The notes beneath the pieces are model-generated. The model ran no database searches. It was given only the letters and a program-made list of their open reading frames with translations, and was not told the DNA's origin. The translations under genes were made by a program, and so were the position numbers. A DNA stretch of 64,000 nucleotides, taken from assembly GCF_001421715.1 (NCBI RefSeq), contig NZ_LMKP01000004.1, positions 50,280 through 114,279 of the forward strand. Direction: 5' to 3'. Positions within the stretch are counted from its first letter, which is position 1. Each line of letters opens with the position of its first letter. Positions 1 to 64,000 of this stretch are shown here, piece by piece. The DNA comes from Sphingomonas sp. Leaf22 (lineage in GTDB: Bacteria > Pseudomonadota > Alphaproteobacteria > Sphingomonadales > Sphingomonadaceae).

Positions 1-161
1 AGCGCGGCGGACAGGTCGGCAAAACCGATCGTCGCGGCGACCGCGACACCGGCATGGCGCAGCGCCGCCTGCGCATCGGCCGCCGCCAGTGCGTCGTCGA
101 CGACGATCACCGCCCGCCGCGCCGCCGTCGATTGCTGCTCGAACCCTTCGAACCCCGTCAC
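1..161 (-). CDS. Unrecognised protein, N-terminal part only
   Basis: Reading leftwards from a GTG at 161, a frame stays open to the window edge for about 53 codons. The protein would begin with a short polar stretch followed by a hydrophobic strand containing VIVVDD and then an alanine-rich helix, which loosely resembles the first strand and helix of a receiver or Rossmann-like fold. It lies on the same strand as pntB and just downstream of it, so it may be read through from the transhydrogenase operon. The start is a guess and the 3' end lies outside the window. I do not recognise the family. Confidence 0.35.
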   Translation of the reverse strand, partial: MTGFEGFEQQSTAARRAVIVVDDALAAADAQAALRHAGVAVAATIGFADLSAA

Positions 162-229
162 CCGCCTGTCCCCTTCGCTTCGGCAACGCTCGTCGCGCTG
201 CGACCGTTGCGATGGGGCAACGAAGGCGT

Positions 230-1747
230 TCAGTCCATCGCCTTGACGATCTCCTCGACCATCTTCTTGGCATCGGCGAGCAGCATCATGGTGTTGTCGC
301 GGTAGAAGACCTCGTTATCGACCCCGGCATAGCCGACGCCGCCCATCGACCGCTTGATGAACAGCACCGTCTTGGCCTTTTCGACGTCGAGCACCGGCAT
401 GCCGTAGATCGGCGAGGTCTTGTCGGTCTTGGCGGCCGGGTTGGTCACGTCGTTGGCGCCGATGACGAAGGCGACGTCGGTCTGTGCGAATTCGGAGTTG
501 ATGTCCTCCAGCTCGAACACGTCGTCATAGGGCACGTTCGCTTCGGCGAGCAGGACGTTCATATGCCCCGGCATCCGCCCGGCGACCGGGTGGATCGCAT
601 ATTTCACGCGGACGCCATGTTCCTTCAGCTTGTCGCCCATTTCGCGCAGCGCATGTTGCGCCTGCGCCACCGCCATGCCGTATCCGGGGACGATGATGAC
701 CTGTTCGGCTTGGCTCATCAGGAACGCGGCGTCTTCCGCCGAACCGCGCTTCCACGGGCGGTCGATCGCACCGCCGCCGGCAGCGCCGCCGCTGTCGGTC
801 GCGCCGAAACCGCCCGCGATCACGCTCAGGAAGCTGCGGTTCATCGCCCGGCACATGATGTACGACAGGATCGCCCCCGACGACCCGACCAGCGCGCCGG
901 TGACGATCATCGCGGTGTTGCCGAGCGTGAAGCCCATCGCCGCCGCCGCCCAGCCCGAATAGCTGTTGAGCATCGACACCACGACCGGCATGTCCGCCCC
1001 GCCGATCGGGATGATCAGCAGGAACCCGATCGCGAACGACAGGATGACGACCGCCCAGAACGGCCACGCATCCTGCGTATGCGCGAACTGCGCGACGAGC
1101 AGCAGGATGGCGGCCAGCACGCCCAGATTGATGACATGGCGGCCGGGCAGCAGGATCGGCTTGCCCGACATGCTGCCGTTCAGCTTCAGGAAGGCGATGA
1201 CGGAGCCCGAAAAGGTGATCGCACCGATCGCGACGCCGAGGCCCATCTCGACCTTGCTGACCGGATTGATGACCGCGAACGGCTGTCCGATCATCGGCAC
1301 GACCAGCGACGAAATGCCGAACGCATCCGGATTGAGATAGGCGGCGACCCCGACCAGCACGGCGGCCAGACCGACCAGCGAGTGGAAGGCGGCGACCAGT
1401 TGCGGCATCGCGGTCATCGCGATGCGCCTGGCGGTGGTCAGGCCGATCGCTGCGCCGATGGCGATGGCGGCGAGGATTTCGGCAATCGACACCCAGTCCA
1501 GAGGAAAAGCAAAAGCTTCCGAGGTCGCCAACGTCGATGGATCGATCGTCAGCATGGAGATCTGATTACGCGGTATATGTGTCAACAGCGTCGTCACGAC
1601 GGCAATCCCCATGCCGACCATACCGAGGCGATTGCCCCGCCGGCTGGTGGCGGGCGACGACAGCCCGCGCAACGCGAGGATGAAGCACACCCCGGCCACC
1701 AGATAGGCGAAGGCGACCCATGGATTGACCGGTGCGGCCTCATGCAT
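230..1747 (-). CDS. pntB: NAD(P) transhydrogenase subunit beta
   Basis: This 505-residue protein is the beta subunit of the proton-translocating transhydrogenase, which moves hydride from NADH to NADP+ using the proton gradient and supplies NADPH. The N-terminal half (about residues 10-270) is a run of membrane helices. The C-terminal third is the NADP-binding domain III, with the fingerprint VPGYGMAVAQAQ near residue 350 and a GADVxVxxxNDVxNPAA-like segment (here GANDVTNPAA) further on. I start at the ATG at 1747, where the protein begins MHEAAPVNPWVAFAYLVAG; a longer reading to 1852 only overlaps pntA2. It follows pntA2 with a 5-base gap, so the two are surely co-transcribed. In this organism the alpha subunit is split into two genes, a common arrangement in alphaproteobacteria. 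Confidence 0.97.
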   Translation of the reverse strand: MHEAAPVNPWVAFAYLVAGVCFILALRGLSSPATSRRGNRLGMVGMGIAVVTTLLTHIPRNQISMLTIDPSTLATSEAFAFPLDWVSIAEILAAIAIGAAIGLTTARRIAMTAMPQLVAAFHSLVGLAAVLVGVAAYLNPDAFGISSLVVPMIGQPFAVINPVSKVEMGLGVAIGAITFSGSVIAFLKLNGSMSGKPILLPGRHVINLGVLAAILLLVAQFAHTQDAWPFWAVVILSFAIGFLLIIPIGGADMPVVVSMLNSYSGWAAAAMGFTLGNTAMIVTGALVGSSGAILSYIMCRAMNRSFLSVIAGGFGATDSGGAAGGGAIDRPWKRGSAEDAAFLMSQAEQVIIVPGYGMAVAQAQHALREMGDKLKEHGVRVKYAIHPVAGRMPGHMNVLLAEANVPYDDVFELEDINSEFAQTDVAFVIGANDVTNPAAKTDKTSPIYGMPVLDVEKAKTVLFIKRSMGGVGYAGVDNEVFYRDNTMMLLADAKKMVEEIVKAMD

Positions 1748-1752
1748 TCCGC

Positions 1753-2031
1753 TCACCCCTTCTTCTTGTACATGGCAAGCATCCGCTCGGTGACGGCAAA
1801 CCCGCCGAAGATGTTGATGCTGGCCAGCACGACGCCCAGCAGCCCCAGCCACTTGGCTCCCGGCACGCCGGCGGCGGCAGCGGCGATCAGCGCGCCGACG
1901 ATGATGACCGAAGAGATCGCGTTGGTGACCGCCATCAACGGCGTATGCAGCGCGGGCGTCACCGACCAGACGACGTAATAGCCGACGAAACAGGCGAGGA
2001 CGAAGATCGACAGGATCGAGAGGAAGTCCAT
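1753..2031 (-). CDS. pntA2: NAD(P) transhydrogenase alpha subunit, membrane part
   Basis: A 92-residue, almost wholly hydrophobic protein corresponding to the C-terminal membrane domain of the fused PntA of enterobacteria (often named PntAB or PntA2). Three to four helices are visible, and the segment TPLMAVTNAISSVIIVGAL is the conserved core of the family. Together with PntA1 and PntB it forms the transhydrogenase complex in the cytoplasmic membrane. It begins only 3 bases after the stop of the DUF559 gene and ends 5 bases before pntB, so translation is probably coupled. Its normal partner gene pntA1 is about 940 bases upstream because a PH-domain gene and a nuclease gene lie between them. 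Confidence 0.95.
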   Translation of the reverse strand: MDFLSILSIFVLACFVGYYVVWSVTPALHTPLMAVTNAISSVIIVGALIAAAAAGVPGAKWLGLLGVVLASINIFGGFAVTERMLAMYKKKG

Positions 2032-2034
2032 CGG

Positions 2035-2433
2035 CTACTCCGCTGGGTGAAGGACGTTGAAATCCTCCCCGGGACGGGGAGGGGGACCAGCCGCAGGCTG
2101 GTGGAGGGGGGTGGCCACAAGCGTCGCGATCGCTTGAGCCACCGAGCCGACGTTCGCGATTACGCGGCGGGCGTCGATCCGCACAACGCGATAGCCCTGT
2201 TCGCGCAGGAACCGCAGCCGGGTCTCATCGCGCTGCGGGCGATCGGCGTAGTCATGACCGTCACCGTCGATCTCGACGATCAGCCGTGATTCCCGGCAGT
2301 AGAAATCAACGACATACGGTCCGACCGGATGCTGGCGGCGAAACTTTACGCCAGCTTTCCCTCCACGCAGCTTCTGCCACAGCATTGCCTCTGGCGGCGA
2401 CAGATCACGGCGCAGGCGGCGGGCGATCGTCAC
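2035..2433 (-). CDS. DUF559-family endonuclease-like protein
   Basis: A small protein (about 132 residues from a GTG at 2433) of the DUF559 family, which is related to Vsr-type and restriction-like nucleases. Seen in the sequence are the family hallmarks ARRLRRDLSPPEAMLWQKLR, KFRRQHPVGPYVVDFYC and LIVEIDGDGHD; the Asp of VDF and the acidic residues of VEIDG are the expected metal ligands. The frame is open upstream to 2694, but that part only reads through palindromic repeats and into the neighbouring gene, so I place the start close to the domain; this start is uncertain. The last 25 or so residues are encoded by a palindromic repeat (2061-2110). Inverted copies of the same repeat lie just upstream, so the gene looks like cargo of a small repeat-bounded unit inserted into the pnt operon. 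Confidence 0.8.
   Translation of the reverse strand: MTIARRLRRDLSPPEAMLWQKLRGGKAGVKFRRQHPVGPYVVDFYCRESRLIVEIDGDGHDYADRPQRDETRLRFLREQGYRVVRIDARRVIANVGSVAQAIATLVATPLHQPAAGPPPRPGEDFNVLHPAE
2061..2110 (+). repeat. Type A two-hairpin palindrome, downstream copy
   Basis: Two consecutive hairpins: CCTCCCC with GGGGAGG, then ACCAGC with GCTGGT, ending in GGAGGGGG. The copy is inside the 3' end of the DUF559 coding frame. Read on the opposite strand it matches the copies at 2459-2505 and 2517-2572, so the repeats face each other across the gene. Confidence 0.85.
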
Positions 2434-2458
2434 TTCCGGGCGTAGTGTGCGTGGAACT

Positions 2459-2505
2459 CCCCCTCCACCGGCTGCGCCGGTCCCCCTCCCCGTGCCGGGG
2501 AGGAT
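2459..2505 (-). repeat. Type A two-hairpin palindrome, upstream copy 1
   Basis: Same architecture as the copy at 2061-2110 but inverted: CTCCACC, a GGC/GCC stem, GGTCCCCCTCCCC, a short loop and GGGGAGGAT. It lies immediately upstream of the DUF559 start and supplies a purine-rich stretch that could act as a ribosome binding site. Confidence 0.85.
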
Positions 2506-2516
2506 AAGAGGGGCTG

Positions 2517-2572
2517 CCCCTCCACCACGCTTCGCGTGGTCCCCCTCCCCATGCTGCGCATGGGGAGGATTT
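2517..2572 (-). repeat. Type A two-hairpin palindrome, upstream copy 2
   Basis: A tandem second upstream copy: CCCCTCCACC, the stem CACGC/GCGTG, GGTCCCCCTCCCC, the stem ATGC/GCAT and GGGGAGGATTT. It ends 17 bases before the stop of the PH-domain gene. With the other two copies it defines an approximate 510-bp unit (2061-2572). Confidence 0.85.
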
Positions 2573-2588
2573 GGGGCGGGCGTTTCGT

Positions 2589-2957
2589 TCACCGCTTGGC
2601 CAGCACCAGTTCCGCCAGCAACCGCTGGATTGCGGCCGGGTCGGCATTGCGGCTGACCTTCAGCGACAGGGGCATCGCTTCGCCGGTCACCCACAGCTTC
2701 AGGTCGCTGTCGAGGTCGAACGTGCCCGCGCTTTCGACCGAGAAGCTGGTGATCGAGCGATACGGCACGCTGCGGAACGCGATTTTCGAGCCGGTCAGGC
2801 CCTGTACGTCGACCAGCACGAACCGGAAATTGGTCAGGAAGGCGGTGTCGCGCAGCGAGCGGAACGCGGCCAGCACCTCTTCGCCACCGATCAGCGCATG
2901 GCCGTATTTCTCGCGGATTTCGGCCGGGTCGACTTCGTGGCTGCTGAACAAACCCAT
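2589..2957 (-). CDS. PH-domain (bPH) small protein
   Basis: A 122-residue soluble protein beginning MGLFSSHEVDPAEIREKYG. The pattern, with an N-terminal helix, then FRSLRDTAFLTNFRFVLVDVQG, a short basic strand and RSITSFSVESAG, followed by DLKLWVTGE and a C-terminal helix, is that of the bacterial pleckstrin-homology family (bPH, PF08000 type). The function of these domains is mostly unknown; they often bind membranes or protein partners. The gene sits between pntA1 (gap 13 bases) and the DUF559 unit on the same strand and is probably transcribed with the transhydrogenase. No catalytic residues are visible. Confidence 0.85.
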   Translation of the reverse strand: MGLFSSHEVDPAEIREKYGHALIGGEEVLAAFRSLRDTAFLTNFRFVLVDVQGLTGSKIAFRSVPYRSITSFSVESAGTFDLDSDLKLWVTGEAMPLSLKVSRNADPAAIQRLLAELVLAKR

Positions 2958-2970
2958 ATTCGTTTCCTCG

Positions 2971-4098
2971 TCAGGCGGTCAGGCGTGGGTTCACGACCTG
3001 GCCGCTTTGCGTCAGGCGGATCGCCTGCGTCACTTCGTCGTCGGGCGGCAGGACGGGACGGCCGGCGTCCTTGTCCCAATAGGCCGCCAGAAAGTTGTAA
3101 AGGTTGCGCGCAAACAATGCCGATGCGTCCGCGGCCAGACGGCTGGGGACGTTGCGATGGCCGACGATGTTGACACCGTGACGCTGCACGACCTCGCCCG
3201 CGACCGATCCCTCGACATTGCCGCCCTGTTCGACCGCCAGATCGACGAGGACGCTGCCCGGTCGCATCGAGGCGACCTGTGCATCGCTGACGAGGCGCGG
3301 CGCGGGCTTGCCGGGGATCAGCGCGGTGGTGATGACGATGTCCTGCTTGGCGATATGGGCGGACACCAGTTCGGCCTGTGCCGCCTGATATTCGGCACTC
3401 ATTTCGCCGGCATAGCCGCCGGCACCCTCACCCTCGATCCCCGCCACCTTTTCGACGAAGATCGGCTTGGCACCGAGCGACTGGATCTGCTCCTTGGTCG
3501 CCGAGCGGACGTCGGTGGCGCTGACCTGCGCACCCAGCCGCCGCGCGGTGGCGATCGCCTGCAATCCCGCGACACCCACGCCCATCACGAAGACACGCGC
3601 CGCGCTGATCGTGCCGGCGGCGGTCATCATCATCGGAAAGGCGCGACCATATTCGGACGCGGCGTCGAGCACCGCCTTATACCCCGCCAGATTCGCCTGC
3701 GACGACAATATGTCCATCGATTGGGCGCGGGTGATGCGCGGCATCCATTCCATCGCCAGCGCCTCCAGCCCCAACGCGGCATAGCCATCGATCCGCGCCC
3801 GGTCGGCAAACGGATGGAGGGCCGCCACCAGCCATGCGCCACGCTTCGCGCCGCCCAGACTGTCGGGCGACGGCGGCGCCACGCCCAGCAGGATGTCGGC
3901 ATCGGCAAGTGCCCCCGCCCGGTCTGCAATGGTCGCGCCAGCCGCGGCATAGCCGGCATCGTCGATCGACGCGCCGGTGCCGGCACCCTGTTCGACGACG
4001 ACGGTCGCGCCGAGTGCGATCAGCTTCTTGACGGTTTCGGGGGTCGCGGCGACCCGGCGCTCGCCGGCAGCCTGTTCGGCGAGGAGCGCGACCTGCAC
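2971..4098 (-). CDS. pntA1: NAD(P) transhydrogenase alpha subunit, soluble part
   Basis: A 375-residue protein covering domain I of transhydrogenase, which binds NAD(H) on the cytoplasmic face. It is related to alanine dehydrogenase: the N-terminal segment ERRVAATPETVKKLIALGA and the Rossmann motif GVGVAGLQAIATARRLGA (about residues 172-190) are clear. It lacks the C-terminal membrane helices, which are encoded separately by pntA2. The start is a GTG at 4098, one base after the stop of the small oxidase-subunit gene; no ATG fits the family start better. The protein ends in a short tail after the usual domain I end, as expected for split versions. Confidence 0.96.
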   Translation of the reverse strand: MQVALLAEQAAGERRVAATPETVKKLIALGATVVVEQGAGTGASIDDAGYAAAGATIADRAGALADADILLGVAPPSPDSLGGAKRGAWLVAALHPFADRARIDGYAALGLEALAMEWMPRITRAQSMDILSSQANLAGYKAVLDAASEYGRAFPMMMTAAGTISAARVFVMGVGVAGLQAIATARRLGAQVSATDVRSATKEQIQSLGAKPIFVEKVAGIEGEGAGGYAGEMSAEYQAAQAELVSAHIAKQDIVITTALIPGKPAPRLVSDAQVASMRPGSVLVDLAVEQGGNVEGSVAGEVVQRHGVNIVGHRNVPSRLAADASALFARNLYNFLAAYWDKDAGRPVLPPDDEVTQAIRLTQSGQVVNPRLTA

Positions 4099-4099
4099 G

Positions 4100-4225
4100 T
4101 CAGCCCGCGATCAGCCAGATGACCAGTGCCGCCAGCATGGCGCAGATTACCGTGCCCCAGGTGAACCAGCGGATGAAGCTGTTGTACGTCCCGGCATGGG
4201 CGGGGGTGCGGCCGTTGGTCGCCAT
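4100..4225 (-). CDS. aa3-type cytochrome c oxidase subunit IV-like peptide
   Basis: A 41-residue peptide. It has a polar start (MATNGRTPAHAGTYNSFIRW) followed by one membrane helix (FTWGTVICAMLAALVIWLIAG). The pattern, with a short head, an SFIRWFTWGT-like boundary and a single helix, matches the bacterial aa3-type cytochrome oxidase subunit IV family (COX4_pro_2). Such genes are commonly found immediately before pntA1 in sphingomonads and their relatives rather than with the oxidase genes. The stop is separated from the pntA1 GTG by one base, so the two are translationally linked and the peptide is likely the first product of the operon. A purine-rich GAGAGG lies upstream of the ATG. Confidence 0.85.
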   Translation of the reverse strand: MATNGRTPAHAGTYNSFIRWFTWGTVICAMLAALVIWLIAG

Positions 4226-4391
4226 CGATGAACCTCTCCATACTGCGTCGTTCAGACAACTCTAACGCAGGTTGGACCAAGAACAAGCCCCGCACCGCCC
4301 CTGACGGTTTTCATGACCGTCTTAAGGCGAACTTTACGCCCCTTGGCGCAAACGGATGTCGATCCGGGACGGCAGGGACTTGGGAGCAGCG

Positions 4392-5822
4392 ATGACGCGA
4401 GACGGACAGCGAGTGCTGATGGTGATCGACGACGAACCGGCACAGCGCCGGTTGGTAGGGGCGATCGCGGGTCGGCGCGGCTGGCGGACAGTGTTCGCGA
4501 GCGATGCCGCAACGGCGCTGATGATGCTGAACACGCCGGACGGGCTTGCGCTCGATGCGGTGCTGCTCGACCATTGGACGCCCGATGCCGATGCACTGGC
4601 GTTGATCGCCGATCTGCGCGCGGCACGGCCGTTGCTGCCGATCCTGATGCTGACCGCCAATGAATCGGTCGCCGGCGCGGTCGCGGCGATGCGCGCGGGG
4701 GCGACCGACTTTCTGGTCAAGCCGCTGGCCGCCGAGCGTCTGCTTTCCGCACTGGAAGCGGCGGCGGGGGCGGGCGACCATGGCGAACTGCGCCCGCTCA
4801 CCGAGAAATTGTCGGCCTCGCTGGCGTTCGACGAGATCGTCGGTTCCGCCCCGCAATTCCGCGCGGCACTGGCCATCGCCGCCAAGGCGGCGCGCGCCCG
4901 CGTGCCGGTGCTGATCGAGGGTGAGAGCGGCGTCGGCAAGGAAGTCGTCGCCGAGGCGATCCACGCCGCCTCCCCGCGCGCCCGCAAGCCGATGGTCCGC
5001 GTCAATTGCGGCGCGATCGCCGCCAATCTGGTCGAAAGCGAGCTGTTCGGCCATGAAAAGGGCGCGTTCACCGGCGCGTTCGAACGCAAGGCCGGCCGGT
5101 TCCAGGAAGCCGATGGCGGCACCATTTTCCTCGACGAGATCGGCGAGATGCCGTTCGAGACGCAGGTGAAGCTGCTGCGCGTGCTGCAATCGGGCGAGAT
5201 CCAGTCGGTCGGCGCGCGCACGACGCGCGAGGTCGATGTCCGCGTGATCGCCGCGACCAACAAGACGTTGATGGCCGAGGTCGAGGCCGGGCGGTTCCGC
5301 GAGGACCTGTATTACCGGCTGAACGTCGTGCAGGTGACGATCCCGCCGCTTCGCGACCGGCGCGGCGATGTGCCGGCGCTGGCCCGCCATCTGCTGGCGC
5401 GGATCGCGCAACAGCCGGGGCTGCGGCAGTTGGGCATCACCGACGATGCCATCGCGCTGCTCAACACCTATGGCTGGCCGGGCAATGTCCGTCAGTTGCA
5501 GAATGCGCTGTTCCGGGCGGCGGTGCTGTGTGACGGCGACGCGCTGACCCGCGGCGACTTCCCGCAGATCGCCCAGATCGCGCAGGGCGACGCACCGCAA
5601 CCGGTGTCGCTGGTCCCGCGTCAGGACACGGCGGGCGGGGTCACGCTGTTCCGTCCCGACGGCCATCTGCGGATGCTGGAGGAGATCGAGGCCGACGTCA
5701 TCCGCCTCGCCATCGGTCATTATCGCGGCCGCATGACCGAAGTCGCACGGCGGCTGGGGATCGGGCGGTCGACGCTGTATCGCAAGCTGGGCGAATTGGG
5801 GATCGACCAGAGCGCGGCTTGA
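4392..5822 (+). CDS. Sigma-54-dependent response regulator (NtrC family)
   Basis: A 476-residue activator that works with sigma-54 RNA polymerase. It has an N-terminal receiver with likely phosphoacceptor Asp60 (VLLDHW) and a conserved KPL near residue 110. The AAA+ domain carries Walker A GESGVGKE (177-184), the sigma-54 contact loop GAFTGA (224-229) and the arginine-finger region near WPGNVRQLQN. At the C-terminus is a Fis-type helix-turn-helix (MTEVARRLGIGRSTLYRKLGE). I chose the ATG at 4392 because GGGAG lies six bases upstream; a longer frame begins at 4356. No histidine kinase is adjacent, so the partner is unknown. The usual DxxMPxxDG after the phosphoacceptor is altered (DHWTPDADA). 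It is divergent from the transhydrogenase operon. Confidence 0.92.
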   Translation: MTRDGQRVLMVIDDEPAQRRLVGAIAGRRGWRTVFASDAATALMMLNTPDGLALDAVLLDHWTPDADALALIADLRAARPLLPILMLTANESVAGAVAAMRAGATDFLVKPLAAERLLSALEAAAGAGDHGELRPLTEKLSASLAFDEIVGSAPQFRAALAIAAKAARARVPVLIEGESGVGKEVVAEAIHAASPRARKPMVRVNCGAIAANLVESELFGHEKGAFTGAFERKAGRFQEADGGTIFLDEIGEMPFETQVKLLRVLQSGEIQSVGARTTREVDVRVIAATNKTLMAEVEAGRFREDLYYRLNVVQVTIPPLRDRRGDVPALARHLLARIAQQPGLRQLGITDDAIALLNTYGWPGNVRQLQNALFRAAVLCDGDALTRGDFPQIAQIAQGDAPQPVSLVPRQDTAGGVTLFRPDGHLRMLEEIEADVIRLAIGHYRGRMTEVARRLGIGRSTLYRKLGELGIDQSAA

Positions 5823-5849
5823 TATTCGATACTGCACCACCTCCAACCC

Positions 5850-5929
5850 GTCACCCCGGGCTTGACCCGGAGTCCCGCTTCTTCGCGGACAGAAGTAGAA
5901 GCGGGGCCCCGGATCAAGTCCGGGGCGAC
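5850..5929. repeat. Type B palindrome (GTCACCCCGG family)
   Basis: An 80-bp imperfect inverted repeat: GTCACCCCGGGCTTGACCCGG with a CCCGCTTCT arm on one side and AGAAGCGGGG followed by CCGGATCAAGTCCGGGGCGAC on the other. It lies between two convergent genes. A second copy is at 8362-8443. This is the kind of REP-like sequence seen widely in sphingomonad genomes; it may also serve as a bidirectional terminator. Confidence 0.85.
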
Positions 5930-5981
5930 GTGAATGGCAGGCGTTGCGCGTCAAAAATGACGGTGCCGCCCAGCGCAACCG

Positions 5982-6530
5982 CTACACCACCACCTCGCGC
6001 CACGCCCCCGGCACCAGCCCCTCGACGCTCCATTCCCCGACCCGCCACCGGACCAGCCGCAGCGTGGGCAAGCCGACCGCCGCCGTCATCCGGCGCACCT
6101 GCCGGTTGCGGCCTTCGCGGATCGTGATCGACAGCCAGTGATCGGGAACCGACTTGCGAAAGCGCACCGGCGGCACCCGCTCCCACAAATCGGGCGGATC
6201 GATCGCGGCGACCTCCGCCGGGCGGGTCGGTCCGTCGTTGAGCGTCACCCCGCGCCGCAGCCGGTCGAGCGCCGCGTCGTCGCGCGCGCCCTCGACCTGT
6301 ACGAGATAGGTCTTGGCCAGCTTGAACCGGGGATCGGCGATGCGCGCCTGCAAACCGCCATCGTCGGTCAGCAGCAGCAGCCCTTCGCTGTCACGATCCA
6401 GCCGCCCGGCGGGATAGACGCCGGGCACCGCGACATGGTCCGACAGCGTCGCCCGCGCATCCCCGGTCCCGCGATCGGTGAATTGCGACAGCACGCCATA
6501 GGGTTTGTTGAGCAGGATCAGCCGCGCCAT
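5982..6530 (-). CDS. rluE: 23S rRNA pseudouridine synthase, RluE/RsuA type
   Basis: A 182-residue enzyme of the RsuA/RluB/RluE family that converts uridine to pseudouridine in rRNA. The catalytic motif is [15 protein letters not shown], with the aspartate at residue 45. The N-terminal [11 protein letters not shown] and the late motif [11 protein letters not shown] are also diagnostic. There is no S4 domain and the length is close to E. coli RluE (about 217 residues) rather than RsuA, so RluE (U2457 of 23S rRNA) is the best assignment. That target is inference from the family. It is a single gene convergent with the sigma-54 regulator. Confidence 0.9.
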
Positions 6531-6570
6531 GACGCCCTGTCGGCCCGCGCGGGCGCACTGTCCAGCGGGT

Positions 6571-7401
6571 TCAATCCCACCAGAAGAACCACCAGTCGCT
6601 CGCCATCAACGTCGCCGCCAGCGCCTCGATCGTGTCGACGCCCTGATCGACGGTGTCCGGGCAATAGGCATAGCATTCGTGCGCCAGTGCCAGCGCCTCC
6701 GCGCGATCCCTCGGCCGGCGCTTCACGCGCAGCTCGATGGTGTCGCGGTCGATCCCGACCAGTTCCGCACCATAGCGTTCCTGCCAGCGGCGCAGCATGG
6801 CGCACTGATATTCGGCCGGCGGACAGGCGTTCCAGCCGCCCCATCGCAGATAGGCCGGTACTTCCCACGACGTACGGGTCGGCAGGGTCACGATATGGAC
6901 CCTGTCATACGGCTTGCCCGTCAACAGGTCAGTGGCGGCGGTCATTTCGCCCTGTTCGGTACGCGCCGGCCACGGACCGTTCGCGGGTACGAGGCTGCTG
7001 TCATAGCCCTGCCATTTCGCCAGATCGCCCGGCATGGCGATCATCCGGCTGGTCGCGACGATCCGTTCGACGGGCTGGACCGGCAGGTCCGCCGCACCCG
7101 GCGACAAGATCGACGGCGTATCGATGCTGAACTGGTCGCAGATCGCATCCAGTCCCTCGTCGTCGCCGACGATCACCGGCCATCCCTTGCCCTCGGCACG
7201 GATGCGCTCCCATGCGGCCAGCGCCTGCGCGCCCGAAACGGTGGTGACCGGGTAGGGAAAGGCGGCGCGCAGCTTCGCTCGTACCGCCTGCATCGGTTGG
7301 TCCATCGACGGTTCCCGCTCGACCGCAGGCGAAACCTGCGCCGCGGTCCGACCCGTCGCGAGCAGACCCATCAATCCGGCAATCCAGTTGCGTCGCGTCA
7401 T
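6571..7401 (-). CDS. DUF4253-domain protein, probably exported
   Basis: A 276-residue protein. The C-terminal 100 residues contain the DUF4253 signature: [15 protein letters not shown], then [15 protein letters not shown], then YCPDTVDQG, ending in SDWWFFWWD. The family is usually cytosolic and often occurs in toxin-immunity contexts. Here the N-terminus [22 protein letters not shown] resembles a twin-arginine or lipid-free export signal, which would put the protein in the periplasm. The function of DUF4253 is unknown. The gene is divergent from fghA with a 93-base gap. Confidence 0.8.
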
Positions 7402-7494
7402 CGTCGCCCCTTCCCCACAGCCAACGGGAACCGACTATCCCGCCAAACCGTCCCTCCCTATAACCTATCGCGACCATCGGTGGAGAGCGACCCC

Positions 7495-8334
7495 ATGAAG
7501 ACCGTTTCGACCGCCCGCGCCCACGGCGGCACGCAGGGTGTCTATTCCCACGAATCGACCGCGACGGGCACCACGATGACCTTTTCGGTGTTCGTCCCGC
7601 CGCTGGAACCCGGGCAGCGGGCACCGGTGCTGTGGTATCTGTCGGGGCTGACCTGCACCCATGCCAATGTCACCGACAAGGGCGAGTTTCGGGCGGCCTG
7701 CGCCGAACAGGGCATCGCCTTCATCGCGCCCGACACCTCGCCGCGGGGTGAAGACGTGCCCGACGATCCGGAGGGGGCGTGGGATTTCGGCCTCGGCGCG
7801 GGCTTTTATGTCGATGCGACGCAAGACCCGTGGGCGAAGCAGTACCGGATGCGCTCCTATGTCGAGGACGAACTGCCCGCGCTGATCGCCGGCCAATTTC
7901 CGATGCTGGATTGCGGTCGCCAGTCGATCACCGGCCATTCGATGGGCGGGCATGGTGCGCTGACCATCGCGCTTCGCAATCCCGACCGCTTCCGCTCGGT
8001 CTCCGCCTTCGCGCCGATCGTCGCGCCGTCGCAGGTGCCGTGGGGGGAGAAGGCGCTGGGCGGCTATCTCGGCAACGACCGCTCGGCATGGCGCGCGGCG
8101 GATGCGGTCGCGATGATCGAGGATGGCGCGCGGGTCCCGGCGATTCTGGTCGATCAGGGGGATGCCGACGCGTTCCTCGCCGAACAGCTGCGGCCGGAAT
8201 TGCTGGCGAAGGCGTGTGCCGATGCCGGTATCGACTGCACGCTCAGGATGCAGCCGGGATACGACCACAGCTACCACTTCATCTCGACGTTCATGGCCGA
8301 TCATGTGCGCTGGCATGGCGAGCGGTTGCGGTAA
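7495..8334 (+). CDS. fghA: S-formylglutathione hydrolase
   Basis: A 279-residue alpha/beta hydrolase of the esterase D family. It hydrolyses S-formylglutathione to formate and glutathione, the second step of glutathione-dependent formaldehyde oxidation. The nucleophile is Ser149 in GHSMGGHG, and the catalytic His is in YDHSYHF near the C-terminus. The motif LSGLTCTHANVTDKGEF is characteristic of FghA. The ATG at 7495 is preceded by GGAGAG; the long upstream frame extension is not coding. The usual partner, glutathione-dependent formaldehyde dehydrogenase, is not in the window. Confidence 0.96.
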   Translation: MKTVSTARAHGGTQGVYSHESTATGTTMTFSVFVPPLEPGQRAPVLWYLSGLTCTHANVTDKGEFRAACAEQGIAFIAPDTSPRGEDVPDDPEGAWDFGLGAGFYVDATQDPWAKQYRMRSYVEDELPALIAGQFPMLDCGRQSITGHSMGGHGALTIALRNPDRFRSVSAFAPIVAPSQVPWGEKALGGYLGNDRSAWRAADAVAMIEDGARVPAILVDQGDADAFLAEQLRPELLAKACADAGIDCTLRMQPGYDHSYHFISTFMADHVRWHGERLR

Positions 8335-8361
8335 GGAAAACTACCCGACCGTCCGAAAATC

Positions 8362-8443
8362 GTCACCCCGGACCTGATCCGGGGTCCCGCTTCTTCTCGG
8401 CCGGTGGAAAGAAAGCGGGACCCCGGGTCAAGCCCGGGGTGAC
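8362..8443. repeat. Type B palindrome, second copy
   Basis: GTCACCCCGGACCTGATCCGG with GGTCCCGCTTCTT on the left pairs with AAAGCGGGACC and CCGGGTCAAGCCCGGGGTGAC on the right. It is the same family as 5850-5929. It lies between the convergent fghA and GntR-regulator genes, a position typical of REP elements. Confidence 0.85.
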
Positions 8444-8463
8444 GGGGAAGAGCGCCATCGCGT

Positions 8464-9174
8464 CTACCCCTCCCCCCGATCCTCGATCAGGTCGAGGACG
8501 TCGCCGATCAGCGCGCGCATCGCCGCGCGGGCCGCGACCGGATCATGTGCGGCGATCGCTTCGGCCACCGCCGCATGTTGTTCGACGCTGGCCGATCGAC
8601 CGACGATGGTGTTGGTGAAGCGGATCGAGGTGTTGAGCGCGGTCGCCACCGTCTCGCGGAACTGCGCGTAGAAGGGGTTTTTCGTCGCGAGCAGGATCGC
8701 GACGTGGAAGTCGATGTCGGAGTCGAGCGGATCGTCCTCGCCCCGTTCCGCCGCCGCCATCCGGGCGAGACCCTCGGCGATCCGTGCCTGATCCTCCGCA
8801 TCCGCCGCCACCGCCGCCAGCGCCGCCGCCTCCGGCTCGATCGCGACGCGCAGCTGGTTGAACTGGCGCAGCAGGTCGACCGAGAATTTGCGGTCGAGCA
8901 GCCAGTGCAGCACATCGGGATCGAACAGGTTCCACGCCGCCGCCGGGCGCACCACCGTCCCCTGACGCGGGCGGGCGCTGACCAGCCCCTTGGCGGTCAG
9001 CATCTTCACCGCCTCGCGCGTTACCGACCGACTGATGCCGTGCGTCTTGCCGATTTCCGCCTCGGTCGGGAACGGGCGTTCGTCATATTCGCCGGTGACG
9101 ATGGCGCGGCCGAGCGTGTCGAGCGTCGCGCGGGTCAAATTGCCGCCGGGCATTCCCGTCATCCGCGCCGCCAT
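8464..9174 (-). CDS. GntR-family regulator (FadR/FCD subfamily), DgoR-like
   Basis: A 236-residue regulator with an N-terminal winged helix (FPTEAEIGKTHGISRSVTREAVKMLTAKGLVSARPRQGT). The C-terminal helical FCD ligand domain has conserved acidic and histidine positions (LRVAIEPEAAA, DIDFHVAILLATKN, EQHAAVAEAI). It is divergent from a galactonate-type symporter, kinase and aldolase, so the likely effector is a sugar acid. A repressor role like DgoR of E. coli is inference. I use the ATG at 9174 because the longer frame, which starts with a TTG at 9249, would run through the operator-like palindromes in the divergent promoter. The start remains open. Confidence 0.88.
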   Translation of the reverse strand: MAARMTGMPGGNLTRATLDTLGRAIVTGEYDERPFPTEAEIGKTHGISRSVTREAVKMLTAKGLVSARPRQGTVVRPAAAWNLFDPDVLHWLLDRKFSVDLLRQFNQLRVAIEPEAAALAAVAADAEDQARIAEGLARMAAAERGEDDPLDSDIDFHVAILLATKNPFYAQFRETVATALNTSIRFTNTIVGRSASVEQHAAVAEAIAAHDPVAARAAMRALIGDVLDLIEDRGEG

Positions 9175-9206
9175 CCCGTCTCCTTTCGGTTCGTCCCGGC
9201 CGCTTG

Positions 9207-9222
9207 GCACTGGACACAGTGC
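9207..9222. promoter_or_regulatory. Candidate operator palindrome
   Basis: GCACTG-GACA-CAGTGC, a perfect 6-bp inverted repeat with a 4-base loop, sits between the GntR-type regulator and the symporter gene. Position and symmetry suggest an operator; a GntR site is inference. Confidence 0.45.
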
Positions 9223-9235
9223 ATTCATCGTATAA

Positions 9236-9246
9236 TTGTCCGACAT
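9236..9246. promoter_or_regulatory. Candidate FadR/GntR-type operator
   Basis: TTGTCCGACAT contains the perfect odd palindrome TGTC-C-GACA and nearly fits the TNGTNNNACNA pattern of FadR-subfamily GntR proteins. It lies 26 bases upstream of the symporter start and next to the regulator gene, so the regulator could control both directions through it. Confidence 0.5.
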
Positions 9247-9271
9247 CAAAAGCTAGGCCGGGGAGGAAACC

Positions 9272-10852
9272 ATGCGTCTGTCGACGATCGATCTGATCGT
9301 CGTGATCATCTATGCGATCGGCATCTTCGGCCTGGCGCAATGGGTGAGCCGCGACAAGGGGGGGCATCAAAAGGATAGCTCCGATTACTTCCTCGCGTCC
9401 AAGTCGCTGCCATGGTGGGCGATCGGCGCGTCGCTGATCGCGGCGAATATTTCCGCGGAGCAGATCGTCGGCATGGCCGGGTCGGGCTATGCGATCGGCC
9501 TCGCCATCGCGTCGTACGAATGGATGGCGGCGCTGACGCTGCTGATCGTCGGCAAATTCTTCCTGCCGATCTTTTTGCGCAACGAAATCTATACGATGCC
9601 GCAGTTCCTCGAACAGCGGTACGGCCCGTCGATCCGCACCTTGATGGCGGTGTTCTGGCTGGCGCTGTACGTGTTCGTGAATCTCACCAGCATCATCTGG
9701 CTGGGGTCGATCGCGGTGACGCAGGTCGCGGGCGTCGACCAGACGGTGGCGCTGATCGGGCTCGGGCTGTTCGCGCTGCTGTACCAGTTGCGCGGGGGTT
9801 TGAAGGCGGTGGCGCTGACCGATATCGTGCAGGTCACACTGCTGGTGTTCGGCGGCCTCACCATCTCCTACCTGACGCTGTCGCAGATCGGCGGCGATGC
9901 CGGGGTGATGGGCGGGTTCGCCGAACTGACGCGCCGCGTGCCCGAGAAATTCGACATGATCCTGACCGCGGACAATCCTTTCTACAAGGATTTGCCGGGC
10001 CTGTCGGTGCTGATCGGCGGCATGTGGATCGCGAACCTGAGCTATTGGGGGTTCAACCAGTATATCATCCAGCGCGCGCTGGCCGCCAAGTCGCTGCCCG
10101 AAGCGCAGAAGGGCATCGTCTTTGCCGCCTATCTCAAGCTGCTGATGCCGCTGGTGATCGTCGTGCCGGGCATCGCCGCGGTGGTGCTCGCGCCCGATCT
10201 CGCCAAGCCGGACGAAGCCTATCCCACGATGATGCGGCTGCTGCCCTCGGGGCTGCTCGGCCTCGTCTTCGCCGCGCTGATCGCCGCGATCATCGCGTCG
10301 ACCGCGTCGAAGATCAATTCGATCGCGACGATCTTCACCCTCGATCTCTACGCCAAGCGCACCAGCCAGAGCGGGACGATGGACGCGGTGATGGAGCGCA
10401 AGCTGGTCCGCATCGGCCGCATCGCCGCCACCGTCGCCATCCTGATCGCGATCGTCGCTGCCAAGCCGCTGCTGGGTGGCGCGGATCAGGCGTTCCAGTT
10501 CATCCAGGAATTTTCGGGCTTCTTCACGCCGGGGATCACCGTGATCTTCCTGCTCGGCCTGTTCTGGAAGCGCGCGACCGAAGCCGGCGCGATCGGCGCG
10601 GCGGTGGCGTCGGTGGTGCTGTCCTATCTGTTCCGCACCTTCGCGCCGGGCATTCCGTTCATGGACCGGATGGGGCTGGTGTTCCTGCTCAGCCTTGCGC
10701 TGGCGGTCGTGCTGTCGCTGGCGATCAAGGGACGCGGCGACGCCAACCGCATCACGATGCAGGGCGTGTCGTTCGGCACCTCGACCGGCTTCAACATCGC
10801 CGGGTTGGGTGTGATCCTGATCCTGATCGCATTGTACGCGACATGGTGGTGA
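9272..10852 (+). CDS. Sodium/solute symporter (SSS family), sugar or sugar-acid uptake
   Basis: A 526-residue membrane protein with about 14 helices and the SSS-family signatures GASLIAANISAEQIVGMAGSGYA in helix 1/2 and the region around NLSYWGFNQYIIQRALAAKS. The Ser/Thr pair near helix 8 (IASTASKINSIATIFTLDLY) is the expected second sodium site. Family members transport galactose, glucose or sugar acids such as galactonate and glucuronate. It overlaps the start of dgoK by 10 bases, so it belongs to the same operon and probably imports the sugar (galactose or galactonate) that this operon metabolises. The regulator gene and candidate operators lie directly upstream. Confidence 0.93.
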   Translation: MRLSTIDLIVVIIYAIGIFGLAQWVSRDKGGHQKDSSDYFLASKSLPWWAIGASLIAANISAEQIVGMAGSGYAIGLAIASYEWMAALTLLIVGKFFLPIFLRNEIYTMPQFLEQRYGPSIRTLMAVFWLALYVFVNLTSIIWLGSIAVTQVAGVDQTVALIGLGLFALLYQLRGGLKAVALTDIVQVTLLVFGGLTISYLTLSQIGGDAGVMGGFAELTRRVPEKFDMILTADNPFYKDLPGLSVLIGGMWIANLSYWGFNQYIIQRALAAKSLPEAQKGIVFAAYLKLLMPLVIVVPGIAAVVLAPDLAKPDEAYPTMMRLLPSGLLGLVFAALIAAIIASTASKINSIATIFTLDLYAKRTSQSGTMDAVMERKLVRIGRIAATVAILIAIVAAKPLLGGADQAFQFIQEFSGFFTPGITVIFLLGLFWKRATEAGAIGAAVASVVLSYLFRTFAPGIPFMDRMGLVFLLSLALAVVLSLAIKGRGDANRITMQGVSFGTSTGFNIAGLGVILILIALYATWW

Positions 10853-11721
10853 GCCCGTTCATCGCCCTCGACTGGGGCACGACCAACCGGCGCGCCTACC
10901 GGCTGGAGGACGGGCGCATCGCCGCCGTGGTCAGGTCGCCCAAGGGCGTATCGGCCATGACGGCCGACGAATATCCGCAGGAACTGGCGGCGATCCGGGC
11001 CGAACTAGGCGACCTGCCGGTGCTGATGGCGGGGATGGTCGGGTCGACGATCGGCTGGCGGGTCGCACCCTATGTCACGGTCCCGGCCGAGATCGCCGAC
11101 ATCGCCGGACAGCTGACATGGATCGACGATCGGACCGCGATCGTGCCCGGCCTGTCTTTCACCGACGGCAGTCACGGCGACGTGATGCGCGGCGAGGAGG
11201 TACAATTGCTCGGCGCGGCGCTCGCCGGACAGGTACCGCCCGACGCGCTGCTGTGTCAGCCGGGCACCCATTGCAAATGGGTCGAGCTGACCGGTGGCAA
11301 GGTCACCGCCTTCACCACCGCGATGACCGGCGAACTGTTCGCGCTGCTGAAGGGCGGCGGCGTGCTGGCGCCGCAGCTGACTGCACCGGTGACCGCCGGC
11401 GAAGCGTTCCGCGACGGCGTTCGGGAAGGCGCGAAGCGTGACCTCGCCGCCAGCCTGTTCGGCATCCGCGCGTCGCACGTGCTGGGCCTGCGCGACCCAT
11501 CGCACGCCGCTTCCTGTGCCAGCGGCGTGCTGATCGGCAGCGACGTGGCGGCGCGTATCGGCGATGGCCGCGACGTCCATCTGGTCGCCGACGGCGATCT
11601 CGCCACCCTGTACGCCACCGCGATCGAGACGCTGGGCAGCCGCGCCATTGTCAGCGGGTGCGAAGATGCCTTTATCGCCGGTATCACCCACATCCGAAAG
11701 TTGTCCGCATGCGCCACCTGA
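10843..11721 (+). CDS. dgoK: 2-dehydro-3-deoxygalactonokinase
   Basis: A 292-residue sugar kinase that phosphorylates 2-dehydro-3-deoxygalactonate at C6 with ATP, in the De Ley-Doudoroff pathway of galactose. The start IALDWGTTNRRAYRL is the phosphate-1 motif of the DgoK branch of the ASKHA fold. Further family marks are MAGMVGSTIGWR, the PGTHCKWVEL motif and the FTTAMTGELFALL segment. The ATG at 10843 overlaps the end of the symporter gene by 10 bases. The stop overlaps the start of dgoA by 13 bases, so the three genes are tightly coupled. Confidence 0.95.
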   Translation: MVVSPFIALDWGTTNRRAYRLEDGRIAAVVRSPKGVSAMTADEYPQELAAIRAELGDLPVLMAGMVGSTIGWRVAPYVTVPAEIADIAGQLTWIDDRTAIVPGLSFTDGSHGDVMRGEEVQLLGAALAGQVPPDALLCQPGTHCKWVELTGGKVTAFTTAMTGELFALLKGGGVLAPQLTAPVTAGEAFRDGVREGAKRDLAASLFGIRASHVLGLRDPSHAASCASGVLIGSDVAARIGDGRDVHLVADGDLATLYATAIETLGSRAIVSGCEDAFIAGITHIRKLSACAT

Positions 11722-12347
11722 CCGCCTTCGACACCGCCTTTGCCCGCTGCCCGCTGGTTGCGATCCTGCGCGGCGTCCAGCCGCACGAGGTGGAGGCGAT
11801 CGGCGACGCGCTGATCGATGCCGGCTTCGCCATCGTCGAAGTGCCGCTCAACTCGCCCGACCCGTATGAAAGCATCACCCGCCTGTCGAAGAAGCTGGAC
11901 GGCTATGCCGCGGTCGGCGCGGGCACGGTGCTGAGCGTCGAGCAGGTCGACCGGGTCGAGGCGGCGGGCGGCACGCTGATCATCTCGCCCAACGCCAATC
12001 CCGCGGTGATTTCGGCGGCGGCAGAGCGCGGGCTGGTGGCTATGCCCGGCATCGCGACCCCGACCGAAGCCTTTGCGGCATTGGAAGCCGGTGCCGCCGC
12101 GCTGAAACTGTTCCCCGCCGAAGCCGCCAGCCCGGCGGTGATGAAGGCGATGCGCGCCGTCCTGCCGCGCGACGTGCGAATGCTGCCGGTCGGCGGCATC
12201 GTCCCGTCGGTGCTGGCCGATTGGCACAAGGCGGGTGCGGCCGGCTACGGCCTCGGTTCGGCGCTGTATGTGCCGGGCATGGATGCCGAAACCGTCGGCG
12301 AGCGCGCGCGGGCGTTCGTGGCGGCATGGAACGCGCTGGAGAAGTAA
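11709..12347 (+). CDS. dgoA: 2-dehydro-3-deoxy-6-phosphogalactonate aldolase
   Basis: A 212-residue class I aldolase of the KDPG/KDPGal family. It cleaves 2-dehydro-3-deoxy-6-phosphogalactonate to pyruvate and glyceraldehyde 3-phosphate. The catalytic Lys is in AALKLFPAEAA and the conserved Glu in the FAIVEVPLNSPDP strand; the phosphate loop is PVGGIVP near residue 160. It completes the galactonate module, but no galactonate dehydratase (DgoD) or galactose dehydrogenase is visible in the window. The start is the ATG at 11709, where the protein begins MRHLTAFDTAF; a longer frame from 11658 overlaps dgoK further. Confidence 0.95.
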   Translation: MRHLTAFDTAFARCPLVAILRGVQPHEVEAIGDALIDAGFAIVEVPLNSPDPYESITRLSKKLDGYAAVGAGTVLSVEQVDRVEAAGGTLIISPNANPAVISAAAERGLVAMPGIATPTEAFAALEAGAAALKLFPAEAASPAVMKAMRAVLPRDVRMLPVGGIVPSVLADWHKAGAAGYGLGSALYVPGMDAETVGERARAFVAAWNALEK

Positions 12348-12685
12348 GCGACTATCCGGCGCGGACCGGTCGCCGTTCGATCAACTGCCCCATCGTTACC
12401 CCGGACTTGTCGAGACCTCTGCGAAAGTATCGATTCCTGCCCCCTAGCGTACCCCCGCGCAGGCGGGGGTCCAGGGTTCCAAGCACAAGCCGTTGTTCTG
12501 CCTGGCTCTGGACCCCCGCCTGCGCGGGGGTACGGTCCCGTGTAGTCGAGGGCGCGACGTTCGCAGAAGCCTCGACGGATGACGGGGTGGCGGGGAGGAG
12601 AACGCTACCGCACCGTTCCGCCCGGACGCGGAAACCCCTGCCCCGTCAACCGTTTGCCTCGCTCCCCCATGCCGGAGCACCGCCC
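12348..12685. other. Gene-free stretch with palindromic repeat
   Basis: A 338-base gap after dgoA. Its main content is the type C palindrome at 12449-12533. I see no conserved reading frame or clear promoter; a downstream gene starts at 12686. Confidence 0.6.
12449..12533. repeat. Type C palindrome (GTACCCCCGCGCAGGCGGGGG)
   Basis: Two near-perfect 26-base inverted arms (GTACCCCCGCGCAGGC... and its complement ending GGGGGTAC) enclose a 30-base loop; each arm itself folds at GCGCAGGCG. It follows the dgoA operon and could also terminate transcription. Confidence 0.88.
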
Positions 12686-13168
12686 ATGTCGCATCCCCGT
12701 CCCGTCCTCGGCCTGTTCGCCGGGATCGCCGCCGGCCTGATCGCCGCCGCCGCGATGGCCGCGTTCCAGTCGGTCGCCGCCGGGCCGATGGGACAGGACC
12801 AGAGCGACGACGATCCCGCAACGGTGAAAGCCGCCGACAAGGTCGCGATCGCCACCACCGGCGACCGCGTCCCCGACGCCTACCGCCCGCAGGCGGGACA
12901 GGCGGTGCATTACCTGACCGGCGCGGCGCTGGGCGGGCTGTACGGCGTGCTCACCGAATATCGTCCGGGTGCGGCGCGCGGTTTCGGGAGCCTGTACGGT
13001 ATCGCGACCTCGGCGCTGCTCGACGAAACGGCGGTGCCGGCGACAGGGCTGGGGTCGGCGCCATGGGAGACGCCGGCCGCGACCCACGCCTATGGCGCGC
13101 TGGCGCATCTGGTGTTCGGGGTATCGCTGGAAGGGGCGAGGTCGCTGCTGGGTGGGCGACAGGGGTAG
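12686..13168 (+). CDS. DUF1440/YagU-like membrane protein
   Basis: A 160-residue protein with an N-terminal glycine- and alanine-rich membrane segment (VLGLFAGIAAGLIAAAAMAAF). It has two further weakly hydrophobic, glycine-rich stretches (AVHYLTGAALGGLYGVLTEY and ARGFGSLYGIATSALLDE) and ends in an AHLVFGVSLEGARSLLG helix. The layout resembles DUF1440 inner-membrane proteins such as YagU of E. coli. The middle charged segment (DQSDDDPATVKAADKVAI) should be outside the membrane. Its role is unknown. The nearest likely start is the ATG at 12686, with GGAGC upstream. Confidence 0.65.
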   Translation: MSHPRPVLGLFAGIAAGLIAAAAMAAFQSVAAGPMGQDQSDDDPATVKAADKVAIATTGDRVPDAYRPQAGQAVHYLTGAALGGLYGVLTEYRPGAARGFGSLYGIATSALLDETAVPATGLGSAPWETPAATHAYGALAHLVFGVSLEGARSLLGGRQG

Positions 13169-13194
13169 GCTTCCCTCCCCTCCCTCAGTCATAC

Positions 13195-13238
13195 CCGTTC
13201 GGTTCGAGCAGCTTCGAGCGAAGTCGAGAAGCGAACGG
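13195..13238. repeat. Type F palindrome (CCGTTCG ... CGAACGG)
   Basis: Outer arms CCGTTCG and CGAACGG enclose a second stem, CTTCGAGCGAAG. It is located between two convergent genes. The outer sequence, with CCGTTCGGTTCGAGC, is a common type of interspersed repeat in sphingomonads. Confidence 0.75.
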
Positions 13239-13275
13239 ATGGGGCAGGGTGGAGGTAGGATAAGGCAGGAATAGC

Positions 13276-13671
13276 CTACCGCCTGACCAACTCCACCGCC
13301 CCGACCTCGATCACCGGCACTTCCCATGGATGCATCGCGACGATCGCCGCCAACGCCGCCGCGATATCCGCGCCCTGCGCCGCATAGGTCTTCACCACCA
13401 CGGTCGGCACCACCTCGGCCTCGCCGGCCCGTCCGGTCGTCGGCAGCGCGTCCGTGCCGGGCACGAAACTTTCCAGCCCGAAGCCCAGTTCGAACACGCC
13501 GCGATACGGGCCGATCGTGCCCAGCACGCCGCTGGCCCGGATCACGCCGACCACGCCGGCGAGTACCGGATCGTCGGCCAGCGCCGCCGCCTCGCCCGCC
13601 TGCAACCGCGCCAGCACATTGGCCGATACCGGGCAATGCACCCGCACCACCTGCATCGGCGTCAGCGTCAC
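13276..13671 (-). CDS. CutA/YqfO-like single-domain protein
   Basis: A 131-residue protein that resembles the CutA-like insert domain of NIF3/YqfO proteins rather than a full NIF3. The run GVLGTIGPYRGVFELGFGLE, then a variable loop, then a strand VPTVVVKTYAAQ and the closing MHPWEVPVIEVGAVEL match the pattern with 'HPYEEPxYDV' at the end. The Tyr/Glu pair of that motif is Trp/Glu here. The function of free-standing copies is unknown. The GTG start at 13671 overlaps the TGA of the upstream exonuclease gene (GTGA), so the two are translationally coupled. An internal ATG at 13656 is a possible alternative start. Confidence 0.65.
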   Translation of the reverse strand: MTLTPMQVVRVHCPVSANVLARLQAGEAAALADDPVLAGVVGVIRASGVLGTIGPYRGVFELGFGLESFVPGTDALPTTGRAGEAEVVPTVVVKTYAAQGADIAAALAAIVAMHPWEVPVIEVGAVELVRR

Positions 13672-14426
13672 AACAACAGCCAGTCGTTGCGGCTGCGCGG
13701 CTTGATCTCTCCCCCACCCTGCCGCCGCGCCACTTCGGTCTCGGCAGTGTAGCGGACATCCTCGTCGCGATCGGTCAGGAAGCCGTCGAGCGAATCGTCG
13801 TCGATCTCGGTCCATGCCCGCCCGCGATCGGGACCATAGCGCACGCGCGGCAACAGGCCGGGCAGCCGCGACCATTCGAGCAGCTGCGCGATCGACGCCT
13901 CGTTCAGCATGTCGCGCAGGTGGAAGGCGGTGACATAGGCATCGGGAAACGCCCGGTGCGCGGGCAGTCCGCGCTCATGCGCGATGCCATAAGGCTTGCG
14001 CCAATAGCGCAGCATCTGGTTCGAAAAGCCGGGACTGTCGGGCCAGAGCCGCAGCGCGCACTTCCACGTGCAGATCCAGTCGGCACCGTGCGTCAGCTGC
14101 GCGGTACAGAATTTCTGTTCGAAATCCGCGCGATGCGCCGCCAGCGCCACGCGGCGCGGATACGGATCGAGCACGCGGCGCGCGATATCCTGCCACCACG
14201 GCGCATCGGCGACCTGTTCGTCGAGGATATGGTGCACCGCCTGCGTCACCGGCGGGATCGGGCGGCCGGGATTGACGAAATGCGCACCGCCCTCGCCATG
14301 AATTTCCCAGCGGCCGTCCTCACCCAGCGCCACGTCCTGCCAGCCGACCTCGCACACGCCATGCGCGGGGGGAGCTTGCCCGGTGGTTTCGAGGTCGACG
14401 ACACGGATGATCTGCGGTTGCGCCAT
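13668..14426 (-). CDS. DnaQ-type 3'-5' exonuclease
   Basis: A 252-residue exonuclease of the DEDD family. Exo I is DLETTG (residues 11-16), Exo II is the AHRADFE segment and Exo III is the HRAFPDAYVT segment, with the HxxxxD pattern expected for the DEDDh type. It is a stand-alone enzyme without a polymerase domain; related proteins act in DNA repair or in the degradation of small nucleic acids. The start is the ATG at 14426, MAQPQIIRVVDLETTG; the 29 residues upstream in the open frame look non-coding. The following CutA-like gene overlaps its stop by four bases. Confidence 0.9.
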   Translation of the reverse strand: MAQPQIIRVVDLETTGQAPPAHGVCEVGWQDVALGEDGRWEIHGEGGAHFVNPGRPIPPVTQAVHHILDEQVADAPWWQDIARRVLDPYPRRVALAAHRADFEQKFCTAQLTHGADWICTWKCALRLWPDSPGFSNQMLRYWRKPYGIAHERGLPAHRAFPDAYVTAFHLRDMLNEASIAQLLEWSRLPGLLPRVRYGPDRGRAWTEIDDDSLDGFLTDRDEDVRYTAETEVARRQGGGEIKPRSRNDWLLL

Positions 14427-14502
14427 TGGCGACAGATGGCGCTTCGGGGGCGGAAAAGCCACCCCGGGGGCGGCGAGGGTCCAGTTTGGGACGAGCAAGG
14501 AT

Positions 14503-14723
14503 GGTTCGCGCAAAGGCGCAAAGGACGCGAAGGGGTTGCGTTGGGGTCGGCCACGTTTCTCTCCTCCCTGACAAGGGAGGGGTCAGGGGTGGGTAGGCCC
14601 GTGGTATAGCGTAGCATTCCCTCGCAGGCCGACCCACCCCCGGCCCCTCCCTTGTCAGGGAGGGGAGAGGAAAGGCTGCCCCGAACGCAACCCCTTCGCG
14701 CCCTTCGCGCCTCCGCGCGAACC
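14503..14723. repeat. Type D long inverted repeat
   Basis: A 221-bp composite palindrome fills the gap between the exonuclease and phosphomannomutase genes. The outer arms are GGTTCGCGCAAAGGCGCAAAGG... GGGGTTGCGTT and GAACGCAACCCCTTCGCGCC... CGCGCGAACC. The inner arms are CTCCCTGACAAGGGAGGGG and its complement CCCCTCCCTTGTCAGGGAG. It is a second member of the family seen at 16160-16343. Confidence 0.85.
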
Positions 14724-14729
14724 GACCAG

Positions 14730-16097
14730 CTACCCCCTCGCCACCCCCGACGCCGCCAACTGTGCGTCAACCTCCGCCAGCAACCGCGCCAACCCGTCCT
14801 CATTCCGAGCCTCCGCCCGCGCGGTCAGCACGTCCTGCGTGTTCGACGCGCGCAGCAGCCACCATCCGTCCGCCGTGGTGACCCGCGCGCCGTCGGTCGT
14901 GTTCACGTCCGCGCCCGCCGCCGCCAGCCGTGCCAGCACCTCGTCGACCACCGCGAACTTGCGCGTCTCGTCGACCTTGAAGCGCAATTCGGGCGTGGTC
15001 GCCATTTCCGGCATCGCATCGCGCAGCTCGGTCAGCGACCGGCCGCTCAGATGAATCGCGCGGATCAGCCGCACCGCCGCATAGGGCGCGTCGTCGAACC
15101 CGAAATCGTCGCCGCCGAAGAATACATGTCCCGACATTTCGGCGGCCAGCGGCGCGCCGGTTTCCAGCAGCTTGGTCTTCATCGGGCTGTGCCCGGTCTT
15201 CCACATCAGCGGCGTGCCGCCCAGTTCGGCGATGCGATCGAACAACAGCTGGCTGGCCTTCACGTCCGCAATGATCGTCGCCCCCGGCGTTTCGCGGAGT
15301 TGCGGTTCCGCGAGCAGCATCAGCAACTGATCGCCCCACAGCGTCCGCCCCCGGCCGTCGACCGCGCCGATCCGGTCGCCATCGCCATCGAACGCCAGCC
15401 CGAAATCGAGGCCCTTGTCGGCGACCAGCCGTTTCAGGTCGACCAGATTGGCTTCCTCGGTCGGGTCGGGGTGATGGTGCGGGAAGCGGCCATCGACTTC
15501 GGTGAACAACAGATGATGTTCGCCGGGTAACAGCGCGACCAGCCGCTCGATCACCGGCCCCGCCGCGCCGCTGCCCGTGTCCCAGCCGATGCGATAGCTG
15601 CCGCCGGCATAGCCCGCCATCAGCCGCCCGACATAGGCGTCGACATGGTCGTGGTCGGTGACGGTGCCCGTGCCATCGTCCCAATCGCCCGCCGCCGCCA
15701 TCGCGCCCAGCCGCTGGATATCGTCGCCGAAGAACGGGCGATGCTGCAACACCATCTTGAAGCCGTTGTAATCGGACGGATTATGGCTGCCGGTAATCTG
15801 GATACCGCCATCGACCTCCAGCATCGCTTCGGCATGGTAGAGCATCGGCGTGGGGCCCAGGCCGATGCGGACCACGTCGACCCCGCTCGCGGTCAGCCCG
15901 GCGACCAGCGCCGCCTCCAGCGCCGGCGACGACAATCGCCCGTCGCGCCCGACCACGACGCGGGTGCCGCCGGCGCGGCGCACCAGCGTCGCGAACCCGC
16001 GCCCGATCGCATGCGCGTCGGCGGTGCCCAGCGTCCGCCCGACGACCCCGCGAATGTCGTATTCGCGCAGCGAACTGGGGTGGAAGTCATGCGCCAT
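14730..16097 (-). CDS. Phosphomannomutase/phosphoglucomutase
   Basis: A 455-residue alpha-D-phosphohexomutase. It interconverts hexose 6- and 1-phosphates through a phosphoserine enzyme and supplies precursors of lipopolysaccharide and exopolysaccharide. The phosphoserine is Ser104 in TGSHNPSDYNG, the metal-binding loop is DGDGDR at 237-242, and the sugar loop GHVFFGGDDFGFDD is conserved. The C-terminal RASNTQ phosphate loop (LLRASNTQDVLTARAE) is present. The length matches AlgC/ManB-type enzymes. The substrate cannot be decided from sequence alone. The gene ends 7 bases from a long palindrome. Confidence 0.93.
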   Translation of the reverse strand: MAHDFHPSSLREYDIRGVVGRTLGTADAHAIGRGFATLVRRAGGTRVVVGRDGRLSSPALEAALVAGLTASGVDVVRIGLGPTPMLYHAEAMLEVDGGIQITGSHNPSDYNGFKMVLQHRPFFGDDIQRLGAMAAAGDWDDGTGTVTDHDHVDAYVGRLMAGYAGGSYRIGWDTGSGAAGPVIERLVALLPGEHHLLFTEVDGRFPHHHPDPTEEANLVDLKRLVADKGLDFGLAFDGDGDRIGAVDGRGRTLWGDQLLMLLAEPQLRETPGATIIADVKASQLLFDRIAELGGTPLMWKTGHSPMKTKLLETGAPLAAEMSGHVFFGGDDFGFDDAPYAAVRLIRAIHLSGRSLTELRDAMPEMATTPELRFKVDETRKFAVVDEVLARLAAAGADVNTTDGARVTTADGWWLLRASNTQDVLTARAEARNEDGLARLLAEVDAQLAASGVARG

Positions 16098-16159
16098 GCC
16101 GGAATCCTCGCCGTTACAAGGCGGACGAGTTTAGGTCGAAGCAGGGACGGAGAGTAGAG

Positions 16160-16343
16160 AAAAGAAGAGGTTCGCGCAGAGGCGCAGAGGCGCAGAGGAG
16201 TTGCGCCTGCCGCGAACCACCCGCGACCGGGAGACCGTACGCAACGGTTCAACCGGTCGGAAGGCCCGCTGGCGCGGGTGCCGTCGCGCTGCACGCAACC
16301 CCTCCGCGCCTCTGCGCCTCTGCGCGAAAACTACCTTCTTCTT
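16160..16343. repeat. Type D long inverted repeat, second copy
   Basis: Outer arms are AAGAAGAGGTTCGCGCAGAGG with a tandem GCAGAGGC triplet and GAGTTGC; the other side is GCAACCCCTCCGCGCCTCTGCGCC... GCGCGAA with a following TTCTTCTT. The inner arms are CACCCGCG and CGCGGGTG. It resembles 14503-14723 in the TTCGCGC/GCGCGAA ends and GGTTGC core. It lies just upstream of the mutase gene, so it may overlap its promoter. Confidence 0.8.
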
Positions 16344-16359
16344 GTCTTCCGACCGAATC

Positions 16360-16614
16360 TCAATGCCGCAGCCGCCCCAGCAGCACATCCCGCGCCGCAT
16401 TGATCCGCCGCGCCAGATCGGCCGATCCGCCGCGATCGGGATGCACCGCCTGCATCAGTCGCCGGTGCGCGGCGCGGATTTCGCCTACCTTCGCATCCTT
16501 GCCGACGCCGAGGATCGCCCGCGCTTCCGCTTCGCCGCCGACCTTCTTCGGTTTGGCGCGCAGCCACAGCCAGAAAGCGAGGATGACCGCGACGATCAGG
16601 ACGAGCTTGAGCAT
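16360..16614 (-). CDS. Membrane-anchored J-domain protein
   Basis: An 84-residue protein made of one N-terminal membrane helix (MLKLVLIVAVILAFWLWLRA) and a short J domain. The J signature HPD is present in AVHPDRGGSAD and the helix II and III pattern is intact. Such small tail-anchored J proteins occur in many alphaproteobacteria; they would recruit DnaK to the membrane. The family is usually placed next to other housekeeping genes. It is 13 bases downstream of mipZ on the same strand and is probably co-transcribed with it. Confidence 0.88.
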   Translation of the reverse strand: MLKLVLIVAVILAFWLWLRAKPKKVGGEAEARAILGVGKDAKVGEIRAAHRRLMQAVHPDRGGSADLARRINAARDVLLGRLRH

Positions 16615-16627
16615 CGTTCCTGCCGTG

Positions 16628-17404
16628 TCAGATCGCGGTCGGCGCGCCGAGCGGTTCGGGCAGTTGCAGCCCGCCCATCATCTCGCGCAACTCCTGCCGA
16701 GCGGCGACATGCGCCAGCCCCATCTCCCCGAATTCGTTGCGGTCGAGCATGGTCAGCCCTGACGGGAACAGCTCGCGATACACGACGCGTTCGGACAGGC
16801 CGGGCGTCACGCGAAAGCCGACACGCTTCGACAGCGAATTGATCGCCTCCGACACGCGACGCATGTTGCGCGCCTCGATATGCTGCAATCTGTTGCGCAG
16901 CACGACCCAGTCGATCGTCGATCCGTCGATCTTCGCGCGGTGCTTGCGCGTTTCCCAGATCAGTTCGGAATAGAAGCTTGGACGCGTCACCTTGAACGTG
17001 TCCGGATCGACCTGTCCGATCAGGTCGAAATCGACGAAGCTGTCGTTCATCGGCGTGACCAGCGTGTCGGCATTGGTCACCGCGATCCGGGCGAAGCGAT
17101 CGTCGCGCCCCGGCGTATCGATCACCAGATATTCGGCGTTTTCACCCAGCCGGCCGAGCGCGTCGTTGAAGCGCGTCATGCTCTCGCCGTCATGCGTGTC
17201 ATAGACCGGCATCGGCAGGTTGCGGCCGGTGCGCTTCATCGTCTCCGCCCGGTTGTCGAGATAGCGGCCCAGCGTCCGCTGGCGATGGTCGAGGTCGAAG
17301 CACGCGACCCGCGCGCCTTTTGCCGCCAGGGCGATGGCGACATGCACTGCCGTCGTCGACTTGCCGGTGCCGCCCTTTTCATTGGCGAACACGATGACGT
17401 GCAA
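16628..17404 (-). CDS. mipZ: Division-plane positioning ATPase MipZ
   Basis: A 258-residue ParA/MinD-type ATPase. MipZ forms a gradient from the chromosome pole and inhibits FtsZ away from midcell in alphaproteobacteria. The deviant Walker A is KGGTGKST (about 10-17), followed by a conserved FDLDHRQRTLGRYLDNR and by the Asp in VIDTPG. The C-terminal half with SKRVGFRVTPGLSERVVYRELFPSGLTMLD is characteristic of MipZ rather than ParA. No ATG fits the domain; I propose the TTG at 17404 with GAAGG about ten bases upstream, and the protein would begin MHVIVFANEKGG. The gene is divergent from panC with about 100 bases between. Confidence 0.92.
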   Translation of the reverse strand: MHVIVFANEKGGTGKSTTAVHVAIALAAKGARVACFDLDHRQRTLGRYLDNRAETMKRTGRNLPMPVYDTHDGESMTRFNDALGRLGENAEYLVIDTPGRDDRFARIAVTNADTLVTPMNDSFVDFDLIGQVDPDTFKVTRPSFYSELIWETRKHRAKIDGSTIDWVVLRNRLQHIEARNMRRVSEAINSLSKRVGFRVTPGLSERVVYRELFPSGLTMLDRNEFGEMGLAHVAARQELREMMGGLQLPEPLGAPTAI

Positions 17405-17507
17405 CCGATCCGAACCTTCGTTCAAGCGCGCAACCCAACCTTGTTGATCCCGAGCGGCCTGATCCAGTAAAGCCGCCTCCCCCACCCATATCGAAGGGCC
17501 ATCGGCC

Positions 17508-18347
17508 GTGCAAATTATACGTCGGTTGGAGGTGCTTCGCGAAGCGCTCGGCCAGTTTACCCAGGCCGGGGAGAGCGTCGCGCTGGTTCCAACCATGGGC
17601 GCGCTCCATGCCGGGCACATGGCGCTGGTCGATGCCGCCCGCCGCCGCGCGCCGCGGGTCGTCGTGTCGATCTTCGTCAATCCGAAACAGTTCGGTCCGA
17701 ACGAGGATCTGGCGCGCTATCCAAGGCGGGAGGCGGCCGATGCGCAGATGCTGTCCGAGGCCGGCGTCGACATATTATGGGCGCCCGAGGTCGAGGAAAT
17801 GTACCCGGCGGGCTTTGCGACCAATGTCAGCGTGGCGGGGGTCAGCGACGTGCTCGACGGGGCACACCGCCCCGGCCATTTCGACGGGGTCGCGACCGTC
17901 GTCGGCAAATTGTTCGGACAGGTCGGCCCGGCGGTCGCGCTGTTCGGCGAAAAGGATTTCCAGCAACTGGTGGTCATCCGGCGCATGACCGCCGACCTGA
18001 ACCTGGCCGTAGAGATCGTCGGCGTGCCGACCCAGCGCGAGGATGACGGACTCGCGCTGTCGTCACGCAACATCTATCTCGACGAAACCGAACGCGCCCG
18101 CGCCGTCGCCCTGCCCCGCGCACTGGGCGAGGCGAAGCGCGGCATCGAACGCGGCGACGATCCCGCGACCGCGCTGGCAGCGGCGGTGGCGATGCTGACC
18201 CGGGCGGGGTTCGACACCGATTATGTCACGCTGGTCGACGCCGAAACGCTGACCGCCCCCATCCGCGGCCGCCCCGCCCGGCTGCTGGCGGCGGCGCGGA
18301 TCGGCACGACCCGGCTGATCGACAACATCGCGGTGACGTTCGACTGA
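17508..18347 (+). CDS. panC: Pantothenate synthetase
   Basis: A 279-residue enzyme of coenzyme A biosynthesis. It joins pantoate and beta-alanine with ATP to form pantothenate. The class I nucleotidyltransferase motif is PTMGALHAGHMALV (about 28-41), then FVNPKQFGPNEDLARYPR, and the KMSKS-like LSSRNIYL near residue 185. The start is a GTG at 17508. The gene stands alone and panB is not in the window. Confidence 0.97.
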   Translation: MQIIRRLEVLREALGQFTQAGESVALVPTMGALHAGHMALVDAARRRAPRVVVSIFVNPKQFGPNEDLARYPRREAADAQMLSEAGVDILWAPEVEEMYPAGFATNVSVAGVSDVLDGAHRPGHFDGVATVVGKLFGQVGPAVALFGEKDFQQLVVIRRMTADLNLAVEIVGVPTQREDDGLALSSRNIYLDETERARAVALPRALGEAKRGIERGDDPATALAAAVAMLTRAGFDTDYVTLVDAETLTAPIRGRPARLLAAARIGTTRLIDNIAVTFD

Positions 18348-18443
18348 CGCGCAGCCGGGGGCTTGCGTCCGCCATCGCCCGCCTTCGCAAGGGTAAGGCA
18401 GATAATCGGGCCATCCGGATCTACGTCCGGCCTGACCCGCCCT

Positions 18444-19298
18444 TCACAACGGGACAGCGGTGTCGGTCGAAAGGCCGAGTGGATGGTGCGAGGCGATCGC
18501 GAAGCGGGCCTGCATCACGTCGCGGACCAGCACATCGTCGGCCTGCAGGAACCGGGTCGGGGTCACGCCGATGAAGCGTTTGAAGTTGCGGTTGAAATGC
18601 GCCTGATCGGCAAACTCCTCGGTCCAGACCGCGCGGCGGTTGTCCATGCCGATGGCGAGGGCGGCGGCCATGCGCATGATCTTCTGCTTGTTGGCGAGCA
18701 CGCTTGGCGGCAGGCCGCAGGCCGCGGTCGTGATCCTATCGAGATGACGCCGGGAAACCTGCAACGACGCCGCCAGCGCATCGATGTCGTGATCCTTGCC
18801 ATTGGCCCATGCGGTAATCGTGGCGATGCGCGGATCGACCGGCAACGCGTCGCGCAACCGCTTGCGCAACAGGGCGTCGATCCGTCCGGCAAGCGTCGCA
18901 TCGTCGTCCGCCGCGCTACCCGCGAGCGGCAGGTCGGCGTCGTCGCCCCAGACATCGTGCAGCGCGGCGACGCGGTCGACCATCGTCCCGGCGGCCATCG
19001 GCAGCAGCGCCGCCCAGCCCTCCGGAAACAGCCCCAGCCCGATCACGACCATCGGCCCATGGGTTTCGAGCTGCATCGCCGCCGATGCGGGGCCGAGGAT
19101 GGCGGCACGACCGATCGGCTGCGCGTCGCCGCCGCGCGCGCGCCAGGCGAACGCCCCCTGTATCTGCCAAGTCAGTTGCGGCAACAGCGCGCCGGCCCAG
19201 CGCTGCCGAAAAGGTTGATCGCATCGATATACATATATTGCATCGACCAGCCCCTGTAACGACGGGTGCTGCGGCAAGTAGGTCATGCGCGTCGTCAT
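18444..19298 (-). CDS. AraC-family transcriptional regulator
   Basis: A 284-residue regulator. The N-terminal part (about 1-150) has the YLPQHPSLQGLVDAIYVY and QLTWQIQGAF pattern of the DUF6597-type sensor. The C-terminal part has two helix-turn-helix motifs typical of AraC (LAASLQVSRRHLDRITTAACGLPPSVLANKQKIMRMAAAL and the closing EEFADQAHFNRNFKRFIGVTPTRF). I begin at the ATG at 19298. The next gene, on the other strand, is the giant RTX protein; whether it is the target is unknown. Confidence 0.88.
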   Translation of the reverse strand: MTTRMTYLPQHPSLQGLVDAIYVYRCDQPFRQRWAGALLPQLTWQIQGAFAWRARGGDAQPIGRAAILGPASAAMQLETHGPMVVIGLGLFPEGWAALLPMAAGTMVDRVAALHDVWGDDADLPLAGSAADDDATLAGRIDALLRKRLRDALPVDPRIATITAWANGKDHDIDALAASLQVSRRHLDRITTAACGLPPSVLANKQKIMRMAAALAIGMDNRRAVWTEEFADQAHFNRNFKRFIGVTPTRFLQADDVLVRDVMQARFAIASHHPLGLSTDTAVPL

Positions 19299-19533
19299 CG
19301 TTCGCCCCCACGATCGATTGATGTGCCCGTGTCGCGCCGATGTCCGATTCATTCAATACTTTGTCTGGGTCGATCGGCGATATTGGGTTTGCAAGCAGGG
19401 GGTTGGGGGCGCGACGGTCCGCGATGGACCGCAAGGGACAATCGGATCGATGCCGTCGCGACCACCATGGTCGCGGTGCACACCCCCGCTTGCCCGATCG
19501 CCATACTCCGCCCCGGACAGGGGAGTGATTGGC

Positions 19534-22500
19534 ATGGCGTTGAAGGACGAAGTCAAAACCGCGATCGACGATTTCTTTGCGCAGATCGATGCGAATCTGG
19601 TGGCACAGATCGACAAGGTGTCGCTGCCGTTCGTCGGTGCGCTGAAGAATGCGCCGGGCGTTGCCGATGCCCTCGCCTTCTACACGTCGATCCACACCAA
19701 ATTGCTGGCGGTCGTACAGGCCGTACCCGACGAGCCGACCGAACAGGATGCCGCCGACGCGCTGGCCAAGGCGATCACCGATCAGCTGAAGGACGAGGGC
19801 GTAACCGCCGTCGCGACCACGGCTGCGGGCGTCACTTTGACCTTTGCCCGGACCGAAGCATTCTCGCCGACCGGCAAGGATGCGGCGCAGGTCGGCGAAA
19901 GTCTCGGCAGCTTCCTGAAACTGGAAGCAGCGGTCGGGCTGAAGCTTGCCGCGGTGCTGGCCGCCGAGTTGACCGTCGCCAAGGACGGCAAGATGACGCT
20001 GGCCGACAATGTCGAGCCGGAGGTCAGGATCGGGCTGACCGGCGACCTGTCGATCACCAAGGGCGAGGCGGGGCTGGGGTTCATCGGCGTGACGTTCAAG
20101 GACGCGGTGCCGGTCGATCCGGCCAACCCCGACGATCCTGCCGCGCATGAATTGATCGCGACGGTGGCGGTCGATGTCACGCAGACCGACGGCACGCTGG
20201 GTGCCAAGACCGATTTCAGCGCGACGGGGCAGCTCGACCTCGACTTCGCCAGCACGACGGCGGGGGCGCTCGAATTTTTGCCGACGATCGGGGGCGAACT
20301 GGTCGCGTCGATCGACGTCGACAAGGACGGGGTGTCGACGAAGTCGTTCGGCATCAAGGACGTGACCATCGATCTCGGCACCTATTTCAAGCTGGTCGAG
20401 GATGCGGCGCAATCGGTCGCCGACGTGTTCAACGCCGCGCCGTTCGGCACGTTGGTCGATGTCGCGACGTCGCCGGTGCCGGTCATCAACGGCATCAATT
20501 CGGCGATCGGTCTCGGCCTCGACACGGTCGGCGGCACCGGTGGCAAGGGCGACGGCAAGGTGACGCTGGCCGACCTCGTCGTCTATGTGCGCGAGGATCT
20601 GCGCAGCATCGTCGAGCCGTGGTACAAGGTCGTCGCGATCATCGACGTGCTGCGCACGCTGGGCGCGATCGACACCAGCCAGACCGTCACGCTGGGCAGT
20701 ATCGAAACGAAGAACGGCAGCCCGACGTTCAAGGCCAGCGACGACGACATCTTCGGCATCCTGACCAAGGCGCTGAAGGACAGCGGCAAGGTCGACGGCG
20801 CCACCCTCGCCTATCTGACCAATGTCGACACCGGCGCGATGAGCAAACAGGCGGCGCTGTCGGCGGCGAAGGTGGGCGAGAGCAAGGGTTTCAGCTTCGG
20901 CCTGCTCGAAAACCCGGCGCTGATCGCCGACCTGCTGCTGGGCACCGGCGAACCGGTCAGCTTCGTCGAATATGACGTGCCGCCGCTGACCTTCGAACAG
21001 CATTTTTCGAAATTCTTTCCGATCATCGGCCCGCTGGGCGCGGAAATCAGCGGCGCGATCCGCGCCTCGCTCGACTTCGATCTGGGCTATGACAGCTATG
21101 GATTCGACAAGGGCAATCCGTTTCTCGGCTTCTATCTGTCGACGCCCGAATATGACGCCAGCACGCGACCGCAGCAGGGCGAAGGAGCACCCCCGCCGTT
21201 CAACGACGAACAGTTCGAACCGATCGGCGCGCTCGACGTCGAGTTGCGCGGCGGGGCCGGGATCGGCTTTGGTGGCGGCAGTTTCACTGTCGGGGTGTCG
21301 TTCCTGTTCGGCCTGTATGCGTTCCTGAACGGCGATACCGCCGGCCGCTATCACCTGACCGCCAAGACGATCGACTGCATCTTCGATCCGATCGGCGGTG
21401 TGGCGACGGTCGAGGCCAATGCCCGGCTGGTCATCGATTTCGCCTTCTTCACCTATCGCAAGAACTTTCCGATCGCGAGCCAGACGCTGGGGTCGTTCAC
21501 CGCGTTCGAATGCCCGCATCCCGATTTCGTCATCACCGAACCCAATGCGAAGGGCCTCGCGACATTGCTCGACAGCGGCGATGTCCGGCTGAACGTCGGT
21601 GCGGATGCGACAGAGCGCGCGGTTCCGGACGAGGTGGACGGGAAGACGATATTCAAGCCAATCCAGATGGCCGACGCGCCCGAACAGGAATCCTATCTGA
21701 TCGCCCGCGCACGCGACGCCGGCGATGGCGGCATCGCCGGCGGCGGCGGCGGCGATCCGGTGGTGGTGCCGGACAAACTCGACATTCTCGCCTTCGGCTT
21801 CACGCAGCGGATCGCGGCGGGAAGGATCGTCGCCAGTTTCGGTGCGGGCAACGACGCGCTGATCATCCAGAGCGACGTGACGCAGGATTCGCTGGTCGAT
21901 GGCGGCGACGGCGACGACAATCTGGTCGGTGGCGGGGGCAGCGACACGCTGTCCGGCGGGAGCGGCGAGGACGTGCTATCGGGCGGCGACGGCAATGATT
22001 CGCTGACCGGCGGCAGCGGTCTCGACCAGCTGTCGGGGGGCCGGGGGGCCGACACGATCGATGGCGGCGCGGACAGCGACACCGTCGATTACTCGGCGGC
22101 CAACACCGCGCAGAAGATCGGGGTCCGGATCGCCATCTCGCAGGATGGATCGGCGACCTCCAGTGGCGGCGAGGCCGATGGCGACAAACTGATCAGCATC
22201 GAGAACGTCATCGGCACCGCCTTTGCCGACCGCATCGATGCGAAGGCGATGACCGAGAACGTCTATCTGGAAGGGGGCGAGGGCAATGATTCGCTGTTCG
22301 GCGGATCGGGCAACGACATATTGATGGGCGGAATGGGTGCCGACGTGCTCAACGGCGGCAGCGGTGCAAACGGCGGAGGGGTGAACGCCACCAGCTACAT
22401 CACCAGCTGGGCGGGGGTCGACGTCAACCTCAACCGCATCGTCCAATATTATGGCGAGGCGGAGGGCGACTCGCTTATCAGGATCCAGGCGATCCAGGGA

Positions 22501-25500
22501 TCGACCTTCAACGACACGCTGGTCGGCAATGCCGAGGCGAACCAGTTCGATGCCGGCGACGGCGACGATACGATCGATGGCGGGCTGAACACGGATCTGG
22601 TGCTGGCCGGTGGTGGCGACGATCTGGTCTTTGCGCGCGGCGATGGCGACACGCTCGACGGCGGGGCCGGCGTCGACACGCTCAGCTATGCCCGCGCGAC
22701 CAAGGCGGTGTCGGTCGATCTGCTGCGGTCGTTCGGTGCCGACGGCAAGCCCGATCCCGCCGCCGCGCCGGATACGATCGTCATGGCGGCGGTCCTCGGC
22801 GCACAGGATGGCGGGTTCAGCACGTTCGAAAACCTTGTCGGCTCCCGCTTCGACGACACGCTGACCGGCGACAATGGCGACAACCGGATTGAGGGCGGTA
22901 CCGGCAACGACCGGATGGCCGGGGCGGGCGGCGACGACACGCTGATCGGCGGGGTGGGCGCAGACACGATGTACGGCGCAGCGGGCCGCGACCTTGCCGA
23001 CTATGCCGGATCGGGCGGCGCGGTCGAGGTCGATCTGACCGCGATCGGCAAGGGGGCCGAGGCCGAGGGCGATCGCTATTCGGGCATTGAGGATCTGCGC
23101 GGTTCGGCCTATGGCGACGTGCTGCGTGGCGATGACGGCGACAATGTCATCGATCCCCATATCGCCGGGCGCAAGGTGTCCGACGCGGTGATCGGCGGCG
23201 CGGGGACCGACACGCTCAAGGTCGATTATTCGACGGTCGACGCCGATGTCGGCGGCGGCGTGTCGGGCCGCTTCGTCTATTCCACCGAAGGGCGCCTGTC
23301 GCATGCCAACGGCGATGGCGGTACGCTGGACCGGGTCGATTTCACCGAGATCGAGCGGATCGACTTCACCGGCACCCGCTTCGCCGACAGGATGATTGCC
23401 GGCAATGGCGATGACCGGATGTACGGCGGCAGCGGCGACGATTCGCTGGCCGGCGGGATCGGCAGCGACGTGATCTACGGGGCGCAGGGCAGCGATACGG
23501 TCAGCTGGGGCTTTTCGCGCTCGGGCGATTCGATCGGCGGCGGCATGATCGACGACGGGATCAGCGACGCGGGCAGCACCGCCTATCGCGGCAACAGCAA
23601 CCCGGATGTCGTGTTCTTCCTGAACGGCGGCAGCGGTGTCGACACGCTGGCGATCAACCTGACCGGCATCACCGAAGACGTGACGATCCACGGCGGCGAC
23701 ACCCCCGGAAGCGACTATCAATACTATAACCTGCGGCTTGCGAGCGGCGCAGCGGCGACCCGGTTCGAACGCCTGTCGGTCGTGGTGACCGATCGCGGCA
23801 ACGACCGCATCCGCCAGTCCGGCCGGGTCGACAATGATTTCCGCTCCGGCGACGGCAGCGACCGGATCGAAAGCGGTCTCGGCCGCGATACGATCGATGG
23901 CGGGCTGGCGGTGCGGGGCCTGTCCGACCGCTATGCCCTCGACCGCGTCGGCAGCCGCATCTACGAGATCGACAGCGTCGACGCGTTCCGCAAGGCACCG
24001 GGCGACACGCTGTTCCTCGATTATTCGATGCTGGAGGACGGACGCCGGGTCATTTCGACCGGCTTCACCCAAACCGCCTATTCGGTCGACTGCACCGCTC
24101 GCGGCGGGCGGGTGCTGCGCAGCGAGGTGCAGGGCAATACCGGCCGCTATGTGACGCTGGAGGACAGCGTCTATGGCGACACCGGCATGCCGCGCCCGAT
24201 CCCCGGCGATGCGCCGGACGATGTGCAGTTCACCAATATCGAACGGCTGAACGTCATCGGCAGCAGCGGCAACGACATCATCACCGGCACCGACACCGTC
24301 ATCGACACGCTGTTCCTCGACCGGATCAGCGGTGACCGGTCACAGGCGTCGGGCAGCGACGAACTCCATGGTGCCGATGGCGACGACTATCTGTACGGCC
24401 GCACCGGCAACGACACGATCGACGGCGGCGACGGCAACGACGTGCTGGTCGGGACCACCCGCATCGTCGAGGATGCCAATTCGACCACCAGCGATTACGA
24501 TCGGAGTGAAATCGACGAGCTGACCGGCGGTGCAGGCGCCGATCGCTTCGTGCTCGGCGATTCCTTCGGTGCGTTCTACACCCGGCAGACGCCGGAGGGG
24601 GATGCCAATCACGGCGTCATCACCGACTATTCGGCGGCCGATGGCGACGTCATCCAGCTACATGGCACCGCGCGCAGCTATTTCCTGCGCGAAATCGATG
24701 GCGATACCCAGATCTACATGCTCGGCGGTCCGGTGCCGGAGCTGATCGGTATCGTCAAAAACGTCACCGGCATGAACCTGCTCGGCAAGGCGTTCGACTA
24801 TGTCGACCCGCTGACCGGTGATCCCTCCAATCCGCCGATCGCCGGGCAGGAACGGAAGGCCGCCCTGCCCGACACGGTCGATCCGGCAGCGACGCTGCGC
24901 ACCGCGTCCCTGTCGGCCGAACAGAAAGGCGGTTTCACCGTCACGCAGAATTCGTCGCCGACCGCGCTCACCGGCACGTTCGACGCGGCGAGCGGCGCGA
25001 CCAAGACCAGCGTGACCCTGTCGGGCAGCGCCGAGGCGTTCGGCACCTTCAGCGGCGATCCGTTCGGGCTGGGCAAGGGGGTGATCCTGTCGACCGGGCG
25101 CGTCACCGACCTGCCCGGCGAAAATAGCCTGCAACATAGCGGGACGCTCATCACCTCGGTCCCGGTACAGTTCGAACGGATCGGGCGGGTCGGCAACACC
25201 GACATCTATCGCGCCGACCTGTCGCATCTGGGCATCGACATCAACTCGATCCGCCTGTCGGACAGCAACAGCATGCAGGGCGGCGGCACCGGCATCTATA
25301 GCGGTTTCGACGTCGGTGCGGTGGCGCTCAGCAACAAGGGCATCGACCAGCAGGCCTTTGCCGAACTGCTGGCGGCCAACAACGACTTCAGCCTCGACGA
25401 TCCGTCGATCCTGCCGCGGTTGGACGTGTTCGACTTCTCGGCCGACGCCATGACGTACCAGGCGGGGAAGCTGCGCTCGACCGGCGATTTCGGCGGCACC

Positions 25501-27339
25501 GACGCCGATCTCAGCGGCGCGATCAATCTCAAGCTGGTCAACGAGGCGGGGGCACGGCTCGACCGGTTCGGCGAGGCCGGCGGGATCGGGACCGGGGCCG
25601 CGATCGGTGCGCTGACGCTGGGCGATGGCGGATCGATCGCGTTCGACCTGAACCAGACGGTCAGCACCGCGCAACCGCTGTATCTCTATGTCGCGGAATC
25701 GGGCGGTAGCGGCGAAACGGTGGTGCCGACCATTCGGGTTTCGGCGGATGGCGTCGAACCGTCGGGCGACCTGTCTAGCGATCTGGGCACAGAAGGATTG
25801 CCGGGCGATACGACACAGCTGACCTATCGCTTCACGCCCAAGGACGGGGACACCGGCTTCGCCTTCGACGCGGTGTTCTTTACCGAGGAATTGCCCGAAT
25901 ATGACGGGCCCAAGCTGTCCGACCTGTTCTCGATCAAGCTGAACGGCGTAGAGATCGGGCGGCTGTCGAACGGCACCGAATTGTCGCTCAAGAGCCTCGT
26001 CTATTCGGGCAGCGGCGACCTAATCCTCAACGCGCCGGGCAGCGGCCCGCTTGCCGACCAGATCCGCGCGGACGCCTATACCAGGATGCTGACCATCGCG
26101 GGTCAGGTGATCGGGGGCCAGGAAAACGTCCTGACGATCGAGGTGAAGGATGGCCGCGACGCGTATCTCGACAGCGGGCTGCTGATCCGGGACGGGTCGC
26201 TGCGCACCTTCGTCCGGCCCGACATCCTCGTGCGCGGTCCCGGCCCCGACAGCGATGCCCAGCCGGGCGACCGGCTGACCATTGACCTGTCGCTGCCCGA
26301 CGGCGCGCGTCCGACGAAGCCGGTACAGGTGACCGCGACGCCGGGCGACGATATCGACCTCGGCAACGGACCGGGCAAGCCGGTTACGATCACCTTCGAC
26401 CCGGACGGGCCGCTGACCAAGACGATCGACGCGACGATCGTCGCCGGGGCCGAACCCGGCACCATCGGCCAGATCGATTACAGCGTATCGAGCGACGATC
26501 CGAACTATGACGGCAAGCCGGTCGGATCGTCGGTCGTCGACATCGTCGAACCGGCACCGCAGAACGACCCGTTCCTGCTGTTCGAACGGTTGAGCGGCGA
26601 TGTCGTCCCCGGCTTCACCAGCGGCAACGACGCCATCGACGTCACCGGCCGACCGGGACCGACCACGCTGCACGTAGCCGGAACCAGCACCGGCAAGGAC
26701 AGCGTAAAGGGCTTTGGCGGGAACGACATTCTGATCGTCGACGAGCGTATCGTCGACAACAACAAGGACGGCGTCATCACGTTCGGCAGGAACGGGGTGC
26801 TCGATTTCGACGGGCCGGACAAGGGCACCGACACCGTCCGCTTCATCGGCGCCCCCAGGAGCCTGCGCTATATCGGCAACGACGATGCCGGGCATTTCGC
26901 CTATGCCGACGCATCGACCCGGCAAAAGGGGTGGAAGGAAGGGATGCTCGGCGACGACGCGCTGGCGGGCGATACCAAGGACCGCCGGGGCGACGTGTTC
27001 CTGTTCGACACCGCGCTCGACGTGAACTGGGGCAGCGACAGCATCGCATCGTTCGGGCGGAAGGATCGCGTGGTCACCACCACCGCGCTGTACGATGCCG
27101 ATGGCGACGGCCGGATCGAGCTGGGGGCCGGGGGGCGGCTGGTGCTGACCGGCAACGGTACGCTCGACCCAAGCCATCTGGGCGACGTATCGGCGACCGC
27201 GCCGTTCGGGACGGTCCGCATCACCGCGACCGGCGGGGCGAGCGTCGCGGCGCTCGATCTGGTGGGCAGCTATACCCAGAACGGCCATGCCTATTACGTG
27301 TATGAACTCGCCGATGGCGACGCCGCCTTTGCCGATTGA
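19534..27339 (+). CDS. Giant RTX calcium-binding protein, probable type I secretion substrate
   Basis: A 2601-residue protein with no signal peptide. Residues 1 to about 740 form an unrecognised N-terminal region of repetitive beta character. Glycine-rich nonapeptide (GGxGxDxLx) calcium-binding repeats then appear in clusters at about residues 789-850, 909-945, 1009-1050, 1109-1152, 1289-1322 and 1605-1640. A choice-of-anchor L-like region (about 1800-2230) has VILSTGRVTDLPGENS and a VFFTEELPEYDG segment. A Calx-beta-like segment (about 2228-2340) follows. The end resembles that of the S8 protease at 41807-44290 (NKDGVITFGRNGVLDFD). RTX proteins fold after export through a type I secretion system; no HlyB/HlyD/TolC genes are here. 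The start is the ATG at 19534, preceded by GGGGAG. Confidence 0.93.
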   Translation: MALKDEVKTAIDDFFAQIDANLVAQIDKVSLPFVGALKNAPGVADALAFYTSIHTKLLAVVQAVPDEPTEQDAADALAKAITDQLKDEGVTAVATTAAGVTLTFARTEAFSPTGKDAAQVGESLGSFLKLEAAVGLKLAAVLAAELTVAKDGKMTLADNVEPEVRIGLTGDLSITKGEAGLGFIGVTFKDAVPVDPANPDDPAAHELIATVAVDVTQTDGTLGAKTDFSATGQLDLDFASTTAGALEFLPTIGGELVASIDVDKDGVSTKSFGIKDVTIDLGTYFKLVEDAAQSVADVFNAAPFGTLVDVATSPVPVINGINSAIGLGLDTVGGTGGKGDGKVTLADLVVYVREDLRSIVEPWYKVVAIIDVLRTLGAIDTSQTVTLGSIETKNGSPTFKASDDDIFGILTKALKDSGKVDGATLAYLTNVDTGAMSKQAALSAAKVGESKGFSFGLLENPALIADLLLGTGEPVSFVEYDVPPLTFEQHFSKFFPIIGPLGAEISGAIRASLDFDLGYDSYGFDKGNPFLGFYLSTPEYDASTRPQQGEGAPPPFNDEQFEPIGALDVELRGGAGIGFGGGSFTVGVSFLFGLYAFLNGDTAGRYHLTAKTIDCIFDPIGGVATVEANARLVIDFAFFTYRKNFPIASQTLGSFTAFECPHPDFVITEPNAKGLATLLDSGDVRLNVGADATERAVPDEVDGKTIFKPIQMADAPEQESYLIARARDAGDGGIAGGGGGDPVVVPDKLDILAFGFTQRIAAGRIVASFGAGNDALIIQSDVTQDSLVDGGDGDDNLVGGGGSDTLSGGSGEDVLSGGDGNDSLTGGSGLDQLSGGRGADTIDGGADSDTVDYSAANTAQKIGVRIAISQDGSATSSGGEADGDKLISIENVIGTAFADRIDAKAMTENVYLEGGEGNDSLFGGSGNDILMGGMGADVLNGGSGANGGGVNATSYITSWAGVDVNLNRIVQYYGEAEGDSLIRIQAIQGSTFNDTLVGNAEANQFDAGDGDDTIDGGLNTDLVLAGGGDDLVFARGDGDTLDGGAGVDTLSYARATKAVSVDLLRSFGADGKPDPAAAPDTIVMAAVLGAQDGGFSTFENLVGSRFDDTLTGDNGDNRIEGGTGNDRMAGAGGDDTLIGGVGADTMYGAAGRDLADYAGSGGAVEVDLTAIGKGAEAEGDRYSGIEDLRGSAYGDVLRGDDGDNVIDPHIAGRKVSDAVIGGAGTDTLKVDYSTVDADVGGGVSGRFVYSTEGRLSHANGDGGTLDRVDFTEIERIDFTGTRFADRMIAGNGDDRMYGGSGDDSLAGGIGSDVIYGAQGSDTVSWGFSRSGDSIGGGMIDDGISDAGSTAYRGNSNPDVVFFLNGGSGVDTLAINLTGITEDVTIHGGDTPGSDYQYYNLRLASGAAATRFERLSVVVTDRGNDRIRQSGRVDNDFRSGDGSDRIESGLGRDTIDGGLAVRGLSDRYALDRVGSRIYEIDSVDAFRKAPGDTLFLDYSMLEDGRRVISTGFTQTAYSVDCTARGGRVLRSEVQGNTGRYVTLEDSVYGDTGMPRPIPGDAPDDVQFTNIERLNVIGSSGNDIITGTDTVIDTLFLDRISGDRSQASGSDELHGADGDDYLYGRTGNDTIDGGDGNDVLVGTTRIVEDANSTTSDYDRSEIDELTGGAGADRFVLGDSFGAFYTRQTPEGDANHGVITDYSAADGDVIQLHGTARSYFLREIDGDTQIYMLGGPVPELIGIVKNVTGMNLLGKAFDYVDPLTGDPSNPPIAGQERKAALPDTVDPAATLRTASLSAEQKGGFTVTQNSSPTALTGTFDAASGATKTSVTLSGSAEAFGTFSGDPFGLGKGVILSTGRVTDLPGENSLQHSGTLITSVPVQFERIGRVGNTDIYRADLSHLGIDINSIRLSDSNSMQGGGTGIYSGFDVGAVALSNKGIDQQAFAELLAANNDFSLDDPSILPRLDVFDFSADAMTYQAGKLRSTGDFGGTDADLSGAINLKLVNEAGARLDRFGEAGGIGTGAAIGALTLGDGGSIAFDLNQTVSTAQPLYLYVAESGGSGETVVPTIRVSADGVEPSGDLSSDLGTEGLPGDTTQLTYRFTPKDGDTGFAFDAVFFTEELPEYDGPKLSDLFSIKLNGVEIGRLSNGTELSLKSLVYSGSGDLILNAPGSGPLADQIRADAYTRMLTIAGQVIGGQENVLTIEVKDGRDAYLDSGLLIRDGSLRTFVRPDILVRGPGPDSDAQPGDRLTIDLSLPDGARPTKPVQVTATPGDDIDLGNGPGKPVTITFDPDGPLTKTIDATIVAGAEPGTIGQIDYSVSSDDPNYDGKPVGSSVVDIVEPAPQNDPFLLFERLSGDVVPGFTSGNDAIDVTGRPGPTTLHVAGTSTGKDSVKGFGGNDILIVDERIVDNNKDGVITFGRNGVLDFDGPDKGTDTVRFIGAPRSLRYIGNDDAGHFAYADASTRQKGWKEGMLGDDALAGDTKDRRGDVFLFDTALDVNWGSDSIASFGRKDRVVTTTALYDADGDGRIELGAGGRLVLTGNGTLDPSHLGDVSATAPFGTVRITATGGASVAALDLVGSYTQNGHAYYVYELADGDAAFAD

Positions 27340-27418
27340 CGTGCGGCGGGGCGAGGTCCGGTCCTCCGGATTCGCGCCCTCCCGAGCGGTCGCGGGCCGA
27401 TCGGCGTCGGCGACGCCG

Positions 27419-28702
27419 TCAGCGGGCCGGGGCGGCCGGTCGCACGACGACGTCGCCGCCCTTCATCACGAACGCGACGCGTTCGAGGGTGCGCACGTCG
27501 GTCAGCGGATCGCCGTCGACCGCGATCAGGTCGCCGTACCGCCCGACTGCGATCGCGCCGACGTCGCGCGTGCGGTCGAGCGCCTCGGCGGCGCTGCTCG
27601 TCGCGGACTGGATCGCCTGCATCGGGGTCATGCCCCACTCCACCATCTTGGCGAATTGCAACGCGTTGTTGCCGTTGGGATAGACGCCGGCATCGGTGCC
27701 GAACAGCATCTTGACCCCGGCGGCATGGGCCGCGCGGAACGTCTCGCGCTGCTTGCGGCCGATCTGGCGTTCCTTTTCGAGGCTTTCGGCAAAGACGCCG
27801 TTCTTCGCCCCTTCGGCAAGGATGTAGTCATCGTCATAAATGTCCATGTCGAACCACGCGCCGCGTTCCTTGGCGAGCTTGAACGACGTCGCATCGGCAA
27901 GGCTGGCATGTTCGATCGTGTCGACGCCCGCGCGCAGGCCGGTGTTGATCCCGTCCGCCCCATGCGCATGGATCGCGACGCGCATCCCCAGCATATGCGC
28001 TTCGTCGACGATCGCCTTGATCTCCTCGAAACTCAACTGCTGCGCGCCGACCGAGTCGGTCTTCGACAGCACGCCGCCGGTCATGCAGACCTTGATGACC
28101 TCCGCACCATATTTGCGCACGGTGCGGACGGCGGCGCGGAAGCTGTCGGGCGAGTTCGCGATCTGCGGTTGCGGCACGGTGATCGACGGCGGGAATTCGG
28201 TGGCGTCGCAGTGCCCGCCGGTGACGCCCAGCGCATAGGTGGCCGGCACGATCCGCGGCCCCGGTATCTCGCCGCGATCGACCCCCTGTTTCAGACCGAC
28301 ATCGGCATAGTCGCTCGACCCGACATTGCGCACGGTGGTGAAGCCGGCGTTCAGCGTCCGGCGGGCATTGGCGACGCCGACGACGGTCCAGTAGCTGTCG
28401 GTGAATTCCAGCGCCTTGTATCCGCTCAGCGTCGGATCGCTGGTCAGGTGGACGTGCATGTCGATCAGGCCGGGCAACAAGGTACGGTCGCCAAGGTCGA
28501 TCCGTTCCGCATCCGCCGGCACCGCGTCGCCGCGGCGGCCGACGGTCCGGATCCGGCCGTCGACGATCGTCACCTGCGGGTTGTCGACCCGCTTGCCCGA
28601 CAGGACGTCGACCATATGCGCGGCGGTGACGACGACGGTCTTCGCCTGTGCCGGCGCGGCGGTCAGGGCCAGCGCGAGGAGGACGGAAGCAATGCTACGC
28701 AT
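27419..28702 (-). CDS. Exported amidohydrolase (imidazolonepropionase-like/peptidase type)
   Basis: A 427-residue protein with a signal peptide (cut probably after APAQA at residue 20). It belongs to the metal-dependent amidohydrolase superfamily, with the metal motif HVH (His83 and His85), a later carboxylated-Lys region (EVIKVCMTGG), the AIHAHGADG and IEHASLAD histidines and the Asp of LFGTDAGVYP. This subgroup covers Xaa-Pro dipeptidase- and imidazolonepropionase-like enzymes that cleave small peptides. It follows a TonB receptor gene by 20 bases in the same direction, so it probably processes the imported substrate in the periplasm. The upstream extension of the frame (to 28804) overlaps the receptor and is not used. 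Confidence 0.9.
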   Translation of the reverse strand: MRSIASVLLALALTAAPAQAKTVVVTAAHMVDVLSGKRVDNPQVTIVDGRIRTVGRRGDAVPADAERIDLGDRTLLPGLIDMHVHLTSDPTLSGYKALEFTDSYWTVVGVANARRTLNAGFTTVRNVGSSDYADVGLKQGVDRGEIPGPRIVPATYALGVTGGHCDATEFPPSITVPQPQIANSPDSFRAAVRTVRKYGAEVIKVCMTGGVLSKTDSVGAQQLSFEEIKAIVDEAHMLGMRVAIHAHGADGINTGLRAGVDTIEHASLADATSFKLAKERGAWFDMDIYDDDYILAEGAKNGVFAESLEKERQIGRKQRETFRAAHAAGVKMLFGTDAGVYPNGNNALQFAKMVEWGMTPMQAIQSATSSAAEALDRTRDVGAIAVGRYGDLIAVDGDPLTDVRTLERVAFVMKGGDVVVRPAAPAR

Positions 28703-28722
28703 GAACGATCTTTCCGAAGGGG

Positions 28723-31239
28723 TCAGAAGCGGGCGCCGGCGCGGATGCCGATCGTCCGTGGCGTATTGGTCACGATATAGGGTCGCTGGAAACAGCTGCC
28801 GCATTGCTGGAAGCGCGACAGCTGCGCCCGTTCGTCGAACGCATTCTGGAGATAGAGTTCGAGCGAATAGGTGCCCAGATCGGTACCGACCGCGAAATTG
28901 GCGGTCGTGAACGCGGCCAGCCGCCCCTGCAATGCCGCCGGGTTGACGATATCGCCGGTTCCGGTCTCCACGACCGCAGTGCGGATATCGGACGATGCCG
29001 AACTCTGATGCGTCACCAGCGCCTGCACATAGCTCTTGGCCGTGCTGCCGATCGGTATCGTATAGCGGGCATTGCCGCTGACCTTGAACCGCGGGGTGAC
29101 GGGCAGACGGGTACCGACCGGTGCCGCGATGAAATTGTCGGTGCCGGCACAGCTATAGGTCGGATCGTCGATCGCGCACAGGTTCCGCTGGATCCTGGCA
29201 TCGGTGTACGATCCCGCCGCGGTGAGCGAGAGCCCGCCGAGATTGAAGGCGACGTCGCTCTCGACACCGCGGATGCGCGCGTCCGGACCGTTATGGATTT
29301 CGGTAAAGCTGTTTGCGCCGAGGAACGAGAACTGGAAGGCGTTCCAGTTCTGCTGATAGACCGCGCCGTTCCAGCGCAACCGGCCGTCGAGCAGCGTCGT
29401 CTTCCACCCCGCCTCGTAATTGACGAGGAAATCGGGCGCATAGGGCGCGACGGTCGCGCGGCGATTGATCCCGCCGGGGCGGAAACCCTTCGACCACGTG
29501 CCGTAGAACATCAGGCCGTCGGTCGGCTTCCACGTCAGGTTGAGTCGATAGGTCGCGCCCTGCCCGTCGACGCTGCGCGGCCTGAGCGAACCGCCGACAT
29601 ATTGGGCAAGGTTGGTACACGGACTGCCACCGACGGCTGCGGGCAGCAGGGTGCCGCCCGGATTGTCACGGACCAGCGCGCCCGTCGTCGTGTAGCAGCC
29701 GGCGACGCCGGTGCGCGAACTGCCCGCCGCATTATAGGGCGGACCGTCGAAATCGCGACCGAAGCCGAAGAATCCGATCAGCGAGTTGTCGAAGATATAG
29801 GCGCGTCCGCCGGCCGTCAGCGTCAGTTTCGGCAAGAGGTCATAGCTGGCCTCGCCGAACACCGCATAATCCTTGTCGACGCGATATTGCTCGGTCAGCC
29901 ACAGGGTACCGGGACGGCCGTTGACCGACAGATTGTCGGCGAGGTCGGCGACGCGATAATCCTGCCCGATGCGGTTGCTCTGATGCTGGTAGAAGGCACC
30001 GGCGACCAGCCGGAAGCGTTCGTCCTGCGGCGATGCGACGCGCAGTTCCTGGCTCATCTTCTTGAAATGATCGGTGCCGATGATGCGCTGGCGCGAATCG
30101 ATCTGCTGCCCGGCATTGTTCTGAAAATAGAAATAGCCGGCGATGCCGCCGACCGACGCGTAGAGCGAATCATAGGCTTCGGCATAATCGGTATAGTCGG
30201 ACGATTGCAGCGCGCGCCGGTCGAAATAGGCACCGGCATAGGTCAGGTCCCAATTGCCGACCTTGCCCTCGATCGTCAGCGCCGCCTGTACGAAACGGTC
30301 CCGGCGATATTCGGGGAAGAAGTGCTGAACCTCGAGGTCGCCGACCTTGGCATCGTAGCCGAAGGTGCCATGGGCGCGCTGTTCCTGGTACAATATGGTC
30401 GGCGTCACCGTCCAGTTGTCGTCGAGATCGATCTTCAGCGCGGCGCGGCCGCCCCACAGATCGGCATCGTTATAATCCTTTTCGACGAATTCGGGGTTGT
30501 CGACGGTGATGCCGCCGGTGAAGCTGCGCGTGCCCGGGACATTGTCGATGAAGCCGGCATCATGCTGATAGAAGCCGACGACCCGCAACGCCGCATTTTG
30601 CGACAGCGGGATGTTCAGCATCCCTTCCAGCCGGCCGCCCGTGCCGCCCGATTTCACGGTGTTGAGCTCGCCATCGACCCTGCCGCAAAACTCCTTCAGG
30701 TCGGGCTTGTTGGTGATGATCCGGATCGTGCCGGCCTCGGACGACGCACCGTACAGCGTCCCCTGCGGCCCGGCGAGGCTTTCGATGCGCGCCACGTCAT
30801 AGATATGGATGTCGGGGGTGCCGCCGATCGTCGTCACCGGCTGTTCGTCCAGATAGACGCCGACCGATGGCAGCGAGCCGGAATGGTTGCCGTCACCACC
30901 ACTGGCGACCCCGCGCATATAGACGGTGGTGACGCCCGGCTGCGAACTCTGAAACGCGACCGAGGGCAGCAGCTGCGAATAATCGGCGAAGCTCGTCACG
31001 TTCAGCTGGTCGAGCCGCCGGGTCCCGATCGCCTGAATGCTGATCGGCACGCTCTGGATATTCTCGTCCCGCTTTTGCGCGGTGACGATGATCTCGTCCT
31101 GGCTGTCGTCGGCCGGTGCCGGACCGGCTGGCGCATCGGCGGGCTGCTGGGTCGCCGACTGCGCCAATGCCGGCAGGGTCGTGAGCGCGGACGAAAGAAG
31201 CAAAGCGACGCTCAGCGTTCGGCGAACGATCGGCACCAT
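28723..31239 (-). CDS. TonB-dependent outer-membrane receptor
   Basis: An 838-residue receptor with a signal peptide (cut near ALAQ, residue 27), a TonB box-like DEIIVTAQKR, then a plug domain (LNVTSFADYSQLLPSVAFQ; MRGVASGGDGNHSG) and a long beta-barrel that ends in the aromatic TIGIRAGARF. It has the QKRxExxQxVPISIxAI region typical of sphingomonad receptors. The gene is first in a two-gene operon with the amidohydrolase, suggesting uptake of a peptide or another small amide. The upstream gap contains the palindrome AACATAATGTT. The substrate is unknown. Confidence 0.95.
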   Translation of the reverse strand: MVPIVRRTLSVALLLSSALTTLPALAQSATQQPADAPAGPAPADDSQDEIIVTAQKRDENIQSVPISIQAIGTRRLDQLNVTSFADYSQLLPSVAFQSSQPGVTTVYMRGVASGGDGNHSGSLPSVGVYLDEQPVTTIGGTPDIHIYDVARIESLAGPQGTLYGASSEAGTIRIITNKPDLKEFCGRVDGELNTVKSGGTGGRLEGMLNIPLSQNAALRVVGFYQHDAGFIDNVPGTRSFTGGITVDNPEFVEKDYNDADLWGGRAALKIDLDDNWTVTPTILYQEQRAHGTFGYDAKVGDLEVQHFFPEYRRDRFVQAALTIEGKVGNWDLTYAGAYFDRRALQSSDYTDYAEAYDSLYASVGGIAGYFYFQNNAGQQIDSRQRIIGTDHFKKMSQELRVASPQDERFRLVAGAFYQHQSNRIGQDYRVADLADNLSVNGRPGTLWLTEQYRVDKDYAVFGEASYDLLPKLTLTAGGRAYIFDNSLIGFFGFGRDFDGPPYNAAGSSRTGVAGCYTTTGALVRDNPGGTLLPAAVGGSPCTNLAQYVGGSLRPRSVDGQGATYRLNLTWKPTDGLMFYGTWSKGFRPGGINRRATVAPYAPDFLVNYEAGWKTTLLDGRLRWNGAVYQQNWNAFQFSFLGANSFTEIHNGPDARIRGVESDVAFNLGGLSLTAAGSYTDARIQRNLCAIDDPTYSCAGTDNFIAAPVGTRLPVTPRFKVSGNARYTIPIGSTAKSYVQALVTHQSSASSDIRTAVVETGTGDIVNPAALQGRLAAFTTANFAVGTDLGTYSLELYLQNAFDERAQLSRFQQCGSCFQRPYIVTNTPRTIGIRAGARF

Positions 31240-31254
31240 AAAACCCCCCAGCGC

Positions 31255-31265
31255 AACATAATGTT
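31255..31265. promoter_or_regulatory. Palindrome upstream of TonB receptor gene
   Basis: AACAT-A-ATGTT is a perfect odd palindrome located 16 bases upstream of the receptor start (minus strand), in a short AT-rich island. It could be an operator or belong to the -10 region; a regulator was not identified. Confidence 0.35.
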
Positions 31266-31344
31266 ACGCAAGGTTAACTAGCGCGCCCTGACCGTCAACA
31301 CGCTGCGGTCCGCAGAATCATTTCGCAGGTGCAGCGTGACAGTT

Positions 31345-32967
31345 TTACAACGCTGCTCTTAACGATCCATCGAATGCCGGCACGGCCGGATAGGCGGTCA
31401 GCACGTCGCCAAGGCTGTCGCGCAGCGGGCCCAGCCATGGATCGAACGGCTTCCATGCCTGCGTCCCGTCGCGATAGATCGGCTGGCGAACCTGCTCGGA
31501 ACTGGCGGTCCGCACCGGCCGCCGCGTTTCGTGGAAGGACAGGCAGGCGGGTTCCCAACCGAGGCCGCATGCATCCAGCAAATGACGCACCTCCGCCTCG
31601 GTATCGTCGACCATTTGTTCGTAGAACACCCGGTGCACGCGGCCCGGTGCGACCCGGTCGACATGCGCCATCAGCCTAACATAGTCGCGGTAATAGCGGC
31701 CCATATCGGTCAGGTCGTAGCTGAACGCCTGCCCCCGCGCGAAATGCTGTTTGTAGTTCGAAAAACAGCAACCGAGCGGATGGCGGCGGGCATCGATCAC
31801 GCGGGCGTTCGGCAGCATCAACAGGATCAGCGGCAGATGCGCCCAGTTGTTGGGCAGCTTGTCGATGAAGAACGGCCGGTCGGTACGCCGTTGCACCGCA
31901 GCACGCCGTAGATAGTCGTCCCCCATCGCCTGCAACTGCGCACCATCGAGTGCGGCGAGCCCGGCGGGATAGTCGGCCACGGCACGGGCGAGCGCGGGCA
32001 CATCTGGCAATTCCGACGTCCCCTCGACCAGCGAATGGCTCGACAGGATCTGTTCGATCAGCGTCGATCCGGACCGCGGCATGCCCAGCACGAAGATCGG
32101 ATCGGATGCCGTCGATCCCAGCCGGGCGCGCGCGGCGATGAGCGCCGCGTCGAAGGTTGCGACGCTGTCATCGACGAAGCGCCGCGTCTCCTCCGCATCA
32201 TAGACGATCTGCGTCCGCCGCAGCCGGTTGCCCGCATCGTAATGCGCGAACGCTTCCTGCGCCCGGCGGCGATCCTCGAACGCCTTGCCCAGCGCGAAGT
32301 CGAGGTGGAAGCGATCCTCGACGCTGACATCGTCGCGCGCCAGCGCCGCCGTCATCGTAGCAATGTCGGCGTCGTCGAACGCGACCGTCTTCAGGTTGGC
32401 GAGGCTCCACCACACCTCACCCAGCGAGGGCGTGATCGCGACGGCCCGGCGATAGGCGGCAACGCCGTCCGCCTGTCGCCCGACGGTCTTGAGCATATGA
32501 CCATAGCTCATCCACACCCGCGGCTGATCGGGCGCGTCGCGCAGCACGGTTTCGTACAGCGTGATCGCTTCGTCGAATCCGCCGATCCGCCCGAGCGCCG
32601 CCGCCTTCAGATTGGCATGGCCGACATGGTCGGGCTCTTCCTCCAGCAACAGGTCAAGTTCGGCGATCGCCTCCATCGGACGGTTCAGGCGATACAGCAC
32701 GATCGCCAGATTGGCGCGCGCCGCGTGGAATACCGGCGACAGCTCCAGCGCGCGGCGCAACAGCGTTTCGGCATCCTTGTAGCGCCCGATCCGCCCGGCG
32801 AGTTCGGCCAGCATGCGGATCGCACGCGCGTCGAACGGGTCGGCCTTCAGATGCTGGCGCAGCAGCGGTTCCGCCTCGCCGAGGCGATTGTCGTGCAACG
32901 CCAGTGCCGCCTCGACCAGACGGGGATGCCACCGGGCAGAGGGGGGCGATGGCGGTAACGGGGTCAT
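31345..32967 (-). CDS. TPR-containing sulfotransferase
   Basis: A 540-residue protein. The N-terminal half (about 20-240) has TPR repeats, for example EAEPLLRQHLKADPFDARAIRML, ALELSPVFHAARANLAIVLYRL and ETVLRDAPDQPRVWMSYGHML. The C-terminal half (about 275-530) is a sulfotransferase fold with the PAPS 5'-phosphosulfate loop GMPRSGSTLIEQILSSH and the DARRHPLGCCFSNY segment for the 3'-phosphate. Such enzymes transfer sulfate from PAPS to peptides, sugars or lipids. The gene lies 105 bases upstream of the receptor on the same strand, with its own possible promoter. Whether it modifies a substrate of the neighbouring receptor is inference. Confidence 0.93.
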   Translation of the reverse strand: MTPLPPSPPSARWHPRLVEAALALHDNRLGEAEPLLRQHLKADPFDARAIRMLAELAGRIGRYKDAETLLRRALELSPVFHAARANLAIVLYRLNRPMEAIAELDLLLEEEPDHVGHANLKAAALGRIGGFDEAITLYETVLRDAPDQPRVWMSYGHMLKTVGRQADGVAAYRRAVAITPSLGEVWWSLANLKTVAFDDADIATMTAALARDDVSVEDRFHLDFALGKAFEDRRRAQEAFAHYDAGNRLRRTQIVYDAEETRRFVDDSVATFDAALIAARARLGSTASDPIFVLGMPRSGSTLIEQILSSHSLVEGTSELPDVPALARAVADYPAGLAALDGAQLQAMGDDYLRRAAVQRRTDRPFFIDKLPNNWAHLPLILLMLPNARVIDARRHPLGCCFSNYKQHFARGQAFSYDLTDMGRYYRDYVRLMAHVDRVAPGRVHRVFYEQMVDDTEAEVRHLLDACGLGWEPACLSFHETRRPVRTASSEQVRQPIYRDGTQAWKPFDPWLGPLRDSLGDVLTAYPAVPAFDGSLRAAL

Positions 32968-33114
32968 GCGCCTAACAACCACCAAGCCCCATCGGGATCA
33001 AGCGTGGCCGCGGGCGACCAGCAGAACGCTTCGGACGGTCGCGTCCGGATCATGCTCCGCGCGCGGCCAGTCGGTCGGGCGTGACCACCGGATCGACGGG
33101 CGGTCTGGCCCCGG

Positions 33115-34605
33115 TCATTTCAGCCGCGTCAGCACCGCGCCATGTTGCGGCAGGGTCGCGACCGCCGCCGCCGTCGCGCTGCGCATCTGGCGGATCGCGG
33201 GGAGCAGGCGTTCCTCGTCGAGCGCGTCGGCCACGGGATCGTACCCGACCGGTTCGACCCCCTGCCCCAGCAGCACCGCGACCCAGCTGGGCGTCGCGAA
33301 CAACTCGTCCTCGTAGCGGAAGATGCGGCCCTTTTGCCGGAACAGCTCGATCTTGCGGGTCAGGCTGTCGGGGACGTCCATGGTGCCGACATGGTTCCAG
33401 AACGGGGAGTCGTCGCGCACGGTCGCATGATAATGGAGGATGATGAAGTCGCGGATCGACCGGTAATTGTCGGCCATCTGCCGATTATATTCGTCGCGCT
33501 CGACGGGCGAAAAGCCCCGATCGGGGAACAGCGCGAACAGTTTCGATATCCCCTGCTGGATCAAGTGGATGCTGGTGGATTCGAGCGGTTCGAGGAACCC
33601 GCCCGACAGGCCGATCGCGACGACATTGCCCGCCCACATCGCATCGCGCTGCCCGGCGGTGAACGACAGGCGACGCGGGGTCGCGGTGGGCGCGGCGTCG
33701 AGGCGGCTTAGCAGCAACGCCTCCGCCGCATCGTCATCCATGTAGCGGCTGGCATAGACCACGCCGTTGCCGGTGCGATGCTGCAACGGGATACGCCATT
33801 GCCAGCCGGCGGCATGCGCAGTCGCGCGGGTATAGGGCAGCACCGGTTCGGTGCGTTCGGTGGGCACTGCGATGGCACGGTCGCACGGCAGCCAGTGCGA
33901 CCAGTCCTCGAACCCGACCCCCATCGCCTCGCCCAGCAACAGGCTGCGAAAGCCCGAGCAGTCGATGAACAAGTCGCCCTCGACCCGGCGGCCATCGTCG
34001 AGGCGGACGGCGGCGACATGGCCGTTGGCGCTATGCTCGACGGCGACGATGCGCCCCTCGATCCGGGCGACGCCGTCCGCTTCGGCGCGGCGGCGCAGGA
34101 ACCGGGCATAGAGGGTGGCGTCGATATGATAGGCATGGGCGATGCCCGACAGCGGCGATCGCGGGTCGGGATGCGGCGGGCCGAACGCATTGGCGCGCGC
34201 GGCGACGGTCGCCGGCGAATAATCGCCGATCGGGCCGATGCCGTCCTGCCCCTTCAGCTTTGCCCAGAGCTGGTGGAAATTGACCCCCTCGATATCGCGA
34301 CCGAAGTTGCCAAAGGGGTGAAAATAGCGGCTATCGGCAGTGTGCCAGCCGGCGAATTCGATGCCGAGTTTGAAGCTGCCGCGCGTTTCGCGCAGGAATT
34401 CGACTTCGTCGATGCCGAGCAGCTTGTTGAAGTTCAGGATCGAGGGAATGGTCGCCTCGCCCACGCCGACCGTGCCGATCGCGTCGGATTCGACCAGTTT
34501 GATACGCCGCCGGCCATCGTCGAGATAGCGGCCGGCGGCGGCGGCGGTCATCCAGCCGGCGGTGCCGCCGCCGATGATGACGACGGTACGGATCGGATCG
34601 GTCAT
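33115..34605 (-). CDS. Tryptophan halogenase-family flavoprotein
   Basis: A 496-residue FAD-dependent halogenase-like protein and the last gene of the operon. The FAD motif is GGGTAGWMTA (12-21). Family catalytic residues are preserved: Lys79 in KLGIEFAGW (corresponding to the lysine that forms the chloramine), Glu342 in PLESTSI, and the WQWRIP box (268-273). The FGNFGRD and NHVGTMD segments also fit. The ATG at 34605 overlaps the stop of the preceding gene (ATGA). Real substrates of such receptor-linked homologues are unknown; several are not tryptophan halogenases but are linked to glycan uptake. Confidence 0.93.
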   Translation of the reverse strand: MTDPIRTVVIIGGGTAGWMTAAAAGRYLDDGRRRIKLVESDAIGTVGVGEATIPSILNFNKLLGIDEVEFLRETRGSFKLGIEFAGWHTADSRYFHPFGNFGRDIEGVNFHQLWAKLKGQDGIGPIGDYSPATVAARANAFGPPHPDPRSPLSGIAHAYHIDATLYARFLRRRAEADGVARIEGRIVAVEHSANGHVAAVRLDDGRRVEGDLFIDCSGFRSLLLGEAMGVGFEDWSHWLPCDRAIAVPTERTEPVLPYTRATAHAAGWQWRIPLQHRTGNGVVYASRYMDDDAAEALLLSRLDAAPTATPRRLSFTAGQRDAMWAGNVVAIGLSGGFLEPLESTSIHLIQQGISKLFALFPDRGFSPVERDEYNRQMADNYRSIRDFIILHYHATVRDDSPFWNHVGTMDVPDSLTRKIELFRQKGRIFRYEDELFATPSWVAVLLGQGVEPVGYDPVADALDEERLLPAIRQMRSATAAAVATLPQHGAVLTRLK

Positions 34606-35912
34606 GATGGAAACTCCAGCGCGGCGAGGCGCGCGGCAAGCGTGTCGATCGCGCGGGCGGCTTCGGCAGGCGAAAGCGACAGCCCAGCCGGATCGGGTCG
34701 TTCGGGGCGTATCCCCTGCCCCAGCAGGACGGCAAGCCATGCGTCGCGGGACACGGTTTCCTCGTCGTCGGTCACGACCTGGCCGCGACGCGCGAACTGC
34801 GTGAGCAGGCGGTCGAGCGACGCCGGACGGGGATGCCGGTCAAGACGGTGCCAGAACGGCCCGGTGGTGCGGCCGCCGGCATGATAATGTGTGGCCAGGA
34901 AATCGCGCAACCGGTCGGCCCGTTCGCCGGCGCGCCGGTTGATTTCGGCGACCAGCAGCGGTTCGGGGTCGCGGGCGGGCATCAACTCGTGGATCAGCGC
35001 CAATTGGGTCAGCGCGAGGGTGAAGCCCATCCGGCCGAGCGGCCCCGGCTGGACCGCGGCATCGCCGATGGCGAGCACCTTACCATCGAACGGCGCGATC
35101 AGCCGCCCCGGTACGATCGCGATGCCGTCGCCGCCATTGCCGGCGGTCGCCGTCGCGCCCGGCCAATCGGCGGTCCAGCCGGTCGGGGTAGCGCGATACC
35201 GGTCGATCGGGCCGGGATCGGCGACCGGTGGCGATACCGTCAGGCGGGTGGCCGGCAGCGTTGCTGCCCAATCCGCGAACGATGCGGCGTGGCTCAACAG
35301 GCGCGGCGGGCCGCTGGCGTCGATGAACAGATCGGCGGTGACATGGGTACCGTCGTGCAGCGCCAGCCGGTCGCCGTCGAACGCGGCGAACGCGGCGACC
35401 GGACGCACACCGGCCTGACCGGCGATGCTGCCCAGCACCTGCGCGAACCGGCCGGGGTCGATCTGCAATGCCGGCTCGATACGCGGATCGACGATACCGG
35501 CGCTCGCGGCGACGCAGGCAGGAATCAGTTCATCGAAACGGCGAAGCCCATGCGCGCGCAGCCAGACGGCGTGCAGCCGTCCTTCGGGAAGGGTCGCAGC
35601 ACTGTCGTCCCCGACCATCCACGCGCCGCCATCGCGACTCCACGCATCGAACCGGGTGGCGAGGCGCGGACGGGCGATGCCCTTTGCCAGCAACCGTTCG
35701 GGTGACAGACCGAGCGTCGCCAGCAGGTCGTGGGTGGCGGGCAGTGCGATCGGGAAGCGGTCGGCCAGTGCGTCGGGCGCGACGGGCGCGGGAACGAGGG
35801 TGATCGTGGCACTGGGAAGCGCCTGGGCAAAGGCGACCGCGGCGATCAGCGCGACCGGGCCGCCGCCGACGACCGCGACCGACCGCAGCTGCTGGCGGAC
35901 GTTGCCGGTCAC
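34602..35912 (-). CDS. Degenerate tryptophan halogenase-like flavoprotein
   Basis: A 436-residue protein in the middle of the halogenase operon. It keeps an FAD-binding start (VVGGGPVALIAAVAFAQA), the ADLFIDASGPPRLL strand and a C-terminal ARRGQVVTDDEET/AVLLGQGIRP end like its neighbours. The catalytic Lys is replaced by Arg83 (RPRLATRFDA), the Glu in PLES is Gly293 (PLGRMGF), and the WxWxIP box is replaced by GWTADWPG. It is also about 60 residues shorter. It therefore probably does not halogenate, and may be a scaffold or a flavin-dependent partner; this is inference. It overlaps both neighbours by four bases. The alignment was made by eye. Confidence 0.85.
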   Translation of the reverse strand: MTGNVRQQLRSVAVVGGGPVALIAAVAFAQALPSATITLVPAPVAPDALADRFPIALPATHDLLATLGLSPERLLAKGIARPRLATRFDAWSRDGGAWMVGDDSAATLPEGRLHAVWLRAHGLRRFDELIPACVAASAGIVDPRIEPALQIDPGRFAQVLGSIAGQAGVRPVAAFAAFDGDRLALHDGTHVTADLFIDASGPPRLLSHAASFADWAATLPATRLTVSPPVADPGPIDRYRATPTGWTADWPGATATAGNGGDGIAIVPGRLIAPFDGKVLAIGDAAVQPGPLGRMGFTLALTQLALIHELMPARDPEPLLVAEINRRAGERADRLRDFLATHYHAGGRTTGPFWHRLDRHPRPASLDRLLTQFARRGQVVTDDEETVSRDAWLAVLLGQGIRPERPDPAGLSLSPAEAARAIDTLAARLAALEFPS

Positions 35913-37399
35913 AGGCCGAGTGCCGCGTCATGGCCGGGCATCGCCCTGACCCGGTCGGCGATCGCCTGTGCCAACGAGCCGAGTGCCCGGTCGAGGCCGG
36001 CCGCGTCGGGCTGGTCGGCGCGCGGGTCCCAACCGGTGGGCACGACCCGCTGACCGAGATAGACCGCGACCCAGCTGGGTTCGAGAAACAGACCATGGCC
36101 ATAGCGGGCGACCTGCGCACTGCCGCGCCACAAGGCCAGCTTGTCGGCCAGCGTGTCGGGGATCGTCATCGTGCGCACATGATTCCAGAAGGGCGAATCG
36201 GCGCGCTCGGTCGCATGATAGTGAAGGATCAGGAAGTCGCGGATGCGGTCATATTCGGCATCGATCGCGGCGTTGAAGCCGTCGCGATCGGCTGGCGCGA
36301 CGCGGGTGTCGGGGAAATGCTCGATCAGCGACGTGATCGCCGCCTGCACCAGATAGATGCTCGTCGATTCGAGCGGTTCCAGAAAGCCCGAGGCGAGACC
36401 CACCGCAACGACATTGCCGCTCCAACTGCGGCGACGGCGTCCGGCCCTGAACCGCAACGGGCGCGGGTCGGCAAGCGGTTCGCCATCAAGGCCCGCGAGC
36501 AGCGCGGCGACGGCTTCGTCGTCGCTGCAGTGGGCGCTGGCATAGACATAGCCATTGCCGACCCGGTGGCGCAGCGGAATGCGCCAGCGCCATCCGGCCG
36601 GCATGGCCGTTGCCCGCGTATAGGGTTCGATCGGGCCGGACGGGCTGGCGCAGGGGACGGCGACCGCACGGTCGCAGGGCAACCAGTGCGACCAGTCCTC
36701 CCACGGCTCCGCGAGCGTTTCGCCGAGCAGCAGCGAGCGAAAGCCCGAACAGTCGACGAACAAGTCCCCCTCGATCCGGCGACCGTCGTCCAGCTCGACC
36801 GCCGCGACGCTGTCGCCCTGGCGGTCGGCACCGACGATCCGGCCCTCGATCCGGGTCACCCCGCGCGCCTCGGCCCAGTCGCGCAGGAACGGGGCGAAGC
36901 GGGTCGCATCGAACTGATAGGCATAGCCGAACGACGTCGTCGGATCGCCCGGATCGTTGCCGGGGCGTTCGAAGCGGCGGCGTTCGGCGGCGACCACCCC
37001 GGCGGAAAAGGCACCGATCGGCTGGACCGCGCCGGCCCGGTCGCGCCGCAACCAGTAATGGTGAAAGGCGACCCCGGCGAGCGGACGGCCATAGGTGCCG
37101 AACGGATGGATATAACGGTCGCCGATCCGGCCGAAATCGCGAAACTCGATGCCGAGCTTATAGGTCGCGTCGGTCGCGGCCATGAACGCACGCTCGTCGA
37201 TGCCGAGCCGTTCGAGGTAGAGGCGCAGATGCGGCAAAGTCGCCTCGCCGACCCCGACAATGCCGATCGCTTCCGATTCGACCAGCGTCACGTCGCACGC
37301 CGCCGGCAGCAGGCCGACGAGTCCGGCAGCGGTCATCCATCCGGCGGTGCCACCACCGACGACGACGACCCGGACCTTGCGCCCCTCTCCCTGTTTCAT
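35909..37399 (-). CDS. Tryptophan halogenase-family flavoprotein
   Basis: A 496-residue protein, the first gene of the operon. It has the FAD motif GGGTAGW (15-21), Lys81 in KLGIEFRDF, the WRWRIP box (270-275), and Glu344 in PLESTSI, so the two catalytic residues are present. It is similar to the third gene but clearly diverged, notably in the region after KLGIEF (FGRIGDRYIHPFG versus AGWHTADSRYFHPFG). The stop overlaps the next start by four bases (ATGA). An alternative start is GTG 15 bases upstream of the ATG at 37399. The operon is divergent from a large TonB receptor with about 180 bases between. Confidence 0.93.
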   Translation of the reverse strand: MKQGEGRKVRVVVVGGGTAGWMTAAGLVGLLPAACDVTLVESEAIGIVGVGEATLPHLRLYLERLGIDERAFMAATDATYKLGIEFRDFGRIGDRYIHPFGTYGRPLAGVAFHHYWLRRDRAGAVQPIGAFSAGVVAAERRRFERPGNDPGDPTTSFGYAYQFDATRFAPFLRDWAEARGVTRIEGRIVGADRQGDSVAAVELDDGRRIEGDLFVDCSGFRSLLLGETLAEPWEDWSHWLPCDRAVAVPCASPSGPIEPYTRATAMPAGWRWRIPLRHRVGNGYVYASAHCSDDEAVAALLAGLDGEPLADPRPLRFRAGRRRRSWSGNVVAVGLASGFLEPLESTSIYLVQAAITSLIEHFPDTRVAPADRDGFNAAIDAEYDRIRDFLILHYHATERADSPFWNHVRTMTIPDTLADKLALWRGSAQVARYGHGLFLEPSWVAVYLGQRVVPTGWDPRADQPDAAGLDRALGSLAQAIADRVRAMPGHDAALGL

Positions 37400-37583
37400 G
37401 CCGCTCCGTCTCACAAGTGTCGCCGTAGTGCCACAGTGGATTGGCGATCATCCTTAATTAAAGCAACTTGCAATATTTCTGTTGTGTTGCCGAATTGAGG
37501 TAACTAGCGAGAGAAATCGTTCGTCGTCATCGAGCGTACAAGGTTGAGTCCCGCCAATGGGACGTCCGGGGAGAGGAAGCGTG
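37400..37583. promoter_or_regulatory. Divergent promoter region, halogenase operon and TonB receptor
   Basis: 184 bases, comparatively AT-rich (CTTAATTAAAG, TTGCAATATTT), between the two divergent transcription units. It should hold both promoters. I cannot point to a confident -35/-10 pair or operator. A good ribosome binding site, GGGGAGAGGAAG, precedes the receptor ATG. Confidence 0.55.
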
Positions 37584-40500
37584 ATGGGGAAGCAATTCGC
37601 CATGAATGGTTTGAATACGCGCAAGCGGCTGGGCACGACGGCGTCGTTGCTGGCGCTGACGGTCGCGGTGCAGCTGGCAGCGACGGGCGCGATGGCGCAG
37701 ACGACGGTTGCGCCGGCATCGCGCGACGACCAGTCGACACCGCAGACGGATACGTCGCAAACCGACAATTCGGTTCCGGCCGGTGCCGGCGCGGGCAAGC
37801 GTCCGGTTTCGGGCAGCATGTCGATCGACAACCAGTCCGCTCCCGAGCAGTCGAACGTCACGGTAGCGGACGTCCAGACCCCGGCAGCCGATCAGGCGAG
37901 CGGCGATGACATCGTTGTCACCGGCCTGCGCCAGTCGCTGGCGAACGCGCAGTCGATCAAGCGCAATGCTGACACCGTTGTCGACGCGATTACCGCCGAG
38001 GATATCGGCGCGCTTCCCGACCGGTCGGTCAACGAAGCGCTGCAGCGCGTACCGGGCGTCGCGATCACCCGCTTTGCCGCTGCGACCGACACCGCACACT
38101 TTTCGGTCGAAGGGTCGGGCGTTACCATCCGAGGCCTTTCCTATGTCCGTGGCGAATTCAACGGCCGCGACAGCTTCGGCGTCAGCGGCGGTCGCGAGAT
38201 CGGCTTCAACGACGTGCCGACCGAACTGGTCGGATCGGTCGAGGTGTACAAGAACCTGACCGCCGACATGATCGAAGGCGGCATTTCGGGTTCGGTCAAC
38301 ATCAACACCCGCAAGCCGTTCGATACCAAGGAAACGCTGATCTACCTGTCGGGTAGCGTCAACTATGGCGACTATAACGGCCGCAGCGAGCCGGCGGTGG
38401 TCGGCCTGTTCTCGAAGCAGTGGGACATCCCGAGTGGCGGCCGATTCGGCATCATGGCCAGCGGCAGCTACAACCGGCAGCGCAGCCGGTCGGACTCGGT
38501 ATTCTATTCGTCGTTCCTGCCGCGCTTCAACGACGACACCAACCAGAACGGCCAGCAGGATGGCAGCGAAGGCCGCATCCTGAACCCGGGTACGCCGTAC
38601 CAGTCGACGCTGTGGGACCGCTATCCGGTGCCGGCGGGTCGCGACTCCGTGTACGTGCCGCTGGGCGCGGGCATGCGCATGCAGGAATTCGACCGCAAGC
38701 GCGTCGGCTATTCGGGCGCAGCGCAGTATGAGAACGCGTCGCGCAGCCTGTTGGTCACCGCACAGTTCCTGCGCGCCGAATCGTCGCAGAGCTGGCTCGA
38801 CCGTACCGTCGAACCCAACGTCTATTACGGCGATGCGAACCAGATCTTCCCGCAAGGCTATAACTCGTTCGCGCCGGTTGCCGGACAGACCTTCAGCCAG
38901 CCGACCTATAACGACGACGGCCTGTTCACCAGCGGGACGCTGATCAAGCAGTTCGGCGGTCAGTACACGACGCTCGGCAACCGCTATTTCCAAACCGACG
39001 GGTTCACGCAGGACCAGTCGCTGAACGTCAAGTGGGACCCGACCGACCGCCTGCACCTGAACTTCGATGGGCAGTATGTCTATTCGAAGGCACGCGATTC
39101 GGACGACGTGGTCGAACTGGCGACCTTCAGCGGCGTCAACATCGACGGGCGCGGCGACGTGCCGCAGATCACGCTGGTCCCGCCGGGCAACCAGGCGATC
39201 GGTCCGTATTTCGCGAGCCAGACCAACACCTTCATTCGCGATGCGATGAATAACCGCACGCATAGCGACGGCGACGAATGGGCGTTCCGCGCCGATGCGC
39301 AATATGACGTGTCGGAAGACTCGTTCCTGCGCAAGGTTCGCGTCGGTGGCCGCTACACCACCCGCGACCAGACGGTGAAGGCGAACGACTACAACAACTG
39401 GGGCGCGGTGTCGGACACCTGGACCTCGGGCCTTGCAACCGTCGATCGGTATCGTGACAGCATGACGCCGGTCAACTTCGCCGACTTCTATCGCGGCGAA
39501 GCGGTCCAGCCGCCGGTAGTCTGGGGCATTCAGGACGGCGTCCTTACCAACCATGACGCGCTCACCGCGCTGTTGCGTACCGCCACCCGCCAGGGCGGCG
39601 GCGGCTATACTCCGCTGGAGGATCGCGGTGCCAACCTGATCGACGGCTTCTTCCGGCCGAGCGAGGTCTATCGCATCACTGAGAAGACCTATTCCGGCTA
39701 TGCCCGTCTCGACTTCGGCGTCGACAACATTGGCGGCGGCGAGGGCAATGTGTCGGGTAACATCGGCGTGCGCTTCGTCCACACCGAGGACCAGTCGTTC
39801 GGTGGCACCACCTTCCCGAACATCGCCAATACGCTGGGCGGGTTCCCGACCGTCGCCGCGTTCTGCGCCAGCCCGAACACCAACAACCAGGTCCGCCCGA
39901 TCTGTACGGTGTCCGCGGCCCAGCAGGCGGCGATCGTCGCCTTCTCGAACAGCGGCAACGCCTCCGACGTCGCAAGCCAGTCTTTCGACAAGTGGCTGCC
40001 GAGCCTGAACATCAAGTTCCAGCCCAACTCGCAGCTGCTGTTCCGCCTTGCGGCATCGAAGGCGATCTCGCGGCCGGGCTTCACCGACCTGCGCAACTTC
40101 GTCGGGCTCAACCCGTCGTCGGCGAACACGACCGGCATCTACGGCTTCAGTGCCAATTCGCGGAACCCGTTCCTGAAGCCGATCGACGCCAAGCAAGTCG
40201 ACGTGACCGCCGAATGGTATTTCGCCAAGGTGGGCTCGCTGACCGCGGCGGTGTTCTACAAGCAGCTGTCGAACATCGTCCTCGACAATTTCGGGTATAG
40301 CCGCAGCTTCACGAACAACGGCCAGACCTTTGCCGCGACGATCAACGGCCCGGTCAACGTGCCCGGCAATGCCGACATCAAGGGTGCGGAGCTGTCGTAC
40401 CAGCAGACCTACGACTTCCTGCCCGGCGCACTGCGCGGACTGGGGTCGCAGGCCACCTTCACCTATATCGATGCAGGCAAGATCCCGAATGCAGTGCCGG

Positions 40501-40904
40501 ACAACCGGCCCGAGGACGGCAACCGTCCGCCGCTCGACGTTGCGGGGCTGTACGACAACCTGCCGCTGTCGCAGCTGTCGAAGTACAACTTCAACGTCTC
40601 GGCCTTCTACGATCTGGCCGGTGTCTATGCGCGTGTCGCGTATAGCTGGCGGTCGAAGTATCTGCTGACCAATCGCGACTGCTGCTTCCCGTTCCTGCCG
40701 GTCTATGCGCTGGCAACCGGGCAGATGGACGCATCGCTGTTCTACACGGTCAATCCGCAGTTCAAGATCGGCGTCCAGGTCCAGAACCTGCTCGATGCGA
40801 CCACGCGGACTACGTTCGTACTGAACGACGAAGGCCAGGAAGCACCACGTTCGTACTTCAAGAGCGATCGCCAGTTCCAAGTGAGCGCCCGCCTGACGCT
40901 CTGA
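37584..40904 (+). CDS. Large TonB-dependent receptor (Caulobacter/Xanthomonas type)
   Basis: A 1106-residue receptor of the TIGR01782 type. It has a signal peptide (MAQT near residue 41), a proline-free low-complexity stretch to about residue 110, and then a TonB box-like DDIVVTGLRQSLANAQSIKRN. The plug has VDAITAEDIGALPDRSVNEALQRVPGVAI and a barrel ending in RQFQVSARLTL. Members of this type import complex carbohydrates, often with neighbouring tryptophan-halogenase-like genes, as here. No SapC or glycoside hydrolase gene is adjacent. A strong ribosome binding site (GGGGAGAGGAAG) precedes the ATG at 37584, and a terminator follows the stop. Confidence 0.96.
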   Translation: MGKQFAMNGLNTRKRLGTTASLLALTVAVQLAATGAMAQTTVAPASRDDQSTPQTDTSQTDNSVPAGAGAGKRPVSGSMSIDNQSAPEQSNVTVADVQTPAADQASGDDIVVTGLRQSLANAQSIKRNADTVVDAITAEDIGALPDRSVNEALQRVPGVAITRFAAATDTAHFSVEGSGVTIRGLSYVRGEFNGRDSFGVSGGREIGFNDVPTELVGSVEVYKNLTADMIEGGISGSVNINTRKPFDTKETLIYLSGSVNYGDYNGRSEPAVVGLFSKQWDIPSGGRFGIMASGSYNRQRSRSDSVFYSSFLPRFNDDTNQNGQQDGSEGRILNPGTPYQSTLWDRYPVPAGRDSVYVPLGAGMRMQEFDRKRVGYSGAAQYENASRSLLVTAQFLRAESSQSWLDRTVEPNVYYGDANQIFPQGYNSFAPVAGQTFSQPTYNDDGLFTSGTLIKQFGGQYTTLGNRYFQTDGFTQDQSLNVKWDPTDRLHLNFDGQYVYSKARDSDDVVELATFSGVNIDGRGDVPQITLVPPGNQAIGPYFASQTNTFIRDAMNNRTHSDGDEWAFRADAQYDVSEDSFLRKVRVGGRYTTRDQTVKANDYNNWGAVSDTWTSGLATVDRYRDSMTPVNFADFYRGEAVQPPVVWGIQDGVLTNHDALTALLRTATRQGGGGYTPLEDRGANLIDGFFRPSEVYRITEKTYSGYARLDFGVDNIGGGEGNVSGNIGVRFVHTEDQSFGGTTFPNIANTLGGFPTVAAFCASPNTNNQVRPICTVSAAQQAAIVAFSNSGNASDVASQSFDKWLPSLNIKFQPNSQLLFRLAASKAISRPGFTDLRNFVGLNPSSANTTGIYGFSANSRNPFLKPIDAKQVDVTAEWYFAKVGSLTAAVFYKQLSNIVLDNFGYSRSFTNNGQTFAATINGPVNVPGNADIKGAELSYQQTYDFLPGALRGLGSQATFTYIDAGKIPNAVPDNRPEDGNRPPLDVAGLYDNLPLSQLSKYNFNVSAFYDLAGVYARVAYSWRSKYLLTNRDCCFPFLPVYALATGQMDASLFYTVNPQFKIGVQVQNLLDATTRTTFVLNDEGQEAPRSYFKSDRQFQVSARLTL

Positions 40905-40927
40905 CCTACCCTCCTCTCCTGAGAATG

Positions 40928-40958
40928 GGGTCGCGACTTCTGTCGCGGCCCTTTTTTT
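40928..40958 (+). terminator. Rho-independent terminator after TonB receptor
   Basis: GGGTCGCGAC, loop TTCT, GTCGCGGCCC, followed by seven T residues. One G-T pair in a 10-bp stem. It starts 24 bases after the receptor stop. Confidence 0.9.
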
Positions 40959-41157
40959 GTATGCGATGATCCGCGTTGCTACGGTGGTCGGGAGGCGTCG
41001 TGCGCCGGACATCTTGCGGTAGCGGTGGTAGCCGGGATGCTGGTCGCCTTTGACAAAGGCGCGGTCGGGGCAGTCCGTTTCGGACTCTGCGACCCGCCAT
41101 ACGGACGCTCCTATCACCGGTCGGATAGAGGTGCTCGGCCAGGTATCAGGTCGATGG

Positions 41158-41410
41158 GGCGCTGTCCGTGTAACGCGAACCGTGTCCTGCCCGGCAGCTG
41201 ACATCCTGTTCGCCCGCGTTGCCGAGCTCCTTCATCGCCACACGGCAGGACCACAGCCCATCGGTTGCGATCGCTTCCGGCGTGCCATGACGCTTGCGCG
41301 TAGAGGCCGCGCTCGAACAACAGGTCGTCGACGTTCCGCAGCGACAGCGGGAAGCGCGCCTGCATCCGTACGAATAGCCAGGTCGCCTGCGACGACTGGT
41401 CAAGGAGCGA
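41158..41410 (-). pseudogene. IS6-family transposase remnant
   Basis: Pieces of an IS6-type transposase in two frames: VRMQARFPLSLRNVDDLLFERGL near 41303-41374 (compare YVRFPLSLRNVEDLLFERGI at 63720-63790) and PEAIATDGLWSCRVAMKELGNAGEQDV near 41205-41285. The middle, with most of the catalytic domain, is missing. A 25-base sequence at 41158-41182 matches 22 of 25 bases with 63086-63110 and is probably the terminal inverted repeat of this IS group. This is a decayed copy with an internal deletion, not a gene. Confidence 0.75.
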
Positions 41411-41746
41411 ACCGGACCGGATGGCTTGCAAGTACACGGCACACCCTCGGCCTACCCTACTCGGCCGCCAGCCGGCGCATCCCATTGGGCATGGTTTTGC
41501 CAACGACCGCGCGATCGAAGCGACCGTCGATGCGCCGCCGGGGCGGTGAAGTCGGCAATGCAGGCGGCCGATGGGTACGCCTTCGACATGGGAGCAGCGC
41601 TGTCCCGCGCCGTCGCGGTCGACCGCATCAGCCAGCGTTTACAGCATGGCGTCGAACATGCCGGTCGCCGGGCAGCGTGGGTAGCGGCGGATCGCATTGT
41701 TCGACGTTCGACAGGCAAATACTGCCACGGCGTGATCCGCACACGC
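41411..41746. other. Gene-free stretch beside IS remnant
   Basis: Short open frames exist on both strands, but none has a recognisable motif, a good ribosome site or a convincing start. With the remnant at 41158-41410 it probably records an old insertion between the receptor and the protease genes. Confidence 0.5.
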
Positions 41747-41749
41747 GTT

Positions 41750-41799
41750 AAAAACTGTTCCCGGCACTGCTTGGCCGCGCCGGAACGTCCGGCGCGGCC
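41750..41799 (-). terminator. Hairpin downstream of S8 protease gene
   Basis: A perfect 12-bp stem, GGCCGCGCCGGA with TCCGGCGCGGCC, loop ACG, starting 8 bases after the protease stop. The run of five T (on the minus strand) lies 18 bases beyond the stem, so it is not a textbook terminator, but it may stabilise or end the transcript. Confidence 0.5.
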
Positions 41800-41806
41800 C
41801 GTTCGA

Positions 41807-44290
41807 TCAGCCGTGTAGTCCGGCCGTCGCGTCATTCAGGACATAGACGTAATACCCGTCGTTCATCCCGACGAACTTCAACCCGGACGCCGGATCGACG
41901 CCGTCGAGCTGCACCCGGTCGCCGCGACTGGATGCGTCGAGGTTGAGCACACCGTCCTTGCCGAAGGTGATGATGCCGTCGCCATTCCCGTCGCGCAGCG
42001 CACGGTTGACCAACAGACGGTCACCCTTCGAGAAATCAGTGATGCGGTCGAAGCCCGACGTTCCCTTGTTATCGAAGAAGAAGACGTCGTTGCCGGCACC
42101 ACCGGTCAGCACGTCATTGCCCTTGCCGCCATCGAGCCAATCGTTGGCCGCGCCGCCATCGAGCAGGTCGTCGCCGCCCAGGCCGAACAGCTTGTCGCTA
42201 CCCCGCATGCCGTACAGCTTGTTGGCGGTGCCGTTGCCGGTCAACGCGTCGTTGCCGTCACCGGTAACGGCGTTTTCGATGACCGTACCGCGACCGATGG
42301 CGAACGCCTTCTGGTCGCCGAAGCTGGCACCTCCGCCATTACCGGCCAGGTTCAGGACGACGTCGCTCGTCACCGCAGCGGCGTTGATCCAGTCGATGCC
42401 ACCGTCGCGATCGACCAGCATGGTGCGGCCGCTCTCGCCGGCAACCGCTGCCATCGTGAAGAATTCATCGGTGTAGCTGTACAGGTCGTCGTTCGTGACG
42501 GCTGCTCCGAAGAAGTTCAGTTTGATGCTGTTCATGATCGACTGAAAGTCGAGGACCGGATCGGTGAACGTGACCGTCCACTCCCCGACCGACGTTTCGC
42601 CCCGGAATCCTGCAAGCCCGATCACTTCGGTGCCGGGACCGTTTTTGCCCGGACCGAAATTGCTTGGCTCGGAGGCCATGCTCACATTGTAGCTGACGCC
42701 CGTCGGCGAGGTCACGATGATATCGAATGCCCGGGTGTAGTTCAAAAATGCTTCAGGCGTCGAATAGCTGAAGAAAACATCGAGATGCTCGATATTCACA
42801 TCTTCCGTCACGTTGATCTTGAACACCGTGGGCGTCGTTTTCACGCTGCTGTTGCCGGTTTCCGGATTGAAAACGAACTCCGGCAGGACGACGGGCGTAT
42901 TGAATGCGACTGACGTCGAGGAAACGACTTCATTTGCCGACGTCTTGGCGGTTCCGAACAGGCTCCACACTTCGGCCATCCTGACCGCGTTGAAGGCGTT
43001 CAGCGCGCCATAGCCATAATCGGTGCTGTAATGATGCCCGCCGCCATTGACCGAGCCGGCTTCGGCACCGGTCACCTTGAACCGGTCCTCGTTGAAGGAC
43101 ACGGTGAGGGGGCGACCATTGGTTTCGATCGTGGTGGAAACCGGCCCGGTATCGAACGCCACCGGAAGCGTGGCCGATGCGGCGAGAATATCCTTCACAT
43201 CGCGCCAGCCCAATTGGTCGTTCGCGTCGAGCATCAGGGCGATCACACCGCTGGTGATCGGCGTGGCCGCCGACGTTCCTCCGAAATCATCGGTATAGTC
43301 CAGGTCGCCGCCCGGATCGCTGGTCAGGTTATACCCCTCATATCCCTTGGCATCGCTCGACCATATTCCGGTGCCGCCGACGTTGCGATAGTCGCTGGAC
43401 GGCGCGCTGATCAGCAGTTGCGCGCCCCGCGCGCTATAGGCCGATGCGAAACCATCCGCTTCGCGATAGGCGGCCACCGAAATCCAGTGCCGGTCCGTCG
43501 ACACGGATTCCCCTTCGCCGTCCACGCCATAGGGCGTCGGATCGTTGTTCAGGATGGTGCCGTAATTGCCCGCCGCCTTGACGGCGATGGTACCCAGACC
43601 ACCGCGTCCGGTAGCAGCGGTGCTTTCGAGCGCATCGATCAACAACGCCGCGCGGCTGCCTTCCAACGCGCGGTTCGCGGTGGGGAAGTGCGACGGTTCG
43701 CCGCCCCAGCTATGATTCGTGATGTCGAACTTGTTGCCCTGCGCGAACGCACTGAGGAAACGGGTCTGATCCTCGACGTTGATGAAGATGCCGGGGTCGA
43801 GCTTGCCCCCCGAATAGGGATCGAAGATATTGATCCCGGTGATCTTCGCATCATACGCGATTCCGACCGTGCCTTCGCCGTCACGGGCCGCCGCGATCAA
43901 CCCGGCAACGGCGGTGCCGTGGGGCCCGGCGATCGGCCGGTAGGTCCCGTTGTAGCGCACGCCATCGACGACGACTTCGTTGCTGGCATCATAGTTCGCG
44001 GCAATCTCCGCTACCCGCGTATCGATGCCGGAATCATAGACGCCGACCTTTACGCCCTTGCCGGTATATTCTTCCCACAGCTTGGCGATGCCGCCGAGCT
44101 TGCCCAGGTGCCACTGATTGGCGGCGATTGGATCGGTCAGGCCCGGTGCCGTGAAGGTGGCATCGGTCGTCGCAGCGGCCGCCTTCAGCAGGCTATCGGC
44201 ACCGCTGAACGATTCTGCGTCATTTTCCTTGGACCATCCAGCGATCTTCAAGCTTGGACCGCCGCTCCATCCAACGCTGTACGTGCTCAT
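41807..44290 (-). CDS. Secreted S8 (subtilisin) protease with P-domain and RTX repeats
   Basis: An 827-residue protein. The catalytic triad is Asp86 in VGVYDSGID, His124 in GPHGTAVAG and Ser340 in GGTSAATP; the oxyanion Asn242 is in KAAGNYG. A proprotein-convertase P-domain follows (about 470-600, NIEHLDVFFSYSTPEAF to GEWTVTFTDP). Then come RTX-type calcium repeats (about 690-745, GDGNDALTGNG... GGDDLLDGGAANDW). The C-terminus has the module DGNGDGIITFGKDGVLNLD, which is also in the giant RTX protein. There is no signal peptide, consistent with type I secretion. I use the ATG at 44290, since the longer frame upstream has no family match. Confidence 0.94.
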   Translation of the reverse strand: MSTYSVGWSGGPSLKIAGWSKENDAESFSGADSLLKAAAATTDATFTAPGLTDPIAANQWHLGKLGGIAKLWEEYTGKGVKVGVYDSGIDTRVAEIAANYDASNEVVVDGVRYNGTYRPIAGPHGTAVAGLIAAARDGEGTVGIAYDAKITGINIFDPYSGGKLDPGIFINVEDQTRFLSAFAQGNKFDITNHSWGGEPSHFPTANRALEGSRAALLIDALESTAATGRGGLGTIAVKAAGNYGTILNNDPTPYGVDGEGESVSTDRHWISVAAYREADGFASAYSARGAQLLISAPSSDYRNVGGTGIWSSDAKGYEGYNLTSDPGGDLDYTDDFGGTSAATPITSGVIALMLDANDQLGWRDVKDILAASATLPVAFDTGPVSTTIETNGRPLTVSFNEDRFKVTGAEAGSVNGGGHHYSTDYGYGALNAFNAVRMAEVWSLFGTAKTSANEVVSSTSVAFNTPVVLPEFVFNPETGNSSVKTTPTVFKINVTEDVNIEHLDVFFSYSTPEAFLNYTRAFDIIVTSPTGVSYNVSMASEPSNFGPGKNGPGTEVIGLAGFRGETSVGEWTVTFTDPVLDFQSIMNSIKLNFFGAAVTNDDLYSYTDEFFTMAAVAGESGRTMLVDRDGGIDWINAAAVTSDVVLNLAGNGGGASFGDQKAFAIGRGTVIENAVTGDGNDALTGNGTANKLYGMRGSDKLFGLGGDDLLDGGAANDWLDGGKGNDVLTGGAGNDVFFFDNKGTSGFDRITDFSKGDRLLVNRALRDGNGDGIITFGKDGVLNLDASSRGDRVQLDGVDPASGLKFVGMNDGYYVYVLNDATAGLHG

Positions 44291-44706
44291 GATATTAACC
44301 CCCCGTTCGGTTGATGATCCGTCGCCCCCCTGGCTCGGCCCCTTGGAAAAAAGGACCAACGAACGGGCGGCTACAGTATACTTTCGTTCACCGAGTATGA
44401 TTAGCGATTACTACTAACCGATTGTCAACTGCAATATGGCGGGCACCGTCGCTTCATCGGGCGGGACCAAAGGCCGGGTGGACAAGCGTCATCGCCAGAT
44501 CGCGCGCGGCGATCGTAGTTATACAGGCGCAGCACCTGCCCGACGCAGCCGATCTTCGCCGCAATCGATGTCATAGTCGATCAGCGTAATGGATGAGCCT
44601 GCTCGTGCTTCAGCACCGCCGGGCATCTGGCGCGAGCGAGAACCGGTTCGTGGCGTTGCTCGTCACCGCCCCCTCCCCGCCGGCCACGGGGCGTCTGACG
44701 CGCCTC
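44291..44706. other. Gene-free stretch upstream of protease
   Basis: About 416 bases. The part next to the protease is AT-rich (GATTAGCGATTACTACTAACCGATTGTC) and probably contains its promoter. Further on, a 60-residue reading of the minus strand (44480-44600) is vaguely similar to an IS3 orfA helix-turn-helix but has no convincing start or frame. I see nothing else. Confidence 0.5.
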
Positions 44707-44709
44707 TTA

Positions 44710-44902
44710 GAGCCTGTTTGAAAACTCGCGGTAGAGCGAGTTTTGCAGGCGGTGCCGGCCCGCTCCCCCTCCCGGCCATCCATCAGGATACCGTGTGGGT
44801 GGCCGGGAGAGGGTAGCCCAGCAAAGTATTACTTTGCTGGGACCCGAGGGGGAGCGGGCCGGCACCGCAAAAATGCGCTACGGCGCATTTTCAAACGGAC
44901 TC
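44710..44902. mobile_element. 193-bp MITE with TTA target duplication
   Basis: Terminal inverted repeats GAGCCTGTTTGAAAA and, at the other end, the complement of GAGTCCGTTTGAAAA (13 of 15 matching), flanked by TTA on both sides (44707-44709 and 44903-44905). Inside is a nested palindrome GCGGTGCCGGCCCGCTCCCCCTC with its complement. There is no coding frame. Ends and 3-bp duplication fit an IS5-family (IS1031-type) non-autonomous element. The right duplication coincides with the stop codon of the TrmB-like regulator gene. Confidence 0.85.
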
Positions 44903-45748
44903 TTAGCGCTCCTGCTCGTTCAGCAAGGACTTCAGGCCGGGCGGTGTCGACCCTTGTAACGACAGATGCCGCAACGGATCGGATACGTCGGCGCGCAATG
45001 CGACCAGCCGGATATCGGCGGCGACGGCGCTATGAAAGATGCAGCTGAGAAACACGCTATCGGTCCAGACACCGTTCAGCACCGTCGTCATGTCACGCGA
45101 CAATTGCGCGACCAGATACTGGCAGCCATCGGCGATGATGATCAGTCCCAGTCCCGGCCAGCGCGAGGAGACCAGATCGGCCGCATCCCTGTTCAGCGGC
45201 ATGTCCGGTCCGGCATCGCCCGGCCGGTACGCGATCCCGGCGATGGTGACCCCCCGCGCGCGAACCGCCTCGACCTCGTCGCGCAGCAGGTCGTAGATTT
45301 CCGGGAAGAAATCGATCAGCACGATCTCCCTGGCCGATTCCAGCATAGCGCGGGCACGCTCGAAGATTTGCTGCACGCCCTGCACCGAATAGACGCGTTC
45401 GTCGCTCTGGGGTTTGTATACCGCCTCCAGCTTCGCCAGCGCGGAGGCATGCCGTTCCTCGAACGACTCCTGCAGCATCTTCAGCAGGTGCTGCGGGGAA
45501 ATCGGGCTGTAGGTCCGCTTGTCCTCGAGATCGTCGCTGACCAGTACCGCCCCCTTCTGGGTCAGGCTGTTCAGCGCCTGATAGACATTCGCCGCCGCCT
45601 TGCCGATACGCTGGGCGAGCCGGTATCCCGACGCCGAACCCGTGCGGAGCAATTCGCAATACAGCCGCGATTCCAGTTCGGTAAAGCCGAACGAGGTCAA
45701 GGCGAAGTCGGCCGAGCTGTCCTGATTCATCGCCTGCAGAATGCTCAT
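44903..45748 (-). CDS. TrmB-family sugar-responsive regulator
   Basis: A 281-residue regulator with an N-terminal TrmB winged helix (FGFTELESRLYCELLRTGSASGYRLAQRIGKAAANVYQALNSLTQKGAVLV). This is followed by a coiled linker and a C-terminal domain like the TrmB effector domain (about 120-260, VYSVQGVQQIFERARAMLESAREIVLIDFFPEIYDLL). TrmB proteins are best known from archaea, where they control maltose/trehalose genes; bacterial versions are fewer. The gene is divergent from a Gfo/Idh/MocA oxidoreductase and a GH15 hydrolase, which could be its targets. The stop codon TAA lies in the target duplication of the adjacent MITE, which preserved the stop. Confidence 0.85.
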   Translation of the reverse strand: MSILQAMNQDSSADFALTSFGFTELESRLYCELLRTGSASGYRLAQRIGKAAANVYQALNSLTQKGAVLVSDDLEDKRTYSPISPQHLLKMLQESFEERHASALAKLEAVYKPQSDERVYSVQGVQQIFERARAMLESAREIVLIDFFPEIYDLLRDEVEAVRARGVTIAGIAYRPGDAGPDMPLNRDAADLVSSRWPGLGLIIIADGCQYLVAQLSRDMTTVLNGVWTDSVFLSCIFHSAVAADIRLVALRADVSDPLRHLSLQGSTPPGLKSLLNEQER

Positions 45749-46134
45749 CCGTTGCCGTTGCCCCGCTGACTATTCCGGACGGGGAAGACGGGTCAAGCAG
45801 GACGGACCGCCCGTACCCAACGAAACTCGCCGTTCCGATAGGTACGGAACGATGTGGATGGCCGGAACCATACGCCCGGATGACCGCCGCGGAGGCACCC
45901 CCCTGCTTTCATCCACCCGAGCGTGGCAATCGTTCCTTCGAAGGCAGGAAAGCAAGCGAAAGCACCGAGAACCGATCGTCAGCCTTCTGACGGAGGCCGA
46001 GGTGGACCAACTGCCCGACGAACACCGCCCCCGAACCGGACCGCCCGCTCCTCCCGGACGCTTTGGCAGCCCATTGGAACAATTGCACCACCTGAGGCGG
46101 TTGCGACGCTCGTAAAACGACAGGTGAGTTAGTT
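45749..46134. other. Divergent intergenic region with hairpins
   Basis: 386 bases between the TrmB-like regulator and the oxidoreductase gene. It contains imperfect inverted repeats such as TTCCTTCGAAGG and a CTGCTTTC/GAAAGCA pair, but no gene. The regulator's operators and the oxidoreductase promoter should be here; I cannot assign them. Confidence 0.5.
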
Positions 46135-47268
46135 ATGGGCATTATGTCGGCACTCGGTCTGGGCGGACGCAAGGTGCGCTATGCGATCGTCGGGTTGGGC
46201 GATATCGCGCAGGAAGCGCTGATGCCCGGCGTCGACCATACCGGCAATTCGGAGATGACCGCGCTGGTATCGGGCGATCCCGAAAAGCTGGGGGCACTCG
46301 GCGAGCGGTACGGCGTGGCCGCCCGCTATTCGTACGAACAGTTTCCCGAGTTGCTTCAGTCGGGCACGATCGACGCGCTCTATCTGGCGACCCCGAACTG
46401 GCGGCATGCCGAATTCGCGGTGCCCGCGCTGGAGGCGGGCATCCATGTCTTGTGCGAGAAGCCGATCGAGGTTTCGGCGGACCAGGCGCGCGCGATGATC
46501 GCGGCGGCGGAGCGTGGCGGTGCCAAGTTGATGACCGCCTATCGCCTGCATTTCGAACCGGCGACGCTGGATGCTATCCGCCGCATCCGCGCGGGCGAAC
46601 TGGGCGATCTGGTCGCCTTCACCGCCTGTTTCATCCAGATGGTCGATCCCGCCAATCACCGCGCGACCAACGGAATCGAGGCGGGGCCGCTGTTCGACAT
46701 GGGGGCCTATCCGATCAACGCGATTCGCTATCTGTTCGGCGACGAACCGGTCGAGGTCGTGTCGGCCGTGGGGGTGCGCCATGCGGAAGCGGGACTGGGC
46801 GATCTCGACGATACGATCGCGGTAACGCTGCGCCTGCCCGGCGACCGGCTCGCGCAATTCACCGTCGGCTATTATGGCAACAGCGTCGACAGCTTCACCA
46901 TCGCCGGGACCAAGGGGTCGATCGAGATGAACCCCGCCTTCGGTTTCGGGCAGGGGCTGGAGCAGTATCGCCAGATCAGCGAGGAGCAGTCGCACAAGAC
47001 CTATAAGGAAACCGACCAGTTCGGCGGCGAATTGCGCTATTTCTCCGACTGCATCCTGAACGATCGTACCCCCGAGCCCGATGGCGAGGAAGGGCTGGCC
47101 GACCTGCTGGTGATCGAGGCGATCGTGGAGGCGCTGCGGTCCGGCGGCCCGGTACCGATCGAGCCTCTGGCGCGCACGCGGCGCATCGACCCCGATGCGC
47201 AGGAACAGACGCTGCGCCCGGTATCGGCACCCAAACCGGTCAACGCTGCCTCGCCGACCGGCGCCTGA
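46135..47268 (+). CDS. Gfo/Idh/MocA-family NAD(P)-dependent sugar oxidoreductase
   Basis: A 377-residue protein. The N-terminal Rossmann fold starts YAIVGLGDIAQEALMPGV; the family catalytic motif CEKPIE (Lys of EKP) lies near residue 110. The C-terminal alpha/beta domain carries GIEAGPLFDMGAYPINAIRYLFG, in which the Asp and a downstream His/Tyr are typical. Members oxidise or reduce sugar ring carbons; glucose-fructose oxidoreductase is a close relative in this order. There is no signal peptide. It is the first gene of a unit with the GH15 hydrolase. An ATG a little downstream (MSALGLG) is a possible alternative start. Confidence 0.88.
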   Translation: MGIMSALGLGGRKVRYAIVGLGDIAQEALMPGVDHTGNSEMTALVSGDPEKLGALGERYGVAARYSYEQFPELLQSGTIDALYLATPNWRHAEFAVPALEAGIHVLCEKPIEVSADQARAMIAAAERGGAKLMTAYRLHFEPATLDAIRRIRAGELGDLVAFTACFIQMVDPANHRATNGIEAGPLFDMGAYPINAIRYLFGDEPVEVVSAVGVRHAEAGLGDLDDTIAVTLRLPGDRLAQFTVGYYGNSVDSFTIAGTKGSIEMNPAFGFGQGLEQYRQISEEQSHKTYKETDQFGGELRYFSDCILNDRTPEPDGEEGLADLLVIEAIVEALRSGGPVPIEPLARTRRIDPDAQEQTLRPVSAPKPVNAASPTGA

Positions 47269-47297
47269 CGCGCCGCCCGGCATTACAGGAGAGCCGC

Positions 47298-47387
47298 ATG
47301 TCTCATTCCGCCGCGCTGCACGCCGATCCAGTCGCGATCGGCGCGGCGGAAGCCATGCGCCCTCGCAACGGGCGCGATCATGGTTGA
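47298..47387 (+). CDS. 29-residue leader ORF overlapping GH15 start
   Basis: An ATG with a strong ribosome site (CAGGAGAGCCGC ATG) opens a 29-residue frame, MSHSAALHADPVAIGAAEAM..., that ends with TGA at 47385-47387. The GH15 start ATG lies at 47380, inside this frame but shifted by one. It could be a translational coupling leader, or an annotation relic of a frameshift in the 5' end of the GH15 gene. No function is claimed. Confidence 0.4.
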   Translation: MSHSAALHADPVAIGAAEAMRPRNGRDHG

Positions 47388-49191
47388 GCCGCTGCGCGCG
47401 ATCGGCGACCATGGCATCGTCGGCGATCTGGAAACGGCGGCACTGGTCGCGCGAGATGCGACGATCGACTATCTGTGCTGGCCGTCGCTCGACAGCCCGA
47501 CGATCTTCGCCGAACTGCTCGACGCCGAAGACGGCGGGTCGTTCACGCTGGTGCCGATGCTCGATCGGCCACAGCACCTGCAACTCTATGTGCCCGATAC
47601 CAATGTGCTGCTGACGCGGTGGATGGCGGAGGATGGCAGCGCCGAGGTCAGCGACCTCATGCCGCTGTCCGACGCGCGCGTGCATCCCGATTGCAACGCC
47701 CGGTGCCTGATCCGCCGGGTGACGGTGACGCGCGGGTCGATCCGGTTCCGGGTCCGGTGTGCGCCGCGGTTCGACTATGCCCGCGAGATCCCCGGCGTGG
47801 CGGCGGTCGATGGCGGCATTCGCTTCGCCGGTCGCGACCTTGCGTTGCGGCTGTTCGCGTCGGTGCCGCTGACCGTCGAAGCCGATGCGGCCAGCGCCGA
47901 CTTCACGCTGGAGCGCGGGCAGAGCGCGTGGTTCCTGCTCGGCGAGGATCGACTGTCGCGGCCGAGCGACGATCTGGTCGATGCCGATATCGCGGCGACC
48001 ACCGATGCGTGGCGGCGCTGGGCGTCGCAATCCACCTATGACGGGCGCTGGCGTGAGACGATGACGCGGTCGGCGCTGGCGCTCAAGCTGCTGACGTCGG
48101 CGCGCCATGGCTCGATCGCGGCGGCCGCGACCTTTGGTTTGCCCGAAGCGACCGGGGCGGGCCGGAACTGGGATTATCGCGCGACGTGGATCCGCGATGC
48201 GTCGTTCACCGTCTATGCGTTTCTCCGGCTGGGCTATGTCGCCGAGGCCGAACGGTTCAACCGCTGGGCCGCCGACCGGGTCATGGCAGCGGGGCCCGAC
48301 GACCCGATCCGCATCATGTACGCGATCGACGGATCGGAGGCGGCGGACGAGCAGGAATTGCCGCATCTGGCGGGCTATGCCGGCAGCCGCCCGGTCCGCA
48401 TCGGCAACGCGGCGCACGCGCAAAGCCAGCTCGACATCTTCGGCGAGTTGCTCGACAGCGTCTATTTATCGAACAAATACGGGCCCGCGATCAGCCATGA
48501 CGGCTGGCAGCATCTGCGCGGCATCATCGACCATGTCATCGCGCATTGGCAGGAACCGGACGCCGGTATCTGGGAGATGCGCGGGGAGCCGAGGCACTTC
48601 CTGCATTCGCGGTTGATGTGCTGGGTCGCGCTGGACCGGGCGATCCGGCTGGCCAAGAAACGCTCGTTGCCGGCACCGCTGGTCGTCTGGGCCGAATGCC
48701 GCGACGCGATCGTCGAGGATGTCTGGACGAATTTCCGGCATCCCGATCACGGCTATTTCGTGCAGGAGCGTGGCGGGCGCGAACTGGATGCGGCGTTGCT
48801 GATGATGCCGCTGGTGCGCTTCGTCTCGTCGACCGATCCGGTGTGGCTGCGCACGCTGGACGCGATCGGCGACCAGCTTCGCGACGACGGCCTCGTCTAC
48901 CGCTATCGCAATGCCGATGGGCTGGAGGGTGGCGAGGGCGCGTTCACGACCTGCACTTTCTGGTATGCCGAGTGCCTGGCGCGGGCCGGTCGGATGGAGG
49001 CGGCGCAGACGACGCTTGCCAAGGGCATGGCCTATGGCAACGGGCTGGGCCTGTTTTCCGAAGAGGTCGATCGGGCTGGCCGGCCGCTCGGCAATTTTCC
49101 GCAGGCGCTGACCCATCTGGCATTCATCAGCGCGGCCTATTTCATCGATCGGCGTCTCGACCCCGCGTACCGGCCGCATTGGCAACCGTAA
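47380..49191 (+). CDS. Glycoside hydrolase family 15 protein (glucoamylase/trehalase-like)
   Basis: A 603-residue cytosolic-type GH15 enzyme, with the N-terminal beta-sandwich (AIGDHGIVGDLETAALVARDATIDYLCWPS) and a C-terminal (alpha/alpha)6 barrel. Catalytic features are the general acid motif DAGIWE (Glu399) and a late acidic loop GLEGGEGAFTTCTFWYAE (about 514-531). GH15 covers glucoamylase, glucodextranase and trehalase; the sphingomonad homologues of this size are usually called glucoamylase or trehalase. It is the second gene of the unit with the oxidoreductase, 111 bases apart, with the small frame between. Confidence 0.9.
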   Translation: MVEPLRAIGDHGIVGDLETAALVARDATIDYLCWPSLDSPTIFAELLDAEDGGSFTLVPMLDRPQHLQLYVPDTNVLLTRWMAEDGSAEVSDLMPLSDARVHPDCNARCLIRRVTVTRGSIRFRVRCAPRFDYAREIPGVAAVDGGIRFAGRDLALRLFASVPLTVEADAASADFTLERGQSAWFLLGEDRLSRPSDDLVDADIAATTDAWRRWASQSTYDGRWRETMTRSALALKLLTSARHGSIAAAATFGLPEATGAGRNWDYRATWIRDASFTVYAFLRLGYVAEAERFNRWAADRVMAAGPDDPIRIMYAIDGSEAADEQELPHLAGYAGSRPVRIGNAAHAQSQLDIFGELLDSVYLSNKYGPAISHDGWQHLRGIIDHVIAHWQEPDAGIWEMRGEPRHFLHSRLMCWVALDRAIRLAKKRSLPAPLVVWAECRDAIVEDVWTNFRHPDHGYFVQERGGRELDAALLMMPLVRFVSSTDPVWLRTLDAIGDQLRDDGLVYRYRNADGLEGGEGAFTTCTFWYAECLARAGRMEAAQTTLAKGMAYGNGLGLFSEEVDRAGRPLGNFPQALTHLAFISAAYFIDRRLDPAYRPHWQP

Positions 49192-49265
49192 GATCGGCTT
49201 GCCGTGCTGATCGTCGTAACCGGATGGCGGCACCGACGGCGACGGCCTATCGCGGGCGCGCCCGT

Positions 49266-49691
49266 TCAGGACTTCAGGACGGGATAACAGCCGAGCCCAT
49301 GCACGTCGGCAGGCATGGATGGCAGCAAACCGGCTGCGGGTGAATCGAACCGGGTCGACAACGTTACCTTCACCATTCCCGGCGTGGCGTTGCAGACCGT
49401 GTTCGATGTCACGTCGATATCGGCCGCGGTCAGCGCCTGCCCATAGCTTTGCGCGCGAGCGATGGCGAAGGCGACGCGGTGCGTCGGCGTATCGCAATCG
49501 GTGCCGACCGACGTGCAGCGCGCCGTGCTGAACGCGACTTCGGTCAGCGATTGGCGGATCCACAGAAAGCGCGACCCTTCGATGATACCGAACAGCATGG
49601 TGAGGAAAACCGGGGCGAGCAGGGCGAACTCGATGGCGGTCGCGGCCCGCCCGTCGGTCGCGAACGCGATGGTTCGGGTACGAACGGTCAT
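49266..49691 (-). CDS. TadE-like pilus assembly protein
   Basis: A 141-residue pseudopilin-like protein with the TadE pattern: a basic N-terminus (MTVRTRTIAFATDGRAAT) followed by AIEFALLAPVFLTMLFGIIEGSR, the E in position +5 of the prepilin-like helix, and a short exported tail with paired cysteines (CTSVGTDCD). It belongs to the Flp/Tad pilus machinery, which assembles thin adhesive pili. It starts at 49691, where its ATG overlaps the stop of the preceding gene (ATGA). Other tad genes (secretin, ATPases, Flp pilin) are not in the window. Confidence 0.85.
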   Translation of the reverse strand: MTVRTRTIAFATDGRAATAIEFALLAPVFLTMLFGIIEGSRFLWIRQSLTEVAFSTARCTSVGTDCDTPTHRVAFAIARAQSYGQALTAADIDVTSNTVCNATPGMVKVTLSTRFDSPAAGLLPSMPADVHGLGCYPVLKS

Positions 49692-50209
49692 TGCAGCCGC
49701 ACCACGGCCGATTGCTGCAGCGTCGTGTCGCCAAAAACATCGGAGGGCACGACGGTCGGCCGGTATTGATAGGTGGCCTTCACCTTCAGATAATAGCCGG
49801 ATGTGGAGACCGCACCCGTGCCGCTGCCGGTGCATGCTTCGCCGCACGTCGCCGTCGCGCGAAACCCACCGGCATCGGTCAGGCAGGCACATTGCCGCGA
49901 CTGGTTCACGCATGGTGTACTGCCGTCATTGCATTCGATGGTGACCGTCACGTCCGACGCCACGGGTGCGCCGGCGACCGCCGACACCATCGCCGGCAGG
50001 CTGGCGTAGGGAACGGTCGACGCGTTCGAAAAGCCGTACACCGCGGCCGATGCGACGCCCGCGCCCAGATTGCTGCGCTGAATGAAGAACATGCCGAAAT
50101 CGAGCGCAGCGAGCAGGATGGCGAAGACGAAACACGTCAGCAGCGCGAATTCGATCGTCGCCACGCCGCGCCGATCGCGTCGAATGGAGATTCGGCGCAG
50201 GATCCTCAC
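49688..50209 (-). CDS. TadE-family pseudopilin
   Basis: A 173-residue protein. The N-terminus MRILRRISIRRDRRGVATIEFALLTCFVFAILLAALDFGMFF has the TadE class III prepilin pattern with Glu at position +5 of the hydrophobic helix. The exported part has several Cys (CNDGSTPCVNQSRQCACL... CGEACTG) and Gly-rich ends. The start is a GTG at 50209 overlapping the TGA of the TadG-like gene (GTGA). The gene in front and the gene behind overlap it by four bases each, so the three are one translational unit. Confidence 0.85.
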   Translation of the reverse strand: MRILRRISIRRDRRGVATIEFALLTCFVFAILLAALDFGMFFIQRSNLGAGVASAAVYGFSNASTVPYASLPAMVSAVAGAPVASDVTVTIECNDGSTPCVNQSRQCACLTDAGGFRATATCGEACTGSGTGAVSTSGYYLKVKATYQYRPTVVPSDVFGDTTLQQSAVVRLQ

Positions 50210-52248
50210 CGGATCAGCTCGACTTTGTTGCGGCCGGAGCTGCCACCCCCGCCCCCGCCCCCGCCCCCGCCCGGCAGGCCGACACAGGTCGATCCCGACG
50301 TGCTGCCGCCCGACGCGGTGATCCGGTTGGCGATCAGCATGAAACATTGCCCGGCGGACTGGGTCGAATTGCCGCCGCTGATCGTCACATCGGAACCCGG
50401 AACGTGGACCACGCCGCTGAAGACGCTGTCCGACCCGCCGCCCCATGTGGTCGCGGTCGATGTCGCGCTGTCGATGAGCACGCTGGTGATCGTCCCCGCC
50501 GTCGTGCCATTCGGTGAGGACAGGAGCTTGCTGCGCGCGCCGCCGCTCAGGTTGAGCGTACCCGACAGGACGAAGGTCACGTTCACCCCTGCCATGTCGA
50601 CATCGCTCGTCGAAACGCCGTCGAGTTGCGTGCCATACGTCTGGTTCGTCACGGCCGACGTAAAGGGCCAAGTGGTGCCGCCGGTGCCGTTCACCAGATC
50701 ACCGGCAATCGTGTACCGGCCCGCGCCGAACAGCACGGCACCCTTGACGTTCAGGTCGCCGTTGATGCGGTGGTTGGCAGCCCTGCCGAACACCAGCCGG
50801 CTGCCACCCTCGCTGGCGACGCTGCCGCCCGCGCTGAACGCGCCATCGCCCATGATCATGATCGCGCTTCCGGCAAGTGCGATCGATCGGCCATTGGCGG
50901 CGCGTCCGATACGATAGGTGCCATCGCCCAACGCCAGCGTCGAACCACCGCCGATATCGATGCCGGCAACGACATCGATGTTGCCGGCACCAGCCCACAT
51001 CCAGCTGCCGCCGCCGATCGAAATCGACCGGAACGCGTGCGCGCCCTTGCCGATGGTCAGCGTCGTGCCGCCCTTCAACGCCAGGTCGCCAGCAATCGAA
51101 ACGCGGCCATCGCCGATGCGGTTCGCGCCCGAAAAACCCAGCGCACCGCTGCCGATCGAAAGGTTGCCGTTGCCGAAGGTAACGCCGGCACCATCGAACC
51201 CGCCATTGATGCTGACGTCGCTGTTGCCGAAGTCGACCTTCGTACCGCCGCCGATCGTGACGCCCCGCGCTACGGTGATGGTCGACTGGTTCTCGAACGT
51301 AACGGTCGTATCGCCGGTGATCCGCAATGCGCCGATCGTATATTTCCCGGCCGGCACGATGTAATTCCCGGTACCGCGGCGATAGCGCGCGATATTGGGA
51401 CTGAAGTCGCTGCCGAATACCCAGTCCTCCCCTGCGGGTGTCGCTGGATCGGCGATGCTGGCGGGCGGGTCATAGGTTCCGATCAGGGCACGCGCGGCGG
51501 TAATCTCCGGATTGTCCTGCAACGGATCGGCGATCGTAGTGGCCACCTTGGTACGTTTGTCTGCGGCGGGGACGTTGCCGTTCCACGACGGACTGACGAA
51601 ATCGACCGCGTACCGAACCGCATCGGCAACGATCGAGCCATAATTGTTCCGGACCGATCCCGCGCCCGAGACGATGTTCTTGGCGGCGATGCGCGAACCG
51701 CCGTTGTTGACGTCGCCCACCCCGGCGATTGCGCAGTCCGGGGCGTCGATCGTCGCCCCGCCCGACGTCGACACGGCATCCCCGCTCGACGTCAGGCCGA
51801 GGATGCACGGCGCGATACTCTCCGGCGCTTGCAGTCGCGCCGTCGCCGATGCCGCCACCGTATAGCTGCCGCCAAGGCCGATTCCCCTCGCCAGCATGAT
51901 CGGCACCTGGGTCGTGACGGTCACCAGTACCGCCTTCTCGCCGCGCGTGGGGACGTCGGTCAGCAGTTCCGCCGTGATCGTCGCATCGGGCAGGCCATTG
52001 ATCCCGGCGAGGTCGCGCGCGGTGGGTGCCAGAATCACGTCTTGTTTCTGAACGTTATAGGCGAGCGCGGCGGCAAGTGCCGCCAGATCCGCCACGCGTT
52101 GGTTGACGACCCGCTGCTGCAGGCCGCGGTTGATATCGACAGCAAAGGCGGCAATGCCGATAAGACAAGGCAGGGACAGTGCGCCGATGACCGCGACGGT
52201 GCCGCGGCGATCCGCTATCAGACATCTTGGACGACCCCGGAAATCCAT
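50206..52248 (-). CDS. TadG-like Flp pilus protein with long beta-repeat domain
   Basis: A 680-residue protein. The N-terminal segment RRGTVAVIGALSLPCLIGIAAFAVDINRGLQQRVVNQRVADLAALAAALA is the TadG/TadE-like anchor (PF13400). Unlike most TadG proteins there is no von Willebrand domain; about residues 200-640 are short glycine-rich repeats (GGGTKVDFGNSDVSINGGF and similar) that look like a right-handed beta helix. The C-terminus has a glycine run (GGGGGGGGGG) encoded by 4.5 CCCCCG units. It probably anchors the Flp pilus at the membrane. Confidence 0.82.
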   Translation of the reverse strand: MDFRGRPRCLIADRRGTVAVIGALSLPCLIGIAAFAVDINRGLQQRVVNQRVADLAALAAALAYNVQKQDVILAPTARDLAGINGLPDATITAELLTDVPTRGEKAVLVTVTTQVPIMLARGIGLGGSYTVAASATARLQAPESIAPCILGLTSSGDAVSTSGGATIDAPDCAIAGVGDVNNGGSRIAAKNIVSGAGSVRNNYGSIVADAVRYAVDFVSPSWNGNVPAADKRTKVATTIADPLQDNPEITAARALIGTYDPPASIADPATPAGEDWVFGSDFSPNIARYRRGTGNYIVPAGKYTIGALRITGDTTVTFENQSTITVARGVTIGGGTKVDFGNSDVSINGGFDGAGVTFGNGNLSIGSGALGFSGANRIGDGRVSIAGDLALKGGTTLTIGKGAHAFRSISIGGGSWMWAGAGNIDVVAGIDIGGGSTLALGDGTYRIGRAANGRSIALAGSAIMIMGDGAFSAGGSVASEGGSRLVFGRAANHRINGDLNVKGAVLFGAGRYTIAGDLVNGTGGTTWPFTSAVTNQTYGTQLDGVSTSDVDMAGVNVTFVLSGTLNLSGGARSKLLSSPNGTTAGTITSVLIDSATSTATTWGGGSDSVFSGVVHVPGSDVTISGGNSTQSAGQCFMLIANRITASGGSTSGSTCVGLPGGGGGGGGGGSSGRNKVELIR
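50246..50272. repeat. CCCCCG hexanucleotide repeat
   Basis: 4.5 copies of CCCCCG (a glycine-coding run in the TadG-like gene read on the minus strand). Hexamer changes would keep the frame and alter the length of the glycine linker. Confidence 0.8.
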
Positions 52249-52273
52249 TCATTATTTTTAGGAGGAAGAGACT

Positions 52274-52752
52274 TTATTTGGCGTTAATTATACGCTGCAA
52301 AGCGCGGTCCCGCGGATCAACCCCATGTCCAGCTTCATCATGTCCGGCTCCAGGCTCCGCGAGAAGGCGCAGCCCCGGGTAACCGATGCCGAAGTCGTTG
52401 ATTGCAGTGGCGAAGCCACGTGCGCGACAGGATCCGATGATGCGCAGGACCTGCGGCACGTCGCACATCCGCTCGTCCCCGGTGAACTCGAACAGCAGTT
52501 TGGCGGGATCGAACTTGCAGATCATGTCCGGCCCGACGGCAGACCGCACGTCGCGCCCCGACTGCCCGTCCCGCCCCCGGACAGTGATTCACCGGCGAAG
52601 ATCGAGCCGGTCCCGATGTCGACGATCGGCTGAAACGCCATCATGATGTCCATGCCCAGGGACGCGGCAGTCGGACAGCCGCGGCGGGCGTCCATGGAGA
52701 CCGACCGACCCGGACCCGGCGACGTCCCTGTCGTAAGGTTCGACCATCTCAC
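52274..52752 (-). pseudogene. Broken EAL-domain phosphodiesterase fragment
   Basis: Two frames carry parts of an EAL (c-di-GMP phosphodiesterase) domain. Upstream (52522-52752) there is MMAFQPIVDIGTGSIFAGE, in which the EAL motif is replaced by ESL. Downstream (52274-52549) there is FDPAKLLFEFTGDE... RARGFATAINDFGIGYPGLRLLAEPGAG, a degenerate DDFG region. The central part (the catalytic helices) is missing and the frames do not join, so it is a remnant rather than a gene. It lies between the Tad genes and the histidine kinase gene. Confidence 0.75.
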
Positions 52753-52765
52753 CGGATCTGCAATC

Positions 52766-55102
52766 TCACCTAAGGATTTCCCTCAGCATCTCGGCCAGTT
52801 CGCTGCTTCGAAACGGTTTGGTGATGCGGGGAACCGCCGGGTCGATGCCCTCCGTTTCCGCATAGCCCGAGACGATCAGCACCGGCAGCGACGGCCGAAT
52901 CGCCTGTACCGCCTCGACAAGATGCGCGCCGGTCATCCCCGGCATGAGGTGATCGGTAACGAGCAGATCGGGGTTCAGCCCATCCCGAATCATCTGCAGC
53001 GCCGCCTCCCCGGACGCCGCCTCGGCCACGTCATAGCCGAATTCCGACAACATATGCGCCGTGCTCATGCGCACGAGTTCCTCGTCGTCGACCAGTAACG
53101 CGGTGCCCAGCGCATGATGATGTTCAACCGCCGGGGTCGATCGCTGCTCGACCTCGGGCAGGTTGTTGCCGACGCGCAGCCACAGCGCGATGGCCGTCCC
53201 CTTGCCGACTTCGCTGTCGATCGTCAGCGTGCCCCCGAGTTGCGCCGCCAGCCCGTGGACCATCGACAGGCCCAGTCCGGTCCCCTTGCCGATCCCCTTG
53301 GTCGAGAAAAAGGGTTCGACCGCGCGGGCGCGGGTCTGTTCGTCCATGCCGATCCCGGTGTCCCGCACGCTGATCCGGATGTAGTGGCCGCGCGACAGGC
53401 CGGGACGCGGGTCGCGGACCGATTCGTGCGTCACCCCGATCGTCAGCGTGCCGCCATCGGGCATGGCATCACGGGCATTCACCGCGAGATTGAGCAGTGC
53501 CATTTCGAGCTGGTTGGCGTCTGCCTTCGCCAGCGGCAGGCCCGGGGCCGCTTCGAGTACCAGAGTGATCGTCGGCCCCAGCGTCGACCCGATCAGGTCG
53601 AGCATCCCTTCGACCAGATTTCGGATATCGACCGCGGTCGCCTGCAGCGGCTGACGGCGGGCGAAGGCCAGCAGCCGCTGGACCAGCGTCCGGGCGCGCT
53701 CGGCCGACTGCAACGCGCCGTCGACCAGCCGCTGTTCGCGCGGCGACCCCAGTCCCTTGCGGTGCAGCAGGTCGAGCGACCCGACGATCGGGGTCAGGAG
53801 GTTGTTGAAGTCGTGGGCGACACCGCCGGTCAGGCTGCCCATCGCCTCCATCTTCTGGCTCTGCCGCAATGCTTCCTGCGCCGTCTCGAGTTCGGCTTCG
53901 CGCGCCTTGGCGTGGCTCAGGTCGCGACCCACCGCGATGAAATTGACGCCATCGGGTTCCGGCGCGACGGTCCATCCGATCCATTTCCAGTCGCCATCGC
54001 GGGTGGCGATCCGGTTCTCGAACCGCGTCGGTTGCCCGGTATGCGCCATCGCCTCGATCGCGGCGAGGGTCGATGGTTCGTCCTCGGGGTGCATGAAGGT
54101 GGCATAGCCACGCGACAACAGGTCCTCGGTCGTCCAGCCGAGCACCCAGGTCCATGCCGGACTGACCGCCGACATCATGCCGCTATAGTCCGCGCGGGCG
54201 AACATATCCTGGGACAGGTTCCACAGCCGGTCGCGCTCGGCGGAACGGGCGGCGACCTGCGCCTCCAACGTCTCGTTCAGCTCCTGCAGGCGCAGTTCCA
54301 CGTTCCGACGTGCGGTAATGTCGTTGAACAGGACCGCGACGCGCCGGCTGGCGGGGTCGCCGATACGGAAGGCATGGACATCCCACCACCGCGCCAGCGC
54401 AGCGGACCCTTGTTCCAGCCGGCCGGGAACGCCGGTCGTGGCGATATTTCCGTAGAAATCGAACCAGTGCTGCTCATGGGCGGGCACGATCTCGCGAATT
54501 CGGCGGCCGTCGGGCCGGAACCCTGCCTGTTGTTCGAAGGCGGGGTTCGCCTCGACGAAGCGATAGTCGACCGGATGGCCTGCCTCGTCGAAGATCAGGT
54601 CGATGATGCAGAAGCCGACCTCGATATTCTCGAACAGGGTCCGGTAGCGCGCCTCGCTGTCCTGCAACGCGATCAGCCGTGCGCGCGCGTCATATTGGCG
54701 GCGTCGCGCCCGCACTGCCGAGCGCACGATGCTGATCAGGGTCGTCGGATGAAAGGGCCGTTCGAGAAAGGTGACGTTACCCAATATCTCGAGATGCCGG
54801 GCCGCGGCGGGGTTGCGCTCCAGCCCGCCGCCACGATTGGTCAGCAGGATGAAGGGCAGATCGGACCATTCCTCCTGCGTGCCCAGCCATGCCGACAGGG
54901 CAGACAGGTCGGCGGTCGCGATCGCTTCCTCGGTCACGACCACCAGGGCCGCGCCCTGATCGAGTTCCGTTACCAGATGCGGCAGCGAAGGGCAGATCGC
55001 GGTATCGAGATGCGCCTCTGCCAGCATCGCGCTCGCCAACGCCGCGTCGCGACCGCGCGGGGCGAGAACCAGCGCGCGTTCCGAAACGGTCGTCCGCTTC
55101 AC
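52766..55102 (-). CDS. Hybrid sensor histidine kinase with PAS domains and receiver
   Basis: A 778-residue cytosolic two-component protein. Residues 1 to about 130 resemble a receiver that lacks the phosphoacceptor Asp. Two PAS domains (about 150-270 and 300-400) follow. The kinase core has His430 in GGVAHDFNNLLTPIVG, an N box (NLAVNARDAM) and G boxes (DTGIGMD and GTGLGL). The C-terminal receiver has Asp717 (LLVTDHLMPGMTG). No membrane helix is present. It starts at 55102, where the ATG overlaps the KaiC-like gene's stop (ATGA), so kinase and KaiC-like ATPase are made together. Confidence 0.92.
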   Translation of the reverse strand: MKRTTVSERALVLAPRGRDAALASAMLAEAHLDTAICPSLPHLVTELDQGAALVVVTEEAIATADLSALSAWLGTQEEWSDLPFILLTNRGGGLERNPAAARHLEILGNVTFLERPFHPTTLISIVRSAVRARRRQYDARARLIALQDSEARYRTLFENIEVGFCIIDLIFDEAGHPVDYRFVEANPAFEQQAGFRPDGRRIREIVPAHEQHWFDFYGNIATTGVPGRLEQGSAALARWWDVHAFRIGDPASRRVAVLFNDITARRNVELRLQELNETLEAQVAARSAERDRLWNLSQDMFARADYSGMMSAVSPAWTWVLGWTTEDLLSRGYATFMHPEDEPSTLAAIEAMAHTGQPTRFENRIATRDGDWKWIGWTVAPEPDGVNFIAVGRDLSHAKAREAELETAQEALRQSQKMEAMGSLTGGVAHDFNNLLTPIVGSLDLLHRKGLGSPREQRLVDGALQSAERARTLVQRLLAFARRQPLQATAVDIRNLVEGMLDLIGSTLGPTITLVLEAAPGLPLAKADANQLEMALLNLAVNARDAMPDGGTLTIGVTHESVRDPRPGLSRGHYIRISVRDTGIGMDEQTRARAVEPFFSTKGIGKGTGLGLSMVHGLAAQLGGTLTIDSEVGKGTAIALWLRVGNNLPEVEQRSTPAVEHHHALGTALLVDDEELVRMSTAHMLSEFGYDVAEAASGEAALQMIRDGLNPDLLVTDHLMPGMTGAHLVEAVQAIRPSLPVLIVSGYAETEGIDPAVPRITKPFRSSELAEMLREILR

Positions 55103-56586
55103 GCCGCGTCACCCTCCATCAGATCATTGGCCCCATGCAGCGTCGGCACGCCGCGCAGCACGCCCTGGAACTTCGTCAGCGGTTCCCCGAGCGCGATGCC
55201 GTCGCCGCCGATCCGATACTCGCGGATCGTGTTCTCGTGGGGACCGGTGCGCTTCTTCACGACCGAAATGGCACGACGAACCCGGCCAAGCGCCTCGAAA
55301 TAGCGCAGCAGGATGACGGTATCGGCCAGATAGGTCACGTCGACCGGAGTCTTCATGTCGCCGACCAGCCCGTGCTGCGCGACCGTCAGGAAGGTCGTTG
55401 CCCCCTGCCGGTTCAGATATTGCAGCAATTCGTGAATGTGCAGGATCAGCGCCTGTTCCTCCGGCATCGCCGCCTGATAGCCGTTGAGACTGTCGACCAC
55501 GACGGTCTTGGCCCCATATTCCTCGACGCAATGGCGCACGCGCGCGGAAAACTCGCCGGGCGACAATTCAGCGGCATCGACCTGTTGCAGCAGCAGCTTG
55601 CCGTCGTCGATCATCGCCTGAAGATCGATGCCCAGCCCCAGCGAGCGTTGCAGGAGCAGTCCGATTTCCTCGTCGAACACGAACATCGCAGCCGTTTCGC
55701 CGCGCTCGACCGCCGTCTGGATGAAGGTCAGCGCGATCGAACTCTTGCCGGTGCCTGCCGGACCCAGCACCAGCACGCTCGACCCGCGTTCCAAACCGCC
55801 GCCGAGCAGCTTGTTCAATTCTGTGGAATGCGTCGTCAGCATGTCGCGCGGAAAGCTGGTGCGGTGTTCGGCCGCGACCAGCCGCGGATAGACGTGCAGA
55901 CCGCCGGTCTTGATCGCGAGGTCGTGAAAGCCGCCGCGAAACTGGCGGCCGCGATATTTGATGACGCGAAGCCGCCGACGCTCGGGGCCATATTCGGGGG
56001 CAAGCTCCTCCAGCCGGATGACGCCGTGTGCCACCGAATGCACCGTCTTGTCATTGGTATCGGTGGTCAGGTCGTCGAGCATCAGCACCGTCGCCCGGCT
56101 CTTGGCGAAATAATGTTTGAGCGCGAGAATCTGCCGGCGATAGCGCAGCGAACTCTGCGCCAGCAGGCGGATTTCCGACAGGCTGTCGATGACGACCCGG
56201 TCGGGCTTCACCCGCATGAATGCCTCGAAGATGCGCTTCGTGGTTTCGCCGAGTTCGAGGTCGGACGAATAGAGCAGGCTCTGCTGCTGTTCGTCATCGA
56301 GCAGATTTTCCGGCGGGATCAGTTCATAGAGCTCGACCCCGGTCAGGTCCCAGCCATGCGCCAGCGCCGTCGCGCGCAATTCATCCTCGGTTTCCGACAG
56401 GGTCACGTACAGGCATCGCTCGCCGGCCGCCGCACCGGTCATCAAGAATTGCAGCGCGATCGTCGTCTTGCCGGTGCCGGGATTCCCTTCGAGGAGGAAG
56501 GTCCGCGCCCGCTCCAGCCCGCCCTTGAGCACATCGTCCAGACCGCGCGTCCCGGTAAGCGCATTGTTCGTCGCAGGTGAAGGCAA
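55099..56586 (-). CDS. Double-domain KaiC-like ATPase
   Basis: A 495-residue RecA-family protein with two KaiC domains. Walker A motifs are GNPGTGKT (34-41) and GPAGTGKS (274-281), and the catalytic EE pair of the second domain is present (VFDEEI); the first domain has SETEDE instead. At the positions of the cyanobacterial autophosphorylation pair Ser431-Thr432, this protein appears to have Thr416-Tyr417 (DVTYLADTVILL). No KaiA or KaiB is in the window, so a circadian role is unlikely; related proteins act in stress or redox signalling with a histidine kinase. The start is a TTG at 56586 with GGGAG nine bases upstream. No ATG is closer to the domain. Confidence 0.93.
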   Translation of the reverse strand: MPSPATNNALTGTRGLDDVLKGGLERARTFLLEGNPGTGKTTIALQFLMTGAAAGERCLYVTLSETEDELRATALAHGWDLTGVELYELIPPENLLDDEQQQSLLYSSDLELGETTKRIFEAFMRVKPDRVVIDSLSEIRLLAQSSLRYRRQILALKHYFAKSRATVLMLDDLTTDTNDKTVHSVAHGVIRLEELAPEYGPERRRLRVIKYRGRQFRGGFHDLAIKTGGLHVYPRLVAAEHRTSFPRDMLTTHSTELNKLLGGGLERGSSVLVLGPAGTGKSSIALTFIQTAVERGETAAMFVFDEEIGLLLQRSLGLGIDLQAMIDDGKLLLQQVDAAELSPGEFSARVRHCVEEYGAKTVVVDSLNGYQAAMPEEQALILHIHELLQYLNRQGATTFLTVAQHGLVGDMKTPVDVTYLADTVILLRYFEALGRVRRAISVVKKRTGPHENTIREYRIGGDGIALGEPLTKFQGVLRGVPTLHGANDLMEGDAA

Positions 56587-57069
56587 CCCAATTCTCCCAG
56601 ATGCCGTCGCCTGTCCAGCGCACGGGGTCTCGCATCCTATAGCCGCAATCCGCGGGTGTCCTTAACAGCGATCTAGCCTCGGGACTCATTGATTTATCCA
56701 GAAGATGAGCGGCGACAGCGATGGCGGCACCCTTGTAGTCGCTCCTCTGCCCCCCGCCAGCGCAAGCCGTTGCGGATCATGACGATGATGCCGCTAACGA
56801 TCCGTCGGTCATCCCCGCGCGGCACGCCATGCGACAGCGGAAATTACGGCTCGACACGGTGCCTCTGCTTGTCCGTCAGCCAGAGGTCGCTCATCGGCGG
56901 CTCCTTCACCGTCGATGAGTCAATCACGGCCTAACCGCGCAAGCTATTTAACAGATCCTGCGCCAAGGTCGTTTGCATGTAGTGACGTGACCGATATCCA
57001 GACGTTCGCAGTGCAGTAGGTCCATTCAAATTCGGCTGTTCGTTCATGTTTTCTTCGAAATAGCGTCAG
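56587..57069. other. Intergenic region containing an IS5 fragment
   Basis: 483 bases between the KaiC-like gene and the DUF6607 gene. Apart from the IS5 piece (see entry at 56730-56894), I see no open frame. AT-rich tracts lie near 57045-57070. Confidence 0.5.
56730..56894 (-). pseudogene. IS5-family transposase fragment
   Basis: Read leftwards from an ATG at 56894, the frame gives MSDLWLTDKQRHRVEP, a stop, then FPLSHGVPRGDDRRIVSGIIVMIRNGLRWRG. This matches the start of IS5 transposases (DUF4096 type), but with an internal stop and the rest missing. It is a short remnant. Its outer ends were not found. Confidence 0.8.
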
Positions 57070-58050
57070 CTATCGGCGAGTTCCCGTTTGTATCAATTTG
57101 GCAGCTTCGGCAGCCGCACCGGTGGTTGTTGCCTCGCCTGAAATAACGTCTTCCGCCAGCAGCATCAGTTCATGCGCCGACGACGAACCGACATCGGCGA
57201 CTTCACCGAGTTCGAGGCCCGACCGACGGCGGATTACCTTGTCCCATTCCGCCCGGACCGACGTCCAATAGTCCTTCGTCTTGTTCCAATAATCGTCCGC
57301 CGCCTTGATCGGGAAGTCGTTGGCCGGGACGTAGGTATTGACGACATATTCGTGAACGAACGTCGCCGACTGGCCGTCCTTCGCGCCAATCTTGGCGTTG
57401 TCCTGCTCGTGCGCCCAGCCTGCCGGAGTCAGGACGTGACGGTTGGTCCCGACATAATGATCGTAGGGTGGATTACGCGTTGCGTCCCGCCGCGCGAGGG
57501 GGCGGCGGGTCTCGTCACTGGTCCAGCGGATCGCACCGTCATCGTAGCGCCAGCGACCAATCCCGCCGTACCGCGGTGAATCGTCGGTCTGCCATACGGT
57601 CTGCGACCAGGCACCGTGCCGCGCCGCCGCCGGCACCGGCCGCAGAGTCCAACGACCCGGACCGACATAGACCAGTACCGTCGCCGGCTGCCACTGCCAG
57701 TCCTGCCGCCAATGCTTGACGACCATCGTCTTGCCGTTGCCATCGTCCACCACCAGCAGATGCTGGAGGACGACATGGTCCGGCGTGTCGACGATCGCGC
57801 GGACCACCTCGTGCCCACCGCTGATCTTGGCCGGATATGGGGTGTAGCCGGCAACCAGCGGGGTCGTTTCGCGCATGTCGAACGTTACCTTGAACGTCCC
57901 GGCCATTTTCAGGATCGCAGCATGGTCGCGCGCCTGATCGCCATATTGCGCGGTGCCGATCTGGGCCGGAGCGGCGGTCTGCGAAAGCGCCGGCGACATG
58001 GTCAGCGCGGCAAACCCCGTGGCAGCGAACAGGAAAAGCGAATGGTTCAT
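57070..58050 (-). CDS. DUF6607-family exported protein
   Basis: A 326-residue protein with a signal peptide (cut near LSQT, about residue 25). It begins DHAAILKMAGTFKVTFDMRETTPLVAGYTPYPAKISGGHE, followed by the HWRQDWQWQ segment; the series is the family hallmark of DUF6607. Members commonly lie next to TonB-dependent receptors, as here; the function is unknown. The gene follows the hemin receptor in the same direction, and its ATG at 58050 lies 11 bases before the end of that gene's coding frame (stop at 58062). They are likely co-transcribed. Confidence 0.85.
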   Translation of the reverse strand: MNHSLFLFAATGFAALTMSPALSQTAAPAQIGTAQYGDQARDHAAILKMAGTFKVTFDMRETTPLVAGYTPYPAKISGGHEVVRAIVDTPDHVVLQHLLVVDDGNGKTMVVKHWRQDWQWQPATVLVYVGPGRWTLRPVPAAARHGAWSQTVWQTDDSPRYGGIGRWRYDDGAIRWTSDETRRPLARRDATRNPPYDHYVGTNRHVLTPAGWAHEQDNAKIGAKDGQSATFVHEYVVNTYVPANDFPIKAADDYWNKTKDYWTSVRAEWDKVIRRRSGLELGEVADVGSSSAHELMLLAEDVISGEATTTGAAAEAAKLIQTGTRR

Positions 58051-58061
58051 CGGATGGGACC

Positions 58062-60356
58062 TCACAGGACGAGGGACAGGGAGATGCCGGCATTGCGACC
58101 CGGCTGCGAAAAGGCGTCACGGATGGTCGACGTGGACGTCAGCCCGCGCACGTCGCTCCACCAGAAATAGCGTTTGTCGGTGATATTGAAGACGCCCGCG
58201 CGGATCGTCGCGCCCTCCCGGATACGCAGCGAGGCAGTGGCGTCGAACACCCAGAAGCCGCTCGGCGTGAAACAGGACGTCCCGGGGACCGCCGGTCGGA
58301 TGCCCGTGGCCGGCTGTGCGGCGACGTTGCAACTGTTGTTGGTGTCGGACAGGCTCTTGCCGGCGGAATGCGTCGCGACGAATTCGGCACGGAACGGGCC
58401 GTCGTCAGGTTGGTAGAACAGGCCAGCCACCACCTTGACCGGCTCGACGCTGTCGAGCGGCAGGGTGCCGGCGACGCCGTCGGTACGCATCCTGCCCTTT
58501 GCATAGGAAGCAGCTGCCTGCAGACCCAGACCGATCGGCAGCCGTGCCTCGCCCCGCGCTTCCAGCCCCTCGATCGTCACCCGCCCGCGATTGACGAACT
58601 GGTAGACAGCAGGATTGGCCGCAGTGAACGCCCCGGACACCTGTACCTGATCGATGAAGTTGCGGAAGCGGCTGCTGAACGCCGTGCCGCTCAACGACCA
58701 GCGCGTGCCGTTCAGACGGATGCCGCCCTCAGTGCTCCCGCTCGTCTCCGGTTCCAGATCGGGATTGGGGATCGAACGATAATTGGCGACGATATTGGCG
58801 AAACCGTTGTTGATCTGGTTCGGTTCGGGCGGCTTGAAACCCCGCCCGTAATTGGCGAACAGCCGAATGCCATCGGTCACCCGCGCCACAGCGCCCAGGC
58901 GGGGTGTGACCCGCGACCCGCTCTGCCCACGGGGTACGAAGGTCGTGAGCAACGGATCCTTCTGCGGATCGAGCCGGTAATGATCGAACCGGATTGCCGG
59001 GAACAACGTCAGCAACCCGTCGGCGATCCAGACCTCGTCTTGCGCGAACACCCCGACCAGTTCGTAATCGGTGGTTGGAAAGGCGCGCGTCGGATAGGTT
59101 TCGCCGGCCGGCGGCACGGTGCCGCCGCGCACGCCGGTCTGGCGCGTCTTCGCATAATCGGCGCCATAGGCGAACAGGTGCGTGGCCGGGCCGGTAGTCG
59201 CGCGGCTTTCCAGTTGCAGCGTGCCGCCATAAACCTCGTTGTCGAAGCGGTTGACGCGGACCCGGTCGGTGCCGACCCGGTCCTCCCATCCGGTCTGCAC
59301 GGTGCCGCTCTTCTGATAATAAGCGGCGGCACGCACGCCGCTGACGAAGCCATCACCGACATAGCGATAGTCGATCGTGCCGCGGTCGCGCGCGGTGGTG
59401 TCGCGTGCCTGGAGCCCCCGCACTGCCGTCGCCGCCGGCGGCGAGCCAGTAACCCGGGTGATCGCGCTCAGCACGTTCGTACCCACCACGGCGTCGAAGC
59501 TTTCGTAGGTCAATCGCACCCGATGCGCGGCGCTCGGGCTCCAGACGAGGCGACCGAGCAGCGCGTTGGAAGCGATGTCCTGTGGGTTCGGGGTCGTGCG
59601 GTCGGTATTCGCGCTGTCGTTGCTGCCCTTATTGTCCAGTTCGTGGCCATCGCGCCGCGTATAGGCGAGCATCGCCTGAAGCTTGCCCTGCCGGCCGGCC
59701 ACGACCAGCCCCTTGGTCCAGCTGTCGTCCGATGAATCATACCCGATCCGTGCGCCGCCGCCGACCTGCCGACCGTCATGCAGAAAATCCTGTGGGTCTT
59801 TGGTGATGAAGCTGACCGCACCGGCCACGCCGTCGCTGCCGTACAATGCCGACGCCGGGCCGCGGAGGATTTCGACCGACTTCAACAGGTCGAGATCGAC
59901 ATAATCGCCACGGCCGACCGATTGCGCACCGAAGCTGAAGGCATCGGGAACCCGCACCCCGTCGACGGTGATCAGGACCCGGTTCCCCTCCAGCCCGCGG
60001 ATGTTGAAGCCGCTATCGCGGTCACGACCGGTCGAGGCGCCGGCTGCTGTGAACCGGGCCGGCGCACGGCGTACCGCCACGCCGGGTTCATAGCGGACCA
60101 GATCCTTGATGTCGGTAATCATCCGGTCATCGATCGTGGTGGCAGTGATGACCGAAACGGTCTGCGGCACGTCCTCCACCCGCTTCTCGGCGCGTGTCGC
60201 GGTCACGGTGATGTCGCCTTCGTCCGGCGCGCGCTCCCTGTCTTCGCCGCCGGTAGCTGCCGGTTGCACGACGGTCTGTGCCGAAGCCATCATGGGCAGC
60301 GCGCAGAGGTTCAAGGCCGCGACGGCAACGCCGCGCAGCAGATATGTCGATGTCAT
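58062..60356 (-). CDS. TonB-dependent heme/hemoglobin receptor
   Basis: A 764-residue receptor of the TonB-hemin (TIGR01785) type. It has a signal peptide (cut near ASAQ, residue 26), a TonB box-like GDITVTATRAEK, and a plug with DIKDLVRYEPGVAVRR... RDSGFNIRGLEGNRVLITVDGVRVPDAF. The barrel has a conserved late FANYGRGFKPPEPNQINNGF, and the end is RNAGISLSLVL. Heme is the natural substrate of this group, but close homologues can take vitamin B12 or siderophores. The ATG at 60356 has AAGGGGAAG upstream. A Fur-box-like palindrome lies in the divergent promoter. Confidence 0.93.
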   Translation of the reverse strand: MTSTYLLRGVAVAALNLCALPMMASAQTVVQPAATGGEDRERAPDEGDITVTATRAEKRVEDVPQTVSVITATTIDDRMITDIKDLVRYEPGVAVRRAPARFTAAGASTGRDRDSGFNIRGLEGNRVLITVDGVRVPDAFSFGAQSVGRGDYVDLDLLKSVEILRGPASALYGSDGVAGAVSFITKDPQDFLHDGRQVGGGARIGYDSSDDSWTKGLVVAGRQGKLQAMLAYTRRDGHELDNKGSNDSANTDRTTPNPQDIASNALLGRLVWSPSAAHRVRLTYESFDAVVGTNVLSAITRVTGSPPAATAVRGLQARDTTARDRGTIDYRYVGDGFVSGVRAAAYYQKSGTVQTGWEDRVGTDRVRVNRFDNEVYGGTLQLESRATTGPATHLFAYGADYAKTRQTGVRGGTVPPAGETYPTRAFPTTDYELVGVFAQDEVWIADGLLTLFPAIRFDHYRLDPQKDPLLTTFVPRGQSGSRVTPRLGAVARVTDGIRLFANYGRGFKPPEPNQINNGFANIVANYRSIPNPDLEPETSGSTEGGIRLNGTRWSLSGTAFSSRFRNFIDQVQVSGAFTAANPAVYQFVNRGRVTIEGLEARGEARLPIGLGLQAAASYAKGRMRTDGVAGTLPLDSVEPVKVVAGLFYQPDDGPFRAEFVATHSAGKSLSDTNNSCNVAAQPATGIRPAVPGTSCFTPSGFWVFDATASLRIREGATIRAGVFNITDKRYFWWSDVRGLTSTSTIRDAFSQPGRNAGISLSLVL

Positions 60357-60386
60357 TAATGCTTCCCCTTCTCGCGTTTGCTCGTT

Positions 60387-60405
60387 AATGCGAGTCACTA
60401 GCGTT
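60387..60405. promoter_or_regulatory. Candidate Fur box
   Basis: AATGCGAGTCACTAGCGTT, an imperfect inverted repeat that resembles Fur-box sequences of the type AATGCGAATGATTCGCATT at 14 of 19 positions. It is in the middle of the 75-bp gap between the divergent hemin receptor and DUF4198 genes and could control both by iron. Confidence 0.6.
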
Positions 60406-60431
60406 AGCAAGCATTCTATGCGAGGTGGGGA

Positions 60432-61235
60432 ATGCAACATCCAATCGGGTTCATTCGGGCAGGGTCGGCGGCCGTAGTGCTTGCCCTCGTATCTACGGCA
60501 AGCGCGAGCTTGGCGCACATGCCCTACGTCCTGCCCGCCCAATTCGACGTCGGCAGTCGCACGCAGATCACGCTCGAAGCATCTTTCGCCGAGGATGCGT
60601 TCCGCCCGGAAGTTGCGATGCGCGACGCGCCGTTCGAGGTCACCGGTCCCGACGGCCGGATTACTCTGCTTGCCCCGGTGACGCTGGCCGGCGACCGCAC
60701 GATCGCGGAGGCCGCGCTGCCGATCGACGGCATCTACCGGCTGTCATCGGGACAGCGCGCCGGGCGACCGGGCAAGATGTATCGGAAAGGGGGCGACTGG
60801 ATCATGGTCGGCGAAGGCACCGCGCCGCTGTCAGGTGCCGCACTCGTCGACGTGCGCAGCATGACGCTCGCCGACGCCTATGTCCTGCGCGGACGTTCCG
60901 GTTCGTCGGCAGCGCTCGCACCGCGGGGCAAGGCGTTGGAAATTCAGCCTCTGGGTGATCCCACGGCGCTCGTACCGGGTAGTTCTGCCCGGTTCGCCAT
61001 CCTGTATGACGGCAAGCCTCTGCCGGGCCAGACGGTGACGCTGTTCCGCGAGACGGGCTTGTATGACGGCCGCAAGCAGGCTGATACGGCGACCAGCGAT
61101 CGTGCGGGGGTCGTCGCGCTGACGATGCCCGATGCAGGTCGATACCTGATGCTCGCACGCTATCGAACCGCCACGCCACACGCGCCAGACAGCTACGCCA
61201 GTTTCACGACGACGCTCGCTTTCGAGGCGGGCTGA
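60432..61235 (+). CDS. DUF4198-family exported protein
   Basis: A 267-residue protein with a signal peptide (cut near ASLAHM, about residue 28). The immediate HMPYVLPAQFDV after it and the later ILYDGKPLPGQTVTLFRETG with DRAGVVALTMPDAGRYLMLARYR are typical of DUF4198. Some members belong to periplasmic parts of nickel/cobalt transport; here the context suggests iron or heme. It is the first of three genes in this direction. The start is at 60432 with GAGGTGGGG upstream. Confidence 0.85.
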   Translation: MQHPIGFIRAGSAAVVLALVSTASASLAHMPYVLPAQFDVGSRTQITLEASFAEDAFRPEVAMRDAPFEVTGPDGRITLLAPVTLAGDRTIAEAALPIDGIYRLSSGQRAGRPGKMYRKGGDWIMVGEGTAPLSGAALVDVRSMTLADAYVLRGRSGSSAALAPRGKALEIQPLGDPTALVPGSSARFAILYDGKPLPGQTVTLFRETGLYDGRKQADTATSDRAGVVALTMPDAGRYLMLARYRTATPHAPDSYASFTTTLAFEAG

Positions 61236-61244
61236 GGAACCGAT

Positions 61245-61709
61245 ATGTCCTACATGGAACATATTGTGCAGCCCGACACCGACGGTGAATTCGTCGTCAT
61301 CCGGTTGCTGCGGCATTACCGCGGCGTCCATCACCGTGATGAAGACGATGGCGCACTGGCCAGTCTCGTCGCGCTCGGTCAGAACCTGCGCCTGCCCCCG
61401 GCCGGCAGCGTGGCGTTGGCGAGCTTCTTCCAACTCACCGAGGCCGTGCTCGGAAGAAGCCTCGTCACCGAATGCTGCTGTTCGTGCAACTATAGCGCCG
61501 ACGAGCGTGCCGTGATCCGCCTTCTCGGCGTCCCCCTGCCACGCATGACCGGCACCGGCACCATCGAAATGCCCCATGGCCTGCCCGGTGCATTGGCATG
61601 GGCCATTCTGAGCGTCCGGTCGCTGTGCGGCGCGATCCTGTCGCTACCCACCCGCCCGTTCCCGGTCGGCGATCCGGCCTGCCCGTTCGTCCACCCGCTC
61701 GGGGCCTGA
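61245..61709 (+). CDS. Small unrecognised protein of the heme locus (A)
   Basis: A 154-residue protein with no signal peptide. It has a cysteine cluster TECCCSCNYSADERAVIRLLG and a hydrophobic C-terminal segment GALAWAILSVRSLCGAIL. I do not recognise the family. It starts 9 bases after the DUF4198 stop with a GAGG, and ends 5 bases before the next gene, so it is firmly in this operon. It seems distantly similar to the following protein: both have a central hydrophobic segment, then SxDE(A)RxVLxLxG and then a second helix. This similarity was judged by eye. The cysteines could bind a metal or heme; that is speculation. Confidence 0.6.
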   Translation: MSYMEHIVQPDTDGEFVVIRLLRHYRGVHHRDEDDGALASLVALGQNLRLPPAGSVALASFFQLTEAVLGRSLVTECCCSCNYSADERAVIRLLGVPLPRMTGTGTIEMPHGLPGALAWAILSVRSLCGAILSLPTRPFPVGDPACPFVHPLGA

Positions 61710-61714
61710 CGGCG

Positions 61715-62128
61715 ATGGCGTCACTCTATGCCTATTTCGATCGGCGGGTCGGCAACATGGCGGATGACGATATCTTCGTCCTGTCCGCCGTCCGGACGTG
61801 GGTCTTCGCCGTCCGCAACACACGCTGTCCCCAGGCAATGCTGCGCAGCGGCTTCACCGCCCGGCACGTTGGCAATGCCTTGTTGCCGTTCCTGTGCTCG
61901 ATGACGCTCATCGACCAATATGGCTATGGCACGATGCGCTTTGCCGAAGTCCGATATCCGAACGTCAGCGACGACGAGGCGCGTGTCCTGACGCTGTTCG
62001 GCGCGGCAAGGGTGAGTGATCCGGGGCTGATCCGGATCGCCACCAGTCTTGTCAGCGACGATATGGCTCTGCAACTCGCGGGTGCCGCCGGAAAGGTCGG
62101 TGCCGTGATGCTACCGGCAGAATCGTGA
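61715..62128 (+). CDS. Small unrecognised protein of the heme locus (B)
   Basis: A 137-residue protein, no signal peptide, and likely soluble. It begins MASLYAYFDRRVGNMADDDIFV. The central part, LLPFLCSMTLIDQYGYGTMRFAEVRYPNVSDDEARVLTLFGAARV, is followed by a helix ALQLAGAAGKVGAVML. It may be a paralogue of protein A (61245-61709). I do not recognise the family. It is the last gene of the DUF4198 operon and starts 5 bases after gene A's stop. The open frame extends upstream but overlaps gene A. Confidence 0.6.
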   Translation: MASLYAYFDRRVGNMADDDIFVLSAVRTWVFAVRNTRCPQAMLRSGFTARHVGNALLPFLCSMTLIDQYGYGTMRFAEVRYPNVSDDEARVLTLFGAARVSDPGLIRIATSLVSDDMALQLAGAAGKVGAVMLPAES

Positions 62129-62158
62129 GCGAACTGCCGCATTCATGCCCGATGCCGG

Positions 62159-62760
62159 TCAGAACCGATCATTGGCGCTTACGGTGAAGGTGCGCGGGCG
62201 GCCATAGCGATACTGGCTGAACAATCCGACCTGGCTGAAGTAGGTCTTATCGAGAATGTTATCGACGTTGGCTCGCACACTTACCCGATCGTTCCCTGCC
62301 AAGCGCGCCATCAGGTTGACCAACAGGAAGCCGCCCTGTTCAAAACGGAACGGCAGGCGTCGCACCGGGCACGATGCCGTTGGAATATGCCGAACTGCGA
62401 TGATTCGCGCCACCACCGAAGGTCAGACCGTCCAGAACGGTCGGGCCGGTGTAGATAGTGTAGGCCTTGAGCAAACGACGCGGCTGATCGGTATTGGCAT
62501 CGTTGCCGCCCGCATCGCGTGACTTGAACTGGCTGTAGCCAACGTTCACGTTCCGGTTGGGCAGCGGACTACCGGTCGCTTCGACCTCGAAGCCTACGCG
62601 AACGACGCCATCGGTAACCCGGCAAGGCTGAAACGAAAGGCCCGTGCCCGGCCGGCGATCGGCGCATCGTCAATCTGTCCCAGATTGTCCTGTTCGATCC
62701 GGAACAGGACAACGGAGGTCCGCAACGCAAGACCGCATGGACTATCTGCAAGCTTCCTGC
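62159..62760 (-). pseudogene. Broken TonB-dependent siderophore receptor, C-terminal part
   Basis: Pieces of the barrel of a siderophore receptor (FhuE/FpvA type) in several frames. The upstream segment is GLALRTSVVLFRIEQDNLGQID near 62670-62740, then GVVRVGFEVEATGSPLPNRNVNVGYSQFKSRDAGGNDAN near 62480-62610. The C-terminal end is RVSVRANVDNILDKTYFSQVGLFSQYRYGRPRTFTVSANDRF, ending at 62159. At least two frameshifts separate them and the plug is missing. It may have been lost through the insertions that follow. Confidence 0.85.
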
Positions 62761-63085
62761 TGCTGCGCGACCGGAATCTTGGCATCGAGGGCACCAGACA
62801 TCTGCGCGAAAAACTGAACTGCGGGAGCGCCCGTCAACGGCTATTGGAAGCCGTTTGCCGAGGAGATCCCGTCTGGCGCGTAGCGCAGCGCAACGGGAAG
62901 ATCGCGTTCGCTACCGCTGGATAGCCGTGGAATGCAGTCCGGGACGCTTCCCGTGCGGCAGGGAAAACTTCCCACAAACACGTATCGATTGGTAACGGAC
63001 GGGTCCTCACACTACCGAACTGAACGGGAACAGCGAGCGTTCTACCCGAATTAGCCCAACTATCAGTCACTTACGAGATCTTGGC
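62761..63085. other. Gene-free stretch before IS6 element
   Basis: 325 bases with no supportable gene. Fragments of open frame on the minus strand may be further remains of the receptor gene (RYAPDGISSANGFQ-like), but I cannot establish this. Confidence 0.45.
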
Positions 63086-63110
63086 GGAGCTGTCAGTCTA
63101 ACGCGAACCG
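63086..63110. repeat. Probable terminal inverted repeat of IS6-type element
   Basis: GGAGCTGTCAGTCTAACGCG and the five bases after it recur, 22 of 25 matching, at 41158-41182 beside the other IS6 remnant. The position (40 bases from the transposase stop) and the GG..CTGT start fit an IS6-family end. Confidence 0.65.
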
Positions 63111-63149
63111 CTCTCTACACGATGCAGGTTGGTCTTTGAGGGCAGGGGG

Positions 63150-63867
63150 CTAGCTCGCAAGGACCTGCCACTCCGCCAGCGCGGCGGAGCGTCGTTCGCG
63201 GTAGGTCTGGCGGTCAGTGAGATGGCGTTCGAGACTGAAGTGATTGTGGACGTTGGCATGGACCGAGGCGAACTTCTGCAGGGTCTTCATTCGCCTGAAC
63301 CGGAGCATCGCCCGCTCCCTTCGTCGGAACGGCAGATGACTGTTCTCGATCCGGTTGTTCGCCCAGCGGCCGACCTCCTGTTTGTCAGCGTTGCCAAGCT
63401 CTTTCATCGCCGCCCGGTAGGAGCGCAGGCCATCGGTCGTGATCGCTTCGGGTTTGCAATGACGCCTGAGCGCCTTCTTCATGAAGGTTAGTGCAGCGTC
63501 CCTGTCGCGGGTCCTGGTAATGTAGCTCTCGAGGATCTCGCCCTCGTGATCGACCGCGCGCCACAGGTAGACCATCTCGCCGTTCAGCGTACATCTCGTC
63601 AAGATGCCAGCGCCAGTGCCGACAGCCGCGCATCCGTGACACGCGCTGCCGGCGGATGTCGCCGGCGAACATGGGACCGAACCGGTTCCACCACATCCGA
63701 ATCGTCTCATAACAAATGTCGATACCCCGCTCGAACAGCAGGTCCTCGACGTTGCGCAGCGACAGCGGAAACCGCACGTACATCATCACAACCAAACGGA
63801 TTACCTCCGGCGACGAGTTGAACCGACGGAAGGGGCTGGGCGGCTTGGCTCGCGAACGTCGGCTCAT
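63150..63867 (-). pseudogene. IS6-family transposase, frameshifted
   Basis: The N-terminal half is in one frame (63385-63867): PSPFRRFNSSPEVIRLVVMM, then RFPLSLRNVEDLLFERGIDI and YETIRMWWNRFGPMFA up to WRWHLDEMYAER. The C-terminal half is in another (63150-63600): LNGEMVYLWRAVDHEGEILESYITRTRDRD and KPEAITTDGLRSYRAAMKELGNADKQEVGRWANNR. At about 63590 the DNA lacks what appear to be 5 bases relative to the family (between MY and LNGE), which breaks the frame in the DDE core. The element is otherwise almost full length. The promoter-side end is not visible because an IS3 element lies directly beside it. Confidence 0.85.
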
Positions 63868-63897
63868 CGCCGCTCCGTACCCCGCGCCTGATCGGTA

Positions 63898-64000
63898 TGA
63901 GCTGCTGCCGGTCTGGTAGACACGAGGTTAAGCTACCTGCGCCTGCCGCTCGAAGTCCATGGGGCTGAGATAACCCAGGGTCGAGTGGCGTCGCGTTGGA
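63898..64000 (-). mobile_element. IS3-family element, partial
   Basis: The terminal TGAGCTGCTGCCGGTC at 63898 and the end of an IS3-type orfB transposase (RRHSTLGYLSPMDFERQAQVA, stop at 63928-63930). The transposase runs off the window edge. It lies next to the IS6 copy, probably having inserted in its end. Confidence 0.82.
63928..64000 (-). CDS. IS3-family transposase orfB, C-terminal part
   Basis: The last 23 residues, TRRHSTLGYLSPMDFERQAQVA, and a stop codon. This is the conserved end of the DDE transposase of IS3 elements. The remaining gene lies beyond the window. Confidence 0.85.
   Translation of the reverse strand, partial: PTRRHSTLGYLSPMDFERQAQVA

Follow-up and report, generated by a model that had tools for sequence, protein, structure and literature searches.

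In pairs of MITEs and autonomous DNA transposons, the short form shares its ends with the gene-bearing form. In the REP/RAYT systems, according to the available portions of two studies, a gene located beside or between the repeats encodes a suspected enzyme, groups of repeats match specific enzymes, and the non-autonomous unit, the REPIN, is a pair of palindromic repeats in inverted orientation around a short interior (PMC3116915, PMC3733652). For the DUF559 domain family, the accessible part of a study of Caulobacter presents VsrA, a DUF559 protein, as a likely mismatch-repair endonuclease that is linked to the SOS response (PMC12907096).

Here, we describe a DUF559 gene enclosed by inverted two-hairpin repeats, termed arms, in a 64,000-nt stretch of the Sphingomonas sp. 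Leaf22 genome (the window). The system resembles a REPIN/RAYT pair in its inverted palindromic pairs with a short interior, in its associated gene, and in a repeat class that follows the relatedness of that gene. It differs in the enzyme, which is a predicted PD-(D/E)XK nuclease in place of the Y1 HUH transposase RAYT, in arms with two hairpins and no GTAG tag, and in the gene unit itself, which has a fixed-length terminal-repeat layout. We read it as a REPIN/RAYT-like pair in which palindromic repeats are combined with a dedicated restriction-fold enzyme, a predicted nuclease of the Vsr/homing-endonuclease fold. Literature searches, the reach of which left out bioRxiv and most subscription journals, found no published link between DUF559 and repetitive extragenic palindromic sequences, and no work joining REP, a flanking endonuclease, and Vsr.

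Organization of the DUF559 unit at the pnt locus

On the minus strand, the gene order is pntA1, a PH-domain gene, the DUF559 unit, pntA2, and pntB, the last being assigned by its place in the list of open reading frames (Table 1). The first-pass annotation had described a two-hairpin repeat that occurs once downstream of the gene and twice upstream in the opposite orientation, forms part of the end of the coding frame, and belongs to a unit that splits pntA1 from pntA2/pntB. The three repeats can be read directly from the sequence in these orientations, and the DUF559 open frame (2035–2694, minus strand) indeed continues through the downstream arm. The pnt genes are split as described, with the addition of the PH-domain gene, which was absent from that annotation and also lies in between. 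The open frame extends to 2694, and the GTG start codon at 2433 is our choice.

The gene between the arms matches PF04480 with an E value of 9e-29 in a profile search. Together with its arms it forms a compact unit of about 445 bp, in which the interior between the inner ends of the arm pattern is exactly 350 nt (2110–2459). An inverted-repeat finder aligned the arms over 34 nt at 85% and over 30 nt at 93% complementarity. Folded as single-stranded DNA, each of the three arms forms two hairpins (z −4.1, −3.3, and −5.4), and 0 of 200 shuffles folded as well as the arm in each case. Within the 64-kb window, the core 13-mer occurs without mismatch in the three arms only, and the GTAG tag is absent from the foot of the palindromes in all three.

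Table 1. Features of the DUF559 unit and its neighbors; positions are those of the window unless a contig is named.
Feature	Position	Strand	Remarks
pntA2 (PNTB_4TM)	1753..2031	-	Neighbor; reference gene for the site comparison
DUF559 gene (PF04480)	2035..2433	-	Predicted PD-(D/E)XK nuclease of the Vsr/homing-endonuclease fold
Downstream two-hairpin arm	2061..2110	+	AATCCTCCCC..GGGGAGGGGGACC-hairpin-GGTGGAGGGGG; inside the DUF559 open frame
Strict-pattern copy in the downstream arm	Leaf22 contig 52355-52388 (G000:C4)		
18-nt subterminal motif	2110..2127	+	Consensus GnTnnCCGCnnACnnnAC; motif derived from gene-less elements and then applied to gene units
18-nt subterminal motif, other inner end	2442..2459	-	Motif scoring
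Upstream two-hairpin arm	2459..2505	-	Inverted relative to 2061-2110
Second stacked arm	2517..2572	-	Same orientation, just outside the first upstream arm; also in genome G117
PH-domain gene, bacterial (PF08000)	2589..2957	-	Between pntA1 and the DUF559 unit; neighbor, outside the unit
pntA1 (AlaDh_PNT N and C domains)	2971..4098	-	Neighbor

A predicted restriction-fold nuclease

The predicted structural model of the DUF559 protein (pLDDT 86.9) matched the I-Bth0305I homing endonuclease domain (3r3p, E 3e-5) and Vsr (1vsr, E 6e-3) in a Foldseek search, as well as a putative endonuclease of Neisseria (3hrl). Residues D52, E63, D65, and H69 are invariant in 12 diverse DUF559 members. From its modeled fold, the protein is predicted to be a PD-(D/E)XK nuclease of the Vsr/homing-endonuclease fold. 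A reading as an anti-phage defense nuclease drew only weak PADLOC matches, to DpdF (E 0.001) and to a homing endonuclease (E 0.003).

The likeness to Vsr and I-Bth0305I lies in this predicted fold. However, the locus has no intron or split-gene target, the candidate target being the family of palindromic repeats on either side of the gene. VsrA of Caulobacter belongs to the same DUF559 domain family and likewise comes from an alphaproteobacterium, but it is interpreted there as acting in TG-mismatch repair; the string "palindrom" occurs 0 times in that article, and flanking repeats go unmentioned in its accessible part (PMC12907096). The Vsr-like fold and the connection of VsrA, with its DUF559 domain, to mismatch repair and SOS, as given in the same part of that source (PMC12907096), would suit an alternative in which the DUF559 gene is a host Vsr-like DNA-repair gene, the arms are regulatory hairpins captured by the gene, and the gene-less repeats described below were spread by another process.

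Bracketing of DUF559 genes across genomes

Bracketing was scored as the best local alignment between the left flank and the reverse complement of the right flank over 300 nt, with a threshold of 20 that was set after a first look at the scores. In Sphingomonadaceae, inverted palindromic arms bracket 49 of 53 DUF559 loci, comprising the three Leaf22 loci and the 30 best-scoring and 20 lowest-scoring loci among the matches listed. Of 206 control windows obtained by shifting along these loci, 0 reach the threshold, and the highest score in 265 shuffles is 18. A further set from the same genus gave 17 bracketed loci out of 20 (controls, 0/40), and named, mostly alphaproteobacterial genomes gave 62 out of 80 (controls, 3/430), these being the best 80 of at least 576 confirmed candidates and therefore a sample biased to the clade of the window. 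Among these best 80 of at least 576, five of the 12 loci from outside the Alphaproteobacteria are bracketed, one of them (Bipolaricaulota) doubtfully, as counted from record titles with the three loci that state no class (L209, L231, and L238) left out. The unbracketed loci number 4/53, 3/20, and 18/80 in the three sets, the last again for the best 80 of at least 576. The sets overlap slightly, as L213 and L388 share sequence. The shifted control windows were not matched to gene boundaries; the controls that were so matched, pntA2 genes (0/30) and short ORFs (0/97), contained no bracketed case (0/127 together).

The Escherichia coli K-12 gene ycjD, also a DUF559 gene (L274, 1908–2261), is not bracketed and was dropped as a model locus, with just degenerate repeat traces nearby. 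A degenerate CCCTCTCCC..GAGGGGG repeat forms the end of this gene, with a related repeat (CCCCTCTGGGGAGAGGGTTAGGGTGAGGGG) downstream.

The 49 bracketed units have a median outer length of 459 nt, and their downstream arm starts at a median of 4 nt past the domain, with the stop codon inside or beyond this arm in 43 of them. In the 53-locus Sphingomonadaceae set, 119 of 777 cross pairs, each combining a left arm with the right arm of a different locus, also match, and the arm classes are therefore shared between loci rather than unique. For the window class, the interior is exactly 350 nt in 41 of 63 distinct gene units. All 63 interiors of 280–420 nt encode DUF559, and no DDE or other transposase was found between the arms in these 63. 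Most of the 63 units were fetched by DUF559, and the two fetched by the repeat alone both contain DUF559 as well.

Hairpins at gene ends can serve as terminators, which counts in favor of captured regulatory hairpins around a repair gene. The bracketing, however, is found on both sides of the gene and so goes beyond its 3′ end.

Arm copies and gene-less elements in the Leaf22 genome

The Leaf22 genome (4.2 Mb in 45 contigs, rated 100% complete) contains 77 copies of the strict arm pattern and 0 of the reversed pattern, which rules out chance as the source of the repeat. Neighboring strict copies form 25 convergent pairs, compared with one divergent and one same-direction pair, and 50 of the 77 copies stand in these 25 inverted pairs. 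The gap is 30–41 nt and free of any gene in 24 of the 25 convergent pairs, the remaining gap of 350 nt being that of the DUF559 unit in the window. The genome is therefore rich in short elements that have these ends but no gene, and fixed-spacing inverted palindromic pairs without a gene, a feature of the REPIN layout, are present. Among the loci fetched by the repeat, 33 of 35 short pairs have a gap of 30–41 nt. The second hairpin varies in sequence and keeps its pairing, with 110 of 111 cells paired in 37 distinct variants (43 typed rows out of the 77 copies) compared with a shuffle maximum of 99. A reading of the gene-less spacers as palindromes was dropped, because their self-complementarity (median 7) is barely above that of shuffles (median 6).

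The gene-less interiors of 37–38 nt have an 18-nt motif at each end, and the same motif is located just inside the arms of gene units, with a median score of −0.5 at 126 ends compared with −13.4 at 504 internal windows of gene units (p 2e-26). The gene-bearing and gene-less forms share their termini in this way, arms and 18-nt subterminal motif alike, and because the motif is common to both, the short form has the appearance of a long form from which the inner part was deleted. This is the point of likeness with MITEs, in which shared ends would likewise arise by internal deletion. The points of difference are that no transposase was found, that no convincing target-site duplication was seen in the intervals compared, and that gene-bearing copies were not seen moving.

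In an alternative reading, DUF559 would be a passenger, and the units would be ordinary MITE-type elements whose classical DNA transposon or RAYT the assembly lacks. The gene-less elements do show the terminal-inverted-repeat, fixed-length layout of MITEs, and an assembly in 45 contigs leaves room for a missing gene. However, the Y1 transposase profile (PF01797) has 0 matches in the Leaf22 genome, complete by its rating, with matches of the same profile in 5 of 14 genomes as a control, and the RAYT explanation was rejected on this ground. The consistent presence of DUF559 in the window-class interiors of 280–420 nt speaks against a passenger as well, although longer interiors might hold a larger transposase gene, and the correlation of DUF559 with arm class across genera would be surprising for a passenger. 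We regard the MITE reading as the least probable of those considered here.

Another high-copy inverted element, of the GGTTCGAGCAGCTTCGAGCTTGTCGAGAAGCG type, was observed at 12641–12761 and 16378–16498 of locus L115. Among the matches listed, elements of this type are found many times over in five of the six sister genomes.

Pairing of arm class with nuclease, and copy number

The three DUF559 genes of the Leaf22 genome are all bracketed, each by a different arm class. The two arm classes other than that of the window give 28 matches in all, of which three are gene-flanking arms, and several form inverted pairs. Across 49 loci from many genera, DUF559 protein identity is correlated with arm similarity (Mantel r 0.35, 0 of 2000 permutations, a statistic that ignores species phylogeny). 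In a set of 151 congeners, genomes with a stronger best match to DUF559 tend to have more copies of the strict arm pattern (Spearman 0.60, a statistic that ignores descent). The 12 congeners without a DUF559 match hold 0–6 copies, none of them reaching 20, so that the repeats are not equally frequent without DUF559; among congeners with a best DUF559 E value below 1e-36, 21 of 32 have 20 or more. The relation between copy number and DUF559 is imperfect, because in six genomes that contain at least 20 window-type copies the E value of the best DUF559 match does not go below 1e-25. Also against the pair, several arm classes of genome G010 have few gene-less copies or none (1, 0, 9, 2, 0, and 1 in a 400-kb sample).

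The first-pass annotation had suggested that this may be a repeat/nuclease pair analogous to REP sequences and the RAYT protein that can mobilize them, with a restriction-fold (Vsr-like) protein that would act on the repeat. This suggestion is supported in part. As a specific association, this analogy is strongly supported by the sequence comparisons, namely the bracketing of all three Leaf22 DUF559 genes, the class correlation, and the copy number. A freely transposing gene unit is not supported, in view of the conserved sites described below.

Conserved sites, inheritance, and change in place

Among the 30 closest loci, the pntA1–pntA2 site carries DUF559 in 12, and the gene is thus not always there. 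Judged by eye, arms are present on both sides in 11 of these 12, with L049 as the exception; the left arm of L056 is cut by a contig end. In L049, a gene-less pair adjoins the DUF559 gene that has no arms, and in L057 a gene-less paired element is located between pntA2 and pntB, besides a DUF559 unit. Four of the other 18 pnt loci have a gap of 26–27 nt, among them that of G087, a genome with no window-type arm copy at all. Two DUF559 allele classes occur at the pnt site. Compared with the window, genomes G132 and G128 are 98 and 98% identical in the PH-domain gene and 94 and 94% in pntA1, and their DUF559 genes at this site are 82 and 55% identical to that of the window; when G132 and G128 are compared with each other elsewhere in the genome, their identity is 90%. 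The PH-domain gene is also variable at this site, being undetected in many relatives and present without DUF559 in L044, L054, and L055.

At gene-less sites in sister species, the position is kept, the loops and spacer differ, and some sites have a single hairpin only. Site A of L115 has a single hairpin in G117 and G129 and a full paired element in the other sister genomes, and the single hairpin is like the scar of a deletion between the two outer hairpins. Between L086 (1417–1995) and L093 (1417–1999), the DUF559 unit is inverted with breakpoints exactly at the arms, and both flanks match on the opposite strand.

Among 163 loci, 54 of 56 DUF559 pairs with at least 74% nucleotide identity share flanking sequence (two of the 54 represent one locus fetched twice). 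The two close pairs with unrelated flanks, L220/L240 and L262/L266, are both between different genera by their titles, and no recent movement of the gene unit was seen among the 56 close pairs. Transposition of the gene unit, and free transposition in particular, is not supported, because close relatives of a unit occupy the same loci; from these comparisons, the gene units look vertically inherited. Target-site duplications were searched for in 16 intergenic intervals (9 + 7) in up to six sister genomes, seven of the 16 intervals holding window-class elements in the Leaf22 genome. A duplication was suggested at one interval only, site B, the other intervals being occupied or too diverged. Site B (L114, about 4318–4470) is filled there and empty in G129 and G087, and the comparison suggested a short flanking duplication (TCGCGTGA-like), which may reflect preserved adjoining stop and start codons.

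Gene units that look vertically inherited at fixed loci would also be expected of a host repair gene. However, capture of hairpins by such a gene does not by itself explain the correlation between arm class and DUF559 relatedness, the 18-nt subterminal motif common to both forms, the constant interiors of 350 nt and 30–41 nt, or the low copy numbers without DUF559. In view of these and of the bracketing on both sides of the gene, we consider the repair-gene explanation unlikely.

Alternatively, the repeats could be hot spots of insertion or recombination, with DUF559 genes inserting into existing gene-less elements, so that they target the repeats without spreading them. A nuclease of homing fold that targets the repeat would then behave as a homing gene in its own site, and the alternative DUF559 alleles at the same pnt site agree with this. 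However, in 43 of 49 units the frame of DUF559 takes in an arm, and genomes without DUF559 have few copies; for these two reasons, the repeats appear to need the gene. Such insertion into pre-existing repeats therefore appears quite improbable.

Proposed mechanism

The best explanation, which we hold with moderate confidence, is that the DUF559 gene and its two inverted arms are one unit, the protein of which likely acts on arms anywhere and would thereby be the trans-acting driver of the gene-less elements. By analogy, the nuclease is predicted to spread or maintain the arm repeats, a job that is familiar from an unrelated enzyme family. The DUF559 nuclease would recognize its own two-hairpin arm, possibly in a hairpin or cruciform form, and nick or cut it, and repair of the break would use a different arm-bounded element as the template to be copied. 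Conversion of this homing-like kind would leave the sites in place and swap the content between and inside the arms, and it might on rare occasions seed new gene-less elements. Repair that joins two arms could leave inversions and single-hairpin scars. With such cutting and copying, one would expect positions to stay fixed as their content changes, units to become inverted between their arms, single hairpins to be left behind, arm classes to match their nuclease, and the repeats to depend on the gene. The DUF559 gene itself appears to be mostly vertically inherited, and RAYT genes, too, are described as vertically inherited.

GIY-YIG genes and significance

Small GIY-YIG (PF01541) genes of the same bacterial family are bracketed at 33 of 52 distinct loci, compared with 0 of 172 control windows. 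The two sets examined (20/33 and 14/20; L305, L309 of the Leaf22 genome, L340–L368, and L429–L448) have one locus in common (L433 is identical to L356), and L363, which is cut by a contig end, was dropped; the 172 controls include the repeated locus. The brackets are other inverted palindromic repeat families, and some of the arms are of the CGTC-tagged REP type; the arm pair of L348 reads CGTCATTCCCGCGAAGGCGGGAATCCA, the layout described for CGTC repeats. According to the accessible part of a 2013 survey (PMC3733652), CGTC repeats apparently have no transposase of their own and show no association with transposase genes. A 400-kb sample of G164, where one of the GIY-YIG genes has such arms, contained 0 further copies of the CGTC type, and the link between GIY-YIG and CGTC repeats therefore stays a lead. 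No literature on GIY-YIG with repetitive extragenic palindromic sequences was found by searches that did not reach bioRxiv and most subscription journals.

We tentatively propose, at somewhat less than even likelihood, a class of bacterial repeat systems run by small stand-alone nucleases in place of transposases, in which DUF559 proteins would serve C-rich two-hairpin repeats and GIY-YIG proteins other palindromes, including the CGTC type (CGTCATTCC..GGAATCCA). Each nuclease would cut its own palindromes, which would then be spread or exchanged by homing-like repair. As for the origin of short palindromic repeats without a RAYT, the regular bracketing of DUF559 genes points to a specific candidate enzyme and its substrate and makes the idea testable. 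If the DUF559 pair is real, the family would gain a role, and several high-copy intergenic elements of Sphingomonas and its relatives would be explained. Under the wider proposal, nucleases would have made a large share of the short repeats in alphaproteobacterial genomes.
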